From assembly GCA_029262005.1 (NCBI GenBank), contig JAJDAG010000121.1:1-48920 (forward strand): a stretch of DNA of 48,920 nucleotides, read 5' to 3'. The notes beneath the pieces were generated by a model. It was not told the DNA's origin and ran no database searches. It saw nothing but the letters and a program-made list of their open reading frames with translations. The DNA is from Candidatus Zhuqueibacterota bacterium. Lineage in GTDB: Bacteria > Zhuqueibacterota > Zhuqueibacteria > Oceanimicrobiales > Oceanimicrobiaceae. The position numbers were made by a program, and so were the translations under genes. Shown here piece by piece: positions 1 through 48,920 of the stretch (positions within the stretch are counted from its first letter, which is position 1; every line of letters begins with the position of its first letter).

Positions 1-1
1 G

Positions 2-703
2 CACATTTTCGATAAATTTACCCAGGCGGACGCGTCAACCACCAGAAAATTCGGCGGCACAGGTCTCGGGTTGGCCATCTCCACACAGCTTGCAGAGTTA
101 ATGGGTGGAACCCTGGAAGCAGAAAGCAGAGTCGGTGAAGGGGCAACGTTCACGCTCTGTCTCACCCTGCCACTGGATCGCCAACAACCTGAACCGAAAC
201 CGAGCACGGAAGTGCAGGAACAACCGCAAGTCACACAGATATTTACAGAAACAAAGCTGCTAATTGTTGAGGACAACCCAACCAATCAAAAAGTAGCAGG
301 TAAGATGCTCAAGAAACTCGGTTGTACCATCGATACCGCCAATCACGGCAAGGAAGCAGTGGAAAAAGTAAAGATTAGGGATTATGATTTGGTTTTTATG
401 GATTGCCAAATGCCGGTCATGGATGGATTCGAAGCCACGGCTGCTATTCGGGAGTGGGAGAAAGAGATGCAAGAATCAGAAACGAACGAACGTTATGCAA
501 ATTTGAAATTTAGGATTCCCATCATCGCCATGACAGCCAATGCGATGAAAGGAGACAGAGAAAAATGCATTGTCGCTGGCATGGATGATTATGTTTCAAA
601 GCCGGTGAATGCAAAAAAACTGAGAGAGGTTCTAAGTAAGTGGATTAGGCATTCCCCGGGGGATGCGGTGAGCGTAACCGACGTTGTCAACAATAAGGCA
701 TAA
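2..703 (+). CDS. Hybrid sensor histidine kinase, C-terminal part (5' end off window)
   Basis: The open frame runs in from the left edge, so only the C-terminus is seen. It begins inside a HATPase_c domain: the G2 box (GGTGLGLAI, about residues 18-26 of the visible part) is intact. After a short linker comes a complete receiver domain. It has the acidic pair (VEDN), the phospho-acceptor Asp in MDCQMPVMDG, the conserved Thr in AMTANA and the Lys in SKPVN. Such hybrid kinases autophosphorylate on His and pass the phosphate to their own receiver. The input domain and the phospho-accepting His lie outside the window, so the signal cannot be judged. The TTG inside the G2 box at 71 is not a real start. 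Family call is firm; function is unknown. Confidence 0.93.
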   Translation, partial: HIFDKFTQADASTTRKFGGTGLGLAISTQLAELMGGTLEAESRVGEGATFTLCLTLPLDRQQPEPKPSTEVQEQPQVTQIFTETKLLIVEDNPTNQKVAGKMLKKLGCTIDTANHGKEAVEKVKIRDYDLVFMDCQMPVMDGFEATAAIREWEKEMQESETNERYANLKFRIPIIAMTANAMKGDREKCIVAGMDDYVSKPVNAKKLREVLSKWIRHSPGDAVSVTDVVNNKA

Positions 704-769
704 GTCTGCAAATAACCACCATCGCCTGCATCAAAACAATTCCCATTCAATTTCAGGACTAATAAATCC

Positions 770-798
770 TTGCATATTATGCACGGGTGTTGTATACT
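770..798 (+). promoter_or_regulatory. Sigma-70-type promoter of the Rrf2 gene
   Basis: TTGCAT (770-775) and TATACT (793-798) are separated by exactly 17 bases, about 83 bases before the Rrf2 start codon. The -10 box matches 5 of 6 consensus bases; the -35 box is weak. The -35 box overlaps the palindrome at 771-783, which is where a repressor would act. Confidence 0.5.
771..783. promoter_or_regulatory. Perfect palindrome TGCATA-T-TATGCA, candidate autoregulatory operator
   Basis: Two 6-base arms around a single central T form a perfect inverted repeat overlapping the -35 region of the Rrf2 promoter. Rrf2-family regulators such as IscR and NsrR commonly bind short palindromes in their own promoters. 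Binding by the neighbouring protein is inferred from position only. Confidence 0.45.
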
Positions 799-880
799 TT
801 TTTAACAACAAACTTGTTCAGACTGTTAGATTCAAAAACGACTGCTCTGCATTAACATTTACTATTTACTGAGAAAAGCC

Positions 881-1327
881 ATGTCCGTTATTTTTAGTCG
901 TGCTTGTGAATACGCCATTCGTGGACTTGTAGAAATGGCAAGAGACAAGAAAAGCACTAGTTGGACTGTTCAGGAAGTCGCAAAACGGGCCGATGTGCCT
1001 GCCCCATTCCTGGCCAAAACATTTCAATCGCTGGTAAAAGGTGGCGTTTTGAACTCCATGAAAGGCAGGCAAGGCGGTTTTTCCTTTGCAAGTTCCGCAG
1101 AAGAGCTGTACTTAATTTCAATCGTCGAGATATTGGACGGTTCCCGACTTACGCATGACTGTGCCATTGGATTGCCCGAGTGTCACGATGACAGTCCATG
1201 TCCTTTCCACGTTCACTGGCGCAAGCTACGGATCCCTCTTGTCGAGGCGCTACAAAAAGAAACCGTCGCCCAACTGGCAAGAGAAAAGACAAAAACACCA
1301 TACTTCGACGGCTCAAGGCTAACCTAG
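881..1327 (+). CDS. Rrf2 family transcriptional regulator with Fe-S cysteine triad
   Basis: 148 residues, the usual Rrf2 length. The N-terminal winged helix (about residues 1-75) has the family pattern: CEYAIRGLVEMA, then VAKRADVPAPFLAKTFQSL, then the wing GGVLNSMKGRQGGF. Three cysteines, C94, C101 and C107 (C-x6-C-x5-C), followed by H110 and H112, sit where IscR/NsrR/RirA hold a [2Fe-2S] or [4Fe-4S] cluster. The spacing is close to, but not identical with, IscR (C-x5-C-x5-C). It is likely a redox, NO or iron-sensing regulator. No isc/suf or nitrosative-stress operon is nearby, so its targets are unknown apart from possible autoregulation. Its stop codon overlaps the convergent dusB stop by four bases. 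Confidence 0.88.
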   Translation: MSVIFSRACEYAIRGLVEMARDKKSTSWTVQEVAKRADVPAPFLAKTFQSLVKGGVLNSMKGRQGGFSFASSAEELYLISIVEILDGSRLTHDCAIGLPECHDDSPCPFHVHWRKLRIPLVEALQKETVAQLAREKTKTPYFDGSRLT

Positions 1328-2502
1328 CCACCTGAGACCAACTCTTCGGCAGCCGCATCTGGTGGCGTATCATCTTGCAAATCATCAAGATAGCCTTCTG
1401 GTAAGGCCACTTTCTGAGTACGACGCCGCTTGCCTCGCGCCGTTCGCAAATGGCTCAGTGGAAAGGGCTCATCACGTTCGATATTTAAAAGAATCTGCTG
1501 CAAATCTGCAAGCGTCGAAATCCGTACCAATTTCTCATGCAAACATTTGCTGCCACGATACCCCTTCACGTACCAACCACAGTGTTTTCGAAATGAAATC
1601 ATTGCGTAAGATTCACCAAACCAATCACAAAGCATGCTCGCATGTTTGAGCATCAAATCAGCAGTCTCACCAAAATTGGGTGGGCATTGCTGTTCGCGGC
1701 CGTCAAAAACATCGGCCAGATCGCGGAACAGCCACGGGCGTCCAAGGCAGCCTCTGCCAACAACCACACCGTCACAACCTGTTTCGCGCATCATACGCAA
1801 AGCATCGCGCGCTTCCCAAATATCGCCATTTCCTAAAACGGCAATTGAAACTGCTGCTTTGAGTTTGGTAATATATTCCCAATTGGCCTCGCCGTTATAA
1901 AGTTGAGCCGCTGTTCGGGCATGCAGTGCCACAGCCTTGCACCCCTCCTCTTCCGCAATCCTGCCGGCCGTCAAATAAGTCAAAAGCGTATCGTTGATGC
2001 CAACGCGAAATTTAATGCTCACCGGAATATTGCCCGCGTTCTGCACAGCAGCACGCACAATTTTGCGCAGCAGATTAGGCTTCACCGGAATGGCCGCGCC
2101 ACCCCCATTCACCGTGATCTTGCGCATCGGGCATCCAAAATTCATATCAATGTGGTCTACCTTGTCCTCAGCAACCAGGCTTTTGACTGCCTCGCCCACG
2201 TAATAGGCATCGGTTCCGTATATTTGCAGGCTGCGAGGATACTCGCCCGGCGCGAAAGCTGCTATCCTGGCCGTTCGCAAATGGTCAGTTGCAAGCAGCC
2301 GTGCAGTCACCATTTCACTGACGTACAGTCCGGCCCCAAAATCCCGGCAAAGCTGGCGAAAAGGTGAGTTTGTAATGCCTGCCATCGGAGCCAAAACAAC
2401 CGGCGGCCAGACTCGCAACTTGCCAATAAACAGCGGTCTGAACTCATCTGCCTGGGCTAATGGCACCGTTTGATTAACAGGGCTAACGTAAGGAGAACTC
2501 AT
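1324..2502 (-). CDS. dusB: tRNA-dihydrouridine synthase, DusB-like
   Basis: FMN-dependent enzyme reducing specific uridines in the tRNA D-loop to dihydrouridine. The TIM barrel starts at about residue 30 with VLAPMAGITNSPFR. The catalytic cysteine is C124 in MNFGCPMRKI. LHARTAAQLYNG, GNGDIW and the phosphate-binding GVVVGRGCLGRPWLF follow in family order. At 392 residues it is longer than E. coli DusB (about 320). The extra sequence is a basic C-terminal tail (RGKRRRTQK) and an acidic end. It lies 15 bases downstream of surE on the same strand, so the two may be cotranscribed. The subfamily (DusB rather than A or C) is by overall motif resemblance. Confidence 0.9.
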   Translation of the reverse strand: MSSPYVSPVNQTVPLAQADEFRPLFIGKLRVWPPVVLAPMAGITNSPFRQLCRDFGAGLYVSEMVTARLLATDHLRTARIAAFAPGEYPRSLQIYGTDAYYVGEAVKSLVAEDKVDHIDMNFGCPMRKITVNGGGAAIPVKPNLLRKIVRAAVQNAGNIPVSIKFRVGINDTLLTYLTAGRIAEEEGCKAVALHARTAAQLYNGEANWEYITKLKAAVSIAVLGNGDIWEARDALRMMRETGCDGVVVGRGCLGRPWLFRDLADVFDGREQQCPPNFGETADLMLKHASMLCDWFGESYAMISFRKHCGWYVKGYRGSKCLHEKLVRISTLADLQQILLNIERDEPFPLSHLRTARGKRRRTQKVALPEGYLDDLQDDTPPDAAAEELVSGG

Positions 2503-2517
2503 TTTGTAAGTGAATAA

Positions 2518-3324
2518 TTATTCGTTATTGTTTAATAAAGTTTCAAGCTCGGCTAAATCAACCCTTGTGCTTAAGTCCAGACTTAATGGCGTTACAGAAA
2601 CAACCTTATCAACAACAAAAGCATAAATATCCGACTCTGGTTCCAGGGTTTGATGGTCCACCTTAATCAGCAGTCGCGCATCGCCGATTTTGCTATCCAG
2701 CCCTGGATTATCGACCACACTTTTGTAGTATGGCTGGCGTGATAGGCGAGTGAGTCGCCACGGAGTTTCTGCTGTTGCAGATGCCGGTACATCAAGCTTC
2801 AAAACATCCACATCAAACGGCATTTTTCTGTTTAGAAGCATGCTTGCAAAAAACCGAACATGATGTTCTGAAGCATGCCAGTCCATCTCGCCGTATTTAA
2901 AATGATATTGAAAATCCGACTGCAAGGAGGCGGCAATGGCAGGTGTTCCGCGCACAGTTCCCTGCAACGCTGCACCGACGGTTCCCGAATGGGTTATATG
3001 CACGCCCAGATTTTCACCGTAGTTGATTCCCGAAACAATGAGGGCCGGCGGTTTCTCTGCAAAAAGAATATCCATTCCATGTTTGACAGCCATTGCGGGC
3101 GACGCATCAATATGCCAGGCGGCCACCGGAGTGCCATCGATTTCATATTCGATGGGACTGAGAATCTCGTCGCGTCCGCCACGCAGGCAGCGGCCCATGC
3201 TGGTGCCCTGCCTAGTTGGAGCCACAACCGTTACCTCGCCAAGCGGCATCACTGCTCTGGCCGCGGCCTTCAGGCCGGGAGAATAAATGCCATCATCGTT
3301 GGTTACAAAAATCTTTGGCTTCAT
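2518..3324 (-). CDS. surE: 5'/3'-nucleotidase SurE
   Basis: 268 residues, typical of SurE. The N-terminal metal site is clear: the Asp pair in VTNDDGIYSPG (D10, D11), the Ser in PTRQGTSMGR and the Asn in SGINYGENLG. SurE dephosphorylates nucleoside 5'/3'-monophosphates and is linked to stationary-phase survival and pcm/nlpD in other bacteria. Neither of those genes is adjacent here. It is followed closely by dusB (15 bases) and preceded, after 93 bases, by a serine hydrolase on the same strand. Confidence 0.95.
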   Translation of the reverse strand: MKPKIFVTNDDGIYSPGLKAAARAVMPLGEVTVVAPTRQGTSMGRCLRGGRDEILSPIEYEIDGTPVAAWHIDASPAMAVKHGMDILFAEKPPALIVSGINYGENLGVHITHSGTVGAALQGTVRGTPAIAASLQSDFQYHFKYGEMDWHASEHHVRFFASMLLNRKMPFDVDVLKLDVPASATAETPWRLTRLSRQPYYKSVVDNPGLDSKIGDARLLIKVDHQTLEPESDIYAFVVDKVVSVTPLSLDLSTRVDLAELETLLNNNE

Positions 3325-3417
3325 TTTGAACCAAATTTATTAGGGTCCATTCATCTTTTGGAAACAAATCAGCCGGAAGCGAAAAATCTCTCCAAGGTCG
3401 AATCGGCACACATTCGG

Positions 3418-4830
3418 TTATTGAGTGCTTTTTGTTGCCGGTGTGGACATTGGGCTGTGCAAAAGCGCTTCTTCTGCCAACGCCTTTTCACCGTTCTTAA
3501 AATAGGCATCTGCCAGGCGCTCGTAGGTTGCGGCTGACTTCGGGAAAAGATAGTTATTTAGTTGCAAAATACCAATTGCTTCTTCTCTCTCATTTCTTTC
3601 AAGGTGCTCGCTTGCAATGGCGTTTAGCATGCTCTCGCTTGCTTCGCCACGGAGACGGATGTCTTCATACAATTTCACCCCGGCAGCAAACCCGTTTTGT
3701 GCGGTAAACTTCGCCAACTCCTGATTAAAATCCTTGTCAAGAAACTGCTCAACAATGCGATGTAAACTACCCAGACCAATGTTTTGCCGCGGATAGCTAC
3801 TCATATTTGAAATAGCGACAAAACCGGCTTTCTTTTCCGGGTAATAGTAAAACGTGCTGGTTACGCCGTAAAGAAAACCGTTATGATAAACATACTTCAG
3901 CAGATCATTCTCGTAATGCAATCGAAACCCGAGGCTGTAGCAATCACGCACTGCTTTGCCGGAGCCTAATTTACGCTTTCTAATTGTCACAGCGTGCGAC
4001 TCAATAAATTCCAAAAAATGCGGCGTCATGTGATATTGTAGAAACCTTGCTAACCCGCGAGTCGTTGTTTGAGCAAATGCAGCAGGTTGCCAAATCCCAA
4101 AGTCTATTGGCTTATGCGGTAGCAAGCGCCGGCCTTTGCGAACGTAATTATCAGCAAATAAGCCACTGCCAGCCTTTTTCTCCAAATTATAAAAAAAGAG
4201 ATTTTCGTGTGTAATTGAGTGATAGTAGTTGGCAGCAATCTGGTTAAACTCCTGCCCGGTCACTTTTTCAATCACCGCGCCCGCGACCGCATAGTTGAAA
4301 TTTGCATATCGATGAATTTTCAAGTTGAACTTAACCGGCAGGTAATCCAGGATTTGTTTATAGCTGGAGTTCCTCAGGTAGTTCTCGTTCTCTTTTTCCC
4401 GTAAGAATCCACTGGTGTGATTCAGCAAATCCAGAACTGTCACATCTTTCGGGAAACCTGCGATTAGCTTATGCACTGAATCGCCGAGAGACAGATAATT
4501 CTGATGCACCAAATCGACCAAAGTCATGCCGGTAATGGACTTTGTCAATGAAGCTATTGTGTAAAAATGCTCCGGAGTTGTCTTCTGCTTTCCCCGTAAG
4601 GTCGCATAGCCTGTTGCATGAACGATACTTTCCTTGTTTTCACTAAAGAAAGCAAAGCTCAATGAAGCGAGGCGATGGCGTTTCTGAAAACTGTTCAATT
4701 CGCTGATTAACTGATGTTTAGCCGTCCCCACCTCACGCCGGGATTGGGCAAAAGTCTGTGAAGAAACACAACTCCAAAAAATTAATAGCAAAAGAATTTG
4801 GGAAAGTGCGTATCGGTGAAACCAAAGCAT
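3418..4830 (-). CDS. Secreted beta-lactamase-fold serine hydrolase with C-terminal helical repeats
   Basis: I chose the ATG at 4830. It gives a 470-residue protein with an uncleaved-looking or SPI signal (residues 1-29, ending TFAQ). The class C/D-Ala-D-Ala-carboxypeptidase fold is shown by S94-L-T-K97, by Y175-A-N177 followed by NYAVAGAVIEKVTG, and by a late HNG motif. This family includes penicillin-binding peptidases, esterases and AmpC-type enzymes; the substrate cannot be told from sequence. The last about 100 residues (from ASESMLNAIASEHLERNEREEAIGIL) look like tetratricopeptide-type helices, a common add-on in this group. An upstream in-frame TTG (4845) is a possible alternative start. 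Confidence 0.85.
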   Translation of the reverse strand: MLWFHRYALSQILLLLIFWSCVSSQTFAQSRREVGTAKHQLISELNSFQKRHRLASLSFAFFSENKESIVHATGYATLRGKQKTTPEHFYTIASLTKSITGMTLVDLVHQNYLSLGDSVHKLIAGFPKDVTVLDLLNHTSGFLREKENENYLRNSSYKQILDYLPVKFNLKIHRYANFNYAVAGAVIEKVTGQEFNQIAANYYHSITHENLFFYNLEKKAGSGLFADNYVRKGRRLLPHKPIDFGIWQPAAFAQTTTRGLARFLQYHMTPHFLEFIESHAVTIRKRKLGSGKAVRDCYSLGFRLHYENDLLKYVYHNGFLYGVTSTFYYYPEKKAGFVAISNMSSYPRQNIGLGSLHRIVEQFLDKDFNQELAKFTAQNGFAAGVKLYEDIRLRGEASESMLNAIASEHLERNEREEAIGILQLNNYLFPKSAATYERLADAYFKNGEKALAEEALLHSPMSTPATKSTQ

Positions 4831-5223
4831 GATGAAAAAACTCAATCAATATATTAGCCGGACCTAACAATTCTAATAAAAAAATCGGTCTTGCGCGTGT
4901 TAATCTTTATCAGAGTGGCCAATGTAAAAATATCAAATAAAGATGCAAGGGAAACTTGTTCTCTCAACACAAGTCCGCCTGGAGCGGCGGTCATCATAGC
5001 ATTTGTTACACCAGGTTTTTTTGCTGATAAAGGGAAACCGAGAGCATAGAACCGAACATCCCCTTCTTTTTGCCACTTACATTTCCCTTGTACCTCTCTA
5101 CTTTTTTTTGTATGGTGACTTTTATTTCAAATACTCAAAAGTCGTGGCGGCAAATGCCGATACCTAGATCGGTTCAGCTATAATTCGAAAAATCATTTTC
5201 ACGCAATGGCCAGGCCTTGAGGT

Positions 5224-5234
5224 AGTATAATACT
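5224..5234 (+). promoter_or_regulatory. Consensus -10 (TATAAT at 5226-5231) for the transglycosylase
   Basis: TATAAT lies inside an 11-base palindrome, AGTAT-A-ATACT, about 65 bases before the start codon. No good -35 box is present at 16-18 bases (gcaatg region), so either an activator is needed or the match is partly chance. Confidence 0.35.
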
Positions 5235-5235
5235 G

Positions 5236-5255
5236 GAATGGTAATTGAACCATTC
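5236..5255 (+). promoter_or_regulatory. Hairpin GAATGGT-N6-ACCATTC at the predicted transcript start
   Basis: Perfect 7-base arms with a 6-base loop (AATTGA). If the TATAAT just upstream is used, this hairpin is at the very 5' end of the mRNA, where it could stabilise the transcript. As DNA it could instead be an operator. Confidence 0.4.
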
Positions 5256-5296
5256 TTGTTGTAAAAGAACAGGCTGTACATTTTCAGGAATTTAAA

Positions 5297-7483
5297 ATGA
5301 CAAACCGCACACACCTCTCGCAGATAAGAATATTCCTCAGCGCTTTTCTCGTTTGCACGCTTTCGATCGCTAATTCGCAAACTCGATACGAACCGGACAA
5401 AATCTTTCCCACGCCGGAAGTGCTGAAACCAAATGTTGAATTTTGGAAAAATGTTTACGCCAAGTACTCCGAACGAGATGTCATCATTCATGATGCCAGG
5501 GATTTACAAATCGTTTACGAAGTCGTGCATTTGGATTCTCTGTTCCGGGGCGTAAAAGTGAGTTCGCGCATCGAGTCGAAAAAAATAGAGCAAATTAAAA
5601 AAACATATATAAGCGCTCTGCTCAGGCTGGCGAAGAAAGGCAAAACAGACATTGATAAATTGTATGGCAAGGAACGCTATGTTGCAAAACTCTTTGGGCC
5701 AAATGTCACAGCCAAAGAGTTGCGGGCGGCTGCAAAACGGCTTAGAGGGCAAAGCGGATTAAGAGAACGATTCCGAAAAGGGCTGATTCGCTCAGGGCTT
5801 TATCTGGCTGAAATGAAACGTATCTTCCGGGAACAGGGCCTGCCTTTGGAACTCCTCGCTCTGCCGCATGTTGAGTCGTCCTATAATTATATGGCCTACT
5901 CAAAACTCGGTGCTGCAGGTTTGTGGCAGTTTACCCGTTCAACAGGCCGGCAGTATATGAAAGTCGGTTACAACATCGACGAACGCCTGGATCCGATCAC
6001 CGCTACTCGATCAGCCGCAAAATTACTGCAAAAAAATTACCGCACACTCGCGACCTGGCCTTTGGCGATTACGGCCTATAACCATGGGCGAAACGGCATG
6101 CGACGCGCCAAGAAAAAATTTGGTACAGATATTGGGAATATAGTGAGACATTATCGCAGCCGCAGCTTTGGCTTTGCATCACGAAACTTCTACTCCGAAT
6201 TTCTGGCTGCTCTGCATGTTTCCTCGCACTACCGTCAGTATTTTGGTGAACTAACATTGTTGCGGCCACAAAAACATGTTGAATTCAAACTACCCCACTA
6301 CATCACAGTAAAAACGCTCTCTGCTAAGACAGGTATCTCAGTAGAGGAATTGGCACTTTTCAACCCGGCCCTGCGCAGGCCTGTCCTGACATCAAAACGG
6401 CGCATTCCAAAAAATTTCGTAATCAGGATACCCGTGCAGAGCGCTCCAGACATGGAAGCTTTATATGCCGAAATATCACCAAAATTCAAATTTAACGAAC
6501 AAGTCCAGGCAGCCTGGCACAAAGTCCGATCTGGAGAAAGCCTGGGGAAGATTGCACGTCGCTACCGGGTTCGCCTGAAAGATCTTATGGCTGCCAATAA
6601 CATACGCAATGCGCACAGAATCTACGTTGGCCAAAATCTGCAAATTCCAGGCAAGACCTCACAGGCTGTGACAACAAAACGACCAGCCACCCCAAAACCA
6701 TCGGAGACAAGGCTGGCTGATGCAACTGATGTGGCCGCAAAAAAATCCTTGAGCCGGTCAGTCCAATTGGAAACACCGGCAAGTAAGCAGCCGCAAGCCG
6801 ACATTTCACCCAACTCAGATGTGACATATATTCAGCCAAAATCGCGATTTAGTACGACCGGAAGTGCACCCACGACACCGCCGATGCAGTTGAAAAAGGA
6901 AGGTGCAATGCTGGCACAATACGCATCGGTTGAAGATATTATGGAAATGGCTTTACCCGATTTCCACGTGGAACTGACAGCCAATATGGAAATGCGAGTG
7001 GTTCGAAATGCCAAAGTCGAAGCATTGCACGAAACTTTTCGTGATCTCGAAATGCCGGAAAATGGCCAGATAATTGTTGAACCAGACGAAACCCTCGGGC
7101 ATTTTGCCGAATGGCTAAAGGTACCGACACACAAGTTGCGTCGTATCAACCAAATGGCCTATGGCACCCCCATAAAAATGGGCCAGCCGCTCTGGTTGAC
7201 TTTTGAAAACGTAACCCCTGAAGAATTTCACCGCAGCCGCGTAGAATATCATCAAGGTATTGAAGAAGATTTCTACCGCAACTTTAGAATTCAAGGTGAA
7301 TCTGCTTATAAGGTTCGGCGTGGTGATAACGTCTGGATCATCTGCAACCGCCGTTTCGAAATGCCATCATGGCTTTTGAAAAAATATAACCCCGATAAAA
7401 ACTTGACAAATCTTCGCGCAGGTCAAGAGCTTTCGGTACCCATTGTTGAGGCCAAATACCCTCAAGATGTCATCAGCAATTAA
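5297..7483 (+). CDS. MltD-like membrane-associated lytic transglycosylase with multiple LysM domains
   Basis: 728 residues with an N-terminal signal peptide (about 1-27, ending IANSQ). The SLT/goose-lysozyme-like catalytic domain spans about 175-290. The catalytic Glu is E193 in LPHVESSYN, followed by SKLGAAGLWQFTRSTGR and AITAYNHG, all classic for the MltD group. A clear LysM lies at 407-451 (KVRSGESLGKIARRY ... VGQNLQIP). A second is at about 672-717 (KVRRGDNVWIICNRRF). Two weaker LysM-like segments lie at about 334-378 and 590-637. The Pro/Thr/Ser-rich stretch 452-560 is a linker. The enzyme cleaves peptidoglycan glycan strands to 1,6-anhydro products in the periplasm. It is monocistronic: its own promoter region precedes it and an intrinsic terminator follows. 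Confidence 0.92.
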   Translation: MTNRTHLSQIRIFLSAFLVCTLSIANSQTRYEPDKIFPTPEVLKPNVEFWKNVYAKYSERDVIIHDARDLQIVYEVVHLDSLFRGVKVSSRIESKKIEQIKKTYISALLRLAKKGKTDIDKLYGKERYVAKLFGPNVTAKELRAAAKRLRGQSGLRERFRKGLIRSGLYLAEMKRIFREQGLPLELLALPHVESSYNYMAYSKLGAAGLWQFTRSTGRQYMKVGYNIDERLDPITATRSAAKLLQKNYRTLATWPLAITAYNHGRNGMRRAKKKFGTDIGNIVRHYRSRSFGFASRNFYSEFLAALHVSSHYRQYFGELTLLRPQKHVEFKLPHYITVKTLSAKTGISVEELALFNPALRRPVLTSKRRIPKNFVIRIPVQSAPDMEALYAEISPKFKFNEQVQAAWHKVRSGESLGKIARRYRVRLKDLMAANNIRNAHRIYVGQNLQIPGKTSQAVTTKRPATPKPSETRLADATDVAAKKSLSRSVQLETPASKQPQADISPNSDVTYIQPKSRFSTTGSAPTTPPMQLKKEGAMLAQYASVEDIMEMALPDFHVELTANMEMRVVRNAKVEALHETFRDLEMPENGQIIVEPDETLGHFAEWLKVPTHKLRRINQMAYGTPIKMGQPLWLTFENVTPEEFHRSRVEYHQGIEEDFYRNFRIQGESAYKVRRGDNVWIICNRRFEMPSWLLKKYNPDKNLTNLRAGQELSVPIVEAKYPQDVISN

Positions 7484-7515
7484 AGCTCCTAGACAATTTC
7501 AAATAAGATAAACTG

Positions 7516-7548
7516 AATGCGCATCGCGAGGTGCGCATTTTCTTTTTG
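7516..7548 (+). terminator. Rho-independent terminator after the transglycosylase gene
   Basis: AATGCGCA (7516-7523) and TGCGCATT (7532-7539) pair perfectly over an 8-base loop and are followed by a T-rich run. It lies 33 bases after the stop codon. Confidence 0.85.
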
Positions 7549-7707
7549 CATTTGATTGTGCGATTGACTTCTTTGATTGTCAGCATCCTTGCAAAAGGAA
7601 CGCACTAAGAATCACGGTTTTACTTTGCAGCATTAGCCCAAAAAAAGACAATAGAAAAGCAGCAACACCATTTTAACAATACCAGCTTTGCAGGAAGGAT
7701 TCATCGT

Positions 7708-10338
7708 ATGAAAATTTCTGAAGGTGTTACCAGGAGAACACTGGACAACGGTCTCACGGTTCTTATCAAAGAAAACCATAACTCACCGGTGGTCGCCATA
7801 TTTACTCACGTTAAAGCCGGCTACTTCAACGAGAGTGATGACGTTGCGGGTATTTCCCATTTAATTGAACACATGTTTTTCAAAGGTACCATGCGGAGAG
7901 GCGTTGGCCAAATCGCTGCTGAAACAAAAATGTTGGGTGGTTACCTGAACGCCAGCACTATTTATGACCAAACACTGTACTACACGGTTTTGCCAGGCGA
8001 CAGTTTTGTCGGAGGACTCGACATTCAATCGGATGCGCTTATTAATTCTGTATTTTCAGCAAAAGAGCTCAACAAGGAAACTGAAGTTGTTATTCAGGAA
8101 TCAAAACGCAAGCTGGATACGCCATCTGCCGTGTGTAGAGAGAAATTATTTGAACTGGCATTCTCAAAACACCGCATGCGCAGATGGCGAATCGGTACTG
8201 AAGCGGGATTGCGTGCCCTGACACGAGACGATTTCCTCAAATTCTACCATGATCACTATCGCCCGGAAAACATTATTTTATCCATCGTTGGCGATGTTCA
8301 GACTGAAGAGGCAATTGAACAAGTGGAAAAGTATTACGGCAGTTTTCAGCGCGGCATTCTTAAAAAGGAGAACTCACCCCCGGAGCCAACCCAAACTGAA
8401 TTCCGCAGTGCGATGCTTAAAGGTGTTATTGAGAACAGTTATTTAGCAATCGGTTTCCATACGCCTGAAAACCTGCACGAAGATACTTATGCGCTGGAAA
8501 TACTTTCGTTCATCCTTGGATATGGCCGCAGTTCCCGACTCAATCAAAATGTCAAAGAAGCGAAGCAACTGGTAAACAATGTCACTGCCTACAATTACGC
8601 TCTGCCGGAATTGGGCATGTTTGTTATTGAAGCAACCACTACAGATGACAAAATCCGCGACGCAGAAGAAGCAATTTTGCTGGAACTCCGAAACATTGAC
8701 AAAATCGGCGTGACAGATGCCGAGCTTGAAAAAGCAAGAAATTTACTGGAAGCAAGTTACATCATGGGCATGCAATCGGTTTCTGGACAAGCGAGCCTGC
8801 TGGCTGATTACGAAGCGCTTGGCGATTTCCACATGCTGGAATCCTATCTGGATAAGCTCTATCAGGTCAATGCTGACGATCTCAGCCGCGTTTTGAACAA
8901 ATACTTTCACCGCGCAAACTGCAGTCTGCTTGAATATTTACCGGAAGCAAGTTCTCAGAAACCTGTTGAAGCTCATGGCGCGGCAAAAAACTTACCTGAG
9001 CAGTCCACAGTGTTAACGCAAGATTTACAGGCGGCAACAAACAACGTCGAAGCGCCATTTCAAATCAGCTCCGGAAAAGGCACGGCAGACAAGCCGGCCG
9101 AACGTGTCACCCTGGCTAACGGCGTGACCCTCATTGCCAAACAAAGCGGGAGCATCCCAATTATTTCGTGTGGTGTTTTTACAAAAGGCGGGCGCAATGC
9201 AGAAAACAAGCAGAATTGCGGCATAAGCGGCTTGATGGCCAGAACAGCGATGAAAGGCACACAACAACGAGACGCTCGCACCATTGCCACGGCGATTGAG
9301 AACCTTGGTTCATCAATCCAATTCACCAGCCAGGCTGACTATTTTAGCACCACGATGGCCATTCAATCCAAACATTTCGCTGCCGGCTGGGACATTCTGA
9401 CGGATATTCTCACGGCGCCCTCTTTTCCAAAAGAAGAGATTGAGCATGAAAAAAAACAGACTCTGGCACGCATTCGGCAGCAGCGGGATGATATGTTTCG
9501 CTACCCACTGAACCTTTATTATTCGAGCATATTTGCCGGGCACCCTTACGGCCTCCCTGCACTCGGGACTGAAGAAACAATACAAAATATGACCCGAGAA
9601 TGGCTTGTTAGCTGGCACCAGTCGAAAATAAACAGGGAAGAAATGGTTGTGGTTTTTGTTGGTGACTTCGAAACTGACCGCATTATCAACAAAATAGAAA
9701 CGGGATTGCAAAGACTGGCACAAGCCACCTTGTCCAGGGCCACGGTTGAACCGTGCCTTTTTCACACAAATGTTAATCCGGTCATCGAAAATAAAGAAAA
9801 AGAACAGACTGCCATTGTCATGGGGTTTCCAGGTCCCCGGTCTATGGAAGCCGACATTGATGTTTTAACCGTGTTGCAAAATATTCTGTCCGGACTCGGT
9901 GGACGCTTTTTTGAAGAATTGCGTGGTCGGCAGAGCCTGGCCTACACGGTTTCAGCGTATCTTGCTCCCAGATTTTACGGCGGTACATTTCTGTCATACA
10001 TTGCGACTTCGCCTGAAAACGAGCAAAAGGCCCGCCATGGCCTGCGCGAACAATTCAAGAAACTTACCCATGAGCTTGTTTCAGATGAAGAATTGCAGCG
10101 CTCGATTCAATTTACCACAGGAACACACCGAATCGGCCTCGAAACGTACCAAAGCCAAATGTTTGAATATGCCCATAACGAGCTGTCGGGAATGGAAATT
10201 GAGGAAGTGCATGACTTTCCGAAACGAATCCGGAAGGTGACAAAGCAAGATATCCTGCAGGCAGCAGGCCGCTATTTTAGCGCGGAGAAATGTGCTGAAG
10301 GCATTTTACGGGGCCAGAGTGCCGGTAAAAAAAATTAA
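7708..10338 (+). CDS. M16 family zinc peptidase, fused double-unit form
   Basis: 876 residues made of two M16 modules in one chain (about 1-430 and 465-876). The first module carries the inverted zinc motif H51-L-I-E54-H55, with the third ligand E131 exactly 76 residues after H55. The second module lacks the zinc motif (GISGLMARTAMKGT at the matching place), as in inactive partner halves. It keeps the substrate-closing R/Y region (RGRQSLAYTVSAY, GGTFLSYIATSP). There is no obvious signal peptide, so it is cytoplasmic or exported by an unseen route. M16 enzymes degrade small peptides. An AGGAAGG ribosome-binding site precedes the ATG. A terminator overlaps the stop codon, so the gene stands alone. 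Confidence 0.92.
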   Translation: MKISEGVTRRTLDNGLTVLIKENHNSPVVAIFTHVKAGYFNESDDVAGISHLIEHMFFKGTMRRGVGQIAAETKMLGGYLNASTIYDQTLYYTVLPGDSFVGGLDIQSDALINSVFSAKELNKETEVVIQESKRKLDTPSAVCREKLFELAFSKHRMRRWRIGTEAGLRALTRDDFLKFYHDHYRPENIILSIVGDVQTEEAIEQVEKYYGSFQRGILKKENSPPEPTQTEFRSAMLKGVIENSYLAIGFHTPENLHEDTYALEILSFILGYGRSSRLNQNVKEAKQLVNNVTAYNYALPELGMFVIEATTTDDKIRDAEEAILLELRNIDKIGVTDAELEKARNLLEASYIMGMQSVSGQASLLADYEALGDFHMLESYLDKLYQVNADDLSRVLNKYFHRANCSLLEYLPEASSQKPVEAHGAAKNLPEQSTVLTQDLQAATNNVEAPFQISSGKGTADKPAERVTLANGVTLIAKQSGSIPIISCGVFTKGGRNAENKQNCGISGLMARTAMKGTQQRDARTIATAIENLGSSIQFTSQADYFSTTMAIQSKHFAAGWDILTDILTAPSFPKEEIEHEKKQTLARIRQQRDDMFRYPLNLYYSSIFAGHPYGLPALGTEETIQNMTREWLVSWHQSKINREEMVVVFVGDFETDRIINKIETGLQRLAQATLSRATVEPCLFHTNVNPVIENKEKEQTAIVMGFPGPRSMEADIDVLTVLQNILSGLGGRFFEELRGRQSLAYTVSAYLAPRFYGGTFLSYIATSPENEQKARHGLREQFKKLTHELVSDEELQRSIQFTTGTHRIGLETYQSQMFEYAHNELSGMEIEEVHDFPKRIRKVTKQDILQAAGRYFSAEKCAEGILRGQSAGKKN

Positions 10339-10366
10339 GGCCAGGTCAAAAACCTGGCCTCGTTTT
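10338..10366 (+). terminator. Rho-independent terminator after the M16 peptidase gene
   Basis: A 9-base perfect stem AGGCCAGGT / ACCTGGCCT (10338-10346 and 10352-10360) with loop CAAAA, then CGTTTT. It starts on the last base of the stop codon. Confidence 0.9.
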
Positions 10367-10491
10367 CCATGTCTTCACCTATCTTACTGGCTCCTCTCCA
10401 CTCCCAGCATTTGGATCAGTATCATCATAATCATAAAGAGATATTTGTTTTTTTGTGACCATTGTGCCCTCCATAATTATAAAAGAATACA

Positions 10492-13400
10492 TTAATTTGG
10501 AACACCGTTTAAAGTAACAGACGCCCAAAAATAAGGGTGTGCTGGATACAGCCCATCTGAGTTGAGGCTATCAATAAGATTCAGTTGCGCTTGTCGAAGT
10601 GCAGCAATCCGTGAAAGCCCTTGTTTCAACCAACCATGAAAAAATGCAGTTGTAAGCTGTTTACTTTTCTTATCATCTACTTGCCACATATTTGCCACAA
10701 CAGTTTCAGCGCCAGATGCCAGGAAAGCCGTCTGCAGACTAATTGTACCCTCACCCCGGTATAGTTTACCAGTGCCACTTTCGCACGCGGCCAAATAAAC
10801 CAGGCCCGTTTCTTTCATCTTGAGTTTCAAGATCTCCGGCAATCTGAGTAAACTGCTTTCGGCGCCGTGCTCTATTTGTGGCCTGAAGTTTAGAAATGAA
10901 TTTGCCGGTTTCCTGTCATCATTTTTTCCGTGTGTGGAAAAAAGGACTATTTGGGGGGATTTATTTAGTAAATTAGTCAATGTTTCCTTATTGGTTTCAG
11001 AGCCCATCCTTACATTTGAGTTGGCGAATATTCGCGCCACGGCTTGCGCTTCTTCATAACCAAATTTTAAATGATCGTGAACGATTGCCAAAAACGTGGC
11101 GGTAGTGGGCTGCTGCCCGGCATTAACCTCTTTTTCTAACGCCAACGTCAAAATTTTGGCACTCGGTGCATAAGCAAGCTTGAATTTAGAAATCAGGAAA
11201 TCATCGTCTGGTTGAACCAGCGCTGCGAACGGCAGATACAGCAACGTTTCATCCGGCACCACATAAATCGTGCTCGCAGTCGCAATGTGCTCTGCTACCG
11301 GCAAGATTAGTTTTCTATAAAGATTTTTACCTATTTCTCGCACCGCTTCATACGACCTCTGCAACTTCCGCAAGCCGTTTAAGCTATCCGGCCTGAAGTG
11401 TTGGCGAAATGACGAAATCATTTCTTGCAATTCATCCCGGCCTATCTCTACCTTTTCAATCTCGAACATTTTTGGGCCAATCGCCCAGATGACCAGCACT
11501 GTGTCAAGCACTTCGTACTCCAAAACAACAGAGTCTTCTGCCAACGCAGCCCGTAACTGTGCCGCATTAAACATAATGTTCACGGGTTGATTGTTAATGG
11601 CCTTGGGAGTAAGACTAGCAACCAGTTGCTTCGCACCGGGCGTTTCAGTGGAATCAGCACCGAGCAAAATTGTCAGTGCATGCGCTCGCTCTCTTTCTGA
11701 ATAATCAAATGCTTTGTCGGCATTTTTTTGTTGCAATTGTAATTGAACCATTTCTTCAAAAATCGGTCGAATCCGGTCAGAAAAACCCGCTCGATGCTCA
11801 TAACCGTGCACAGAAGCAGCCAAATTTTCAACACTGGATATCGCCTTGTTTACATATTTCACAGCATCATCAACATTGCCCAAATCCTTGCTCAATAAAC
11901 CCTCTTGATAGCTGGCCATCCACTCAACCGCTAACCAGGGATGTTTTTCGTTCAATTCTTGCGCCTTGTCCAAATGTTCTCGCGCCTCGTCATAACGTCC
12001 CATTCGTCGATAAGCATCTGCGACCAGACAGTGACATTCAATTTGCGGTGAAATATCCTGCATTTTTTTATAATCAGCAAGCGCACTCTGCAATGAAAGT
12101 AATGCTGCATGTTCCTGACCAATTTGGCGCTGCAAGCGGGCATTTTTTTGATTATAGCCGGCCCTCAGGCGTAGCGATGCATAATTTTCCAACAACTTAC
12201 TAACCTGATATGCTATAGAGTCGGCGACTGCAAAATCACCAATTTCAATATATGTTTGCAGCAACAGCTGCAATGTGTTCGCTTTGCGCAGAGGGTCGCT
12301 ATGATTGATTTCAAGAGACTGCTTAAAATAGCTGATGGCGCTGTCGTAATCCGCGATGTAAAAAAACAAGTCACCAAGATTGTTCAATGCCACGGACATA
12401 TTTACAGAATCGCGCTCAATCACAGCTCTTTCCAGGCCTTGCAAATAAGCCTGTTTCGCCCGCTCAAATTGACCCAGATTTTCAAATATTAACCCTTCCC
12501 CAATAACACACGAGTTAATGATGCGGTGCCTATATTGGCGCGATAGTGTTTTTGCTTGATGATTATGCAGCAAAGCGAGATCATAGTCTCCCAAATGCCG
12601 GTACACAACGCTTAAGCGTTCATGCAATTCCGAAGCCATGAAATTATCGCCGAATTGTACATAAATAGTCGTTGCTTCGCGTAGTTCTTTCAAGGCGCCA
12701 GGATAATCTCCCACAGTAATCAGAGCGTCCGCGTTGTAATAGTGAACGATTGCCTGTTTTCGCGAATAGCCGATTTCTTTGGCTTTCTGAATGATTTGAG
12801 CACCAAGCGTGATAGCTGTTTCCGTACGACCGATGTGCTTGTACAGGGCAAGCTGCAAATTTTTCAGAATATCTAAACGAAGCCGCTTATCACGCACCTT
12901 ATCTGCCTTTTCTAATCCGCGAGCCAGGAGACTCAAGGAAACTTCAAGATCATCGTCCATTTGATAAAAAGACACCAGCCAACAATACTGAATGGCGGCT
13001 TTCCTGCGCGCATCAGCTACAGTTTGAGCAGCTAAATCCGCAAGCTCAGTGCGCAGGAAGAAGCCGCCAAGTGTATCATCCAGGATTGGAGCCAGTGTTT
13101 CGGCTGTCCTGAATTTGCTGTTAAAAAGAGAATCTTCTTTCGTAGCAAACGCCAGCCGTCTGGTCCTTTCCGCGATCAATAACATGGTCAGGCGGTAAAG
13201 GTTTTTGCGATTGTCATTCACAAAAGCTCGCATTCCGGAAGTATCCTCTCTAGCGACTCTTTGTTGTGACTGCGCCAATAAATCGAGCAGGGAATTTGAA
13301 AAGGGAATTGGCTCATGCAGCGCACTGTCCATTTCGGCTAAAACACTGTCGGCAATGGGGTATTTTTTCACGGTTTCAACCAATTCTTCCAAAAACAGAT

Positions 13401-13560
13401 CGCGCTGCCGGTCGCTCATGTTGTCGAAACTGGTGCGTGTCTCCAACTCACCGATTTCCCGGATTACTGTATCGCGTTTTTCTGCATCACTGGCGCAGCT
13501 TGTGAATCCAATCAAGCAAGCTGCAAGCAAAAGCAACGGTGATGTAAGGCTTTTTTCCAT
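10492..13560 (-). CDS. CHAT-domain cysteine protease lipoprotein with long TPR array
   Basis: 1022 residues. A lipoprotein signal ends at the lipobox FTSC (C22), so the protein is membrane-anchored outside the cytoplasm. Residues about 150-600 are a run of TPR-type helix pairs, such as the FERAKQAYLQGLERA and DYDSAISYFKQSLEI repeats. The C-terminal about 300 residues form a CHAT domain of the caspase/gingipain clan. The catalytic dyad is H877 (FSTHGK) and C926 (LAACESG), followed by GEGTISLQTAFLASGAETVVANMW, a hallmark of CHAT. Both catalytic residues are present, so it should be active. CHAT-TPR proteins cleave partner proteins upon a signal sensed by the TPR part; the target here is unknown. 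It lies 98 bases downstream of a TPR protein gene on the same strand. Confidence 0.9.
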   Translation of the reverse strand: MEKSLTSPLLLLAACLIGFTSCASDAEKRDTVIREIGELETRTSFDNMSDRQRDLFLEELVETVKKYPIADSVLAEMDSALHEPIPFSNSLLDLLAQSQQRVAREDTSGMRAFVNDNRKNLYRLTMLLIAERTRRLAFATKEDSLFNSKFRTAETLAPILDDTLGGFFLRTELADLAAQTVADARRKAAIQYCWLVSFYQMDDDLEVSLSLLARGLEKADKVRDKRLRLDILKNLQLALYKHIGRTETAITLGAQIIQKAKEIGYSRKQAIVHYYNADALITVGDYPGALKELREATTIYVQFGDNFMASELHERLSVVYRHLGDYDLALLHNHQAKTLSRQYRHRIINSCVIGEGLIFENLGQFERAKQAYLQGLERAVIERDSVNMSVALNNLGDLFFYIADYDSAISYFKQSLEINHSDPLRKANTLQLLLQTYIEIGDFAVADSIAYQVSKLLENYASLRLRAGYNQKNARLQRQIGQEHAALLSLQSALADYKKMQDISPQIECHCLVADAYRRMGRYDEAREHLDKAQELNEKHPWLAVEWMASYQEGLLSKDLGNVDDAVKYVNKAISSVENLAASVHGYEHRAGFSDRIRPIFEEMVQLQLQQKNADKAFDYSERERAHALTILLGADSTETPGAKQLVASLTPKAINNQPVNIMFNAAQLRAALAEDSVVLEYEVLDTVLVIWAIGPKMFEIEKVEIGRDELQEMISSFRQHFRPDSLNGLRKLQRSYEAVREIGKNLYRKLILPVAEHIATASTIYVVPDETLLYLPFAALVQPDDDFLISKFKLAYAPSAKILTLALEKEVNAGQQPTTATFLAIVHDHLKFGYEEAQAVARIFANSNVRMGSETNKETLTNLLNKSPQIVLFSTHGKNDDRKPANSFLNFRPQIEHGAESSLLRLPEILKLKMKETGLVYLAACESGTGKLYRGEGTISLQTAFLASGAETVVANMWQVDDKKSKQLTTAFFHGWLKQGLSRIAALRQAQLNLIDSLNSDGLYPAHPYFWASVTLNGVPN

Positions 13561-13658
13561 TCTGCATCTCTTTCATCGCTTGGGACTCGACAAATTTTCC
13601 GGCGCAAGACTCAAACAAGAAAGCAGACAAAGCCTGGCTTGATGACTATCGAACTTCT

Positions 13659-14846
13659 CTACACCAGGTCTTTGATTGCCGGCTGTTCCTGTATGTAACC
13701 GGGCCACTCATCATATAATTTTTGGATACAGAATATAGCGATCTTTTTGTTAACAGAGTAGTTAATTTTGTTGGCTAGTTGATAGGCATTGAGGTAATGG
13801 CGCCCTGCCGCTGCATAATTTTGTTCCCGGTTCGAACTCTGGGCCGATTCAACATAGATGTTGCCGCGCCCGATCTCGTAGCGGACAGCATTTTGCTCCA
13901 CAGAAAGCGGAGCAATGCCCTCTTTTTGGGCAGCCTCCAGCGACTTTTCATAACTTAGTAAAGCAGCGTCATAGCGTTTCAGGCGACAATTTGCGACACC
14001 AAGCCGTTCATACAGCAGCATGACAGCATACCAGACTTCACCTGCTAATGCCCAGTTCAAAGTCTGTTGATATGCCGTTTTTGCCTTTGTGTACATTTTA
14101 ATCGCAGCGTCCATATCATCGGTTTTTTTCTCTTCAAAGCCCAACTCGATGTAAATATTCCCTGCGCGATATTGCGACCAGGCAATAAGCCCTTTGTATT
14201 CAGCACCCAAAACACCCATCACTTCAGCAGACCGGCAATAACAACCCAGGCTAAGTGCAGTGTGATAGCATCGGGGCTCAAGCAGGTGAGAAAACGCATA
14301 TTGTGCCTTGCCGAGAAAGTCATATTTTCTTTTCTGGTCAGCAATGGCTTCAGCCAGTTGCAAGCCCAGGCCAATCAGGCGAAAGGCTTCATCCGGATCG
14401 TTTAGGAATGCAGCGTTGATCTTTTCGTAGCACATTTCGATGCAGAGCTTGTCATCCAGCGCGGTCGCCGTCAAAGTACTTAAGTAATCATATTGCTTGG
14501 AGTAAAATCCATCCTGCAATAAATCTGAAATCTGCTTTGCTTTACTAAAACAGCTTTGGGCCCTTGCAAAATTTTGCTGAGACTCCGCGTAAATTCCACT
14601 TTGCATGAGCGCGACAAATGCGAGATCCAACGCATGGCGCGAATGACCTTCTATACTCAAATCAATATCGCCATCCGTATAATTCTTCCCGGAATAAAAA
14701 CCCTGGACTGCTGACGAATCCGGTCGAGTTCCAGCCTTTCGCTTAAAAAAATCTACAACAGCGGCAGTGGCTTCGAATTTTCTGATTTCATAATCCCCCG
14801 CTATGGACAAATCATTCTCAAATTCTACCAATAGGGATGTGGGCAT
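13659..14846 (-). CDS. Cytoplasmic TPR-repeat protein of unknown function
   Basis: The start is placed at the ATG at 14846 because a strong GGAGG (14853-14857) lies six bases upstream. An in-frame start at 15077 would add 77 non-conserved-looking residues and no ribosome-binding site. The resulting 395-residue protein has no signal peptide. It consists largely of helix pairs with TPR spacing, for example MDAAIKMYTKAKTAYQQTL, KRYDAALLSYEKSLEAAQKEG and YAAAGRHYLNAYQLANKIN. No enzyme motif is seen. It precedes the CHAT-TPR lipoprotein gene on the same strand and is divergent from two small genes. A role in the same pathway as the CHAT protease is inferred from position only. Confidence 0.75.
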   Translation of the reverse strand: MPTSLLVEFENDLSIAGDYEIRKFEATAAVVDFFKRKAGTRPDSSAVQGFYSGKNYTDGDIDLSIEGHSRHALDLAFVALMQSGIYAESQQNFARAQSCFSKAKQISDLLQDGFYSKQYDYLSTLTATALDDKLCIEMCYEKINAAFLNDPDEAFRLIGLGLQLAEAIADQKRKYDFLGKAQYAFSHLLEPRCYHTALSLGCYCRSAEVMGVLGAEYKGLIAWSQYRAGNIYIELGFEEKKTDDMDAAIKMYTKAKTAYQQTLNWALAGEVWYAVMLLYERLGVANCRLKRYDAALLSYEKSLEAAQKEGIAPLSVEQNAVRYEIGRGNIYVESAQSSNREQNYAAAGRHYLNAYQLANKINYSVNKKIAIFCIQKLYDEWPGYIQEQPAIKDLV

Positions 14847-15155
14847 GACAATCCTCCTTTTATTGAGACAGAATAGTTTGATTTTGGAATTAATTGAGTC
14901 TCTACTTAATAAAGACAACTTTAAAAGAGAAAATCTTTCAAATTTATTAACGATGGTCGCATTTTCTAGGAAACCAGCCAATTTCAGCAAGAAGTGCAAC
15001 AAATGCTTATTATTCGCTCCGTAACTTAAAATAAGGTTGTGTGAGCAGGGGAATATCTTCTGCATATTGTGGTACATTTATTGCGTTAAGTCCCGATAAA
15101 ATTAGCAAAGCAATAGATTGCGCGCAACTCAATTATACAGATGAGAGGTGGCGAA
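14847..15155. other. Divergent intergenic region, 309 bases
   Basis: It lies between the TPR gene and the small-protein genes. It is AT-rich and should hold promoters for both directions. I could not pick a -35/-10 pair with good spacing on either strand. Confidence 0.4.
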
Positions 15156-15362
15156 ATGAATGGAAAACGACTCAATCAAGCTGAATACATGTCGATGCAG
15201 TTAATGGAGATAGAGAGTTTTCGAATATGCCTTTCTCATAAAAGCCATGAGAAAGTATCGTTTAACGAAGCAGCGGTACTTTGGGTGTCGGAAGGACACG
15301 CAGAGAAGTTCAGAGTCGGTTGTCTCCGCAAGAGAGACCAGATAGAGCCTGCACTTGCTTAA
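15156..15362 (+). CDS. Small protein A (68 aa), unrecognised
   Basis: I chose the ATG at 15156 because AGAGGTG lies just upstream; the ATG at 15141 has no such site. The protein is 68 residues, soluble, with a basic tail (LRKRDQ) and the stretch KVSFNEAAVLWVSEGHAEKFR, which should form an amphipathic helix. No known family is recognised with certainty. The next gene encodes a protein of the same size. The two share S-x-x-S-x3-VSF-x-E-x3-L-x2-S in the same place, so they may be distant paralogues. They are divergent from the TPR/CHAT pair. It is probably a real gene because of the ribosome-binding site, the 21-base spacing to a second similar gene and the shared terminator. Confidence 0.6.
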   Translation: MNGKRLNQAEYMSMQLMEIESFRICLSHKSHEKVSFNEAAVLWVSEGHAEKFRVGCLRKRDQIEPALA

Positions 15363-15383
15363 TACTAAATTAAAGGTCTAATC

Positions 15384-15587
15384 ATGGAACTAGGTGAGAT
15401 CAAATACTGGAACCGCAAGGTCGCAATGTATGAAAAAACGTCAACAATTGTACGGGACAAGTCCAATTCTTCTGCTCGACCGGTTAGTTTTTATGAAGGT
15501 ATTGCACTCATGATGTCCAAGGCTTACCTGCAACCAGAACCCTCAGAAGAATTGCCTTATGGCTACACCGCTCAACGCGCTGCATAG
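15384..15587 (+). CDS. Small protein B (67 aa), possible paralogue of small protein A
   Basis: 67 residues, ATG at 15384 with AAAGG eight bases upstream, 21 bases after small protein A. The middle reads RPVSFYEGIALMMSKAYLQ, matching KVSFNEAAVLWVSEGHAEK of its neighbour at V, S, F, E, L and S. The C-terminus (PEPSEELPYGYTAQRAA) is different and probably flexible. There is no signal peptide, membrane segment or catalytic motif. A strong terminator follows 33 bases later, so A and B form a two-gene operon. Function is unknown. Confidence 0.6.
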   Translation: MELGEIKYWNRKVAMYEKTSTIVRDKSNSSARPVSFYEGIALMMSKAYLQPEPSEELPYGYTAQRAA

Positions 15588-15984
15588 TGAAGCCGGCGCA
15601 TCATATTACTGTTTTCGACCAAAAAGCCACCAGGCCAACATCTGGTGGCTTTTTCAGATAGACTTTTCATGCATACAATGGACATCCTATAAAATCCACA
15701 CGCACGGTGCTTTAATGTTGCCAATACGTAATATGTATCTGATAATCAATCCAGCCAATAGTGGCGATGAATTATACATGTGGTCAAAATTCGTTCAGGT
15801 TCAACCTCTCAATATTATAGCTAAGGGAATATTTTTCGCTTCGGAAGCGTATTCTTAAGTGATTGCGATTGCCTCGAAGAGCGAATCACATTAGTTTGTA
15901 ATTAAAATGTAGATTAATAGATTCTTTATTGGTAAATTAGTGCTTGTAAAGAAGTCATTCATCCTTAATAGGAGGACCGCCACG
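15588..15984. other. Intergenic region, 397 bases
   Basis: It contains the terminator of the small-protein operon at its left end and the promoter/ribosome-binding region of the peptidase-MA fusion at its right end. A weak inverted repeat, GTGATT (15859-15864) and AATCAC (15884-15889), lies before that gene. The open frame across 15559-15858 overlaps the terminator and has no protein-like features. Confidence 0.5.
15621..15654 (+). terminator. Strong bidirectional-type intrinsic terminator
   Basis: A perfect 13-base stem: AAAAAGCCACCAG (15621-15633) pairs with CTGGTGGCTTTTT (15642-15654) around an 8-base loop. The A-tract before and T-tract after mean it could work in both directions. Confidence 0.92.
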
Positions 15985-18945
15985 ATGCAGGTTCAAATTC
16001 CCGGAAATGGTCTCCGCGGCTACACAAGTGGCTGTAAGCTTCTTGTTACTCTCATCACCCTGATACTAGTGCTGGGTGTTTCTTCCAACTCGCATGCCCA
16101 ATTTGGTGATATTTTTGGTTTTGGGAAAAATAAAGTTCATTACAAGACATTTAAATGGTCGACTATCAAAACAGAGCATTTTGATCTTTATTTCTATGAG
16201 GAAGAACGCCAGGCTGCGCTGGACGCTGCTGAAATTTCAGAACGCTCGTATGCCTACCTTAGCGAAACTCTGGACTACAAATTCAAACAAAAAATACCGC
16301 TTTTGATTTATGCTTCTCACAACGATTTTCAGCAAACCAATGCCATCCAAAGCTACATCAGCGAAGGCACTCAGGGTGTCACCGAATCGCTAAAAGGCCG
16401 CATGCTACTGCCAATAACAGGTTCGTATGGGCAGTTTATCCATGTCCTTACTCATGAAATGGTACACGCATTTCAGTTTGATATCATGCTTGCAGATGGT
16501 CCATCCGAGGTTATTCGCCGCTTCAATCCGCCGCTTTGGTTTATCGAGGGCATGGCAGAATATTTATCGGTGGGCATGGATAACATCACGCGCATGTGGA
16601 TGCGCGATGCCGTTCTAAACAACACTTTGCTTTCCATTCCAGACATGACGTATGTTTTCGATATTCGGGTGTATAGAATGGGGCAGGCTATTTGGTACTA
16701 CGTTGGCGAGCGTTATGGCAAGGAAGTGGTAGGACGCATTTTTAAGACTGCGCGCGCCACCGGTGACATCGGCCGCGCCTTCAAAGCGCATACCGGATTG
16801 GATCTTGAAGAACTCTCCAAAAGATGGCAAGAAGATTCTCGTAACCGCTACTTACCACAAGAAATCGTCTTAAAGCGGCCGGAAGAAGTCGCTGATCCAA
16901 TCACTGACCCGTGTTATGATTGCACCAGGCTCAACATCGTTCCGGCGCTTTCACCTAACGGAGAAAAGTTAGCCTACATTGGCGACAAAAATTTTACTTT
17001 GAACATGTTCCTGCGGGGTCTCAAGCGCAATGAAAATGGTCCAGGGTATCAAAAAGATAAGGCTAAAAAAATAGTTCAGAGCGGATCGAGCCAGAGCTAT
17101 GAGTCGCTTCGCTATTTTACTACGTCGATGAATTGGTCACCTGATGGAAAACTGTTTTCTTTTGTGGCCAAAGCAGGAAAGAACGATGCAATTTACATCG
17201 TTGATGCCGTAAAGAACAAAGTGATTAACACTCTGAAATTTGAAAATCTGACCGGTATGACGGCGCCATGCTGGTCCCCGAACGGGGAGCAGTTGGTCTT
17301 TTCCGGAACGCAGGGTGGCATTTCTGAACTGTATATTTCTAATGCTGCAGGTGAAAACCTGCGGAGGCTAACTCACAACCGCTACGCCCATCTGCATCCG
17401 CAGTGGTCACCAGATGGGAAAAAGATTGCTTTCACAACCGATCGCGGGCCCAACACGAAAATAGACAGCCTCATCTTCGGGGAATACAACATTGCCTTGC
17501 TTGACATCGCTTCAGGTGATGTTGAGCTTCTGACGCAGACAGGTGGCAATCACATAAACCCCGTGTGGACAAAAGAAGGAGAAGAAATTTTCTTCATCTC
17601 GGATATGAACGGAATTCCCAATGTCTACTCAATGGATTTAAATACGCGTGACGTCTTCCAGATTACCAATTTCATTACCGGCGTCTCCGGTATTATCACA
17701 GAAAGTCCGGCGATTACTTATGCTGCTGAAACCGGACGCCTTGCTTTCAGCGCTTTCTCCAATGCCGGCTGGTATATTTATACGTTGGATGAATATGAAA
17801 AGACCAAAGTGGAAGACTTTGCCAGTACCGCCGTTTTGGAGCAGCTTGAAGATCCAAACGAAAAGTATCGCGAGTTTTCAAAAGCGGACAGCTCAGAATT
17901 CCTTCTCACTGCGTACAAATCTAAACTAACTCCGGATATCGTTGTCGGTGGCGGCGCTTTTGCCACAAACGTCGGTTTTGCCGGGCAGACAGCTTTTCTA
18001 TTCAGCGATATGCTGGGAGATAAAAATCTGCTTATTCAGGCAGCGCTGTTTGGGGATCCGCTCGAGTCAACAATCATTGCCACCTACTACAACCAGAAAC
18101 GGCGACTTAACTGGTCGTTCACAGCATTTCAATTTCGTGATGACTTTGGCTTTTTCACCTCAGGTGGCTCTGGATTTGTGACTCAAATTTTCCGAGGAGC
18201 GGGAATTGGCGCTTCGTTGCCATTTAACCTCACATCCCGTCTGGAACTTGGATCAAATCTGTATTTTGTCGATCAGGAAGTCGTGCAGTTCAGTTTTCTA
18301 ACCAACGAAAGTGTTCAGTCTGATGTCGGAAGTGCACTTTATGGTTCGTTCGATGCTGCACTTGTCAGGGATACAGCTCAGTGGGGGATCGCAGCGCCGT
18401 TGGCAGGTTCCCGCGCCAGATTGAGTGTCAGGCAGAATCTCGGTGACCTCAGGTGGACACTTTTCTTTGCAGACTACAGAAAATATCTTCCGGTGCGGTT
18501 CATGGTTGCAGATCCAATCCCAAGAATTACACTGGCATATAGAGTGTCTTCAGGCGCATCCTCGGGCCGGGATAGCCGGCTGTTCAGCATTGGCGGGCCT
18601 TTCACTTTTCGCGGCGACGACTATGGCGCTCTCAGAGGAACCCGTGCTGTTTTTCAAAGCGTGGAACTCAGAATGCCCATTGCACCATTTCTGCCGCTTC
18701 AGTACGATTTCCTGACAGGCGTGGTCTTTTTTGACGCTGCAAATGTTTGGGGGCCAACCGGATTTCGCAACAACCTTACCGGCGAGCTCGAGGTTGCAGA
18801 TTACGATTTCAATTCAACGAAAACGGCCTACGGCCTTGGCATCCGCTTCAATCTTGGCGGTTTGCTTGTTCTTAGATGGGACTTCCCGTTAAAGCACAAA
18901 AAGGGATCACCCGGAACATTCTTTTCCATCGGAATCGATTACTAA
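15985..18945 (+). CDS. Peptidase-MA / TolB-propeller / Omp85-like barrel fusion protein
   Basis: The ATG at 15985 is preferred over an upstream GTG because AGGAGG lies nine bases before it; this gives 986 residues with a signal peptide (about 1-39, ending SHAQ). Domain order: (1) peptidase-MA-like gluzincin, about 55-290, with H157-E158-x2-H161 in THEMVHAF and the downstream Glu in WFIEGMAEYLS. (2) PD40/TolB-type propeller repeats, about 320-620, with WSPDGK and WSPNGE motifs. (3) A C-terminal beta-barrel, about 650-986, resembling bacterial surface antigen/Omp85, including SIGGPFTFRGDDYG and a terminal aromatic (Y). It is probably an outer-membrane protein with periplasmic protease and propeller parts. 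Substrate is unknown. A stem-loop follows the stop codon. Confidence 0.85.
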   Translation: MQVQIPGNGLRGYTSGCKLLVTLITLILVLGVSSNSHAQFGDIFGFGKNKVHYKTFKWSTIKTEHFDLYFYEEERQAALDAAEISERSYAYLSETLDYKFKQKIPLLIYASHNDFQQTNAIQSYISEGTQGVTESLKGRMLLPITGSYGQFIHVLTHEMVHAFQFDIMLADGPSEVIRRFNPPLWFIEGMAEYLSVGMDNITRMWMRDAVLNNTLLSIPDMTYVFDIRVYRMGQAIWYYVGERYGKEVVGRIFKTARATGDIGRAFKAHTGLDLEELSKRWQEDSRNRYLPQEIVLKRPEEVADPITDPCYDCTRLNIVPALSPNGEKLAYIGDKNFTLNMFLRGLKRNENGPGYQKDKAKKIVQSGSSQSYESLRYFTTSMNWSPDGKLFSFVAKAGKNDAIYIVDAVKNKVINTLKFENLTGMTAPCWSPNGEQLVFSGTQGGISELYISNAAGENLRRLTHNRYAHLHPQWSPDGKKIAFTTDRGPNTKIDSLIFGEYNIALLDIASGDVELLTQTGGNHINPVWTKEGEEIFFISDMNGIPNVYSMDLNTRDVFQITNFITGVSGIITESPAITYAAETGRLAFSAFSNAGWYIYTLDEYEKTKVEDFASTAVLEQLEDPNEKYREFSKADSSEFLLTAYKSKLTPDIVVGGGAFATNVGFAGQTAFLFSDMLGDKNLLIQAALFGDPLESTIIATYYNQKRRLNWSFTAFQFRDDFGFFTSGGSGFVTQIFRGAGIGASLPFNLTSRLELGSNLYFVDQEVVQFSFLTNESVQSDVGSALYGSFDAALVRDTAQWGIAAPLAGSRARLSVRQNLGDLRWTLFFADYRKYLPVRFMVADPIPRITLAYRVSSGASSGRDSRLFSIGGPFTFRGDDYGALRGTRAVFQSVELRMPIAPFLPLQYDFLTGVVFFDAANVWGPTGFRNNLTGELEVADYDFNSTKTAYGLGIRFNLGGLLVLRWDFPLKHKKGSPGTFFSIGIDY

Positions 18946-18957
18946 CCCGAACCTAAA

Positions 18958-18992
18958 ATTTATTATCCTGGCTTATGGCCAGGATAATAAAT
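18958..18992. terminator. Long stem-loop after the peptidase-MA fusion gene
   Basis: A 15-base stem, 18958-18972 pairing with 18978-18992, with loop TTATG. There is no T-run on the plus strand, so it may work as a transcript-stabilising 3' hairpin or a weak terminator. Confidence 0.65.
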
Positions 18993-19200
18993 ACACAAAA
19001 GATAATCACCGAATTAACTACTACAGTGTCAGACAATCTGGCGTGACGGAAGCATGCCCGAAAAATCTCTTGGGGTTATTTGTCTAACTATCCTGCCCCT
19101 TTCCAATTGCACTCTGGCTTCATGAATTTTTCTTAAATGACAAAGACGCTCGTTTTCTGTCATCATTAGTCAGTATTCATAAGCAGACGATGTTCCGGCA

Positions 19201-19217
19201 CACATTCACAGAATGTG
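19201..19217. promoter_or_regulatory. Perfect palindrome CACATTC-ACA-GAATGTG
   Basis: Seven-base perfect arms around a 3-base centre, 235 bases before the small transglycosylase start. It is of the size of a dimeric regulator site. No regulator gene is adjacent. Confidence 0.35.
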
Positions 19218-19451
19218 CTTCACAAGTCACAGAAAAGCACCACAAAATGCCACATTATTCAGGCCGTGAGTGTCTGGTCAGAGCAATTTTTTTCCAAAAG
19301 AATCGCCACTTCCTTCTTTATTTGTAAATATTAAAATAAAAATGGAACCCATCCCAATGCTATTCGTATTATAAGTTTTGGATAAAACAGAGTTATAAGC
19401 AATTCGTACCTAAATTATCCTAAGACTGCAAAGCAACATGGGAGGCAAGAT

Positions 19452-20123
19452 TTGAAAAAGAAACATATTATTTTAAGTTTGGCCGGTGTTTTATTTCTAC
19501 TGGTAGCTGCGATTATCAACCACGCCATCGCAGAGCACAATATCGCCAGACATTCAATAGCACTCAAGAGCCAAACAGCCAGGTTGACTTCCATTGCAAA
19601 GGTCGACAAAGTTCGTATGGAAAATATTAACAAAGCGTTATCAGTGCTCAACCGGTACAATCCATCCATGCCATTAGAAATGAAGTACAATGTGGCAACC
19701 GAGATCAGCAATGCCAGCATGAAATTCGAGAACCTCGATGTAGATTTGATTTGTGCGACCATTACGCACGAGTCTGCCTTTTCATGGGATCCTAAAGTCA
19801 TTTCACGCGCCGGCGCCATGGGCCTGATGCAGGTAATGCCTGCAACAGGAATATTTCTTGCCGAGATTGAAGGAATTCAATGGCATTCTGCTGAACAGGT
19901 TTTATGGGATCCGGTGATGAATATTCGCCTGGGTTGTAGATACCTATCTAGCCTGATTGAAGTATATGAGGTGGATGGCGGATTGGCCGCATACAACGGC
20001 GGCGGCAAGCGTGCAGCCATGTGGATTGCGAAAAACCGGGCCAAGGGTGTGCTTTTCACAGAAACCCAAAACTACGTCCCGGCAGTACTTTCTTTGTATG
20101 AGGAATTCAGAGCTCTGAATTAA
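19452..20123 (+). CDS. Membrane-anchored SLT-domain lytic transglycosylase
   Basis: 223 residues. The start is TTG at 19452, chosen because GGGAGG (19440-19445) sits six bases upstream. Residues 5-27 form an N-terminal membrane anchor. A helical stretch follows, then an SLT domain (about 95-215) with catalytic E107 in ITHESAFSWDP and the motifs GAMGLMQVMPATG, LGCRYL and GGLAAYNGG. This is the Slt70/MltC-type fold acting on peptidoglycan. It is short compared with MltC or MltE. It is monocistronic, with a terminator shared with the convergent SPOR lipoprotein gene. Confidence 0.9.
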   Translation: MKKKHIILSLAGVLFLLVAAIINHAIAEHNIARHSIALKSQTARLTSIAKVDKVRMENINKALSVLNRYNPSMPLEMKYNVATEISNASMKFENLDVDLICATITHESAFSWDPKVISRAGAMGLMQVMPATGIFLAEIEGIQWHSAEQVLWDPVMNIRLGCRYLSSLIEVYEVDGGLAAYNGGGKRAAMWIAKNRAKGVLFTETQNYVPAVLSLYEEFRALN

Positions 20124-20148
20124 TAAAAGACTGATTCAGTTTATTTTC

Positions 20149-20186
20149 ACGGCCGGCCAAAGTATCACGGTCGGCCGTTTCTGTTT
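20149..20186 (+). terminator. Intrinsic terminator between convergent genes
   Basis: A ten-base stem, 20149-20158 with 20169-20178 (one G-U pair), 10-base loop, then TTTCTGTTTT. It lies 25 bases after the transglycosylase stop and just before the end of the convergent gene. Confidence 0.85.
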
Positions 20187-20191
20187 TAAGC

Positions 20192-21649
20192 TTAATGAGC
20201 AAAATCTTCGAGCCTCATCGTGAACAACTTACCATTTTTCGTATAACAGATTCGTTTTCCGGAGGGAGAAACAGTCCACTGCTCAATCACGGTCGGAAGC
20301 TGAATAATGGCTTTTCGACCCGCAACAGTATTAACCCAGAGCTTGTCATTTTCTACAAAGAGAATGTGTTCATCCGTTGTTACAATAAAACCAGCCCTGG
20401 ACACTTTTGAAAAGTTCTGCTCAAACAGCACATTCTGCCCACCTGCTTGCAAATCAACGAGTACCAAATGTTGTTTTTTCGATGCCATCTTCACATTTGC
20501 AAAAAAAACAAGCACATTCTGGTTCACAAGATATTCCGCCTGAACCACATCCTCAGTCATTAAAGCTGAGCGCAACACTGCTGTCCTATCTCCAATCAAG
20601 TCGTACTGCACGACTTCCCAACCGAATTTATCGGGTGAATCAGTGTAGGCACTCTGAGCGGGAAAAGCATCGATATAAATAAATTTTGCATCGATGCGCC
20701 AGCCAACCGATGAAGATGTGGCGCCTGGGTTCCCCAGAGCAAAGGGCTTTTCATCCGAAGCGAGTGGCACGATAATGACCCGCTGCACACGCTGCAGGAA
20801 GTCATCAGAGCGTCCGAAATCCGCCTCAATGGCAAGATGAGAACCACTCGGAGACCATTTTATGCTAGCAATTTTAAACGGCAACCCATCCTGGAAATAC
20901 ACTTTTTTCGGCTTAAGCCCGTTGCGATTGACAACAAATAAATTCTCCACCCACTCAAACTTGTCGTTAAATTCACGCGCAACAAAAGCCATTCGTTCCC
21001 CGTCCGGGGACCACCTAAACTTACCGATAACCTGCATTTCTTTGAGGCTCTCAGCGATACGAGAAACCGCCCCACCACCTGTTCCAACGGCATAAATACC
21101 CGACTGTTTTCTTGACTTCCTGTAAAAAGCAATTTCTCTACTTGAAGGCGACCACTGGGGGTATGCACAATTACCGTCTTCCGACAGCTTCTTTACTCCC
21201 TCTTCCGATGCGCTGTCAGCATCCCCCGAAAGCGACAATTTAGACTCTTTTGCAGTATCGTTAGTGTGCCGTTTTAGGAAGGCCTCATTATAGCCAAACG
21301 ACTTTACATGTTCGAGAGCACTCTGAGCTTCACTCTTCAGTCGAAACGGACCAAGCAGAACACGATAAATGATCTTCCGCAGGATATTTGAATGTGTAAC
21401 CACAAAAACTTCCATTCCGGCCGACTTCAACCGCGCCACGAGTTCTTCGGTGTTGCCAATATCGGTCAAGGCCGCGACTTGCACGCTGAATGGATTTTTC
21501 TGCAACAGTGAATCAGTGGCTGCCTGGTCAAGTGGCAACGCTGAAATACGGATACTGTCTTCAAGACCATCAGGCTTTTTGCCACAACTCAGGAGACAGA
21601 AATATAAACAGACCGACAATACAATGCAGGTTCGGGTGTATTTATGCAT
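20192..21649 (-). CDS. Lipoprotein with SPOR domain and TolB/PD40 propeller
   Basis: The start is taken at 21649, giving 485 residues with a lipoprotein signal ending CLLSC; a GGGTGA lies eight bases upstream. In-frame starts further up (21658, 21724) are possible but place the signal peptide internally. Residues about 53-128 form a SPOR domain (PFSVQVAALTDIGN ... RVLLGPFRLKSEAQSAL), which binds denuded septal peptidoglycan. The rest has PD40/TolB propeller blades such as CAYPQWSPSSREIAFY and GKFRWSPDGERMAFVA. The pairing suggests a periplasmic envelope protein working at the division site or on peptidoglycan, close to the convergent transglycosylase that makes suitable glycan ends. That link is inferred. 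Confidence 0.82.
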   Translation of the reverse strand: MHKYTRTCIVLSVCLYFCLLSCGKKPDGLEDSIRISALPLDQAATDSLLQKNPFSVQVAALTDIGNTEELVARLKSAGMEVFVVTHSNILRKIIYRVLLGPFRLKSEAQSALEHVKSFGYNEAFLKRHTNDTAKESKLSLSGDADSASEEGVKKLSEDGNCAYPQWSPSSREIAFYRKSRKQSGIYAVGTGGGAVSRIAESLKEMQVIGKFRWSPDGERMAFVAREFNDKFEWVENLFVVNRNGLKPKKVYFQDGLPFKIASIKWSPSGSHLAIEADFGRSDDFLQRVQRVIIVPLASDEKPFALGNPGATSSSVGWRIDAKFIYIDAFPAQSAYTDSPDKFGWEVVQYDLIGDRTAVLRSALMTEDVVQAEYLVNQNVLVFFANVKMASKKQHLVLVDLQAGGQNVLFEQNFSKVSRAGFIVTTDEHILFVENDKLWVNTVAGRKAIIQLPTVIEQWTVSPSGKRICYTKNGKLFTMRLEDFAH

Positions 21650-22062
21650 GAAAATCATCACCCAGGTAAGTGACTCGTGAGGAAACCAATGATTGCTTTG
21701 AATAAAGCAAATAAATACTGCCAATTTCTATACTTTACTTATCCACACAATGTTTCAGTGCATTCATTCTCCCAGCGCATAGCCAGGAAAAACCTGCGCT
21801 TTATCGAGGCAAGCGCTCCATTCACCGACTGTTTATTTAAGCAAATGAATTGTTTTATTGGTGGCACCAGTCTCTTGATTTAAAAAAGACTTGTGGGCTT
21901 CGTACCGGCAGCCCGGCCAGAGAGGATATACGTGGTGAAGCGCGGCGCATTCACGCGGCAATTTATACGATCGAAAAGCGCTCGTTTCAAGTTGGTAAAA
22001 AATACGCGCATAAAACGGAGGGATTCGTAACGCGCGGTTAATTGAACAAAATTTTGCATCTT
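21650..22062. other. Intergenic region, 413 bases, with a doubtful small frame at 21850-22041
   Basis: It lies upstream of the SPOR gene and downstream of the HAD gene. The plus-strand frame 21850-22041 ends in a highly charged stretch (REDIRGEARRIHAAIYTIEK, then KYAHKTEGFVTRG) with a richer base composition than the surrounding spacer. It has no ribosome-binding site or recognisable family. It may be a remnant or chance. Confidence 0.3.
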
Positions 22063-22725
22063 TCAGGAAATGGATAACGCTTGCAAGTGCATTGCACCAA
22101 ACTCCTGCAATGAACGTAACTTCAGGTCCGCGATATCATATTTTGTCTCGTGCCAATGATTCGCTTCCGGAATGCAAACGGTCTTCAACCGGGCGGATTT
22201 GGCCGCCAGCAGTCCATTGAACGAATCCTCAAATGCAATAACCTCGTGCGGCTCGAGGCCAAGCTGTTTCAGGGTGGTGACATAAATGGCAGGGTGCGGC
22301 TTACCGAATTCTTCAAACTCAGCAGAATGGATTGTCTCAAATCGTTGCGTGATTTCAAGCTTCTGCAGGACTGACTTTATCAAGCGCATGCTTGAGGATG
22401 ATGCCAGCGCAAAGGGCAACTTACGTTCTTCAAAAAAACTAAGAACATGTTCAACGCCGCTCATTGCTTCGCCTTTTTCAGCAATGAGTGTGTCCAGTTC
22501 CGCGAGAATATCGACCTGGACTTCCTGAAGTGACTTTCCTTGCCAACCGTGTTTGTCGAATCGATATTTGACAACTTCATCTACCCGCATCCCCATGGTT
22601 TCCATACACATTTCCCGGGTGAGCTCAACGCCCACCCGGCCAAATGCAATGATTTCTGCTTCCTGCCAAAACGGCTCAGAGTCGATGAGTACACCATCCA
22701 TGTCAAAAATTGCCGCTTTAATCAT
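22063..22725 (-). CDS. HAD-superfamily sugar-phosphate phosphatase, HxpB/YniC-like
   Basis: 220 residues. HAD motif I is FDMDGVLIDSE with nucleophile D8 and acid D10. A cap domain follows (MCMETMGMRVDEVV). Motif II is ALASSSS, the motif III Lys is in GKPHP, and motif IV is AFEDSFNG. Overall sequence and cap resemble E. coli HxpB/YniC (2-deoxyglucose-6-P/hexitol-P phosphatase) more than phosphoglycolate phosphatase or beta-phosphoglucomutase. Its ATG overlaps the stop codon of the metallopeptidase gene (TAATG), so the two are translationally coupled. Substrate is a family-level inference. Confidence 0.88.
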   Translation of the reverse strand: MIKAAIFDMDGVLIDSEPFWQEAEIIAFGRVGVELTREMCMETMGMRVDEVVKYRFDKHGWQGKSLQEVQVDILAELDTLIAEKGEAMSGVEHVLSFFEERKLPFALASSSSMRLIKSVLQKLEITQRFETIHSAEFEEFGKPHPAIYVTTLKQLGLEPHEVIAFEDSFNGLLAAKSARLKTVCIPEANHWHETKYDIADLKLRSLQEFGAMHLQALSIS

Positions 22726-24071
22726 TAATTGCTCAATGAAACTTTTTTTGTTGCTTCTACCAGGGCTGACGGCCTAACCGGCGTCGAAAGTAGTTCGGTG
22801 AATAAGCGCCAACGCTTTTCAGGGTTGTTCACCGTGCCGCCATTTGACTCAATATAGTCTTTCACAATCTCCTGGCCAAGATTGTAGTTTATTACATAAC
22901 TGCGGTATTTTTCAATAAACCGAAGTCGCTGTTTGGCACGCTCCGGCGTCATTAGCGAATAACGAACCAGCCAATCGGCCGCCTCCTCAGCGCTGATTTT
23001 ACCATCCAGGTAATTTCTGGCAGCCTCATTGCCGGCGTAGCCAAGCGCCTCAGTCAGCTCAAGTACCTTGTAGTACTTTTCAATCATATCTGGCTCTATC
23101 CCGGCCAGTGGCGCGAGGATTTTGCGTTCGAAAGCCACGCGCTCTTCACCCGGAAATACCATCTGAATACCGTAATTGGCGCTGCCTTCTGCAAGTAGTG
23201 ATTGCGGACTGAACAGTGGGTAAACCGAGAATTCCAGCCAACCACGCTCGCGGCTCAAATGTTTTTCCAAAAGCGCATTAAAGACATGGTGTCCGGGGTA
23301 GCCTTCATGTGCAGCCAAATCAATAGCCCGGTCAATATAGATAGGAAAATCAGTATTCACCTGTATTAAACTAAAACTGTTGCCCTTGTACCAATTGTAA
23401 GCGGACCAGGCTTTGTCTGTGACATACTCCACTGTGAAATTTTCATTTTCCGGCAAATCAACGTACTGCAGGGTACGCTTGCGGCACTCGGCAATGGCTG
23501 CCGTGAAAACCGCGTCCAGCTTTTCTTTTGGAATAATAAAATCCTTTTTAAAATCACTTAGACGCTCAGAGATACTGCCATTGCCCGGAAGCGCTGCTTC
23601 GAATGTTTTACGCAAATCTTCAAAGTAAGCCGCTTCATGCGTTGGCGCCACGGCATCGTACAACAGCGCAGACTCTTCATCAAAAGTAAACTTCTTGCCA
23701 TTCAATCGCTCGACATGGGTTTGCACTGCGCGCAGTTGGTTGCCCATGAAAGCGTGCCGTTTCTGCTCCAACGCATCCAGGCCGGAAAGCTTTACTGCAT
23801 TCAATTGCTGAGCCAGCACCATAACTTTCGCCATGAAAGCAGCATAGGGAAATGTTTCAACCTTATCAGTTTCTGCCGGGCGCCACTCTTCCGGGCCGTA
23901 GTAGGCATCGACGTAGTCTGAGTCGTAAAGCCCGATTTCAAGCACAAGTTTGACATAATATTCTGCGATTCCATTCATTTGTTGACTTCCACTAGATTGT
24001 TCTACCGCACTGCACGAAAAAGCTGTTAAGGAAAAAACCAGAACAAAGCAAACCCGAAATAATTGAGACAT
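22725..24071 (-). CDS. DUF885-family putative metallopeptidase lipoprotein
   Basis: 448 residues. The signal peptide ends in a lipobox (TAFSC, C20), so it is likely anchored in the envelope. The DUF885 zinc-site signature is present: H255-E256-G-Y-P-G-H261-H262, with a downstream Glu at E295 in LLAEGSANYG. The family is described as uncharacterised zinc peptidases related to thermolysin-like folds. It lies 68 bases after arsC on the same strand and is coupled to the HAD gene. A role in arsenic handling is not implied. Confidence 0.82.
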   Translation of the reverse strand: MSQLFRVCFVLVFSLTAFSCSAVEQSSGSQQMNGIAEYYVKLVLEIGLYDSDYVDAYYGPEEWRPAETDKVETFPYAAFMAKVMVLAQQLNAVKLSGLDALEQKRHAFMGNQLRAVQTHVERLNGKKFTFDEESALLYDAVAPTHEAAYFEDLRKTFEAALPGNGSISERLSDFKKDFIIPKEKLDAVFTAAIAECRKRTLQYVDLPENENFTVEYVTDKAWSAYNWYKGNSFSLIQVNTDFPIYIDRAIDLAAHEGYPGHHVFNALLEKHLSRERGWLEFSVYPLFSPQSLLAEGSANYGIQMVFPGEERVAFERKILAPLAGIEPDMIEKYYKVLELTEALGYAGNEAARNYLDGKISAEEAADWLVRYSLMTPERAKQRLRFIEKYRSYVINYNLGQEIVKDYIESNGGTVNNPEKRWRLFTELLSTPVRPSALVEATKKVSLSN

Positions 24072-24139
24072 GAATTCTCCTTTTCATTTGTATGAATTTT
24101 AAGAAGTCCGTAAAAATAGCAGCCGATTTGACGATGATT

Positions 24140-24577
24140 TTAGCGTACACACTCACAAACATGCTCGTTTACGAAAGCCTCACAGTAGTTTTGAATGAGA
24201 TCCCGCACCTGCCGAAACTGTTGCATTATTTCATCCTCTGTGCCCGTGACTTTAGCCGGGTCAGGAAAATTATGATGAAATTTCTGCGCGTTGCCCGGCA
24301 TGATGGGACAGCGTTCTTTGGCGTGATCGCAAACCGTAATCACAAAATCAAATTCAATTCCCAAATATTCATCCACATTGTTCGAGGTATGACCGCTGAT
24401 GTCAATGCCGCCTTCCTGCATGATTGCGATTGCGCGTGGATTCACACCGTGTGTTTCGACTCCGGCGCTGTAGACATCGGCCTTGTCCTGCGCAAAGTAT
24501 CGCAAATAACCTTCGGCAATCTGACTGCGGCATGAATTACCGGTACACAAAACCAAAATACGTTTTAATTCACTCAC
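24140..24577 (-). CDS. arsC: Arsenate reductase, thioredoxin-coupled LMW-PTP type
   Basis: The start is GTG at 24577: GAGGA lies eight bases upstream and the GTGA overlaps the arsN2 stop codon, a normal coupling. The protein is then 145 residues. The P-loop is C11-T-G-N-S-C16-R-S. The two further redox cysteines, C83 and C90 (VCDHAKERC), match the C10/C82/C89 triad of Staphylococcus aureus ArsC. This identifies a thioredoxin-dependent enzyme reducing arsenate to arsenite, rather than a protein tyrosine phosphatase. It is the fourth gene of the arsR-arsM-arsN2-arsC set. Confidence 0.92.
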   Translation of the reverse strand: MSELKRILVLCTGNSCRSQIAEGYLRYFAQDKADVYSAGVETHGVNPRAIAIMQEGGIDISGHTSNNVDEYLGIEFDFVITVCDHAKERCPIMPGNAQKFHHNFPDPAKVTGTEDEIMQQFRQVRDLIQNYCEAFVNEHVCECVR

Positions 24578-25023
24578 ATTTTTTTCCTCATTACGATTGC
24601 TGAACCGGGGCAAATCGACTTGAATTGCGCCTGCCCCTGAATCACTTTATGCACGGCATGCCTGGCAACACGCTCAAAACCTTGCTTTTCGAAGTACTTT
24701 GCTGCGGTCATGGTCAGCAGATAAATAAGCAGTACCCCGTTATCGCGAGCAAACTCGACAGCGGTCTCAGATAAGGCCGAGCCCAGGGCCTGGCCCCTAT
24801 AGGTCGGATCTACCGCAAGCGATCGCAGCAAGCCAATTTTTTCGAAAAGCTCAACACCAACCACGCCAGTAATTTCTGTGCCGTCACTTGTTACAAAAAA
24901 GCCAGGCAAAGTGGAAGCAACATCGTCCAGTGGTAATTCCGCTTGTTTCAGCAATTGTGCAACCTGCTCATAGTCTCCCGGCTTTGCTTGCCGCACGGTT
25001 GCCTTCAAAGAAGATGCCAACAT
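24574..25023 (-). CDS. arsN2: GNAT acetyltransferase of the arsenic-resistance type (ArsN2-like)
   Basis: 149 residues, a single GNAT domain. The acetyl-CoA loop is LAVDPTYRGQALGSAL. The family-typical GLLRSLAV precedes it. YLLTMTAAKYFEKQGFERV and the C-terminal AQFKSICPGSAIVMRK match the ArsN2 pattern. ArsN-type enzymes in ars operons acetylate organoarsenicals such as arsinothricin; for ArsN2 the substrate is less clear. The gene sits between arsM and arsC with a 4-base overlap with arsC. An intrinsic terminator just upstream could reduce its expression relative to arsM. Confidence 0.82.
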   Translation of the reverse strand: MLASSLKATVRQAKPGDYEQVAQLLKQAELPLDDVASTLPGFFVTSDGTEITGVVGVELFEKIGLLRSLAVDPTYRGQALGSALSETAVEFARDNGVLLIYLLTMTAAKYFEKQGFERVARHAVHKVIQGQAQFKSICPGSAIVMRKKM

Positions 25024-25044
25024 GAAATAACTCCGGAAAAATAA

Positions 25045-25080
25045 CGCCCTGACCGCAGGATTGCGCCAACAGTCAGGGCT
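25045..25080 (-). terminator. Intrinsic terminator inside the ars operon (arsM-arsN2 gap)
   Basis: Read on the minus strand, GTCAGGGC (25072-25079) pairs with GCCCTGAC (25046-25053), with an inner hairpin CGCA/TGCG, followed by GTTATTTTT. It lies between arsM and arsN2 and should end or attenuate transcription there. The ribosome-binding site of arsN2 (GGAG) follows directly. Confidence 0.75.
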
Positions 25081-25159
25081 TGCAAAATAAGAAATTAATT
25101 AACTGAATTCAATACGGAAATTTTGATTGCCCCGCAAACTTCAATGCACTCTGTGCGGT

Positions 25160-25948
25160 TCAGGACTTTTCGGCGTAAACAGTAATGCTTGACGCACCAA
25201 ACTCACCACGATTGTGTTCTTCAATCTCATCCGGAGTGAGGAATTTTGCCAATTGAGCAGCACTCAGGCTGATTTTACGTTCTTTCTGCACCCGGATTTT
25301 CGTGAACCCAGCCTCACGAATCGTCTGCAAATAGCTTTCGTGACTGATAGCGCCGGAAACGCAGCCCACATACAAAGAAAGATCTTCTTGGATTCGCTTG
25401 GGCAGATCACCGTTTATAACAATATCTGAAATACTAAAATGCCCTTTCGATTTTAGCACGCGGAAAGTCTCGGCAAAGGCTTTCTTTTTATCCGAAACCA
25501 GATTCATGACGCAATTGCTCACAACAACATCTACCGAGTTGTCCGAAAGCGGCAAGGCCTCAATTTCTCCCAACTTAAATTCTACGTTTGAGTAACCAAG
25601 TTGCACAGCATTGTGCCTTGCTTTCAGTATCATGTCATCAGTCATATCCACGCCAATAACCTTACCCTTTTCACCAACCATTGACCGGGCAACAAAGCAA
25701 TCATTCCCGGCGCCGGACCCCAAATCCAGGACAATGTCTCCGGCGTGAATTTGTGCGAATTCTGTTGGCAGTCCACAACCGAGGCCCAAATCTGCATCAG
25801 CAGCATAGCCCTGGAGTTGTGAATAATCTTCGCTAAAAGCGGTTTCGTCTACCGGTTCGCAGCCACAGCCACAACCCGAGTCACTTTGCACAGCAATTTT
25901 TCCGTACCTTTCGCGAACGGCCTGTTTGATGGTTTCATCAGTTTGCAT
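25160..25948 (-). CDS. arsM: Arsenite methyltransferase
   Basis: 262 residues. The SAM-binding Rossmann motif is VLDLGSGAGND (about 73-83), followed by GVDMTDDMI. Cysteines C58, C146 and C196 lie where ArsM enzymes bind As(III), in GLGCG, SNCVMN and VGCVSGA. A further CGCGC cluster at 26-30 is common in this family. The enzyme methylates As(III) stepwise to methylated arsenicals using SAM and thiols. It is the second gene after arsR, with an AGGAG ribosome-binding site, and the arsR-arsM gap contains a second copy of the candidate operator half-site. Confidence 0.94.
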   Translation of the reverse strand: MQTDETIKQAVRERYGKIAVQSDSGCGCGCEPVDETAFSEDYSQLQGYAADADLGLGCGLPTEFAQIHAGDIVLDLGSGAGNDCFVARSMVGEKGKVIGVDMTDDMILKARHNAVQLGYSNVEFKLGEIEALPLSDNSVDVVVSNCVMNLVSDKKKAFAETFRVLKSKGHFSISDIVINGDLPKRIQEDLSLYVGCVSGAISHESYLQTIREAGFTKIRVQKERKISLSAAQLAKFLTPDEIEEHNRGEFGASSITVYAEKS

Positions 25949-25981
25949 GGTGTTTCTCCTTAGTTAATCGTAAAAATGTAA

Positions 25982-25994
25982 TATTGCGATATAT
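25982..25994 (+). promoter_or_regulatory. Second copy of TATTGCGATAYAT between arsR and arsM
   Basis: The 13-mer TATTGCGATATAT is the same as the motif over the arsR promoter (26364-26376, opposite strand) except for one base. Copies on both sides of arsR suggest ArsR binding at two places. Confidence 0.4.
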
Positions 25995-26009
25995 TTGCAC
26001 AAAAAAATT

Positions 26010-26336
26010 TTAGCAACACCCCTTGCCGGCAAAAGAGGAAAATAATTCACTCAGCCTGGTTTGCGCTTCAGCCCAGATCTTTTCATTTATGCAGTAACAA
26101 ACCCGCGGGCCCTCAACCTCGCCTTTGATAATGCCAATTCGCTTCAACTCCTTCAAGTGCTGTGAAATTGTCGACTGCGACAATGGTAGCGTAGCGACCA
26201 AGTCACCGCAAATGCAAGTGCCGCATTTCAGGAGCTGTTCAATAATGGCGATGCGCGCCGGATGTGCTAGCGCCTTGGCAAACTCGGCGAGTTGATTTTG
26301 CGACTGGTTGAATTCCTGTGATTTGGTCAGGCCCAA
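26010..26336 (-). CDS. arsR: ArsR/SmtB family arsenic-responsive repressor
   Basis: 108 residues, winged helix. [24 protein letters not shown] carries C38, C41 and C43 at the start of the DNA-reading helices, close to the CxC-type As(III) site of E. coli ArsR. The recognition helix is [17 protein letters not shown]. Further cysteines (C80, C82 and the terminal CC at 107-108) could add ligands. It should repress its own operon and release on binding arsenite. It is the first gene of the set, with a strong promoter upstream. Confidence 0.92.
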
Positions 26337-26363
26337 TGAATTTTCCTGTTGTTAAATAATTAC

Positions 26364-26402
26364 ATGTATCGCAATAATACGATTAAGGTTTCCCAAATGC
26401 AA
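26364..26402 (-). promoter_or_regulatory. ars promoter and overlapping operator
   Basis: On the minus strand TTGCAT (26402-26397) and TATTAT (26379-26374) are 17 bases apart. The motif TATTGCGATACAT (26376-26364) overlaps the -10 box and the expected start, and sits in an imperfect ATCG...CGAT dyad (26368-26383). This is the expected layout for ArsR repression. Confidence 0.6.
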
Positions 26403-26457
26403 GTTTTTTTTTCAATTTCCCGAAAGAACATCGTTTGCTAACCTGAATTATGCGTCA

Positions 26458-26597
26458 GCCACAGAGGAAAGAGAGCACAGAGTTTTAAAAAACAGACAAT
26501 TAATGCCTAAAAAATGTAAGAACCTCATTCGCTCTTAGAGTTTTTCCTTATTGATAGCATTTGTTCTAAGTTCTGCATTCTCTGTGTGCTCTGTGGC
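26458..26597. repeat. Type I repeat (CTCTGYG family), inverted pair
   Basis: GCCACAGAG at 26458-26466 and its exact complement CTCTGTGGC at 26589-26597 enclose 122 bases. Inside the arms both sides continue with further CACAGAG/CTCTGTG copies. It resembles the short CTCTGCG/CTCTGTG-rich intergenic repeats seen in many genomes. Confidence 0.7.
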
Positions 26598-26706
26598 AAA
26601 ATTTATGAATAAAGCAGATTAAGACACTTCTTTTGCTCTATTATGCTTTTGGTGCGCCACGGTCTATGTTTTTAACAGGATTTTCAGGGCAACTGTTCAG
26701 CCCGTT

Positions 26707-26798
26707 TTGTCATCCGGAAGGGAACGATTTGATTCTCAAACAAGACACCATGAAGCACACACAACCTTAGATCTAAAAAGATACCTCCGGATAACAGG
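26707..26798. repeat. Type II repeat (TTGTCAT-CCTCC family), degenerate hairpin
   Basis: TTGTCATCCGGAAGG (26707-26721) faces CCTCCGGATAACAGG (26784-26798). On the minus strand the right end reads GGAGGTATCTTTTTAGAT, matching GGAGGAATCTTTTTAATT of the element at 28306-28386. Confidence 0.6.
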
Positions 26799-26812
26799 CT
26801 TACAGTACCTAT

Positions 26813-26861
26813 CTTTTCTCTGCGAAACTCAGCGCGCTCGGCGACCTCTGCGTTAAATTTT
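26813..26861. repeat. Type I repeat fragment
   Basis: It contains TCTCTGCGAAACTCAGCG and CCTCTGCGTTAAATTTT, the same CTCTGCG words as the elements at 34482-34566 and 46751-46825. Confidence 0.55.
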
Positions 26862-26948
26862 CGAGTGCATCATTCAGATTAATATTTTTTTGCATAGAAT
26901 ATATTTGTTTGAAATTCTTAGAGTCCACGAGGTTGAATAGTTACAATT

Positions 26949-28133
26949 TCACGAAATGAGCTCAGCCAGCCCCTGCGGTTCGGTGCGCTCAATCGTTATT
27001 TCCGGGCAGCCGTTAAACTCTGCAAGTTTTACAAGTTGCGACTTCAGCGCCAAGGCGAAGGCATCCACATTTCGCAGACTTTTTTCAAGATAAAGATTAC
27101 GCACCAAAAACCGACCTGTCTTTCGATCCGCCTTTGGGTCGAGACGGCCAACAAACTGATCGCCATAAAGAATCGGCAGACAGAAGTAGCCGTAAACGCG
27201 TTTGGCCTCGGGCACATAACATTCAATCTGGTAGTCAAAGTCAAACAGTTGATGCAAACGTTTTCGCTGAATAACTGCATTGTCAAATGGCGTCAACAGG
27301 TGAACACGCTTTTCGCGCCGGGTTTTGTTGAGCGCGTTCAAGGTTGCAGGTGTTGAGTAAAAAACCAAATTAGATTTTCCAACACAAACCTCAACTACTT
27401 CGCCGTCAGATAAGAGCTGTTGTAACTCGCTTTGAACCGCCTTTTTGATGCCCTTGCGCAAATAGCAAATCTCAGAATCGGTCACCACAGCATGGGCGCG
27501 AATTGCCCGAAATATCAAAAACCGGCAAAATTCCTCTTCATTCGGAACAGAAGTATCAACACCCGAAGGCAAGACATTTTCAGGCAAATCGTACACTTTG
27601 TGAAAATTGTTGCGTCGCGTGATCATCAATTTGCCTTCCATAAAAAGTTGCTCAAGGGCTTGCTTTGCGGGTTTCCACTCCCACCAGGCGCCTGCTTTTT
27701 TCTCCTTGGCCGGTGCAAAATCTTTGGCCATCAGCGGGCCTTCAGCTTTGATGCGGTCCAGAGCAAACTGCATCACTTTTTTCTCAGGTTGAAACCAATG
27801 TAACTCGCCGGAAGCGATGGCGTGCATGCGTCGCAAACAAAAACGAAAATCCTGAATAGGCAGGTAGGCAGCAGCATGGTACCAGTATTCAAAAATTCTT
27901 CGCTCCGCCTGCAGCGTATCTAGTTGGTGCTGCGCATAGGCAGGCAAACGCGACCAGAGCGTGTGATGATGGGCGCGATTGACCACTGATATCGTGTCGA
28001 TTTGAACATAACCCAGTTGCTCGATGCAGCGCAGTGTGGCGGTTTTGCCAACTCCGAACGGCTTGGATTTATGTAACCCCTGATTGTTGAGCGCCAATCT
28101 TTTGGCTTCACGTTGAGAAAGTGTAAACTTCAT
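26949..28133 (-). CDS. HTH_42/YcaQ-type winged-helix DNA glycosylase (AlkX-like)
   Basis: 394 residues, matching the length of E. coli YcaQ. The family catalytic motif is Q44-I-D46 in GYVQIDTISVVNRAHH. In this family QxD marks the YcaQ/AlkX branch and QxQ the AlkZ branch. Typical later motifs are YWYHAAAYLP, LTPFDNAVIQRKRLHQLFDFDY and GRLDPKADRK. YcaQ-type enzymes remove alkylated bases and unhook DNA interstrand crosslinks. No toxin biosynthesis genes are close, so general DNA protection is likely. It is a single gene flanked by repeat-bearing spacers. Confidence 0.87.
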   Translation of the reverse strand: MKFTLSQREAKRLALNNQGLHKSKPFGVGKTATLRCIEQLGYVQIDTISVVNRAHHHTLWSRLPAYAQHQLDTLQAERRIFEYWYHAAAYLPIQDFRFCLRRMHAIASGELHWFQPEKKVMQFALDRIKAEGPLMAKDFAPAKEKKAGAWWEWKPAKQALEQLFMEGKLMITRRNNFHKVYDLPENVLPSGVDTSVPNEEEFCRFLIFRAIRAHAVVTDSEICYLRKGIKKAVQSELQQLLSDGEVVEVCVGKSNLVFYSTPATLNALNKTRREKRVHLLTPFDNAVIQRKRLHQLFDFDYQIECYVPEAKRVYGYFCLPILYGDQFVGRLDPKADRKTGRFLVRNLYLEKSLRNVDAFALALKSQLVKLAEFNGCPEITIERTEPQGLAELIS

Positions 28134-28568
28134 TGCTTATTATTGAATATGGTTTATTCGGTCATTACAGAATCTTGTCGTTCACTAGGCTGCACCTGAT
28201 GCGAGAAAACCTTCGCCATGTGTTCCGCTATATATGTGGGTGCAAATCCATTTGAAATTCAAGGTTTCACCAAAATGAATTAGACCGGTATAGTTCACAG
28301 AACTCTTGTCATTCAGGAGGAATCTTTTTAATTTTCAACAGTTTTCCAAGCTAACAAGACGCCTCCTGAGTGACAATCCGGTGCATGACGTTTGACCTTA
28401 AATTGTGAATTTATGAATTCATCAGGTGAAAAAACAATTTTATTTTAATATCGCCGGTGTGAAGAGCAGAACCTGCCTTACCGTTGGAAGTTTGAGCCTG
28501 ATTAAATTCAATTAGTACGAACAAGTGCAACTTGCCTAAGGCAAAGTGTGATGCCCGTACTATCCAAA
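28134..28568. other. Intergenic region, 435 bases
   Basis: It holds one type II hairpin repeat (28306-28386) and otherwise AT-rich spacer. No coding frame or RNA gene is seen. Confidence 0.5.
28306..28386. repeat. Type II repeat, well-preserved hairpin
   Basis: TTGTCATTCAGGAGG (28306-28320) pairs with CCTCCTGAGTGACAA (28372-28386) at 14 of 15 positions. The stem extends imperfectly inward through AATCTT / AAGACG. It resembles MITE-like or REP-like dispersed hairpins. Confidence 0.75.
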
Positions 28569-29810
28569 TTATATTTTCATTTTAGCTGCAACATCCTCAA
28601 GTGAGTTTTCTACCAGGACCGGTTTTTGTTGCACTGCTTTCATCGCCCCGTCAATGTCTTTTAAGCCGTTGCCCGTCACCATAACCAACGCGGTCTCGCT
28701 TTCGTGGCAACTGCCGGCTTCTGCCAACTTGCGCAAACCGGCCAGGGCTGTGGCGCCTGCAGGCTCTGCAAACACCCCTACTTTTTCGGCGAGCACAGAT
28801 ATTGCTTGCAGAATCTGGCTATCGGAAACCGTCACAAACTGCCCTTCTGATTCTCGTACCGCTCGCAATGCTTTGATCTGATCGCGCGGCAGGCCGACTG
28901 CAATACTGTCTGCCACTGTTTCTGCAACCAGCGGCTCACATTGACGCAGGCCCGCTTTCCATGCTTTGTAAAGAGGCGCGGCGCCCTCTGCCTGAACGCC
29001 GACTATTTTAGGCAGTTTATCGATAAAGCCGATTTCGTAAAATTCCTTAAAGCCTTTCCAGGTTCCTTGCAAAATGCAGCCGTCCCCGACTGCCACAAAC
29101 ACGTAGTCCGGTATTTGCCAATGCAATTGTTCGCAGATTTCGAGGGCTCCCGTTTTCTTGCCTTCTCCGAGGTACGGATTGATGGCCGTGTTGCGATTGT
29201 ACCAACCCCATTTCTCGGCAGCCTGGCAACACAGATCAAACGCCTCGTCGTACGTTCCTTGCACCTGAATTACTTTTGCCCCGTAAAGCAGCAGTTGCGC
29301 CAGTTTGGCTTTAGGCGCTTTTTCCGGTACAAAAATGAAGGTCTCCAATCCCGCCAGCGCAGTGAAAGCAGACCACGAAGAGGCGGCATTGCCCGTGGAG
29401 GCGGTTGTCACAACTTTGGCGCCTTTTTCCAGTGCTTTCACTATAGCCACTGAGCTTGCCCGATCTTTGAACGAAGCGGTGGGATTGCGGCCGTCATCCT
29501 TAATCCAGAGCGACTTAAAATTCCAGTCTGAGGCTAAACCGGGAGATGCATAAATCGGTGTCCAGCCGACTGCCAGCCGTTGAATGTGTTCCTCTTTCGC
29601 AATAGGCAGAATCGGCCGATAACGCCAGTGGTCCGGTTTTGAGTTTCGGCTCAAGGCGTCTTTAGTTAGTTCACGAGCAACCGCCTTGTAATCGTAGACA
29701 ACATCCAGCGTACCAAGAAGTGGCCCGCATTTTGGGCAGGTGTAGTCAATGGTGCCGGGCTGATATTCCGTAGCACATGAAACGCATTTAAGACCAAGAA
29801 GATGATTCAT
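28569..29810 (-). CDS. thrC: Threonine synthase
   Basis: 413 residues, PLP fold-type II enzyme converting O-phosphohomoserine to threonine. The N-terminus has a four-cysteine zinc-ribbon-like segment (C9, C12, C25, C28) typical of the archaeal/bacterial ThrC branch. The PLP lysine is K115 in NPTASFKDRAS. The PLP phosphate-binding loop is STGNAAS and a TGNGLKD motif lies near the end. It is 110 bases downstream of the xanthine dehydrogenase gene on the same strand. No hom or thrB is seen, so threonine genes are dispersed in this organism. Confidence 0.93.
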   Translation of the reverse strand: MNHLLGLKCVSCATEYQPGTIDYTCPKCGPLLGTLDVVYDYKAVARELTKDALSRNSKPDHWRYRPILPIAKEEHIQRLAVGWTPIYASPGLASDWNFKSLWIKDDGRNPTASFKDRASSVAIVKALEKGAKVVTTASTGNAASSWSAFTALAGLETFIFVPEKAPKAKLAQLLLYGAKVIQVQGTYDEAFDLCCQAAEKWGWYNRNTAINPYLGEGKKTGALEICEQLHWQIPDYVFVAVGDGCILQGTWKGFKEFYEIGFIDKLPKIVGVQAEGAAPLYKAWKAGLRQCEPLVAETVADSIAVGLPRDQIKALRAVRESEGQFVTVSDSQILQAISVLAEKVGVFAEPAGATALAGLRKLAEAGSCHESETALVMVTGNGLKDIDGAMKAVQQKPVLVENSLEDVAAKMKI

Positions 29811-29919
29811 TGTTATTATCTACTTATCAGCCACTAACGTGCCGTTTAGTTAATGCGCCTGGCACTTCGAAAGTGCCGAAAACTCTTGCGAATATTATAA
29901 ACTTTCACAAATGTAAAGG

Positions 29920-32466
29920 TTATTCCTTCATCGGCAGCTTGTACCGGCGGATGCCATCAAATTGGTACAGCGCGTTGGCCACAGCCCCGGCGGTCGGCAC
30001 AAGTCCGATTTCACCTACACCTTTAGCGCCAAATGGCCCATTCGGATCAAAAACTTCAACACCGACAACCTCAATTTTCGGGGTTTCCTTTGCCCGCAAA
30101 ATGCCACACTTGCGCAAACGAGTACTTTTGGGCACACCGCCGATTTGCACAAACTCCTCGGTCAGGGCGTAACCCAATCCCATGTGAATCGAACCCTCAA
30201 TTTGTCCTTCAAAAAGCATGGGATTGATGATTTTTCCAGCATCATGAGCGGCAATAACTTTCTCAACTTTGCCTTCATCATTTAATATAACAAGCTGCGC
30301 TGCAAATCCGTAAGAATAATGCGTGATATTCTCCGAATCATCCGCGCCAGGCTTCGTGGTCCAATCACAAATCCACTCCCCCTCGTAAATCCGTCCTTCA
30401 AGCTCGGAGAGTGCGTTCTTTTTGAGATCTTCCTTTAACAAAACGCACGCATTGCGGATGGCATTTCCCACCAGCGAAGTTCCGCGAGAGGCTGTGGTCA
30501 TGCCGCAAACGGTATCATCGGAAGTGTCAACCCGGACTTCCACAATGTCCGGGGCAAGGCCGGTTTCTTCGCACAACATCTGCACGGCCATGGTGTGAAC
30601 CCCCTGCCCCATTTCAGTCCAGCCGTGTTGAATCAAAACTTTATTATTTGACTCGATAACAATTTTAGCGCGACCAATATCGGGCATGCCATTACCGATT
30701 CCGGTATTTTTAATGCCACAGCCAAGGCCGGCATATTTGGCCCCATAAAACTGTTCCTTTACCGCCAGTAAGCATTCCTTTACCCCTACAGCAGACTTTA
30801 AAGTCTGACCGGTTGAAGTTTGTAATCCTTCCGTTAAAGCATTATCAAATCTAAATTGCCAGCGGTCAAAGCCACCTTTTTCGCACAAATCGTCAATCAA
30901 GCTTTCTATGGCAAATGTCACTTGATTCACGCCAAAACCGCGCATGGCGCCGTTGGGAATATTGTTGGTGTAAACCGCCCGGCTTTCCACATCGACAACA
31001 GGGAAGAAATAGGCGCCGGTGGCATGCCCGGCAGAGCGCTCCAGTACTTTCATGCCAACAGAGGCATAAGCGCCGGTATCGCCAACAATTCTGGCTTTTA
31101 CCGCTGTCAGTTTACCGGCTTTGTTGCAGCCAATGGCGTATTCCATCCACAGCGGATGCCGCTTCGGGTGCATGCGAATGGACTCGTCCCGAGACAGCGT
31201 AAGCTTAACCGGCCGTTGCAAAAGATACGCAAACAACGATGCATGTCCTTGCACGGTTAAGTCCTCTTTTCCGCCAAATCCGCCTCCATTCGGCACAAGC
31301 ACAACCTTAATTTTTTCAAGAGGCAGGTTTAAAATTTTGCCAATTTGTCTTTGGTCCTCATAAATGCCCTGCCCCTGAGAAAACACCTCGATACCATCCT
31401 GCCAGGGCCGGGTGATGCAGCTTTCCGGCTCCATGAAGCCATGCTCTATGGTTTGTGTTTGGAAAGCGCCGGTGGCAACGAAGTCAGCTTTCTCAAGTTC
31501 AGACTCGGAATTTCCACGCTTGATCAGGGTTTCAGAAAGCAGATTACCCTTTGCATGAATCTTCGGACTGCCTTTCTGCATCGCTTTCAGCGGCTCGGTT
31601 ACGGGCTGTAAAACAGCATATTTTATTTTTATTAATTCAACGGCATTGCGAGCGGCTTCTTCCGATTCTGCAACCACGCCGGCGAGTACATCGCCCATGT
31701 AGCGAGTTTCCTCACCAACCGCAATCATGAGCGGCCAGTCCTGAACAATCAGTCCAATCTGACGGTCACCAGAGATATCCTGTGCCGTAAAAACACGCAT
31801 GACCCCGGCGGCTTGCTCAGCAGCCTGAACATCTATGGCCAGGACTTTGGCGCGCGGGTGATCGCTAAATTTGAGAGATGCGAAAAGCATGCCGTCAAAC
31901 TTCAGGTCGCAAACAAACGGTCTGCGGCCCAGCACGACATCGTGCGAGTCGTACTTTGGCAAGCGCTCGCCAACTTTTCCGGAATACTTGAATTGGCCAA
32001 CCGCCGATTCATTTCGAAAGACTGACCCAGCGTGTAAAATAGCTTCCTCAATTTTCTTGTAGCCCGTGCATCGGCACAGGTGCGGTGTCAGCGCTTGCTG
32101 CACTTCTTCCAATGTGGGATCGGCGTTGTCCGCAAGCAAAACCTTGCTTTGCATAACAATCCCTGGAATACAAAACCCGCACTGAACGCCGCCCTTTTCA
32201 AGGAATGACTTGGCAAAAATTTCCTGCGTCTTTTCATCAAGACCCTCGATTGTGAGAACTTCCCCGTTCTCAACTTTTTTCATGGGAATGACGCAGGACA
32301 AAACGGCTCGATGGTTCAACGCAACCACGCAACAGCCACAAGCAGCCTGTGGTGCGCAGCCATCTTTCGGTGAAAGGATGTTTTCATGATCGCGAAGATA
32401 GTTCAATAATGGCAGCTCAGGAGCGCCTGTGTATGTTTTAATTTGGTTATTTAGTCTGAATTGCAT
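29920..32466 (-). CDS. Xanthine dehydrogenase, fused [2Fe-2S]/molybdopterin type, likely selenium-dependent
   Basis: 848 residues. Residues 1-150 form the two [2Fe-2S] domains: C37, C43, C46 and C58, then C96-G-F-C99 and C131-R-C133. From about 170 the molybdopterin-binding domain follows, with QGQGIYEDQ, GGGFGGKED, the RGFGVNQ arginine loop, and the catalytic Glu near E819 in GAKGVGEIGL. The FAD-binding middle domain is absent. This fused two-domain layout and size match the selenium-dependent xanthine dehydrogenase group (TIGR03311, from memory). The adjoining ygfK-like and ssnA genes support this. Such enzymes carry labile selenium in the Mo centre, not selenocysteine. Electron acceptor is unknown. 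Confidence 0.87.
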   Translation of the reverse strand: MQFRLNNQIKTYTGAPELPLLNYLRDHENILSPKDGCAPQAACGCCVVALNHRAVLSCVIPMKKVENGEVLTIEGLDEKTQEIFAKSFLEKGGVQCGFCIPGIVMQSKVLLADNADPTLEEVQQALTPHLCRCTGYKKIEEAILHAGSVFRNESAVGQFKYSGKVGERLPKYDSHDVVLGRRPFVCDLKFDGMLFASLKFSDHPRAKVLAIDVQAAEQAAGVMRVFTAQDISGDRQIGLIVQDWPLMIAVGEETRYMGDVLAGVVAESEEAARNAVELIKIKYAVLQPVTEPLKAMQKGSPKIHAKGNLLSETLIKRGNSESELEKADFVATGAFQTQTIEHGFMEPESCITRPWQDGIEVFSQGQGIYEDQRQIGKILNLPLEKIKVVLVPNGGGFGGKEDLTVQGHASLFAYLLQRPVKLTLSRDESIRMHPKRHPLWMEYAIGCNKAGKLTAVKARIVGDTGAYASVGMKVLERSAGHATGAYFFPVVDVESRAVYTNNIPNGAMRGFGVNQVTFAIESLIDDLCEKGGFDRWQFRFDNALTEGLQTSTGQTLKSAVGVKECLLAVKEQFYGAKYAGLGCGIKNTGIGNGMPDIGRAKIVIESNNKVLIQHGWTEMGQGVHTMAVQMLCEETGLAPDIVEVRVDTSDDTVCGMTTASRGTSLVGNAIRNACVLLKEDLKKNALSELEGRIYEGEWICDWTTKPGADDSENITHYSYGFAAQLVILNDEGKVEKVIAAHDAGKIINPMLFEGQIEGSIHMGLGYALTEEFVQIGGVPKSTRLRKCGILRAKETPKIEVVGVEVFDPNGPFGAKGVGEIGLVPTAGAVANALYQFDGIRRYKLPMKE

Positions 32467-32517
32467 AAAACGCTCCTCAAAATAAGATCGTTGTCAAACT
32501 GAGCATGGTAGGAACAC

Positions 32518-34467
32518 CTAGCTTTTGCCAAACAAAAAAACAGCCGGATAATTCTGCCGGTTTTGAATCATTCCTTCAAATAAAACACGCATTATATGAA
32601 ATGCTCTCATCTCAACAACATGCTCGTCCGGCAAATCCATAAGCAAATGTCCTGAAAGAAAATCGCCATCTGCGCTCAAATTCATCTCAACCTCTTGCGA
32701 ACGCCAGCGGTATTCATTTCGGGCAGACGCAAAATGAAGAGAATATTCAGTTCCAGAAATCCTCCCCTTCAGAGTATTTCTGTTTAAAAAATAGAAACCA
32801 TCATAATCACAAAACGCCCGGTAGCTTTCTTCTGAGAAAAAGAAACGTGGCTTCTCAACAAAAGGCCCGCCTTCTTCGGGACAATAGGTGTCGCAGTCGC
32901 CGCACTCGTTACAGAAATCAGCCAGGTTGGCGATTTGGTTTTTCCTTTTTACAATGAAGTTGCCACCGTTGACCGGTTCAAATTGTCCCTTCTCAATTCT
33001 ATAGTTTAAGATGGTTAAATTTGTCTCGCCGGTGGGAATGGAAAAATTCGCGGCATTGGGACAAACCGGCAAACATTTGTTACAGGTAATGCAATCGAAC
33101 AGCTCAAGGTGACTGTCTATTTTCGGTGGCGTTTTTTGGTTTTTGTTTTGATGGTACAACGGATTTTCAACTAACGCCGGAACGATCCTGTTTGCGTTCT
33201 CAATACCGGCCACGGCAAGGGTTGATTGCCGCGATTGAGAAAGGATAAAGTCCTCGATGTTGCTGCAATTCGTCGCCTGCATTTTTTCCCGCAATCGCTG
33301 CAAATAGTCGAAAAGACGCATGTAGCCACCTTCCTTGAGCAGATCTGTGCAAGTTGAAATCGGTCGCATGTTGCACAGAACCGCATCAACGAAATTGTGC
33401 TTGTTGATGCCGGCAGAAAACGAAACATGAAAAGACGCGCCCATTTCCGTGCGAAACCGGTGCATGGCATTCATTGAAATCACATGTAACGGTGTGCCGG
33501 ACAGATACATAACATCGTCGGTAAAGATGTCCTGGTTGTTTTTTACGACCAGCGTATTGGTGAACTTGGCACCCACGTTTACGCCATACTTCTCAGCAAA
33601 AATTTCAAGCCGTTTCATCATGGCCACGCCTTCATCAAATTTCAGGTCGTGCTCAAACGCTTGCGGCTCGAGAATGATATTCGCATAGCCCAATTGCTCG
33701 TGCAGTATTTTTTCAACAAAATCGTAACCGAGAATTGTCGGGTTCATCTTCACGATCACATTAAAGCCGTATTCGCGAATTAAATGCTCAACAATAGACT
33801 CAATCTCGGCTGCCGGACAACCGTGAAAAGTTGACAGCGTCACTGAATTTGCAATCTCGGCCTCAATTTCGCACTTCTTGAGGTGCGCCAGGCTGGACGG
33901 CAAAGAATCCAGTAGCATTTCGATTGCAGGTCCGGCATTTTTAAAATCGGTCAGCCACCGGTGCATTGGCTCAGACTGAACACCTTTAAGATCATAGCCA
34001 ACAGAAATATCGAAAATTGTATCGTAAAAAGGCGAACCCTTGGCAATTCCGAGAATTTCGGTTTCTTCAATGAGCTTGAGCAGCACCCAGGCAGTGACGT
34101 ATTCGTTGAACGAATCAGTCAGCCGCAGTTCCTGAGACCACTCAACATTGTAGCCCAGATTCCGAATGTCGATGCATGGTCTGGGAATCTCTAGTTGATC
34201 GAGAATCTGGACGGTTTTGAGCTCCATGATACGGCCGCCACCGAGAAATGAAAGGAGGATATTCTGCGCCATTTGTGTATGCGGCCCTGACGCCGGCCCC
34301 AGAACAGTTTCCGCTCGTCGGTTATGGAAATCCACGCCTAAATCAAGTTGCGGAAAGCCCAAATACATTTTGCGCTTTGGATAGCCGTAGATGCTTTCCC
34401 TGGCCTTGAACTCGGCCAGGATGCCTTCGAGGTGAGTGCTTAGATTTATACCGTTGAGCTCTGCCAT
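32518..34467 (-). CDS. YgfK-like iron-sulfur protein lacking the flavin/NAD(P)H domain
   Basis: The ATG at 34467 is preferred over an in-frame GTG at 34491; neither has a good ribosome-binding site. It gives 649 residues. The N-terminal about 450 residues resemble the TIM-barrel part of E. coli YgfK (dihydroorotate-dehydrogenase-like): TFHGCPAAEIE, VIVKMNPTILGYDFV, VGAKFTNTLVV. Then come two [4Fe-4S] clusters: C-x2-C-x2-C-x3-CP (CITCNKCLPVCPNA) and CNECGDCDTYCPEEGG. E. coli YgfK is about 1030 residues, with a GltD-like FAD/NAD(P)H domain between these parts. That domain is missing here. It lies 51 bases upstream of the xanthine dehydrogenase gene and downstream of ssnA, so it is probably an electron-transfer partner. 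Confidence 0.83.
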   Translation of the reverse strand: MAELNGINLSTHLEGILAEFKARESIYGYPKRKMYLGFPQLDLGVDFHNRRAETVLGPASGPHTQMAQNILLSFLGGGRIMELKTVQILDQLEIPRPCIDIRNLGYNVEWSQELRLTDSFNEYVTAWVLLKLIEETEILGIAKGSPFYDTIFDISVGYDLKGVQSEPMHRWLTDFKNAGPAIEMLLDSLPSSLAHLKKCEIEAEIANSVTLSTFHGCPAAEIESIVEHLIREYGFNVIVKMNPTILGYDFVEKILHEQLGYANIILEPQAFEHDLKFDEGVAMMKRLEIFAEKYGVNVGAKFTNTLVVKNNQDIFTDDVMYLSGTPLHVISMNAMHRFRTEMGASFHVSFSAGINKHNFVDAVLCNMRPISTCTDLLKEGGYMRLFDYLQRLREKMQATNCSNIEDFILSQSRQSTLAVAGIENANRIVPALVENPLYHQNKNQKTPPKIDSHLELFDCITCNKCLPVCPNAANFSIPTGETNLTILNYRIEKGQFEPVNGGNFIVKRKNQIANLADFCNECGDCDTYCPEEGGPFVEKPRFFFSEESYRAFCDYDGFYFLNRNTLKGRISGTEYSLHFASARNEYRWRSQEVEMNLSADGDFLSGHLLMDLPDEHVVEMRAFHIMRVLFEGMIQNRQNYPAVFLFGKS

Positions 34468-34481
34468 ATTTTTGTGGAAAA

Positions 34482-34566
34482 TTTCTCTCACTGAGACGCT
34501 AAGTATGCAAAGTTAAAAACCAAAAAAACAATTACAAAGCTCTTCTCTGCGGACTCTGCGAAAACT
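34482..34566. repeat. Type I repeat in the ssnA-ygfK gap
   Basis: It contains TCTCTCACTGAGACGCTAAG at one end and CTTCTCTGCGGACTCTGCGAAAAC at the other, again the CTCTGCG family. It overlaps the region where the ygfK-like mRNA leader would be. Confidence 0.5.
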
Positions 34567-34571
34567 GCCTT

Positions 34572-35918
34572 TTAATAATCGAATCGTTTCCAAACAGCCT
34601 CTGCGCATTTTCGTGCATGCGCAGCAATTCCTTCTTCATCCAGTCCCGCGATTTTTTTGTTGTGCATGATCAGCCGGCCATTAATCACGGTCGTGTTAAC
34701 AGGCGCATCGACGATACCAAACAAAAAATGTCCCCAAAAATTTTCACCCTGCATCGGCGTTGGCGGCCAATAGTCTACCAGAATTAAATCTGCAAGATAA
34801 CCCTCTTTTATTTCACCGATCAGTTGGCCGGTTAAACGTTGATAGATTTTCGGGTTGTTTTTGAGCAGCATTTTCTCTATTTCGCTCCAGCCCGCGTTGG
34901 CTTTGCGCAAGTCATGTTTATGCAGAAGATTGGCTGTGCGAACGTCCGGCCGAATATCTGCACACATACCGTCACTGCCGAGGCCGAGCAACACCCCTTT
35001 ATCAAGCAGTTCAAAAATATCAGCACGACCAACCGCATTGTTCATATTAGACTGCGGGTTGTGTACCACCACGGTTTCTGTCTCGGCAAGCATGTCTGCT
35101 TCGGTTTCCGCCAGGTGAATACAATGCGCGGCAATCGATTTGCGGCCAAGAACACCGCAATCCGCTAAACGTTGAATAACGCCTTTACCAAATCGATCTC
35201 TTGTTATGGTTGCGTCAACAGAATCTTCGAGCACATGAATATGACAGCCGCACTCAGTGGCTTTTGCTATCTCGGCAGCGCGACGTAACGATTCATCCTC
35301 AAGCGTAAAAGATGCGTGCAAACCCACCATACCATCGAATAAATAATCAGGTTCACTGACTTTAGCTTGCTGGCATTTGCGAATATAGCGCTCATTTTCT
35401 ACCAGGCCCTGTTCACATTTTTCCCTGCCATCCCGGTCTGAAATCTCATAGCAAAGCAGTCCGCGCAAACCCAGCAACGCCAGCGCCTCTTCGACTTTAT
35501 CAAGACTGCCATCAATGGCATTTGGACTGGCGTGATGATCGATGATGCTGGTCACCCCGTGCTTAACCGCCGAAATAACCTGCACCAGCGCACTGTAATA
35601 AATCGATTCCAAATCCAGGGCAGAATCGAGTTTCCACCAAAGCTCTTTGAGGATCTCATGGAAATTCCGTGGTGTTTTTCGCAATGCCAGACCGCGCGCA
35701 AATGTACCATAAAAATGCATGTGCGCGTTAACCAACCCCGGCATCAGCAAACGACCACTGCCATCGATATATCTATATTTGGGATATCTGGCTTGTAGTT
35801 CCTCTTCAGGGCCGATGGCCCCAATTCGTGTACCTTCAACGACCACGGCCTGATTTTCGAGAAGTGTATCCTGCGCGTCATTTGTGAAAATACGAACATT
35901 TTTAATGAGAATATTCAT
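34572..35918 (-). CDS. ssnA: SsnA-type amidohydrolase, putative (selenium-linked purine pathway)
   Basis: The ATG at 35918 gives 448 residues beginning MNILIKNVRIF; an upstream frame extension to 35939 is less likely because E. coli SsnA is about 442 residues. The metal site of amidohydrolases is present: NAHMHFYG (HxH), a mid-chain His in GLHASF, AHCIHLAETE and the Asp in LGSDGMCAD. The family (ATZ/TRZ-like, TIGR03314) is thought to deaminate or hydrolyse a purine- or pyrimidine-like substrate; the exact reaction is unknown. It is first in the ssnA / ygfK-like / xanthine dehydrogenase set. Confidence 0.88.
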   Translation of the reverse strand: MNILIKNVRIFTNDAQDTLLENQAVVVEGTRIGAIGPEEELQARYPKYRYIDGSGRLLMPGLVNAHMHFYGTFARGLALRKTPRNFHEILKELWWKLDSALDLESIYYSALVQVISAVKHGVTSIIDHHASPNAIDGSLDKVEEALALLGLRGLLCYEISDRDGREKCEQGLVENERYIRKCQQAKVSEPDYLFDGMVGLHASFTLEDESLRRAAEIAKATECGCHIHVLEDSVDATITRDRFGKGVIQRLADCGVLGRKSIAAHCIHLAETEADMLAETETVVVHNPQSNMNNAVGRADIFELLDKGVLLGLGSDGMCADIRPDVRTANLLHKHDLRKANAGWSEIEKMLLKNNPKIYQRLTGQLIGEIKEGYLADLILVDYWPPTPMQGENFWGHFLFGIVDAPVNTTVINGRLIMHNKKIAGLDEEGIAAHARKCAEAVWKRFDY

Positions 35919-36163
35919 ACTGAAACTTAACAATAACACTCAGCAAATCAAAGGATTTTTGGGGGATGTTTCCACGATGAAAAAAGGTTAGAAAAAGAGG
36001 AAGCAGCAGCGGCAGCCAAGACAGAATAGCCGCCACTGTTACAATCGAAGACTGTGATATCGTCTTAAAGTATCTTATTTAGCCAAAACTCAAAATCATC
36101 ACAGTAGACTTGAAGCAACTTATTGTTGTCCTACAAATATTCAATCAAATGGCCTGCATAAAC
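35919..36163. other. Intergenic region upstream of ssnA, 245 bases
   Basis: The promoter of the selenium-linked purine genes should be here, but I cannot assign boxes with confidence. No coding frame is seen. Confidence 0.4.
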
Positions 36164-36694
36164 CTACTTCTTTTTTATCCACAATTCCTTATTCAGCAAT
36201 TGCCCCCATTGGTTGTCGTAAGGATGGACCTGCCTTACACTATCTTCTTTTGAGTAGACAGGCCTGCCTTCATTGGCCCACTGGAATATAGAGCCTTCAA
36301 GATTGCGAACATTTTTAAATCCCCTCGCCTGAAGCTTTGCGGCCAACCTGGAGGAACGGTAACCAACAGAGCAGTAAACCACGATGGGATGATTGGACTC
36401 CAAATTCTGAATGGCTTTGAAAGCTTGTTTTTCAGAAGCAGAAAGTTTTGCATTCTTTAAGTGGCTTACTGCAAATTCTTCCGGGTTTCGTACATCAAGC
36501 AAAACCGGTTTTGTACTATCTGCTGAATCAAGCCACACCGCAAGATCTTCAGTTGAAATATGTTTTACAGTAGGGAATTTGCTCCTGATTTCCTTTTTAA
36601 GGGGTGCCCACTCAAGCCTACTTTGCGCACTGCAAGCGCTGAAATGGAGTAACACTATTAAAGGCAGCAAAACAAAACTAAAACACTGCTTCAT
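36164..36694 (-). CDS. Rhodanese-domain lipoprotein
   Basis: 176 residues with a lipoprotein signal ending HFSAC (C21). The single rhodanese domain (about 45-155) has the active-site Cys C108 in VYCSVGYRSS, preceded by LLDVRNPEEFAVSHLKNA. Such exported single-domain rhodaneses bind or transfer sulfane sulfur; the partner is unknown. It lies 70 bases downstream of a di-haem cytochrome gene on the same strand, so both may serve periplasmic sulfur or redox chemistry. That link is an inference from position. Confidence 0.9.
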   Translation of the reverse strand: MKQCFSFVLLPLIVLLHFSACSAQSRLEWAPLKKEIRSKFPTVKHISTEDLAVWLDSADSTKPVLLDVRNPEEFAVSHLKNAKLSASEKQAFKAIQNLESNHPIVVYCSVGYRSSRLAAKLQARGFKNVRNLEGSIFQWANEGRPVYSKEDSVRQVHPYDNQWGQLLNKELWIKKK

Positions 36695-36764
36695 GGTAAG
36701 CTTCCTTTATCTTCGGCAGTAACAAAACACTCGTTTAACAAAAGCCAGTTTGACTCGTCAGTTA

Positions 36765-37394
36765 TCATTTTCTTAATGTGAGCAAATAGTCAGCGATTTT
36801 GCTTAAGTCTTCTTCTGACAACTTGTCCGCAAGCGCCGGCATGGGAGATTCAGGAGATGCTTGTTGCGGATTTTTAAGTTTTTCGATGAGCCAGGCTTTG
36901 TCTGATTTTTTATCGGCGATGTAGCCAAGATTTGGCCCGATTTCTTTGCCTGCGCCGGCAATCTTATGGCAGCCCACGCAGTCGTTTTGGTAACCAAGAT
37001 ACGCGCCTTGACGAATGCGTGCCGGTATTGCCGCCACTTCAGCTTTTGTTTGCTCGGTTTCAAACAAAAAGTCAGCCAAAGCCACAATTTCTCTTTTGAG
37101 AATACGTTGCTGCTTACGTCTAGACTTTGCCTCAGACAAAACAATTTCAGAATTCTCAACTACATGCGTCTTAAACCATGCAGCCTCGCGTCTGTTGAGT
37201 ACTGGCGTTAGTTCGCCTTCAGCCTTCTCTTCCAGCGTATGACACTGGCTGCACTTCTTGGTCGAGAACAGCTCAAGGCCGGCTATTTGAGTCATGCGCA
37301 AATGACTCGTTTTCAAAATTGGTTCCTCCTGGACAATGGCCGAAAATATCATCGAGAGCGTACCGGCCAGCACGAACAAACTAAATTTTTTCAT
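36765..37394 (-). CDS. Di-haem c-type cytochrome
   Basis: 209 residues with an N-terminal signal peptide (about 1-21). Two haem-binding CxxCH motifs are seen: C48-S-Q-C51-H52 and C139-V-G-C142-H143. MPAL near residue 185 can give the axial Met of the second haem. The second module ends with the usual LSEEDLSKIADYLLTLRK helix. It is a periplasmic electron carrier, first of a pair with the rhodanese lipoprotein. No oxidase genes are adjacent, so the partner is unknown. Confidence 0.92.
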   Translation of the reverse strand: MKKFSLFVLAGTLSMIFSAIVQEEPILKTSHLRMTQIAGLELFSTKKCSQCHTLEEKAEGELTPVLNRREAAWFKTHVVENSEIVLSEAKSRRKQQRILKREIVALADFLFETEQTKAEVAAIPARIRQGAYLGYQNDCVGCHKIAGAGKEIGPNLGYIADKKSDKAWLIEKLKNPQQASPESPMPALADKLSEEDLSKIADYLLTLRK

Positions 37395-37628
37395 AAACGA
37401 GACCTCATGCTCATTTGCAAACGATATAATTGAACCCCTTAATCTGCATTATCCGCATTCACCAGAAAACCGAATGCCTGCAAGCATCTAAAACATTAAA
37501 AACTTTGAAATAATTTTGATGGGTTATATGCTTATAAACTTGTTTCGCTTTGCGAATTTGACAACCCGGTTAGTCGTGACCGGCATTTAAAACATGCCGG
37601 TACAATATCATATTGGTGGGAATGCTTG

Positions 37629-37712
37629 TGCCGAAGGTGGGATTCGAACCCACACGGGATTGCTCCCACACGGCCCTGAACCGTGCGCGTCTGCCAGTTT
37701 CACCACTTCGGC
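37629..37712 (-). tRNA. tRNA-Leu, anticodon CAG
   Basis: 84 bases on the minus strand. The acceptor stem GCCGAAG/CTTCGGC pairs perfectly with discriminator A. The anticodon stem CACGG/CCGTG encloses loop TTCAGGG (anticodon CAG). A long class II variable arm (GGGA-GCAA-TCCC) and the T arm GTGGG-TTCGAAT-CCCAC are complete. No CCA is encoded; it would be added after transcription. Confidence 0.97.
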
Positions 37713-37808
37713 TAAAAAACGAATTTTAAATTTATACAATAGTCGCCCCAAAGTCAAGATGTTTAACGGCTACCTTGACTTTTGCTCAATAAAAATGTAA
37801 TATTGAAC

Positions 37809-38267
37809 ATGAGTGAAAAGGTGATTGTAAACAATCGTAAAGCACGCCATGAGTTTCACATTTTGGAGACCTTTGAGGCTGGCATTGTGCTACACGGAAC
37901 CGAGGTGAAATCACTTCGAAACGGCAAATCAAACTTGAAAGAAAGTTATGCCTGTGTCAAAAGAGAAGAAGTGTATCTTTGCAATGTGCACATCAGTCCA
38001 TACTCGCATGGCAACATGAACAACCACATTCCCATGCGTGAACGCAAACTCCTTCTTCATCGCAAAGAGATTCGCAAGCTGATCGGCAAAACCCAGGAAA
38101 AAGGTTTAACGCTGGTGCCGCTCAAACTCTATTTTAAAAATGGAAAAGTCAAGGTGCAGATAGCAATTGCCCGCGGCAAAAAAACATACGACAAACGCCA
38201 TGACATCGCCAAGCGGGATTCAGACCGTGAGATAAAACGGATATTGAAAGAAAAACAACGTTTCTAA
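37809..38267 (+). CDS. smpB: SsrA-binding protein SmpB
   Basis: I chose the ATG at 37809 rather than 37782 because [18 protein letters not shown] matches the family start; this gives 152 residues. The OB-fold motifs [14 protein letters not shown] and [12 protein letters not shown] are typical. So is the basic C-terminal tail [20 protein letters not shown] that enters the ribosome with tmRNA. It rescues stalled ribosomes. tyrS follows 18 bases later and is probably cotranscribed. The tmRNA gene itself is not in the window. Confidence 0.97.
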
Positions 38268-38285
38268 CAACAAACGGCTAAGAAA

Positions 38286-39521
38286 TTGAACAGACAGAAC
38301 GTATATAAAATTTTAAAAGAGCGTGGCTTTGTAAAACAGGTCACAGACGAAGACGCTGTTTTCGATGCATTTAAAAAAAAACAGGCAACCGTTTATGTGG
38401 GCTATGACCCCACTGCCTCAAGCTTGCATGTCGGCAATTTAATGGGTTTGATGGCGCTGGCGCATGTGCAACGGGCCGGGCATTTGCCAATTGCCGTTAT
38501 TGGCGACGGCACGACCATGATCGGCGATCCGAGCGGGAAGACAGAACTACGCAAAATGCTTTCACGCGAAAACATTGCCGCAAATGCCACGAAAATTAAA
38601 TCGCAAATCAGCTGTTACTTCCGCATCGATAACAAGGCAGGGTTTGCTGTGCACAATGCCGACTGGCTGCTTTCTCTGAATCATGTGGATTTCCTGCGCG
38701 AAATCGGCCGCCATTTTAGCGTCAACCGCATGTTGACCGCAGAGGCATACAAAATCCGAATGGAAACAGGCTTATCTTTTCTGGAATTCAACTACCAGAT
38801 TTTGCAGGCTTTTGATTTTCTCAAATTGTATCAAAGTCATCATTGCACAGTGCAAATGGGCGGCGACGATCAGTGGGGCAACATCATCGCCGGCACCGAT
38901 TTGGTTCGCCGTGTAGAAGGCGCACGAGTAGAGGGCATAACCTGGCCATTGTTGACAACCGCCAACGGTCAAAAAATGGGTAAAACCGCAAAGGGGGCTG
39001 TTTGGCTTGATGGCGGCTTAACTTCCCCGTATGAATATTACCAATTTTGGATCAATTGCGACGACCGAGATGTCAGTCGTTTCCTTGCCTACTTCACCTT
39101 CCTGCCTATGAAGCAAATTGGCGAACTGTCAAAATATGAAGGAGCTGATATCCGCGAAGCAAAAGCAGTGCTGGCGTTCGAAGCGACAAAAATTACGCAC
39201 GGCGAGGCAGAAGCACTCAAAGCGCGCGCCGCATCCCAGAGCGCTTTCGGCGACAGTGAGCAGGACATAAGCAGCATTCCCGCGACTCACATTTCAATCG
39301 AAAAAATTAAAGATGGGGTGTATCTTTCAGACGTGTTTGCCGAAGTCGGGCTGACAAAATCAAAAGGCGAGGCGCGCCGCTTGATTAAACAAGGAGGCGC
39401 ATACATAAATCAAGATAAAATCGAGGATATTGAATCGAAATTGGATGCAAAAGATTTCGTCGATAATTCGATTATGCTTAGAGCCGGAAAAAAACGCTAC
39501 CATCGCCTGCTACTCGCTTAA
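38286..39521 (+). CDS. tyrS: Tyrosyl-tRNA synthetase
   Basis: 411 residues starting at TTG (38286), the only suitable in-frame start; no strong ribosome-binding site is seen, so coupling to smpB is likely. Class Ic signatures are present: the HIGH motif as SSLHVGN and the KMSKS-type loop as KMGKT. The tyrosine-site motifs GYDPT and QMGGDDQWGNI fit TyrRS. A C-terminal S4 RNA-binding domain (about 345-411: SDVFAEVGLTKSKGEARRLIKQGG) is complete. It charges tRNA-Tyr. Confidence 0.97.
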   Translation: MNRQNVYKILKERGFVKQVTDEDAVFDAFKKKQATVYVGYDPTASSLHVGNLMGLMALAHVQRAGHLPIAVIGDGTTMIGDPSGKTELRKMLSRENIAANATKIKSQISCYFRIDNKAGFAVHNADWLLSLNHVDFLREIGRHFSVNRMLTAEAYKIRMETGLSFLEFNYQILQAFDFLKLYQSHHCTVQMGGDDQWGNIIAGTDLVRRVEGARVEGITWPLLTTANGQKMGKTAKGAVWLDGGLTSPYEYYQFWINCDDRDVSRFLAYFTFLPMKQIGELSKYEGADIREAKAVLAFEATKITHGEAEALKARAASQSAFGDSEQDISSIPATHISIEKIKDGVYLSDVFAEVGLTKSKGEARRLIKQGGAYINQDKIEDIESKLDAKDFVDNSIMLRAGKKRYHRLLLA

Positions 39522-39634
39522 TCCGGCACCTACAAACCACAAATTGATTCCACAAAAAAAACGTTAAATGGGACCTCACCCAAGTAAGGTCATGCCATTC
39601 AACGCTTTTTTCGTAAACCCACACAGACAAAATT

Positions 39635-41368
39635 TCAATCGCCGATGTGTACCAATTTGAATCCAAGAATTTTTACGCTCTCGGGTCCATCCAATGGTCC
39701 GTTAAGAAACTGCGGATACATGGGTGAGATTTTCCCATAGTGATAAACATTGATACTATAAACGCCGGTACCCAGCTTAAACACACCGCTCTCTCTTGTG
39801 GCCGTATGCGGCTCTCCCGGGTCGTCTACAACCACCTTGTTATTACCGGCGTTGCCATCGCGTGGCAAAACAACGCTTGCGGCTGCATCAGAAATGGTTA
39901 AATAATAACTTTCGTTAAGTTGCGAGTCACCGCTGTTGTACCAAACTTCCGCAAGTACACGGTAGCGGCCTGAACTCTCTACTTCAAACGTCACAATTCC
40001 TGCATCAGAGTAACCGGCATCACCCTTATCAGCCCGGACGCTGCTTTCGGCAGCCACCAAAATATCATCGATGGATTCAACCTCCGGCTCAACCACTTCA
40101 ATTGTATCGGTTGCTGAAACGTACCCTCTTTGATTAAAAGCGGTCGCAGTCACAATCCTGATACCAGGTGTCCAGAACGTTGTTTTAACACTGCCCGCTT
40201 GGCCGGCGTTATCAACATAATCGACAACAACATATTCAGAATTTTGTGACTGCCAGGTAATTGTTGCAGGATGTCCGGCTGTCACAAGACGCGTCGTTGA
40301 CAACATAAGAACTGGGTTTTCTGGTAAGGGCGCCTCTTTTACATAAACAGAATCCGTTCTAACGGAACGCATGTTGTCATCACCATAGGCCGTTGCAACG
40401 AACACTTTTTTACCAGGATTGGCAAAAAGAATCTCCTCAGAACCCTCAGGTCCACGTGAGCCAACACCCTGATCGATCACCACTTGATAACCGTTGGAGC
40501 GCCATTCGATGGAAACAGCTTCACCAAATTCAATAGAATCTTGCAAGACAGAGAATTCCAGAGATGGTGCAATGGCGCGGAGAGCAGTAACATAAACAGA
40601 GTCCATCAACTGAGTTGTAAGGTTGTCTGCCCCATAAGCGGTGGCCGTAAACACCTTGAGACCAGTTGTTGAGGAAAGAAGAATGTCAGTCCCACTCGGC
40701 CCACGAACACCCACACCCTGGTCAATGATGACCTGAATGCCATCAGTATGCCAGCTTAAGTCGATCGTTTCCCCCAGCAAAACAGTGTCTTGGGCAACGT
40801 TGAACGCCAATGCAGGCGCCACGCCTGCCGGCACGTCGAACTCAATATAAATATTGGACGTCTGGCTCTCTTGGATGTCGACTTCCATCTCCACCTTGTT
40901 ACTGCCGTTTCTTGCACCACTTACGAAGTAATGCCCGGGTAACAAAGCATGAACAGATGTGCGCTCACGCGTTTCAACAACCAAAACTCCGCTCGCATCA
41001 ACCACCCGAACAAGCGCCGAATCCAGGTTTACAGTAACCAGCAATTGCCCCTGACTCGCAGGCAATGCTGTCATTAAAGCTTCAATCGTGTACTTCTCGC
41101 CATCCTCAACCAACAACTGTTCAGAAAAAATTCGAAACCCCTTACGTGTAACTCTCAAGGCATGCAACCCGGGTTGAACATCTTGAACTTTAAACGGGGT
41201 AGAGCCAACGACAACGCCGTCAACAAAAACTCTTGCTGAATCGATCAGAATGCCGTCTTTATCAACAGCAATCACTTGTAGAGTTGTGGGGGAGGCCGGC
41301 GTCATGGGCAAGTCGGCTTTGCTGCAACCAAAAGCAACCAATGCCATCAAAATCCAGTGCCGTTTCAT
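39635..41368 (-). CDS. PEGA-domain lipoprotein with three Ig-like repeats and a C-terminal beta domain
   Basis: The start is placed at the ATG at 41368 (GAGG nine bases upstream), giving 577 residues with lipobox AFGC15. Residues 30-103 are a PEGA domain (RVFVDGVVVGSTPFKVQDVQPG); 107-180 is a second, divergent one. Three repeats of about 78 residues follow: 185-262, 268-344 and 351-427. The first two are close in sequence, each holding VIIDQGVG or VVIDQGVG, RGP and TATAYG-like motifs. The last about 140 residues (435-577) look like a carbohydrate-binding-type beta sandwich. It is an envelope protein with adhesive or wall-binding modules. It is cotranscribed with the upstream OmpA/barrel gene (43-base gap) under a likely sigma-54 promoter. 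Confidence 0.8.
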   Translation of the reverse strand: MKRHWILMALVAFGCSKADLPMTPASPTTLQVIAVDKDGILIDSARVFVDGVVVGSTPFKVQDVQPGLHALRVTRKGFRIFSEQLLVEDGEKYTIEALMTALPASQGQLLVTVNLDSALVRVVDASGVLVVETRERTSVHALLPGHYFVSGARNGSNKVEMEVDIQESQTSNIYIEFDVPAGVAPALAFNVAQDTVLLGETIDLSWHTDGIQVIIDQGVGVRGPSGTDILLSSTTGLKVFTATAYGADNLTTQLMDSVYVTALRAIAPSLEFSVLQDSIEFGEAVSIEWRSNGYQVVIDQGVGSRGPEGSEEILFANPGKKVFVATAYGDDNMRSVRTDSVYVKEAPLPENPVLMLSTTRLVTAGHPATITWQSQNSEYVVVDYVDNAGQAGSVKTTFWTPGIRIVTATAFNQRGYVSATDTIEVVEPEVESIDDILVAAESSVRADKGDAGYSDAGIVTFEVESSGRYRVLAEVWYNSGDSQLNESYYLTISDAAASVVLPRDGNAGNNKVVVDDPGEPHTATRESGVFKLGTGVYSINVYHYGKISPMYPQFLNGPLDGPESVKILGFKLVHIGD

Positions 41369-41411
41369 TTTAATTACCTCAAACATGATTTTTCTTCTAT
41401 TCGCTTTCAAT

Positions 41412-42401
41412 TTAGAAAGCCTCGTTAACATTGATGCTTAGGCCAAGTGTTGTGCCTAACTTCCATTTTGGAGTCTCAAAGATGGAATTTGAGTTAGAGT
41501 AACTCAACATTGGGTTGAACTCAATAATCCCTTTCTTAATGACAACTCCTGCTGACAGTCCCGTGGTCTTAAAAGACCAATTGTCTGAAGATGTATAGAA
41601 TTCCCATCCGCGAAAAACACCTGCTGAAACACCGAACTTCTTCGTCTTCATATGTTTCAGACCAACATAAACGAATGATTCAGACTGGTTACCCTCAGTT
41701 GTGGAAATATTCCACGGTGTTACGCCGCCCTGCAAAATAAAAGAGGTCTTGTTGATGATAATACCCAATGCCATAGAAGGCGAAATCAAGCCCTGTCCTG
41801 AACCGGATTGCCAAGTCCAGAAGCCACCCTGCAAAAACCAGTCGAATTGACTGTTGTTCTGCTTCACAAAGAAATTTCTGGCCTCGGTTTCAACCTGAGT
41901 TTCAATCATAGGCTGCATGTTTTGAAAATCATGGGCCAACTTCGCCAGCGCCTCATTCAGTTTCAAATTTTGCTGCTTGATGCGCGACAATTCTTTCTTA
42001 TAGTTCTCAGGAGACGCTTTTCTGGACCAAACAACTTTGACCCCTGCAATGTTCTCATGAGTAACCCCGACCTGACCGCGTTGATACCGACCACGCAGGG
42101 CCCTGGCCCGCCCGAGGCGTTTGGCATCATTCCATGCCTCAGAAATGTTTGTGTGTACGCTCTTACCATTCATCACCCAACCAGTACTGTCCGCTGAACC
42201 AAGAAAAGTTACTTCAATAGAAGGATCTTTCATAAGTTCATCTAATGCGGCCAAAGATTCCCGGTCGATGCTTTTCTCTACTAAGGAAGTGCTTCCCGGC
42301 TGAAAAGTCTTGATCCACAAAACTCCAGAAGTCTGCGCAGATGCATTTCCTATAAGCACAAATGTGACAAACAGTGCAAAAATGCAAATTGACTTTTTCA
42401 T
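41412..42401 (-). CDS. Outer-membrane protein: OmpA-like domain followed by a beta-barrel
   Basis: The ATG at 42401 has AGG seven bases upstream and gives 329 residues with a signal peptide ending NASAQ (about 1-23). Residues 27-125 have OmpA-like features: FQPGSTSLVEKSIDRESLAALDELM, VTFLGSADSTGW, and RLGRARALRGRYQRGQVG, matching the helix/strand pattern of the peptidoglycan-binding fold. A coiled-coil-like linker (about 130-180) leads to a C-terminal barrel of alternating strands (WFLQGGFWTWQSG ... LGLSINVNEAF, ending in Phe). OmpA itself has barrel first and OmpA domain last, so the order is reversed here. Function is unknown; it is the first gene of the pair with the PEGA lipoprotein. Confidence 0.7.
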   Translation of the reverse strand: MKKSICIFALFVTFVLIGNASAQTSGVLWIKTFQPGSTSLVEKSIDRESLAALDELMKDPSIEVTFLGSADSTGWVMNGKSVHTNISEAWNDAKRLGRARALRGRYQRGQVGVTHENIAGVKVVWSRKASPENYKKELSRIKQQNLKLNEALAKLAHDFQNMQPMIETQVETEARNFFVKQNNSQFDWFLQGGFWTWQSGSGQGLISPSMALGIIINKTSFILQGGVTPWNISTTEGNQSESFVYVGLKHMKTKKFGVSAGVFRGWEFYTSSDNWSFKTTGLSAGVVIKKGIIEFNPMLSYSNSNSIFETPKWKLGTTLGLSINVNEAF

Positions 42402-42460
42402 GATATCACCTAATTTGGCTCCCATTTAATTTAGTCTTTCATGACTTCGCACACGGCTTT

Positions 42461-42476
42461 TGCAATTTTAATGCCA
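42461..42476 (-). promoter_or_regulatory. Sigma-54 (-24/-12) promoter of the OmpA-like/PEGA operon
   Basis: On the minus strand TGGCAT-TAAAA-TTGCA gives GG-N10-GC with the exact spacing and 10 of 11 positions of TGGCAC-N5-TTGCA. Transcription should start near 42450, about 50 bases before the ATG at 42401. It lies beside a gene for an NtrC-type protein, which adds support. Confidence 0.7.
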
Positions 42477-42508
42477 CGAAAAATAATCAAACTATTAATC
42501 ATTTATTT

Positions 42509-42534
42509 TTAACTATTTAAAGCACAATAGTTAA
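42509..42534. promoter_or_regulatory. Perfect palindrome TTAACTATT-N8-AATAGTTAA, candidate enhancer
   Basis: Nine-base perfect arms with an 8-base spacer, about 60-85 bases upstream of the predicted sigma-54 start. A third half-site AACTATT lies at 42490-42496. The size and position suit a Fis-type dimer such as the divergent regulator; this is inferred. Confidence 0.55.
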
Positions 42535-43031
42535 TCGCACTCAAAGCAGTCCAAATGCTCTGATACTGTACTAAAATGAGACCTTTTCACTAGCGACATG
42601 CTGACAAATCAACGTCATCCGGAAAACAAAAACAGTAAATTCGTTTCAAATTTCGCGACAATTAAACTCCAATTTTTCAGGCTGTGTCTCGTCAGGCAGG
42701 TAATTAGAGTAGATGTAAACAGAAGATAATTTTTCGGGATCTACTTTGGGTAAAATTCGCCCCAATACATGTTCAGGTTTATTTCAACTGTCTCATGTTG
42801 GAAAAGCTCTGCACCGCAGGTACGAACACTGTCCGGGATCTGGAAAAATCTTCTCATTTGATTTGTACATTAAGTTGTTGCCTTCCCTGCAAGTAGTGCT
42901 TTACGCTGCTCAGATTAAGATTCGTTAATAAGGTTGCCATTCTAAAGGGATTTATTTATATTTCGTACTATTAAAGTGTGACATTACAAAGCGTCTATTC
43001 AATTCCGTGCCAACCCGAGGAACAGAGTGAC

Positions 43032-44282
43032 ATGACCACCCTCCTTATTGCTGACGATGAGCAAACCTTCCTGGACTTTATGGTCCGCCTTCTCCAGAAA
43101 GAGCACAACCTGTTAATTGGTCGTAACTGGAACGATGTGTTGGAAATATATGAATCCAACATCTGGCGCCTGAATGCGATGATATTAGACGTAAACATGC
43201 CCGGACTGAGTGGTGACCCATTCACAATGATAGAGAAGTTGCTCAAATCGAATCCAACCGTGCCCATGATAATAATTTCCGGACAGGATATTGTTCTCCG
43301 CCATGAATTTCTGAAAATGGGTGTTTTTCAATATCATGGAAAGCCGCTCGATATGGTTGACCTGAAGCTGACGATTCAGAGCGCCATCAAGCATAATCGT
43401 GCGCTCAGAAGGTTGGAGAATTATGACAAAGCAGAGCATGAAACGGTTAAGTACTACGAAAAAATGTTAAACCTAAGTGTGTACGATGTTAAAGAGCGTA
43501 TTATGGGGCAAGACAAAGAGCCTAGAAGATCACCGGTTTTGATTCGCAGTGAACAGGGGTCACGGCCATCAATGCTGGCCAAAATCATCAACTCTGAAAT
43601 TGATGGTAAGCTGTTTTTCTACAAAGCATGTCACCCTTCTCTCAAAAACTTCATCCCTTACAATCTGCAAAACGGAGATACACTCTTCCTGGAAGGTGTC
43701 GAGAATTTAGGCAAAGAGGAACTGGTGTTTCTTCTGAAAATGCTGCAAAACATGGATGGTGGGAACGGCCTCAATGGCCAGAACTTGCCGCAATTCCGTC
43801 TGGTCGCCTCTATCTCTAACAATGTTGACATTGAATCAGCAGACCCGGACTTTTTGCAGCTAATCGACTACTTATCCAAGGTTGAAATGAGAATTGAACC
43901 GCTCCGTCTCCGCAAACATGAACTCAGGGAAGTCATCACCCTTATGTTTGAAAAGAAAAAAAGAACCCATTTTTCACGAGCGGAAACAATTTCAGAAGAG
44001 CTTTACGAATTGCTGGTTGAGTATGGCTGGCCCCTCAACATAGACGAACTTGAGCTGATTCTTGAGGCCCTCATTCTGACTTGCCAGGATGAAATTGTAT
44101 TACAAAAACACCTGCACCAACTCGACTTCTCAGACATGGCCGACACAAAATATCCGACACTTGACGACATGGTGGATGAGCACATTAAAAAAGCGCTCAG
44201 GCTTACCATGGGTAATAAATCCAGAGCTGCGAAAATGCTCGGGATCACACCAAAGACGCTTTATTCACGCATCAAGAATTAA
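43032..44282 (+). CDS. NtrC-like response regulator with degenerate AAA+ domain
   Basis: The ATG at 43032 (GAGGAA upstream) gives 416 residues; an in-frame GTG at 42978 is possible. The receiver domain (1-120) is complete: acidic pair in IADDEQ, phospho-acceptor D53 (ILDVNMPG), S83 and K104 (HGKPLD). Residues 165-345 align by eye with the sigma-54 activator AAA+ domain, but Walker A (GESGTGKE) is SEQGSRPS (173-180). Walker B (GGTLFLDE) is GDTLFLEG, and the GAFTGA loop is deleted. The C-terminal Fis-type helix-turn-helix is intact (NKSRAAKMLGITPKTLYSRI). It should bind DNA but not hydrolyse ATP or open sigma-54 complexes. It probably acts as a DNA-binding or competing regulator. Confidence 0.87.
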   Translation: MTTLLIADDEQTFLDFMVRLLQKEHNLLIGRNWNDVLEIYESNIWRLNAMILDVNMPGLSGDPFTMIEKLLKSNPTVPMIIISGQDIVLRHEFLKMGVFQYHGKPLDMVDLKLTIQSAIKHNRALRRLENYDKAEHETVKYYEKMLNLSVYDVKERIMGQDKEPRRSPVLIRSEQGSRPSMLAKIINSEIDGKLFFYKACHPSLKNFIPYNLQNGDTLFLEGVENLGKEELVFLLKMLQNMDGGNGLNGQNLPQFRLVASISNNVDIESADPDFLQLIDYLSKVEMRIEPLRLRKHELREVITLMFEKKKRTHFSRAETISEELYELLVEYGWPLNIDELELILEALILTCQDEIVLQKHLHQLDFSDMADTKYPTLDDMVDEHIKKALRLTMGNKSRAAKMLGITPKTLYSRIKN

Positions 44283-44305
44283 CATTTTATCATTTCAGCC
44301 GCCCA

Positions 44306-44710
44306 ATGCCGCCAGAACCATCTGCCGAAAAAAGCATCCGCTTGGATAAATGGCTCAAATTGAGTCGCCTTTGTAAAACACGCTCAATCGCAACCAAAGC
44401 CTGCGAAGCGGGCAAAGTAAAAATAAATGGAGAAAAGTCTAAAGCGTCGCGGCTGATCAAAATCGGTGATGAAATAACCATCAAAGCCCGCACTAAGTAC
44501 CGAACCGTTGATGTGCTGGATATTGTTTTCAAAAATATCTCAAACAAGGATGCCAAAGGGCTCTACCACGAGCATGCTCTGGAGGTTCAGGAAGAATCCA
44601 AACCACTGTATGAGTTATTGCAGCAGTGGGAGAAGGATGGAAAACGCAAGTACAAAGGACGTCCCACCAAGAAAGAAAGACGGGACATTGAAAAACATAA
44701 AAATTCTTAA
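44306..44710 (+). CDS. hslR: Hsp15-like S4-domain RNA-binding protein
   Basis: 134 residues. The S4 domain (about 11-60) reads RLDKWLKLSRLCKTRSIATKACEAGKVKINGEKSKASRLIKIGD, typical of HslR/Hsp15. A basic C-terminal tail follows (KRKYKGRPTKKERRDIEKHK), as in the family. Hsp15 binds 50S subunits carrying stalled nascent chains and helps recycle them. It begins 23 bases after the NtrC-like gene; cotranscription is possible but there is no functional link. Confidence 0.9.
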   Translation: MPPEPSAEKSIRLDKWLKLSRLCKTRSIATKACEAGKVKINGEKSKASRLIKIGDEITIKARTKYRTVDVLDIVFKNISNKDAKGLYHEHALEVQEESKPLYELLQQWEKDGKRKYKGRPTKKERRDIEKHKNS

Positions 44711-44735
44711 GATCTGCCGGACATTCCCAATCAGG

Positions 44736-45794
44736 CTATACCACGTTATTACAAATATAATCGCCAACTTGTACCGTACCTAATTCCCCGCCAAGATCCT
44801 TTGTTGCATTTTTTGTTTTAATGGCCTGCTGAACGGCATGTTCAATGGAAAGATTATGTTGCGGGTAACCGAGGTAGTCCAACATCAAGCCAAGCGTCAG
44901 GATGGCAGCAAGTGGATTGGCGATATTTTTGCCGGCATATTTGGGAGCGGATCCGTGCACTGGTTCAAACATGGAAGTTCCATTTGGGTTGATGTTGCCG
45001 GAAGCAGCAAGGCCAAGCCCACCCTGAAGTTGCGCGCCAAGATCCGTTACAATATCGCCGAACATGTTGCAAGTCACAATAACTTCAAACTGTTCCGGTC
45101 GCTTAATCATCTGCATTGTAAGCGCATCGACGTAAAAATGTTCTTTTTCAATTTCAGGATATTCAGCGCCAACTTCTGCAAAAACGCGTTGCCACAAATC
45201 GTGCCCAAACCGCAGCGCATTGCTTTTGTCGGACATGGTCACCTTTGTACGGCCTTTTTCTTTTGCATATTCAAAAGCATAACGAATAATACGCTCAACA
45301 CCTTTGCGAGTATTTACATCTTCCTGAGTTGCAATCTCATCCGGCGTTCCTTTTTTAAAAATGCCGCCCATGCCAACGTAAAGTCCCTCTGTGTTCTCCC
45401 GGAAAACAACGAAGTCAATATCCTCCTCGCTCTTGTTTTTTAATGGGCACAGATTAACATCCGTCAATTTTACCGGACGGTAGTTTACAAACAAATCCAG
45501 CTTGAAACGCAGCCCCAGCAAAATATCACGCGCGTGCGCCATATCCGGAACGCGCGGGTCACCCAAAGCACCGATATAAACAGCGTCATAGTTATTTCTG
45601 AAATCTTCGACCTGAGCCTCAGGCATGGTAGTGTCGTCTTTAAGGTATCTTTCAGCCCCATAATCAAAATGATTAATTTCAAAGGGAAGATCATGTTTTT
45701 CACGAAGCACTTCCAGGACTTTTACGGCTTCCCGGGTTACATCAATGCCGATGCCGTCACCCGGTAAAATGGCAATACGTTTGTTTGCTGGCAT
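44736..45794 (-). CDS. Isocitrate/isopropylmalate dehydrogenase family protein
   Basis: The start is the ATG at 45794 (MPANKRIAILPGDGIG), giving 352 residues; an upstream GTG extension to 45890 has no family match. Signatures of the beta-decarboxylating dehydrogenases are present: PGDGIG, RENTEGLYVGMGG, SDKSNALRFG, the catalytic DALTMQMIKRP with the metal-binding region CNMFGDIVTDLGAQ, and EPVHGSAPKYAGK (NAD-binding). Length and pattern fit 3-isopropylmalate dehydrogenase, but tartrate or homoisocitrate dehydrogenases are also possible. No leuA, leuC or leuD is adjacent, so the substrate is open. Confidence 0.85.
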   Translation of the reverse strand: MPANKRIAILPGDGIGIDVTREAVKVLEVLREKHDLPFEINHFDYGAERYLKDDTTMPEAQVEDFRNNYDAVYIGALGDPRVPDMAHARDILLGLRFKLDLFVNYRPVKLTDVNLCPLKNKSEEDIDFVVFRENTEGLYVGMGGIFKKGTPDEIATQEDVNTRKGVERIIRYAFEYAKEKGRTKVTMSDKSNALRFGHDLWQRVFAEVGAEYPEIEKEHFYVDALTMQMIKRPEQFEVIVTCNMFGDIVTDLGAQLQGGLGLAASGNINPNGTSMFEPVHGSAPKYAGKNIANPLAAILTLGLMLDYLGYPQHNLSIEHAVQQAIKTKNATKDLGGELGTVQVGDYICNNVV

Positions 45795-45910
45795 AAAAAA
45801 AATATCTCCGGAGAATTTATAATGCGTCATTAAAGTTGAAAGCAATTTTGCGGCAAAAAGGTACAGAAAAACAAATTGACATGCAAGCACGTTGAAAAAA
45901 TGATTTCAGG

Positions 45911-46717
45911 CTACCTTTGCAATTCTTTACGCATGGAACGGGCCATGAGTTTTTCATAAAGTCCGGGAGAAATTCTCATCAGCAAACGGGTAACTTGCCC
46001 CACTGTCGATAGTACCAGCAGACGCTGATTGTGGCTGGCTGCCTTAAATAATTTGTCTGCAACCCGTTCTGGAGTAGCAATGCTTCCAAGTGTGGACTGC
46101 GGGTGCTGAGTTAACTTGCCGTCACCATCCAGCGCTGCTGTGGAAATGCCGGTTGCTGTAAAACCGGGGCAAACAAGGGTTACATCAACGCCATACTTTG
46201 CCAACTCTGTACGCGCAGTATCAAAAAATCCGTGCAGAGCGTATTTGCTGGCAGCGTAACCGGTTCTGCCAAACAGAGGCGAAAACCCGGCAATAGAACT
46301 AATCACAACGATTTGCCCACGGCCCTCAATCAGAGAATCAAGGGCTGCTTTTGTCACATTTATAGCGCCAAAATAATTCACATTCATTATTTTATGATAG
46401 ACTGAAATTTGCGTTTCCAGCAAAGAACTGCGGTGCGTAATGCCGGCGTTGGCAATCACCACATCCACAGAACCGAAACGTTCTTTTACCCGTGCGAGGG
46501 CTTTACAACAGCTCTCAAAATCCGTCACATCACACTGAACCGGTTCGGAGTCAATGCCTTCGCCGGCCAGTTTATGGGCAAAGGTTTCGGCACCCTCAAG
46601 ATTCAAATCAAGGAGTCCTACCCTGGCGCCTGCCTGCCCAAATCGCCGGCAAAACGCCTGGCCCATGCCACCGGCTGCGCCTGTAACCACCACTGTTTTT
46701 CCTGAGTATTTTCGCAT
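45911..46717 (-). CDS. Short-chain dehydrogenase/reductase (classical SDR)
   Basis: ATG at 46717 (an in-frame TTG at 46726 is an alternative); 268 residues. The cofactor loop is TGAAGGMGQAF. NAG (ANAGITHRS), catalytic Ser (VISSIAG) and Y-x3-K (GYAASKYALHGF) are intact. Acidic D after the second strand (LLDLNL) suggests NAD(H) rather than NADP(H). The C-terminal part (RLLMRISPGLYEKLMARSMRKELQR) is positively charged and may touch a membrane. Substrate is unknown; genes of this size often act on lipids or ketones. Confidence 0.9.
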   Translation of the reverse strand: MRKYSGKTVVVTGAAGGMGQAFCRRFGQAGARVGLLDLNLEGAETFAHKLAGEGIDSEPVQCDVTDFESCCKALARVKERFGSVDVVIANAGITHRSSLLETQISVYHKIMNVNYFGAINVTKAALDSLIEGRGQIVVISSIAGFSPLFGRTGYAASKYALHGFFDTARTELAKYGVDVTLVCPGFTATGISTAALDGDGKLTQHPQSTLGSIATPERVADKLFKAASHNQRLLVLSTVGQVTRLLMRISPGLYEKLMARSMRKELQR

Positions 46718-46750
46718 GTTTGTCAATAATTCATGTGTTCACTAATTATT

Positions 46751-46825
46751 CTCTCGCAGAGCCGCAGAGTCCGCAGAGAACAGATTTAAAAACAAAACTC
46801 TGCGCGCTTTGCGGCTCTGCGAGAG
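46751..46825. repeat. Type I repeat, near-perfect long hairpin
   Basis: The arms 46751-46778 and 46798-46825 (28 bases each) are complementary at 25 positions, around a 19-base AT-rich loop. The arms are built from the words CTCTGCG and GCGGCTCTGCG. It may also end transcription of the epimerase-like gene upstream. Confidence 0.8.
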
Positions 46826-46886
46826 ACTCTTTCAATGAAAAATCTTGTTACTTTTTAAGATGTGCTCAAAGGCGAATGCTCAAAAT

Positions 46887-47870
46887 TTAGTTTTGCAGTG
46901 ATTTCCCGCCGGTCAGAAAGTGCTCAAAAGTCTCTTTCGAGGTCTTGTGCGGAACGTAACCAAACTGTTCCTTAAGTTTTCTATTACAAAGAACCGGTCT
47001 GTAACGTAGAAACATCACTTGCTCCGGCCCATATTGTGTCAAACCGATTTTTTGCAGCAACCACAGCGCAGAAGTAACAAGCCAGATGGGCAGCGGCAAA
47101 TATACTTTGCCGAGACATTGCGCGATTTGTTGCATGCGCATGCGCCCCCCGCCGGCCAAATTGAATATTCCCGACGCCTGTTCGTGTACACCCTTGACAA
47201 TACAGTTTACTACATCCTGATCCCAAATAAAAGTGAAAGGGATTTCAGCGCCAAGCAACCCAATTATCACGCGCCGCTCAAAAAGCGCGGTGATTTGATT
47301 TCTGGTGGTGGCGCCCAGTATTGCGCCCGGCCGAAAAATCAACTGCTTCAGCTCAGGGTGAGTCTCACGCCACTGTTGCAACTTCTCTTCAACCAAACGT
47401 TTGTGGTCGGAGTAGGCAAATTCGGGGTTTCCACGCAGTGCATCGTCTTCACTTAACCAGTCCGGATTGTCTGCGTGATAGCCATAAGCGGCGCCGCTAC
47501 TCGTAAGTACCAGTTGTTTAACTCCGGCCTTGCGACAGCATTCAAGCACATTGTCGGTGCCCAACACATCGACTGAATACTGCTCATCACGGTCTGTCAT
47601 TTTGCCAGGCGTGACAATGGCGGCCAGGTGAACAACCGTGTCCGCTGAATATTTTTGCAAAAGAACACCAATCTCAGGGGAGCGAATGTCGGACGAAACA
47701 TATTCCACGCCAGGAAGACGCCCGGCCTTTTCCGGAAGGCGCAAATCGACAGCTATGATATGTTTTGTTTTCCGGCGGTCGGTTGCCAGCGCCTCCACGA
47801 CCAACCGGCCGATATAACCACCTGCCCCGGTAATAAGGACTGAGCGGCTGCGGTTCATTTCATTTGTCAT
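46887..47870 (-). CDS. NAD-dependent epimerase/dehydratase family protein (extended SDR)
   Basis: 327 residues. The N-terminal Rossmann motif is ITGAGGYIG with the acidic D in AVDLRLP. SSDIRSPE and LAAIVTPG follow. The catalytic YxxxK is AYSDHKRL and the Ser/Thr pair is LTSSGAAYG. The substrate part (PGAILGATTRNQ) is not diagnostic. It resembles sugar-nucleotide epimerases, but reductases are possible. It lies upstream of the SDR gene on the same strand, separated by the type I hairpin. Confidence 0.88.
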   Translation of the reverse strand: MTNEMNRSRSVLITGAGGYIGRLVVEALATDRRKTKHIIAVDLRLPEKAGRLPGVEYVSSDIRSPEIGVLLQKYSADTVVHLAAIVTPGKMTDRDEQYSVDVLGTDNVLECCRKAGVKQLVLTSSGAAYGYHADNPDWLSEDDALRGNPEFAYSDHKRLVEEKLQQWRETHPELKQLIFRPGAILGATTRNQITALFERRVIIGLLGAEIPFTFIWDQDVVNCIVKGVHEQASGIFNLAGGGRMRMQQIAQCLGKVYLPLPIWLVTSALWLLQKIGLTQYGPEQVMFLRYRPVLCNRKLKEQFGYVPHKTSKETFEHFLTGGKSLQN

Positions 47871-48051
47871 GTGTGTAATTGTGGTTGTGAGCAGTCAGGA
47901 GATAAGATCATTCTGCTCAAAAATAACAATTCCGGCAGAAAAAGCAAGCCATCTGCTCCAACAGTTTTTTCTCCTTCCGACGGTCTGCCGTCACGGATTG
48001 CATTTCCTTGCGGAGAGATGGAACGAGAAAACGAATACACCCTGCACCGAC
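47871..48051. other. Intergenic region, 181 bases
   Basis: It separates the PorV-like gene (ending at 48052) from the epimerase-like gene. No coding frame or clear hairpin is seen. Confidence 0.4.
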
Positions 48052-48920
48052 TTAATAATGCAACACTAAATCGAGCAACCATTTTTCGTTGCGCGCGCCT
48101 GTTGGGATGCTCCGCCGAACCATATTTACACGCGCCCATTCTGGCCCGAACCCCAGCCCGAAGGTCCACTCACTGGCACTGTTATTCGGGGAAAAATTCA
48201 AAAATTCAAGACGGCCAAGGCGAACCGCAAAAATATGGTACAGCTCGATTTCGGCTCCAAAACCCATGTTATCAAATCCATTGTCCCAGGCAGTGAACCA
48301 ACTTTTCGCGAAATTATCGTCGCGCACCACTAACAATTTATCTAAATCAAAAGCCAATAACACGCCGATTTCATCGGTATCCACTGCGTTTAGAGCCACA
48401 CCCAAGCGCAGAATTTGTGGTTGCGGATCTTTTTGATTTTCATCGACGAAAACAAATCCATCTGGTCCGGTGTTGAGCAGTGCCATGCCAAAAGAAACGC
48501 CGGGCAATCGCTGTCGGGAAAATTTCTTAAATCGCTCGGGAAAGGACTGGTTGCGACGGAAATAGGTTAAATCCGGAAACAGACTATGCACCAAAACACC
48601 CAAATCAAAACCCCAGGCGCTGGCCGAAGCGTCCGGAATATCGTTTGGTTGTTCAAATTTTTGCTGCACAAATTTTGCAGTTCCTCCCAAAGCGACATTT
48701 GCTCTAAACTGTTTCGCAAAAGAAAGTTGAAAAGAACGCGTATAAGAATTCAGTTCCTCACCCAACCAGGTTTGCGTCGCAAGATCAAAATTATTGAAAG
48801 CAAAACCCAGATTACCATAGTGGGTTGCATAAACTGCGGCGGTGAAAGTTGACGTCCAGAATCCATCAACTTTAGATCGGTAAAAACTCACGCCACCTTT
48901 GTTCAATTGAGCCATACCTG
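48052..48920 (-). CDS. PorV/PorQ-like outer-membrane protein (5' end off window)
   Basis: At least 289 residues. The Met at 48915 is unlikely to be the start: the frame stays open upstream, giving GMAQLNKGGVSFYRS. This matches the internal NPAGMA-type motif of PorV/PorQ/UPF0164 barrels, where an N-terminal signal and GAYTA motif should precede. The rest alternates hydrophobic and polar strands (YATHYGNLGFAFNNF, SFQLSFAKQFRANVALGG, ...), ending WLLDLVLHY with a terminal aromatic residue. Such proteins sit in the outer membrane; in Bacteroidota PorV works with the type IX secretion system. Without other por genes here, that role is only a possibility. Confidence 0.8.
   Translation of the reverse strand, partial: GMAQLNKGGVSFYRSKVDGFWTSTFTAAVYATHYGNLGFAFNNFDLATQTWLGEELNSYTRSFQLSFAKQFRANVALGGTAKFVQQKFEQPNDIPDASASAWGFDLGVLVHSLFPDLTYFRRNQSFPERFKKFSRQRLPGVSFGMALLNTGPDGFVFVDENQKDPQPQILRLGVALNAVDTDEIGVLLAFDLDKLLVVRDDNFAKSWFTAWDNGFDNMGFGAEIELYHIFAVRLGRLEFLNFSPNNSASEWTFGLGFGPEWARVNMVRRSIPTGARNEKWLLDLVLHY

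Follow-up and report, generated by a model that had tools for sequence, protein, structure and literature searches.

A predicted sigma-54 promoter conserved class-wide ahead of an OmpA-like/PEGA operon in KSB1 bacteria, with a candidate activator and a putative divergent pseudo-activator

The nearest described regulatory analogue of the locus analyzed here is the PrsK/PrsR PEP-CTERM system, which has sigma-54 promoters (PMC1569441, Haft et al. 2006); pepA is RpoN-dependent (PMC9850573). Common to the two would be secreted surface or matrix genes with sigma-54 promoters, an NtrC-type response regulator that binds a conserved activator site upstream of them, and a link to exopolysaccharide export. 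In contrast, the targets at our locus are not PEP-CTERM proteins; the operon encodes a barrel protein of the outer membrane together with a PEGA lipoprotein. The PrsR motif has been reported for Proteobacteria only (PMC1569441). More broadly, sigma-54 has been proposed to control the exterior of bacteria (Francke et al. 2011, PMC3162934), and this theme, as set out in the passages of that paper on the subject, fits both the envelope or matrix role that we suggest below and the sigma-54 sites of the genome studied, whose downstream genes are lipoprotein-like or encode a glycosyltransferase, a polysaccharide-export protein or a TonB-dependent receptor plug. Those passages do not name KSB1, and our literature search for work on sigma-54 in KSB1 gave no paper. 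The same source, in the part that concerns them, describes NtrC-family regulators that have no GAFTGA motif and work with sigma-70, namely VpsR, TyrR, HupR and DhaR, of which VpsR is a polysaccharide regulator (PMC3162934).

The operon and its sigma-54 promoter

The window, by which we mean the whole 48.9-kb stretch of DNA analyzed, is contig C26 of a 5.77-Mb genome of candidate division KSB1. The OmpA-like/PEGA operon is shared by relatives whose MAGs carry the label candidate division KSB1 or Caldithrix sp.; an identical 3961-nt contig (L069 and L070) has been deposited under two MAGs, one labelled KSB1 and the other 'Phycisphaerae', which is probably a case of mis-binning. The operon and its predicted promoter are laid out as follows.

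39635..41386, minus strand: gene 2, PEGA/Ig-like lipoprotein (PF08308, E 1e-10; lipobox FGC-SKA)
41412..42401, minus strand: gene 1, secreted OmpA-like protein (open reading frame, orthologs and AlphaFold2 model with a mean pLDDT of 71)
42461..42476, minus strand: predicted sigma-54 -24/-12 promoter TGGCATTAAAATTGCA (near-consensus site in 15/15 orthologous upstream regions)

The true start of gene 1 is the ATG at 42401, which has AGGTGAT ahead of it and opens a signal peptide, MKKSICIFALFV (MKKSICIF). In the AlphaFold2 model, an N-terminal alpha/beta domain is followed by a coiled coil and a C-terminal 8-stranded outer-membrane barrel (residues ~184-328). The modelled barrel resembles OprF, NspA and OmpA with Z scores of 12-14 (13.8 for OprF and 12.0 for OmpA), a likeness of shared fold only, and the domain order is reversed relative to OmpA, with the alpha/beta domain before the barrel and not after it. 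No Pfam OmpA domain match was obtained at E <= 1, a comparison of the protein with solved structures by sequence gave no significant match, and the OmpA-like identity of the N-terminal alpha/beta domain is putative. A second, barrel-less copy of this domain lies in a different gene cluster of one relative (L065:9229-9768).

Each of the seven other family members has an ortholog of gene 1, as do nine genomes from other families of the class; beyond the family, the proteins are only ~30% identical. An ortholog of gene 2 directly follows gene 1 in every related locus long enough to tell, and the operon of a barrel protein and a PEGA lipoprotein that the earlier note had drawn from the window is thereby upheld. 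The C-terminal beta-sandwich of the gene 2 model resembles carbohydrate-binding modules by fold matches, and the gene 2 orthologs range from ~430 to 920 residues, varying with the number of Ig-like repeats.

Ahead of gene 1, the minus strand reads TGGCAT-N5-TTGCA from 42476 to 42461 with GG-N10-GC spacing, just as the earlier note had stated. Its placement of the site about 50 bases before the gene also agrees with our count, since transcription would be expected to start at ~42450 and to leave a leader of ~49 nt before the ATG at 42401. TGGCATTAAAATTGCA differs from TGGCACN5TTGCW at one position and is the sole site this close to it in the 48.9-kb window, and genome-wide the pattern TGGCAYN5TTGCW occurs 31 times compared with 6 for a reversed control pattern. 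Conservation of the two boxes in relatives, which had been proposed as a check, proved to be strong. All 15 orthologs of the OmpA-like gene with upstream DNA carry a near-consensus -24/-12 box, down to ~30% protein identity; each locus has one such box, 74-164 nt ahead of the matched coding region, in which TGG, A and TTGC (GG and GC included) are invariant across the 15 loci. The expected frequency of such a site is 0.0005 per 300-bp shuffled region. The sigma-54 promoter of the operon is thus conserved across one class of candidate division KSB1. Because of this conservation, of the RpoN encoded in the window's genome (PF04552, 211 bits) and of the genome-wide enrichment, the promoter is well supported, to the limit of what sequence alone can give, and TGGCATTAAAATTGCA is almost certainly a genuine sigma-54 (RpoN) promoter of the two-gene surface operon.

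An upstream dyad and its candidate activator

For 14 orthologs, all 7-mers ahead of the -24 box were enumerated without bias, with 60 shuffles as control; TGTCTCA/TGAGACA came out on top, with a score of 15.8 compared with a maximum of 11.1 in the shuffles. The half-site often lies at -104 to -130 relative to the -24 box. When the half-site was searched for at a distance of N90..120 from a sigma-54 box, 20 matches were found in 8 family genomes compared with 1 for the reversed control, and three of these 20 directly follow the 3' end of a gene for a full-length NtrC-type activator. When sites were chosen by one half only, a gap of 3 stood out for the other half (7/17 sites with at least five matches in the free half, against a background of 2%), which gives the dyad TGTNTCA-N3-TGANACA. 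Two features follow from this search.

42567..42583, minus strand: candidate enhancer (UAS) GGTCTCA-TTT-TAGTACA, a degenerate copy of the dyad (10/14 dyad matches)
G000:C56:76777-78159: candidate class-wide NtrC/AtoC-type activator with a receiver, an AAA+ domain with G(A/S)FTGA and a Fis HTH

The first base of the candidate UAS is 107 bp upstream of the -24 box. Individually, this copy of the dyad is weak (10/14, p 0.05-0.06), and the family-wide test gave 0/400 shuffles. No convincing dyad site was seen in some orthologs (G020 and G028), and a perfect TGTCTCA-N0..20-TGAGACA dyad occurs nowhere in the window's genome.

Matches to the candidate activator were found in 60/60 genomes searched, at 70-87% identity in most; an intact Walker A is kept by 30/30 of its orthologs and G(A/S)FTGA by 29/30. 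The activator gene is followed by a sigma-54 box at 23 of the 30 loci that were read, and all 23 of these activator-adjacent promoters contain the dyad (mean 10.9/12, best shuffled set 7.9), with gap 3 the best among gaps 0-10. A matrix built from the activator-adjacent sites outside the family scored 42.2 on the operon promoters within the family, compared with 3.8 (sd 9.5; 0/400 shuffles), and 59.7 on those outside the family, compared with 4.3 (sd 9.4; 0/400 shuffles), in a test that is not fully independent, as the training sites were chosen with a consensus taken partly from the operon's own promoters. On the other sigma-54 promoters of the genome, the activator-adjacent matrix remained at background (p 0.08).

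In its architecture of receiver, AAA+ domain with G(A/S)FTGA and Fis HTH, the candidate resembles the AtoC/NtrC group-I enhancer-binding proteins. Unlike these, it falls below every equivalog cut-off (AtoC, 502 of 714 bits) and forms a class-wide orthologous group clustered with genes for receiver-DUF4388 proteins. At L190:3778-10858, for instance, the activator gene is followed by genes for a ~390-residue protein of unknown kind, two receiver-DUF4388 proteins and a 160-residue protein, possibly a signalling module. PrsR (TIGR02915) was considered as the activator and rejected, the best score in the genome being 442.8 bits and that of the candidate 436 against a curated cut-off of 502.6.

With moderate confidence, we take the class-wide NtrC-type protein to be the activator of the operon, a link to the dyad drawn from position and conservation only, with orthologous promoters being non-independent observations. 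The phyletic patterns of operon and activator are not one to one, as a match to the activator occurs in 60/60 genomes and the operon in 17, and the dyad could also be bound by a paralog of the activator whose HTH is similar. We consider it rather unlikely that the promoter, real in itself, is served by some other bEBP with a TGTC/GACA-type site while the TGTNTCA dyad belongs to another factor. The genome does encode dozens of NtrC-type proteins, and the sites in the G001 and G007 promoters are arranged differently, as TGTC-N8/10-GACA; however, the matrix of activator-adjacent sites from outside the family recovers the operon promoters as a set.

Among the genome's other near-consensus sigma-54 sites, an exact TGTCTCA/TGAGACA occurs only before a Wza-like polysaccharide-export gene. 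The syntenic loci of this gene have a sigma-54 box in 6/6 genomes, that of the window included, and in 4/6 of them TGAGACA is present without mismatch at -113 to -124; the matrix support for these promoters is modest (p 0.025). Taken with the products of the operon, this polysaccharide-export target suggests a role in the envelope or matrix.

The divergent regulator and the palindrome

On the other side of the intergenic region, a regulator gene is read divergently from the operon, and a palindrome lies between the -24 box and the candidate UAS.

42509..42534, no strand: perfect 9-8-9 palindrome TTAACTATT-TAAAGCAC-AATAGTTAA, real as sequence and not conserved
42914..42929, plus strand: conserved box ATTAAGATTCGTTAAT, directly upstream of the regulator's sigma-70-type promoter, in 7/7 family members
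42934..42962, plus strand: predicted sigma-70-type promoter of the divergent regulator, TTGCCA-N17-TATATT (from the alignment; recognisable in most relatives)
43032..44282, plus strand: divergent response regulator with a receiver, a Fis-type HTH and a degenerate AAA+ domain (PF00072, PF02954)

The earlier note had described the product of the divergent gene as an NtrC-type protein, a description that holds for its architecture and fails for its central domain. The receiver is intact (D8, D9, D53 and K104), and receiver and Fis HTH are nearly invariant across seven orthologs. However, Walker A reads SEQGSRPS and not GESGTGKE (consensus GExGTGKE), Walker B reads TLFLEG in place of a sequence like SIFLDE, and a deletion has removed the GAFTGA segment, all three motifs being lost in 7/7 orthologs. 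Because of these losses, the divergent regulator is not expected to activate sigma-54, and its gene appears to encode a pseudo-activator, in which a receiver and a Fis HTH flank a dead AAA+ domain and which would not open the promoter of the operon. Like VpsR, TyrR, HupR and DhaR, as far as the source cited above describes them, the regulator has kept the bEBP architecture and lost the GAFTGA loop; unlike those proteins as described there, it has also lost Walker A and Walker B. Its NCBIfam scores for the four are far below the cut-offs and gave no assignment. Orthologs of the regulator are restricted to its own family, whereas the operon promoter is class-wide.

An alternative, which we consider rather unlikely, is that the pseudo-activator represses or modulates the operon: once phosphorylated, it would occupy the intergenic DNA shared by the two, either in competition with the true activator or together with it. 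The divergent gene order is kept in 6/7 relatives, the HTH is near-invariant, the phosphorylation site is intact and the conserved box at 42914-42929 lies within the shared region, all of which would accord with such a role. However, the genes flanking the regulator side are also conserved, so the linkage may be plain synteny, and the box adjoins the promoter from which the regulator itself would be read. A search for copies of ATTAAGATTCGTTAAT near the sigma-54 promoter gave none, and a place for the box there was rejected; it is possibly an autoregulatory operator or an UP element.

Far less probable is the arrangement put forward in the earlier note, a self-contained unit with the 9-8-9 palindrome as the binding site from which the divergent NtrC-type regulator would activate the sigma-54 promoter. 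The palindrome is indeed perfect and is accompanied by a third partial half-site at ~42489-42500, and the conserved gene order and the nearly invariant receiver and HTH would suit this arrangement. However, no copy of the palindrome was found in any of six related intergenic regions when these were aligned, despite the nearly invariant HTH, and an equally good palindrome arises in 4.6% of dinucleotide shuffles of the AT-rich 630-bp region (p ~0.05). Moreover, the palindrome begins just 33 bp upstream of the -24 box, which is close for an enhancer. We rejected it as the enhancer on these three grounds. The self-contained unit is likewise unsupported, since Walker A, Walker B and the GAFTGA loop of the divergent regulator are missing in 7/7 orthologs and the promoter is present in families that do not have this regulator. 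The weakest reading, that the -24/-12 match is itself a chance sequence, could appeal to two-mismatch matches to TGGCACN5TTGCW occurring at chance level in the window (39 compared with 37.6 expected), but it is refuted by 15/15 conservation to ~30% protein identity against 0.0005 expected per region.

Proposed mechanism and further sigma-54 sites

Overall, we regard it as probable that the operon has a genuine sigma-54 promoter served by a class-wide activator and the dyad, and that the divergent pseudo-activator does not open it. Sigma-54 RNA polymerase would be held as a closed complex at 42461-42476, and an AAA+ activator bound ~105-130 bp upstream would remodel this complex. The likeliest such activator would be the protein encoded at G000:C56:76777-78159, which has the dyad TGTNTCA-N3-TGANACA in its own downstream promoter and could act here through the degenerate copy at 42567-42583. 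The OmpA-like/PEGA operon would then be co-expressed with the Wza-like polysaccharide-export gene in a cell-surface regulon. The divergent pseudo-activator would be transcribed from its own sigma-70-type promoter, and its role at the operon, if any, would be that of a DNA-binding modulator.

More speculatively, KSB1 bacteria may have a class-wide sigma-54 regulon in which one uncharacterised NtrC-type activator co-expresses the OmpA-like/PEGA pair with polysaccharide export, and to which one family adds, at the operon, a phosphorylation-controlled, ATPase-less modulator of dead NtrC type. Neither the dyad TGTNTCA-N3-TGANACA nor such a regulon was found in the literature searched. With the proposal, what began as one guessed promoter would become, for an uncultured phylum, a regulon that can be put to the test: its operator is defined, its activator gene is named, and its targets would include no fewer than two operons of the cell surface. 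It also corrects an annotation trap, in that the adjacent NtrC-type gene resembles an activator but is without the parts needed.

Elsewhere, near-consensus sigma-54 boxes were seen at dnaK and dnaJ-like genes in two genera (L100 and L101, at G000:C126:13425-13440 and 16536-16551, and L197:4681 and 7982), and these chaperone genes are possibly under sigma-54 control.
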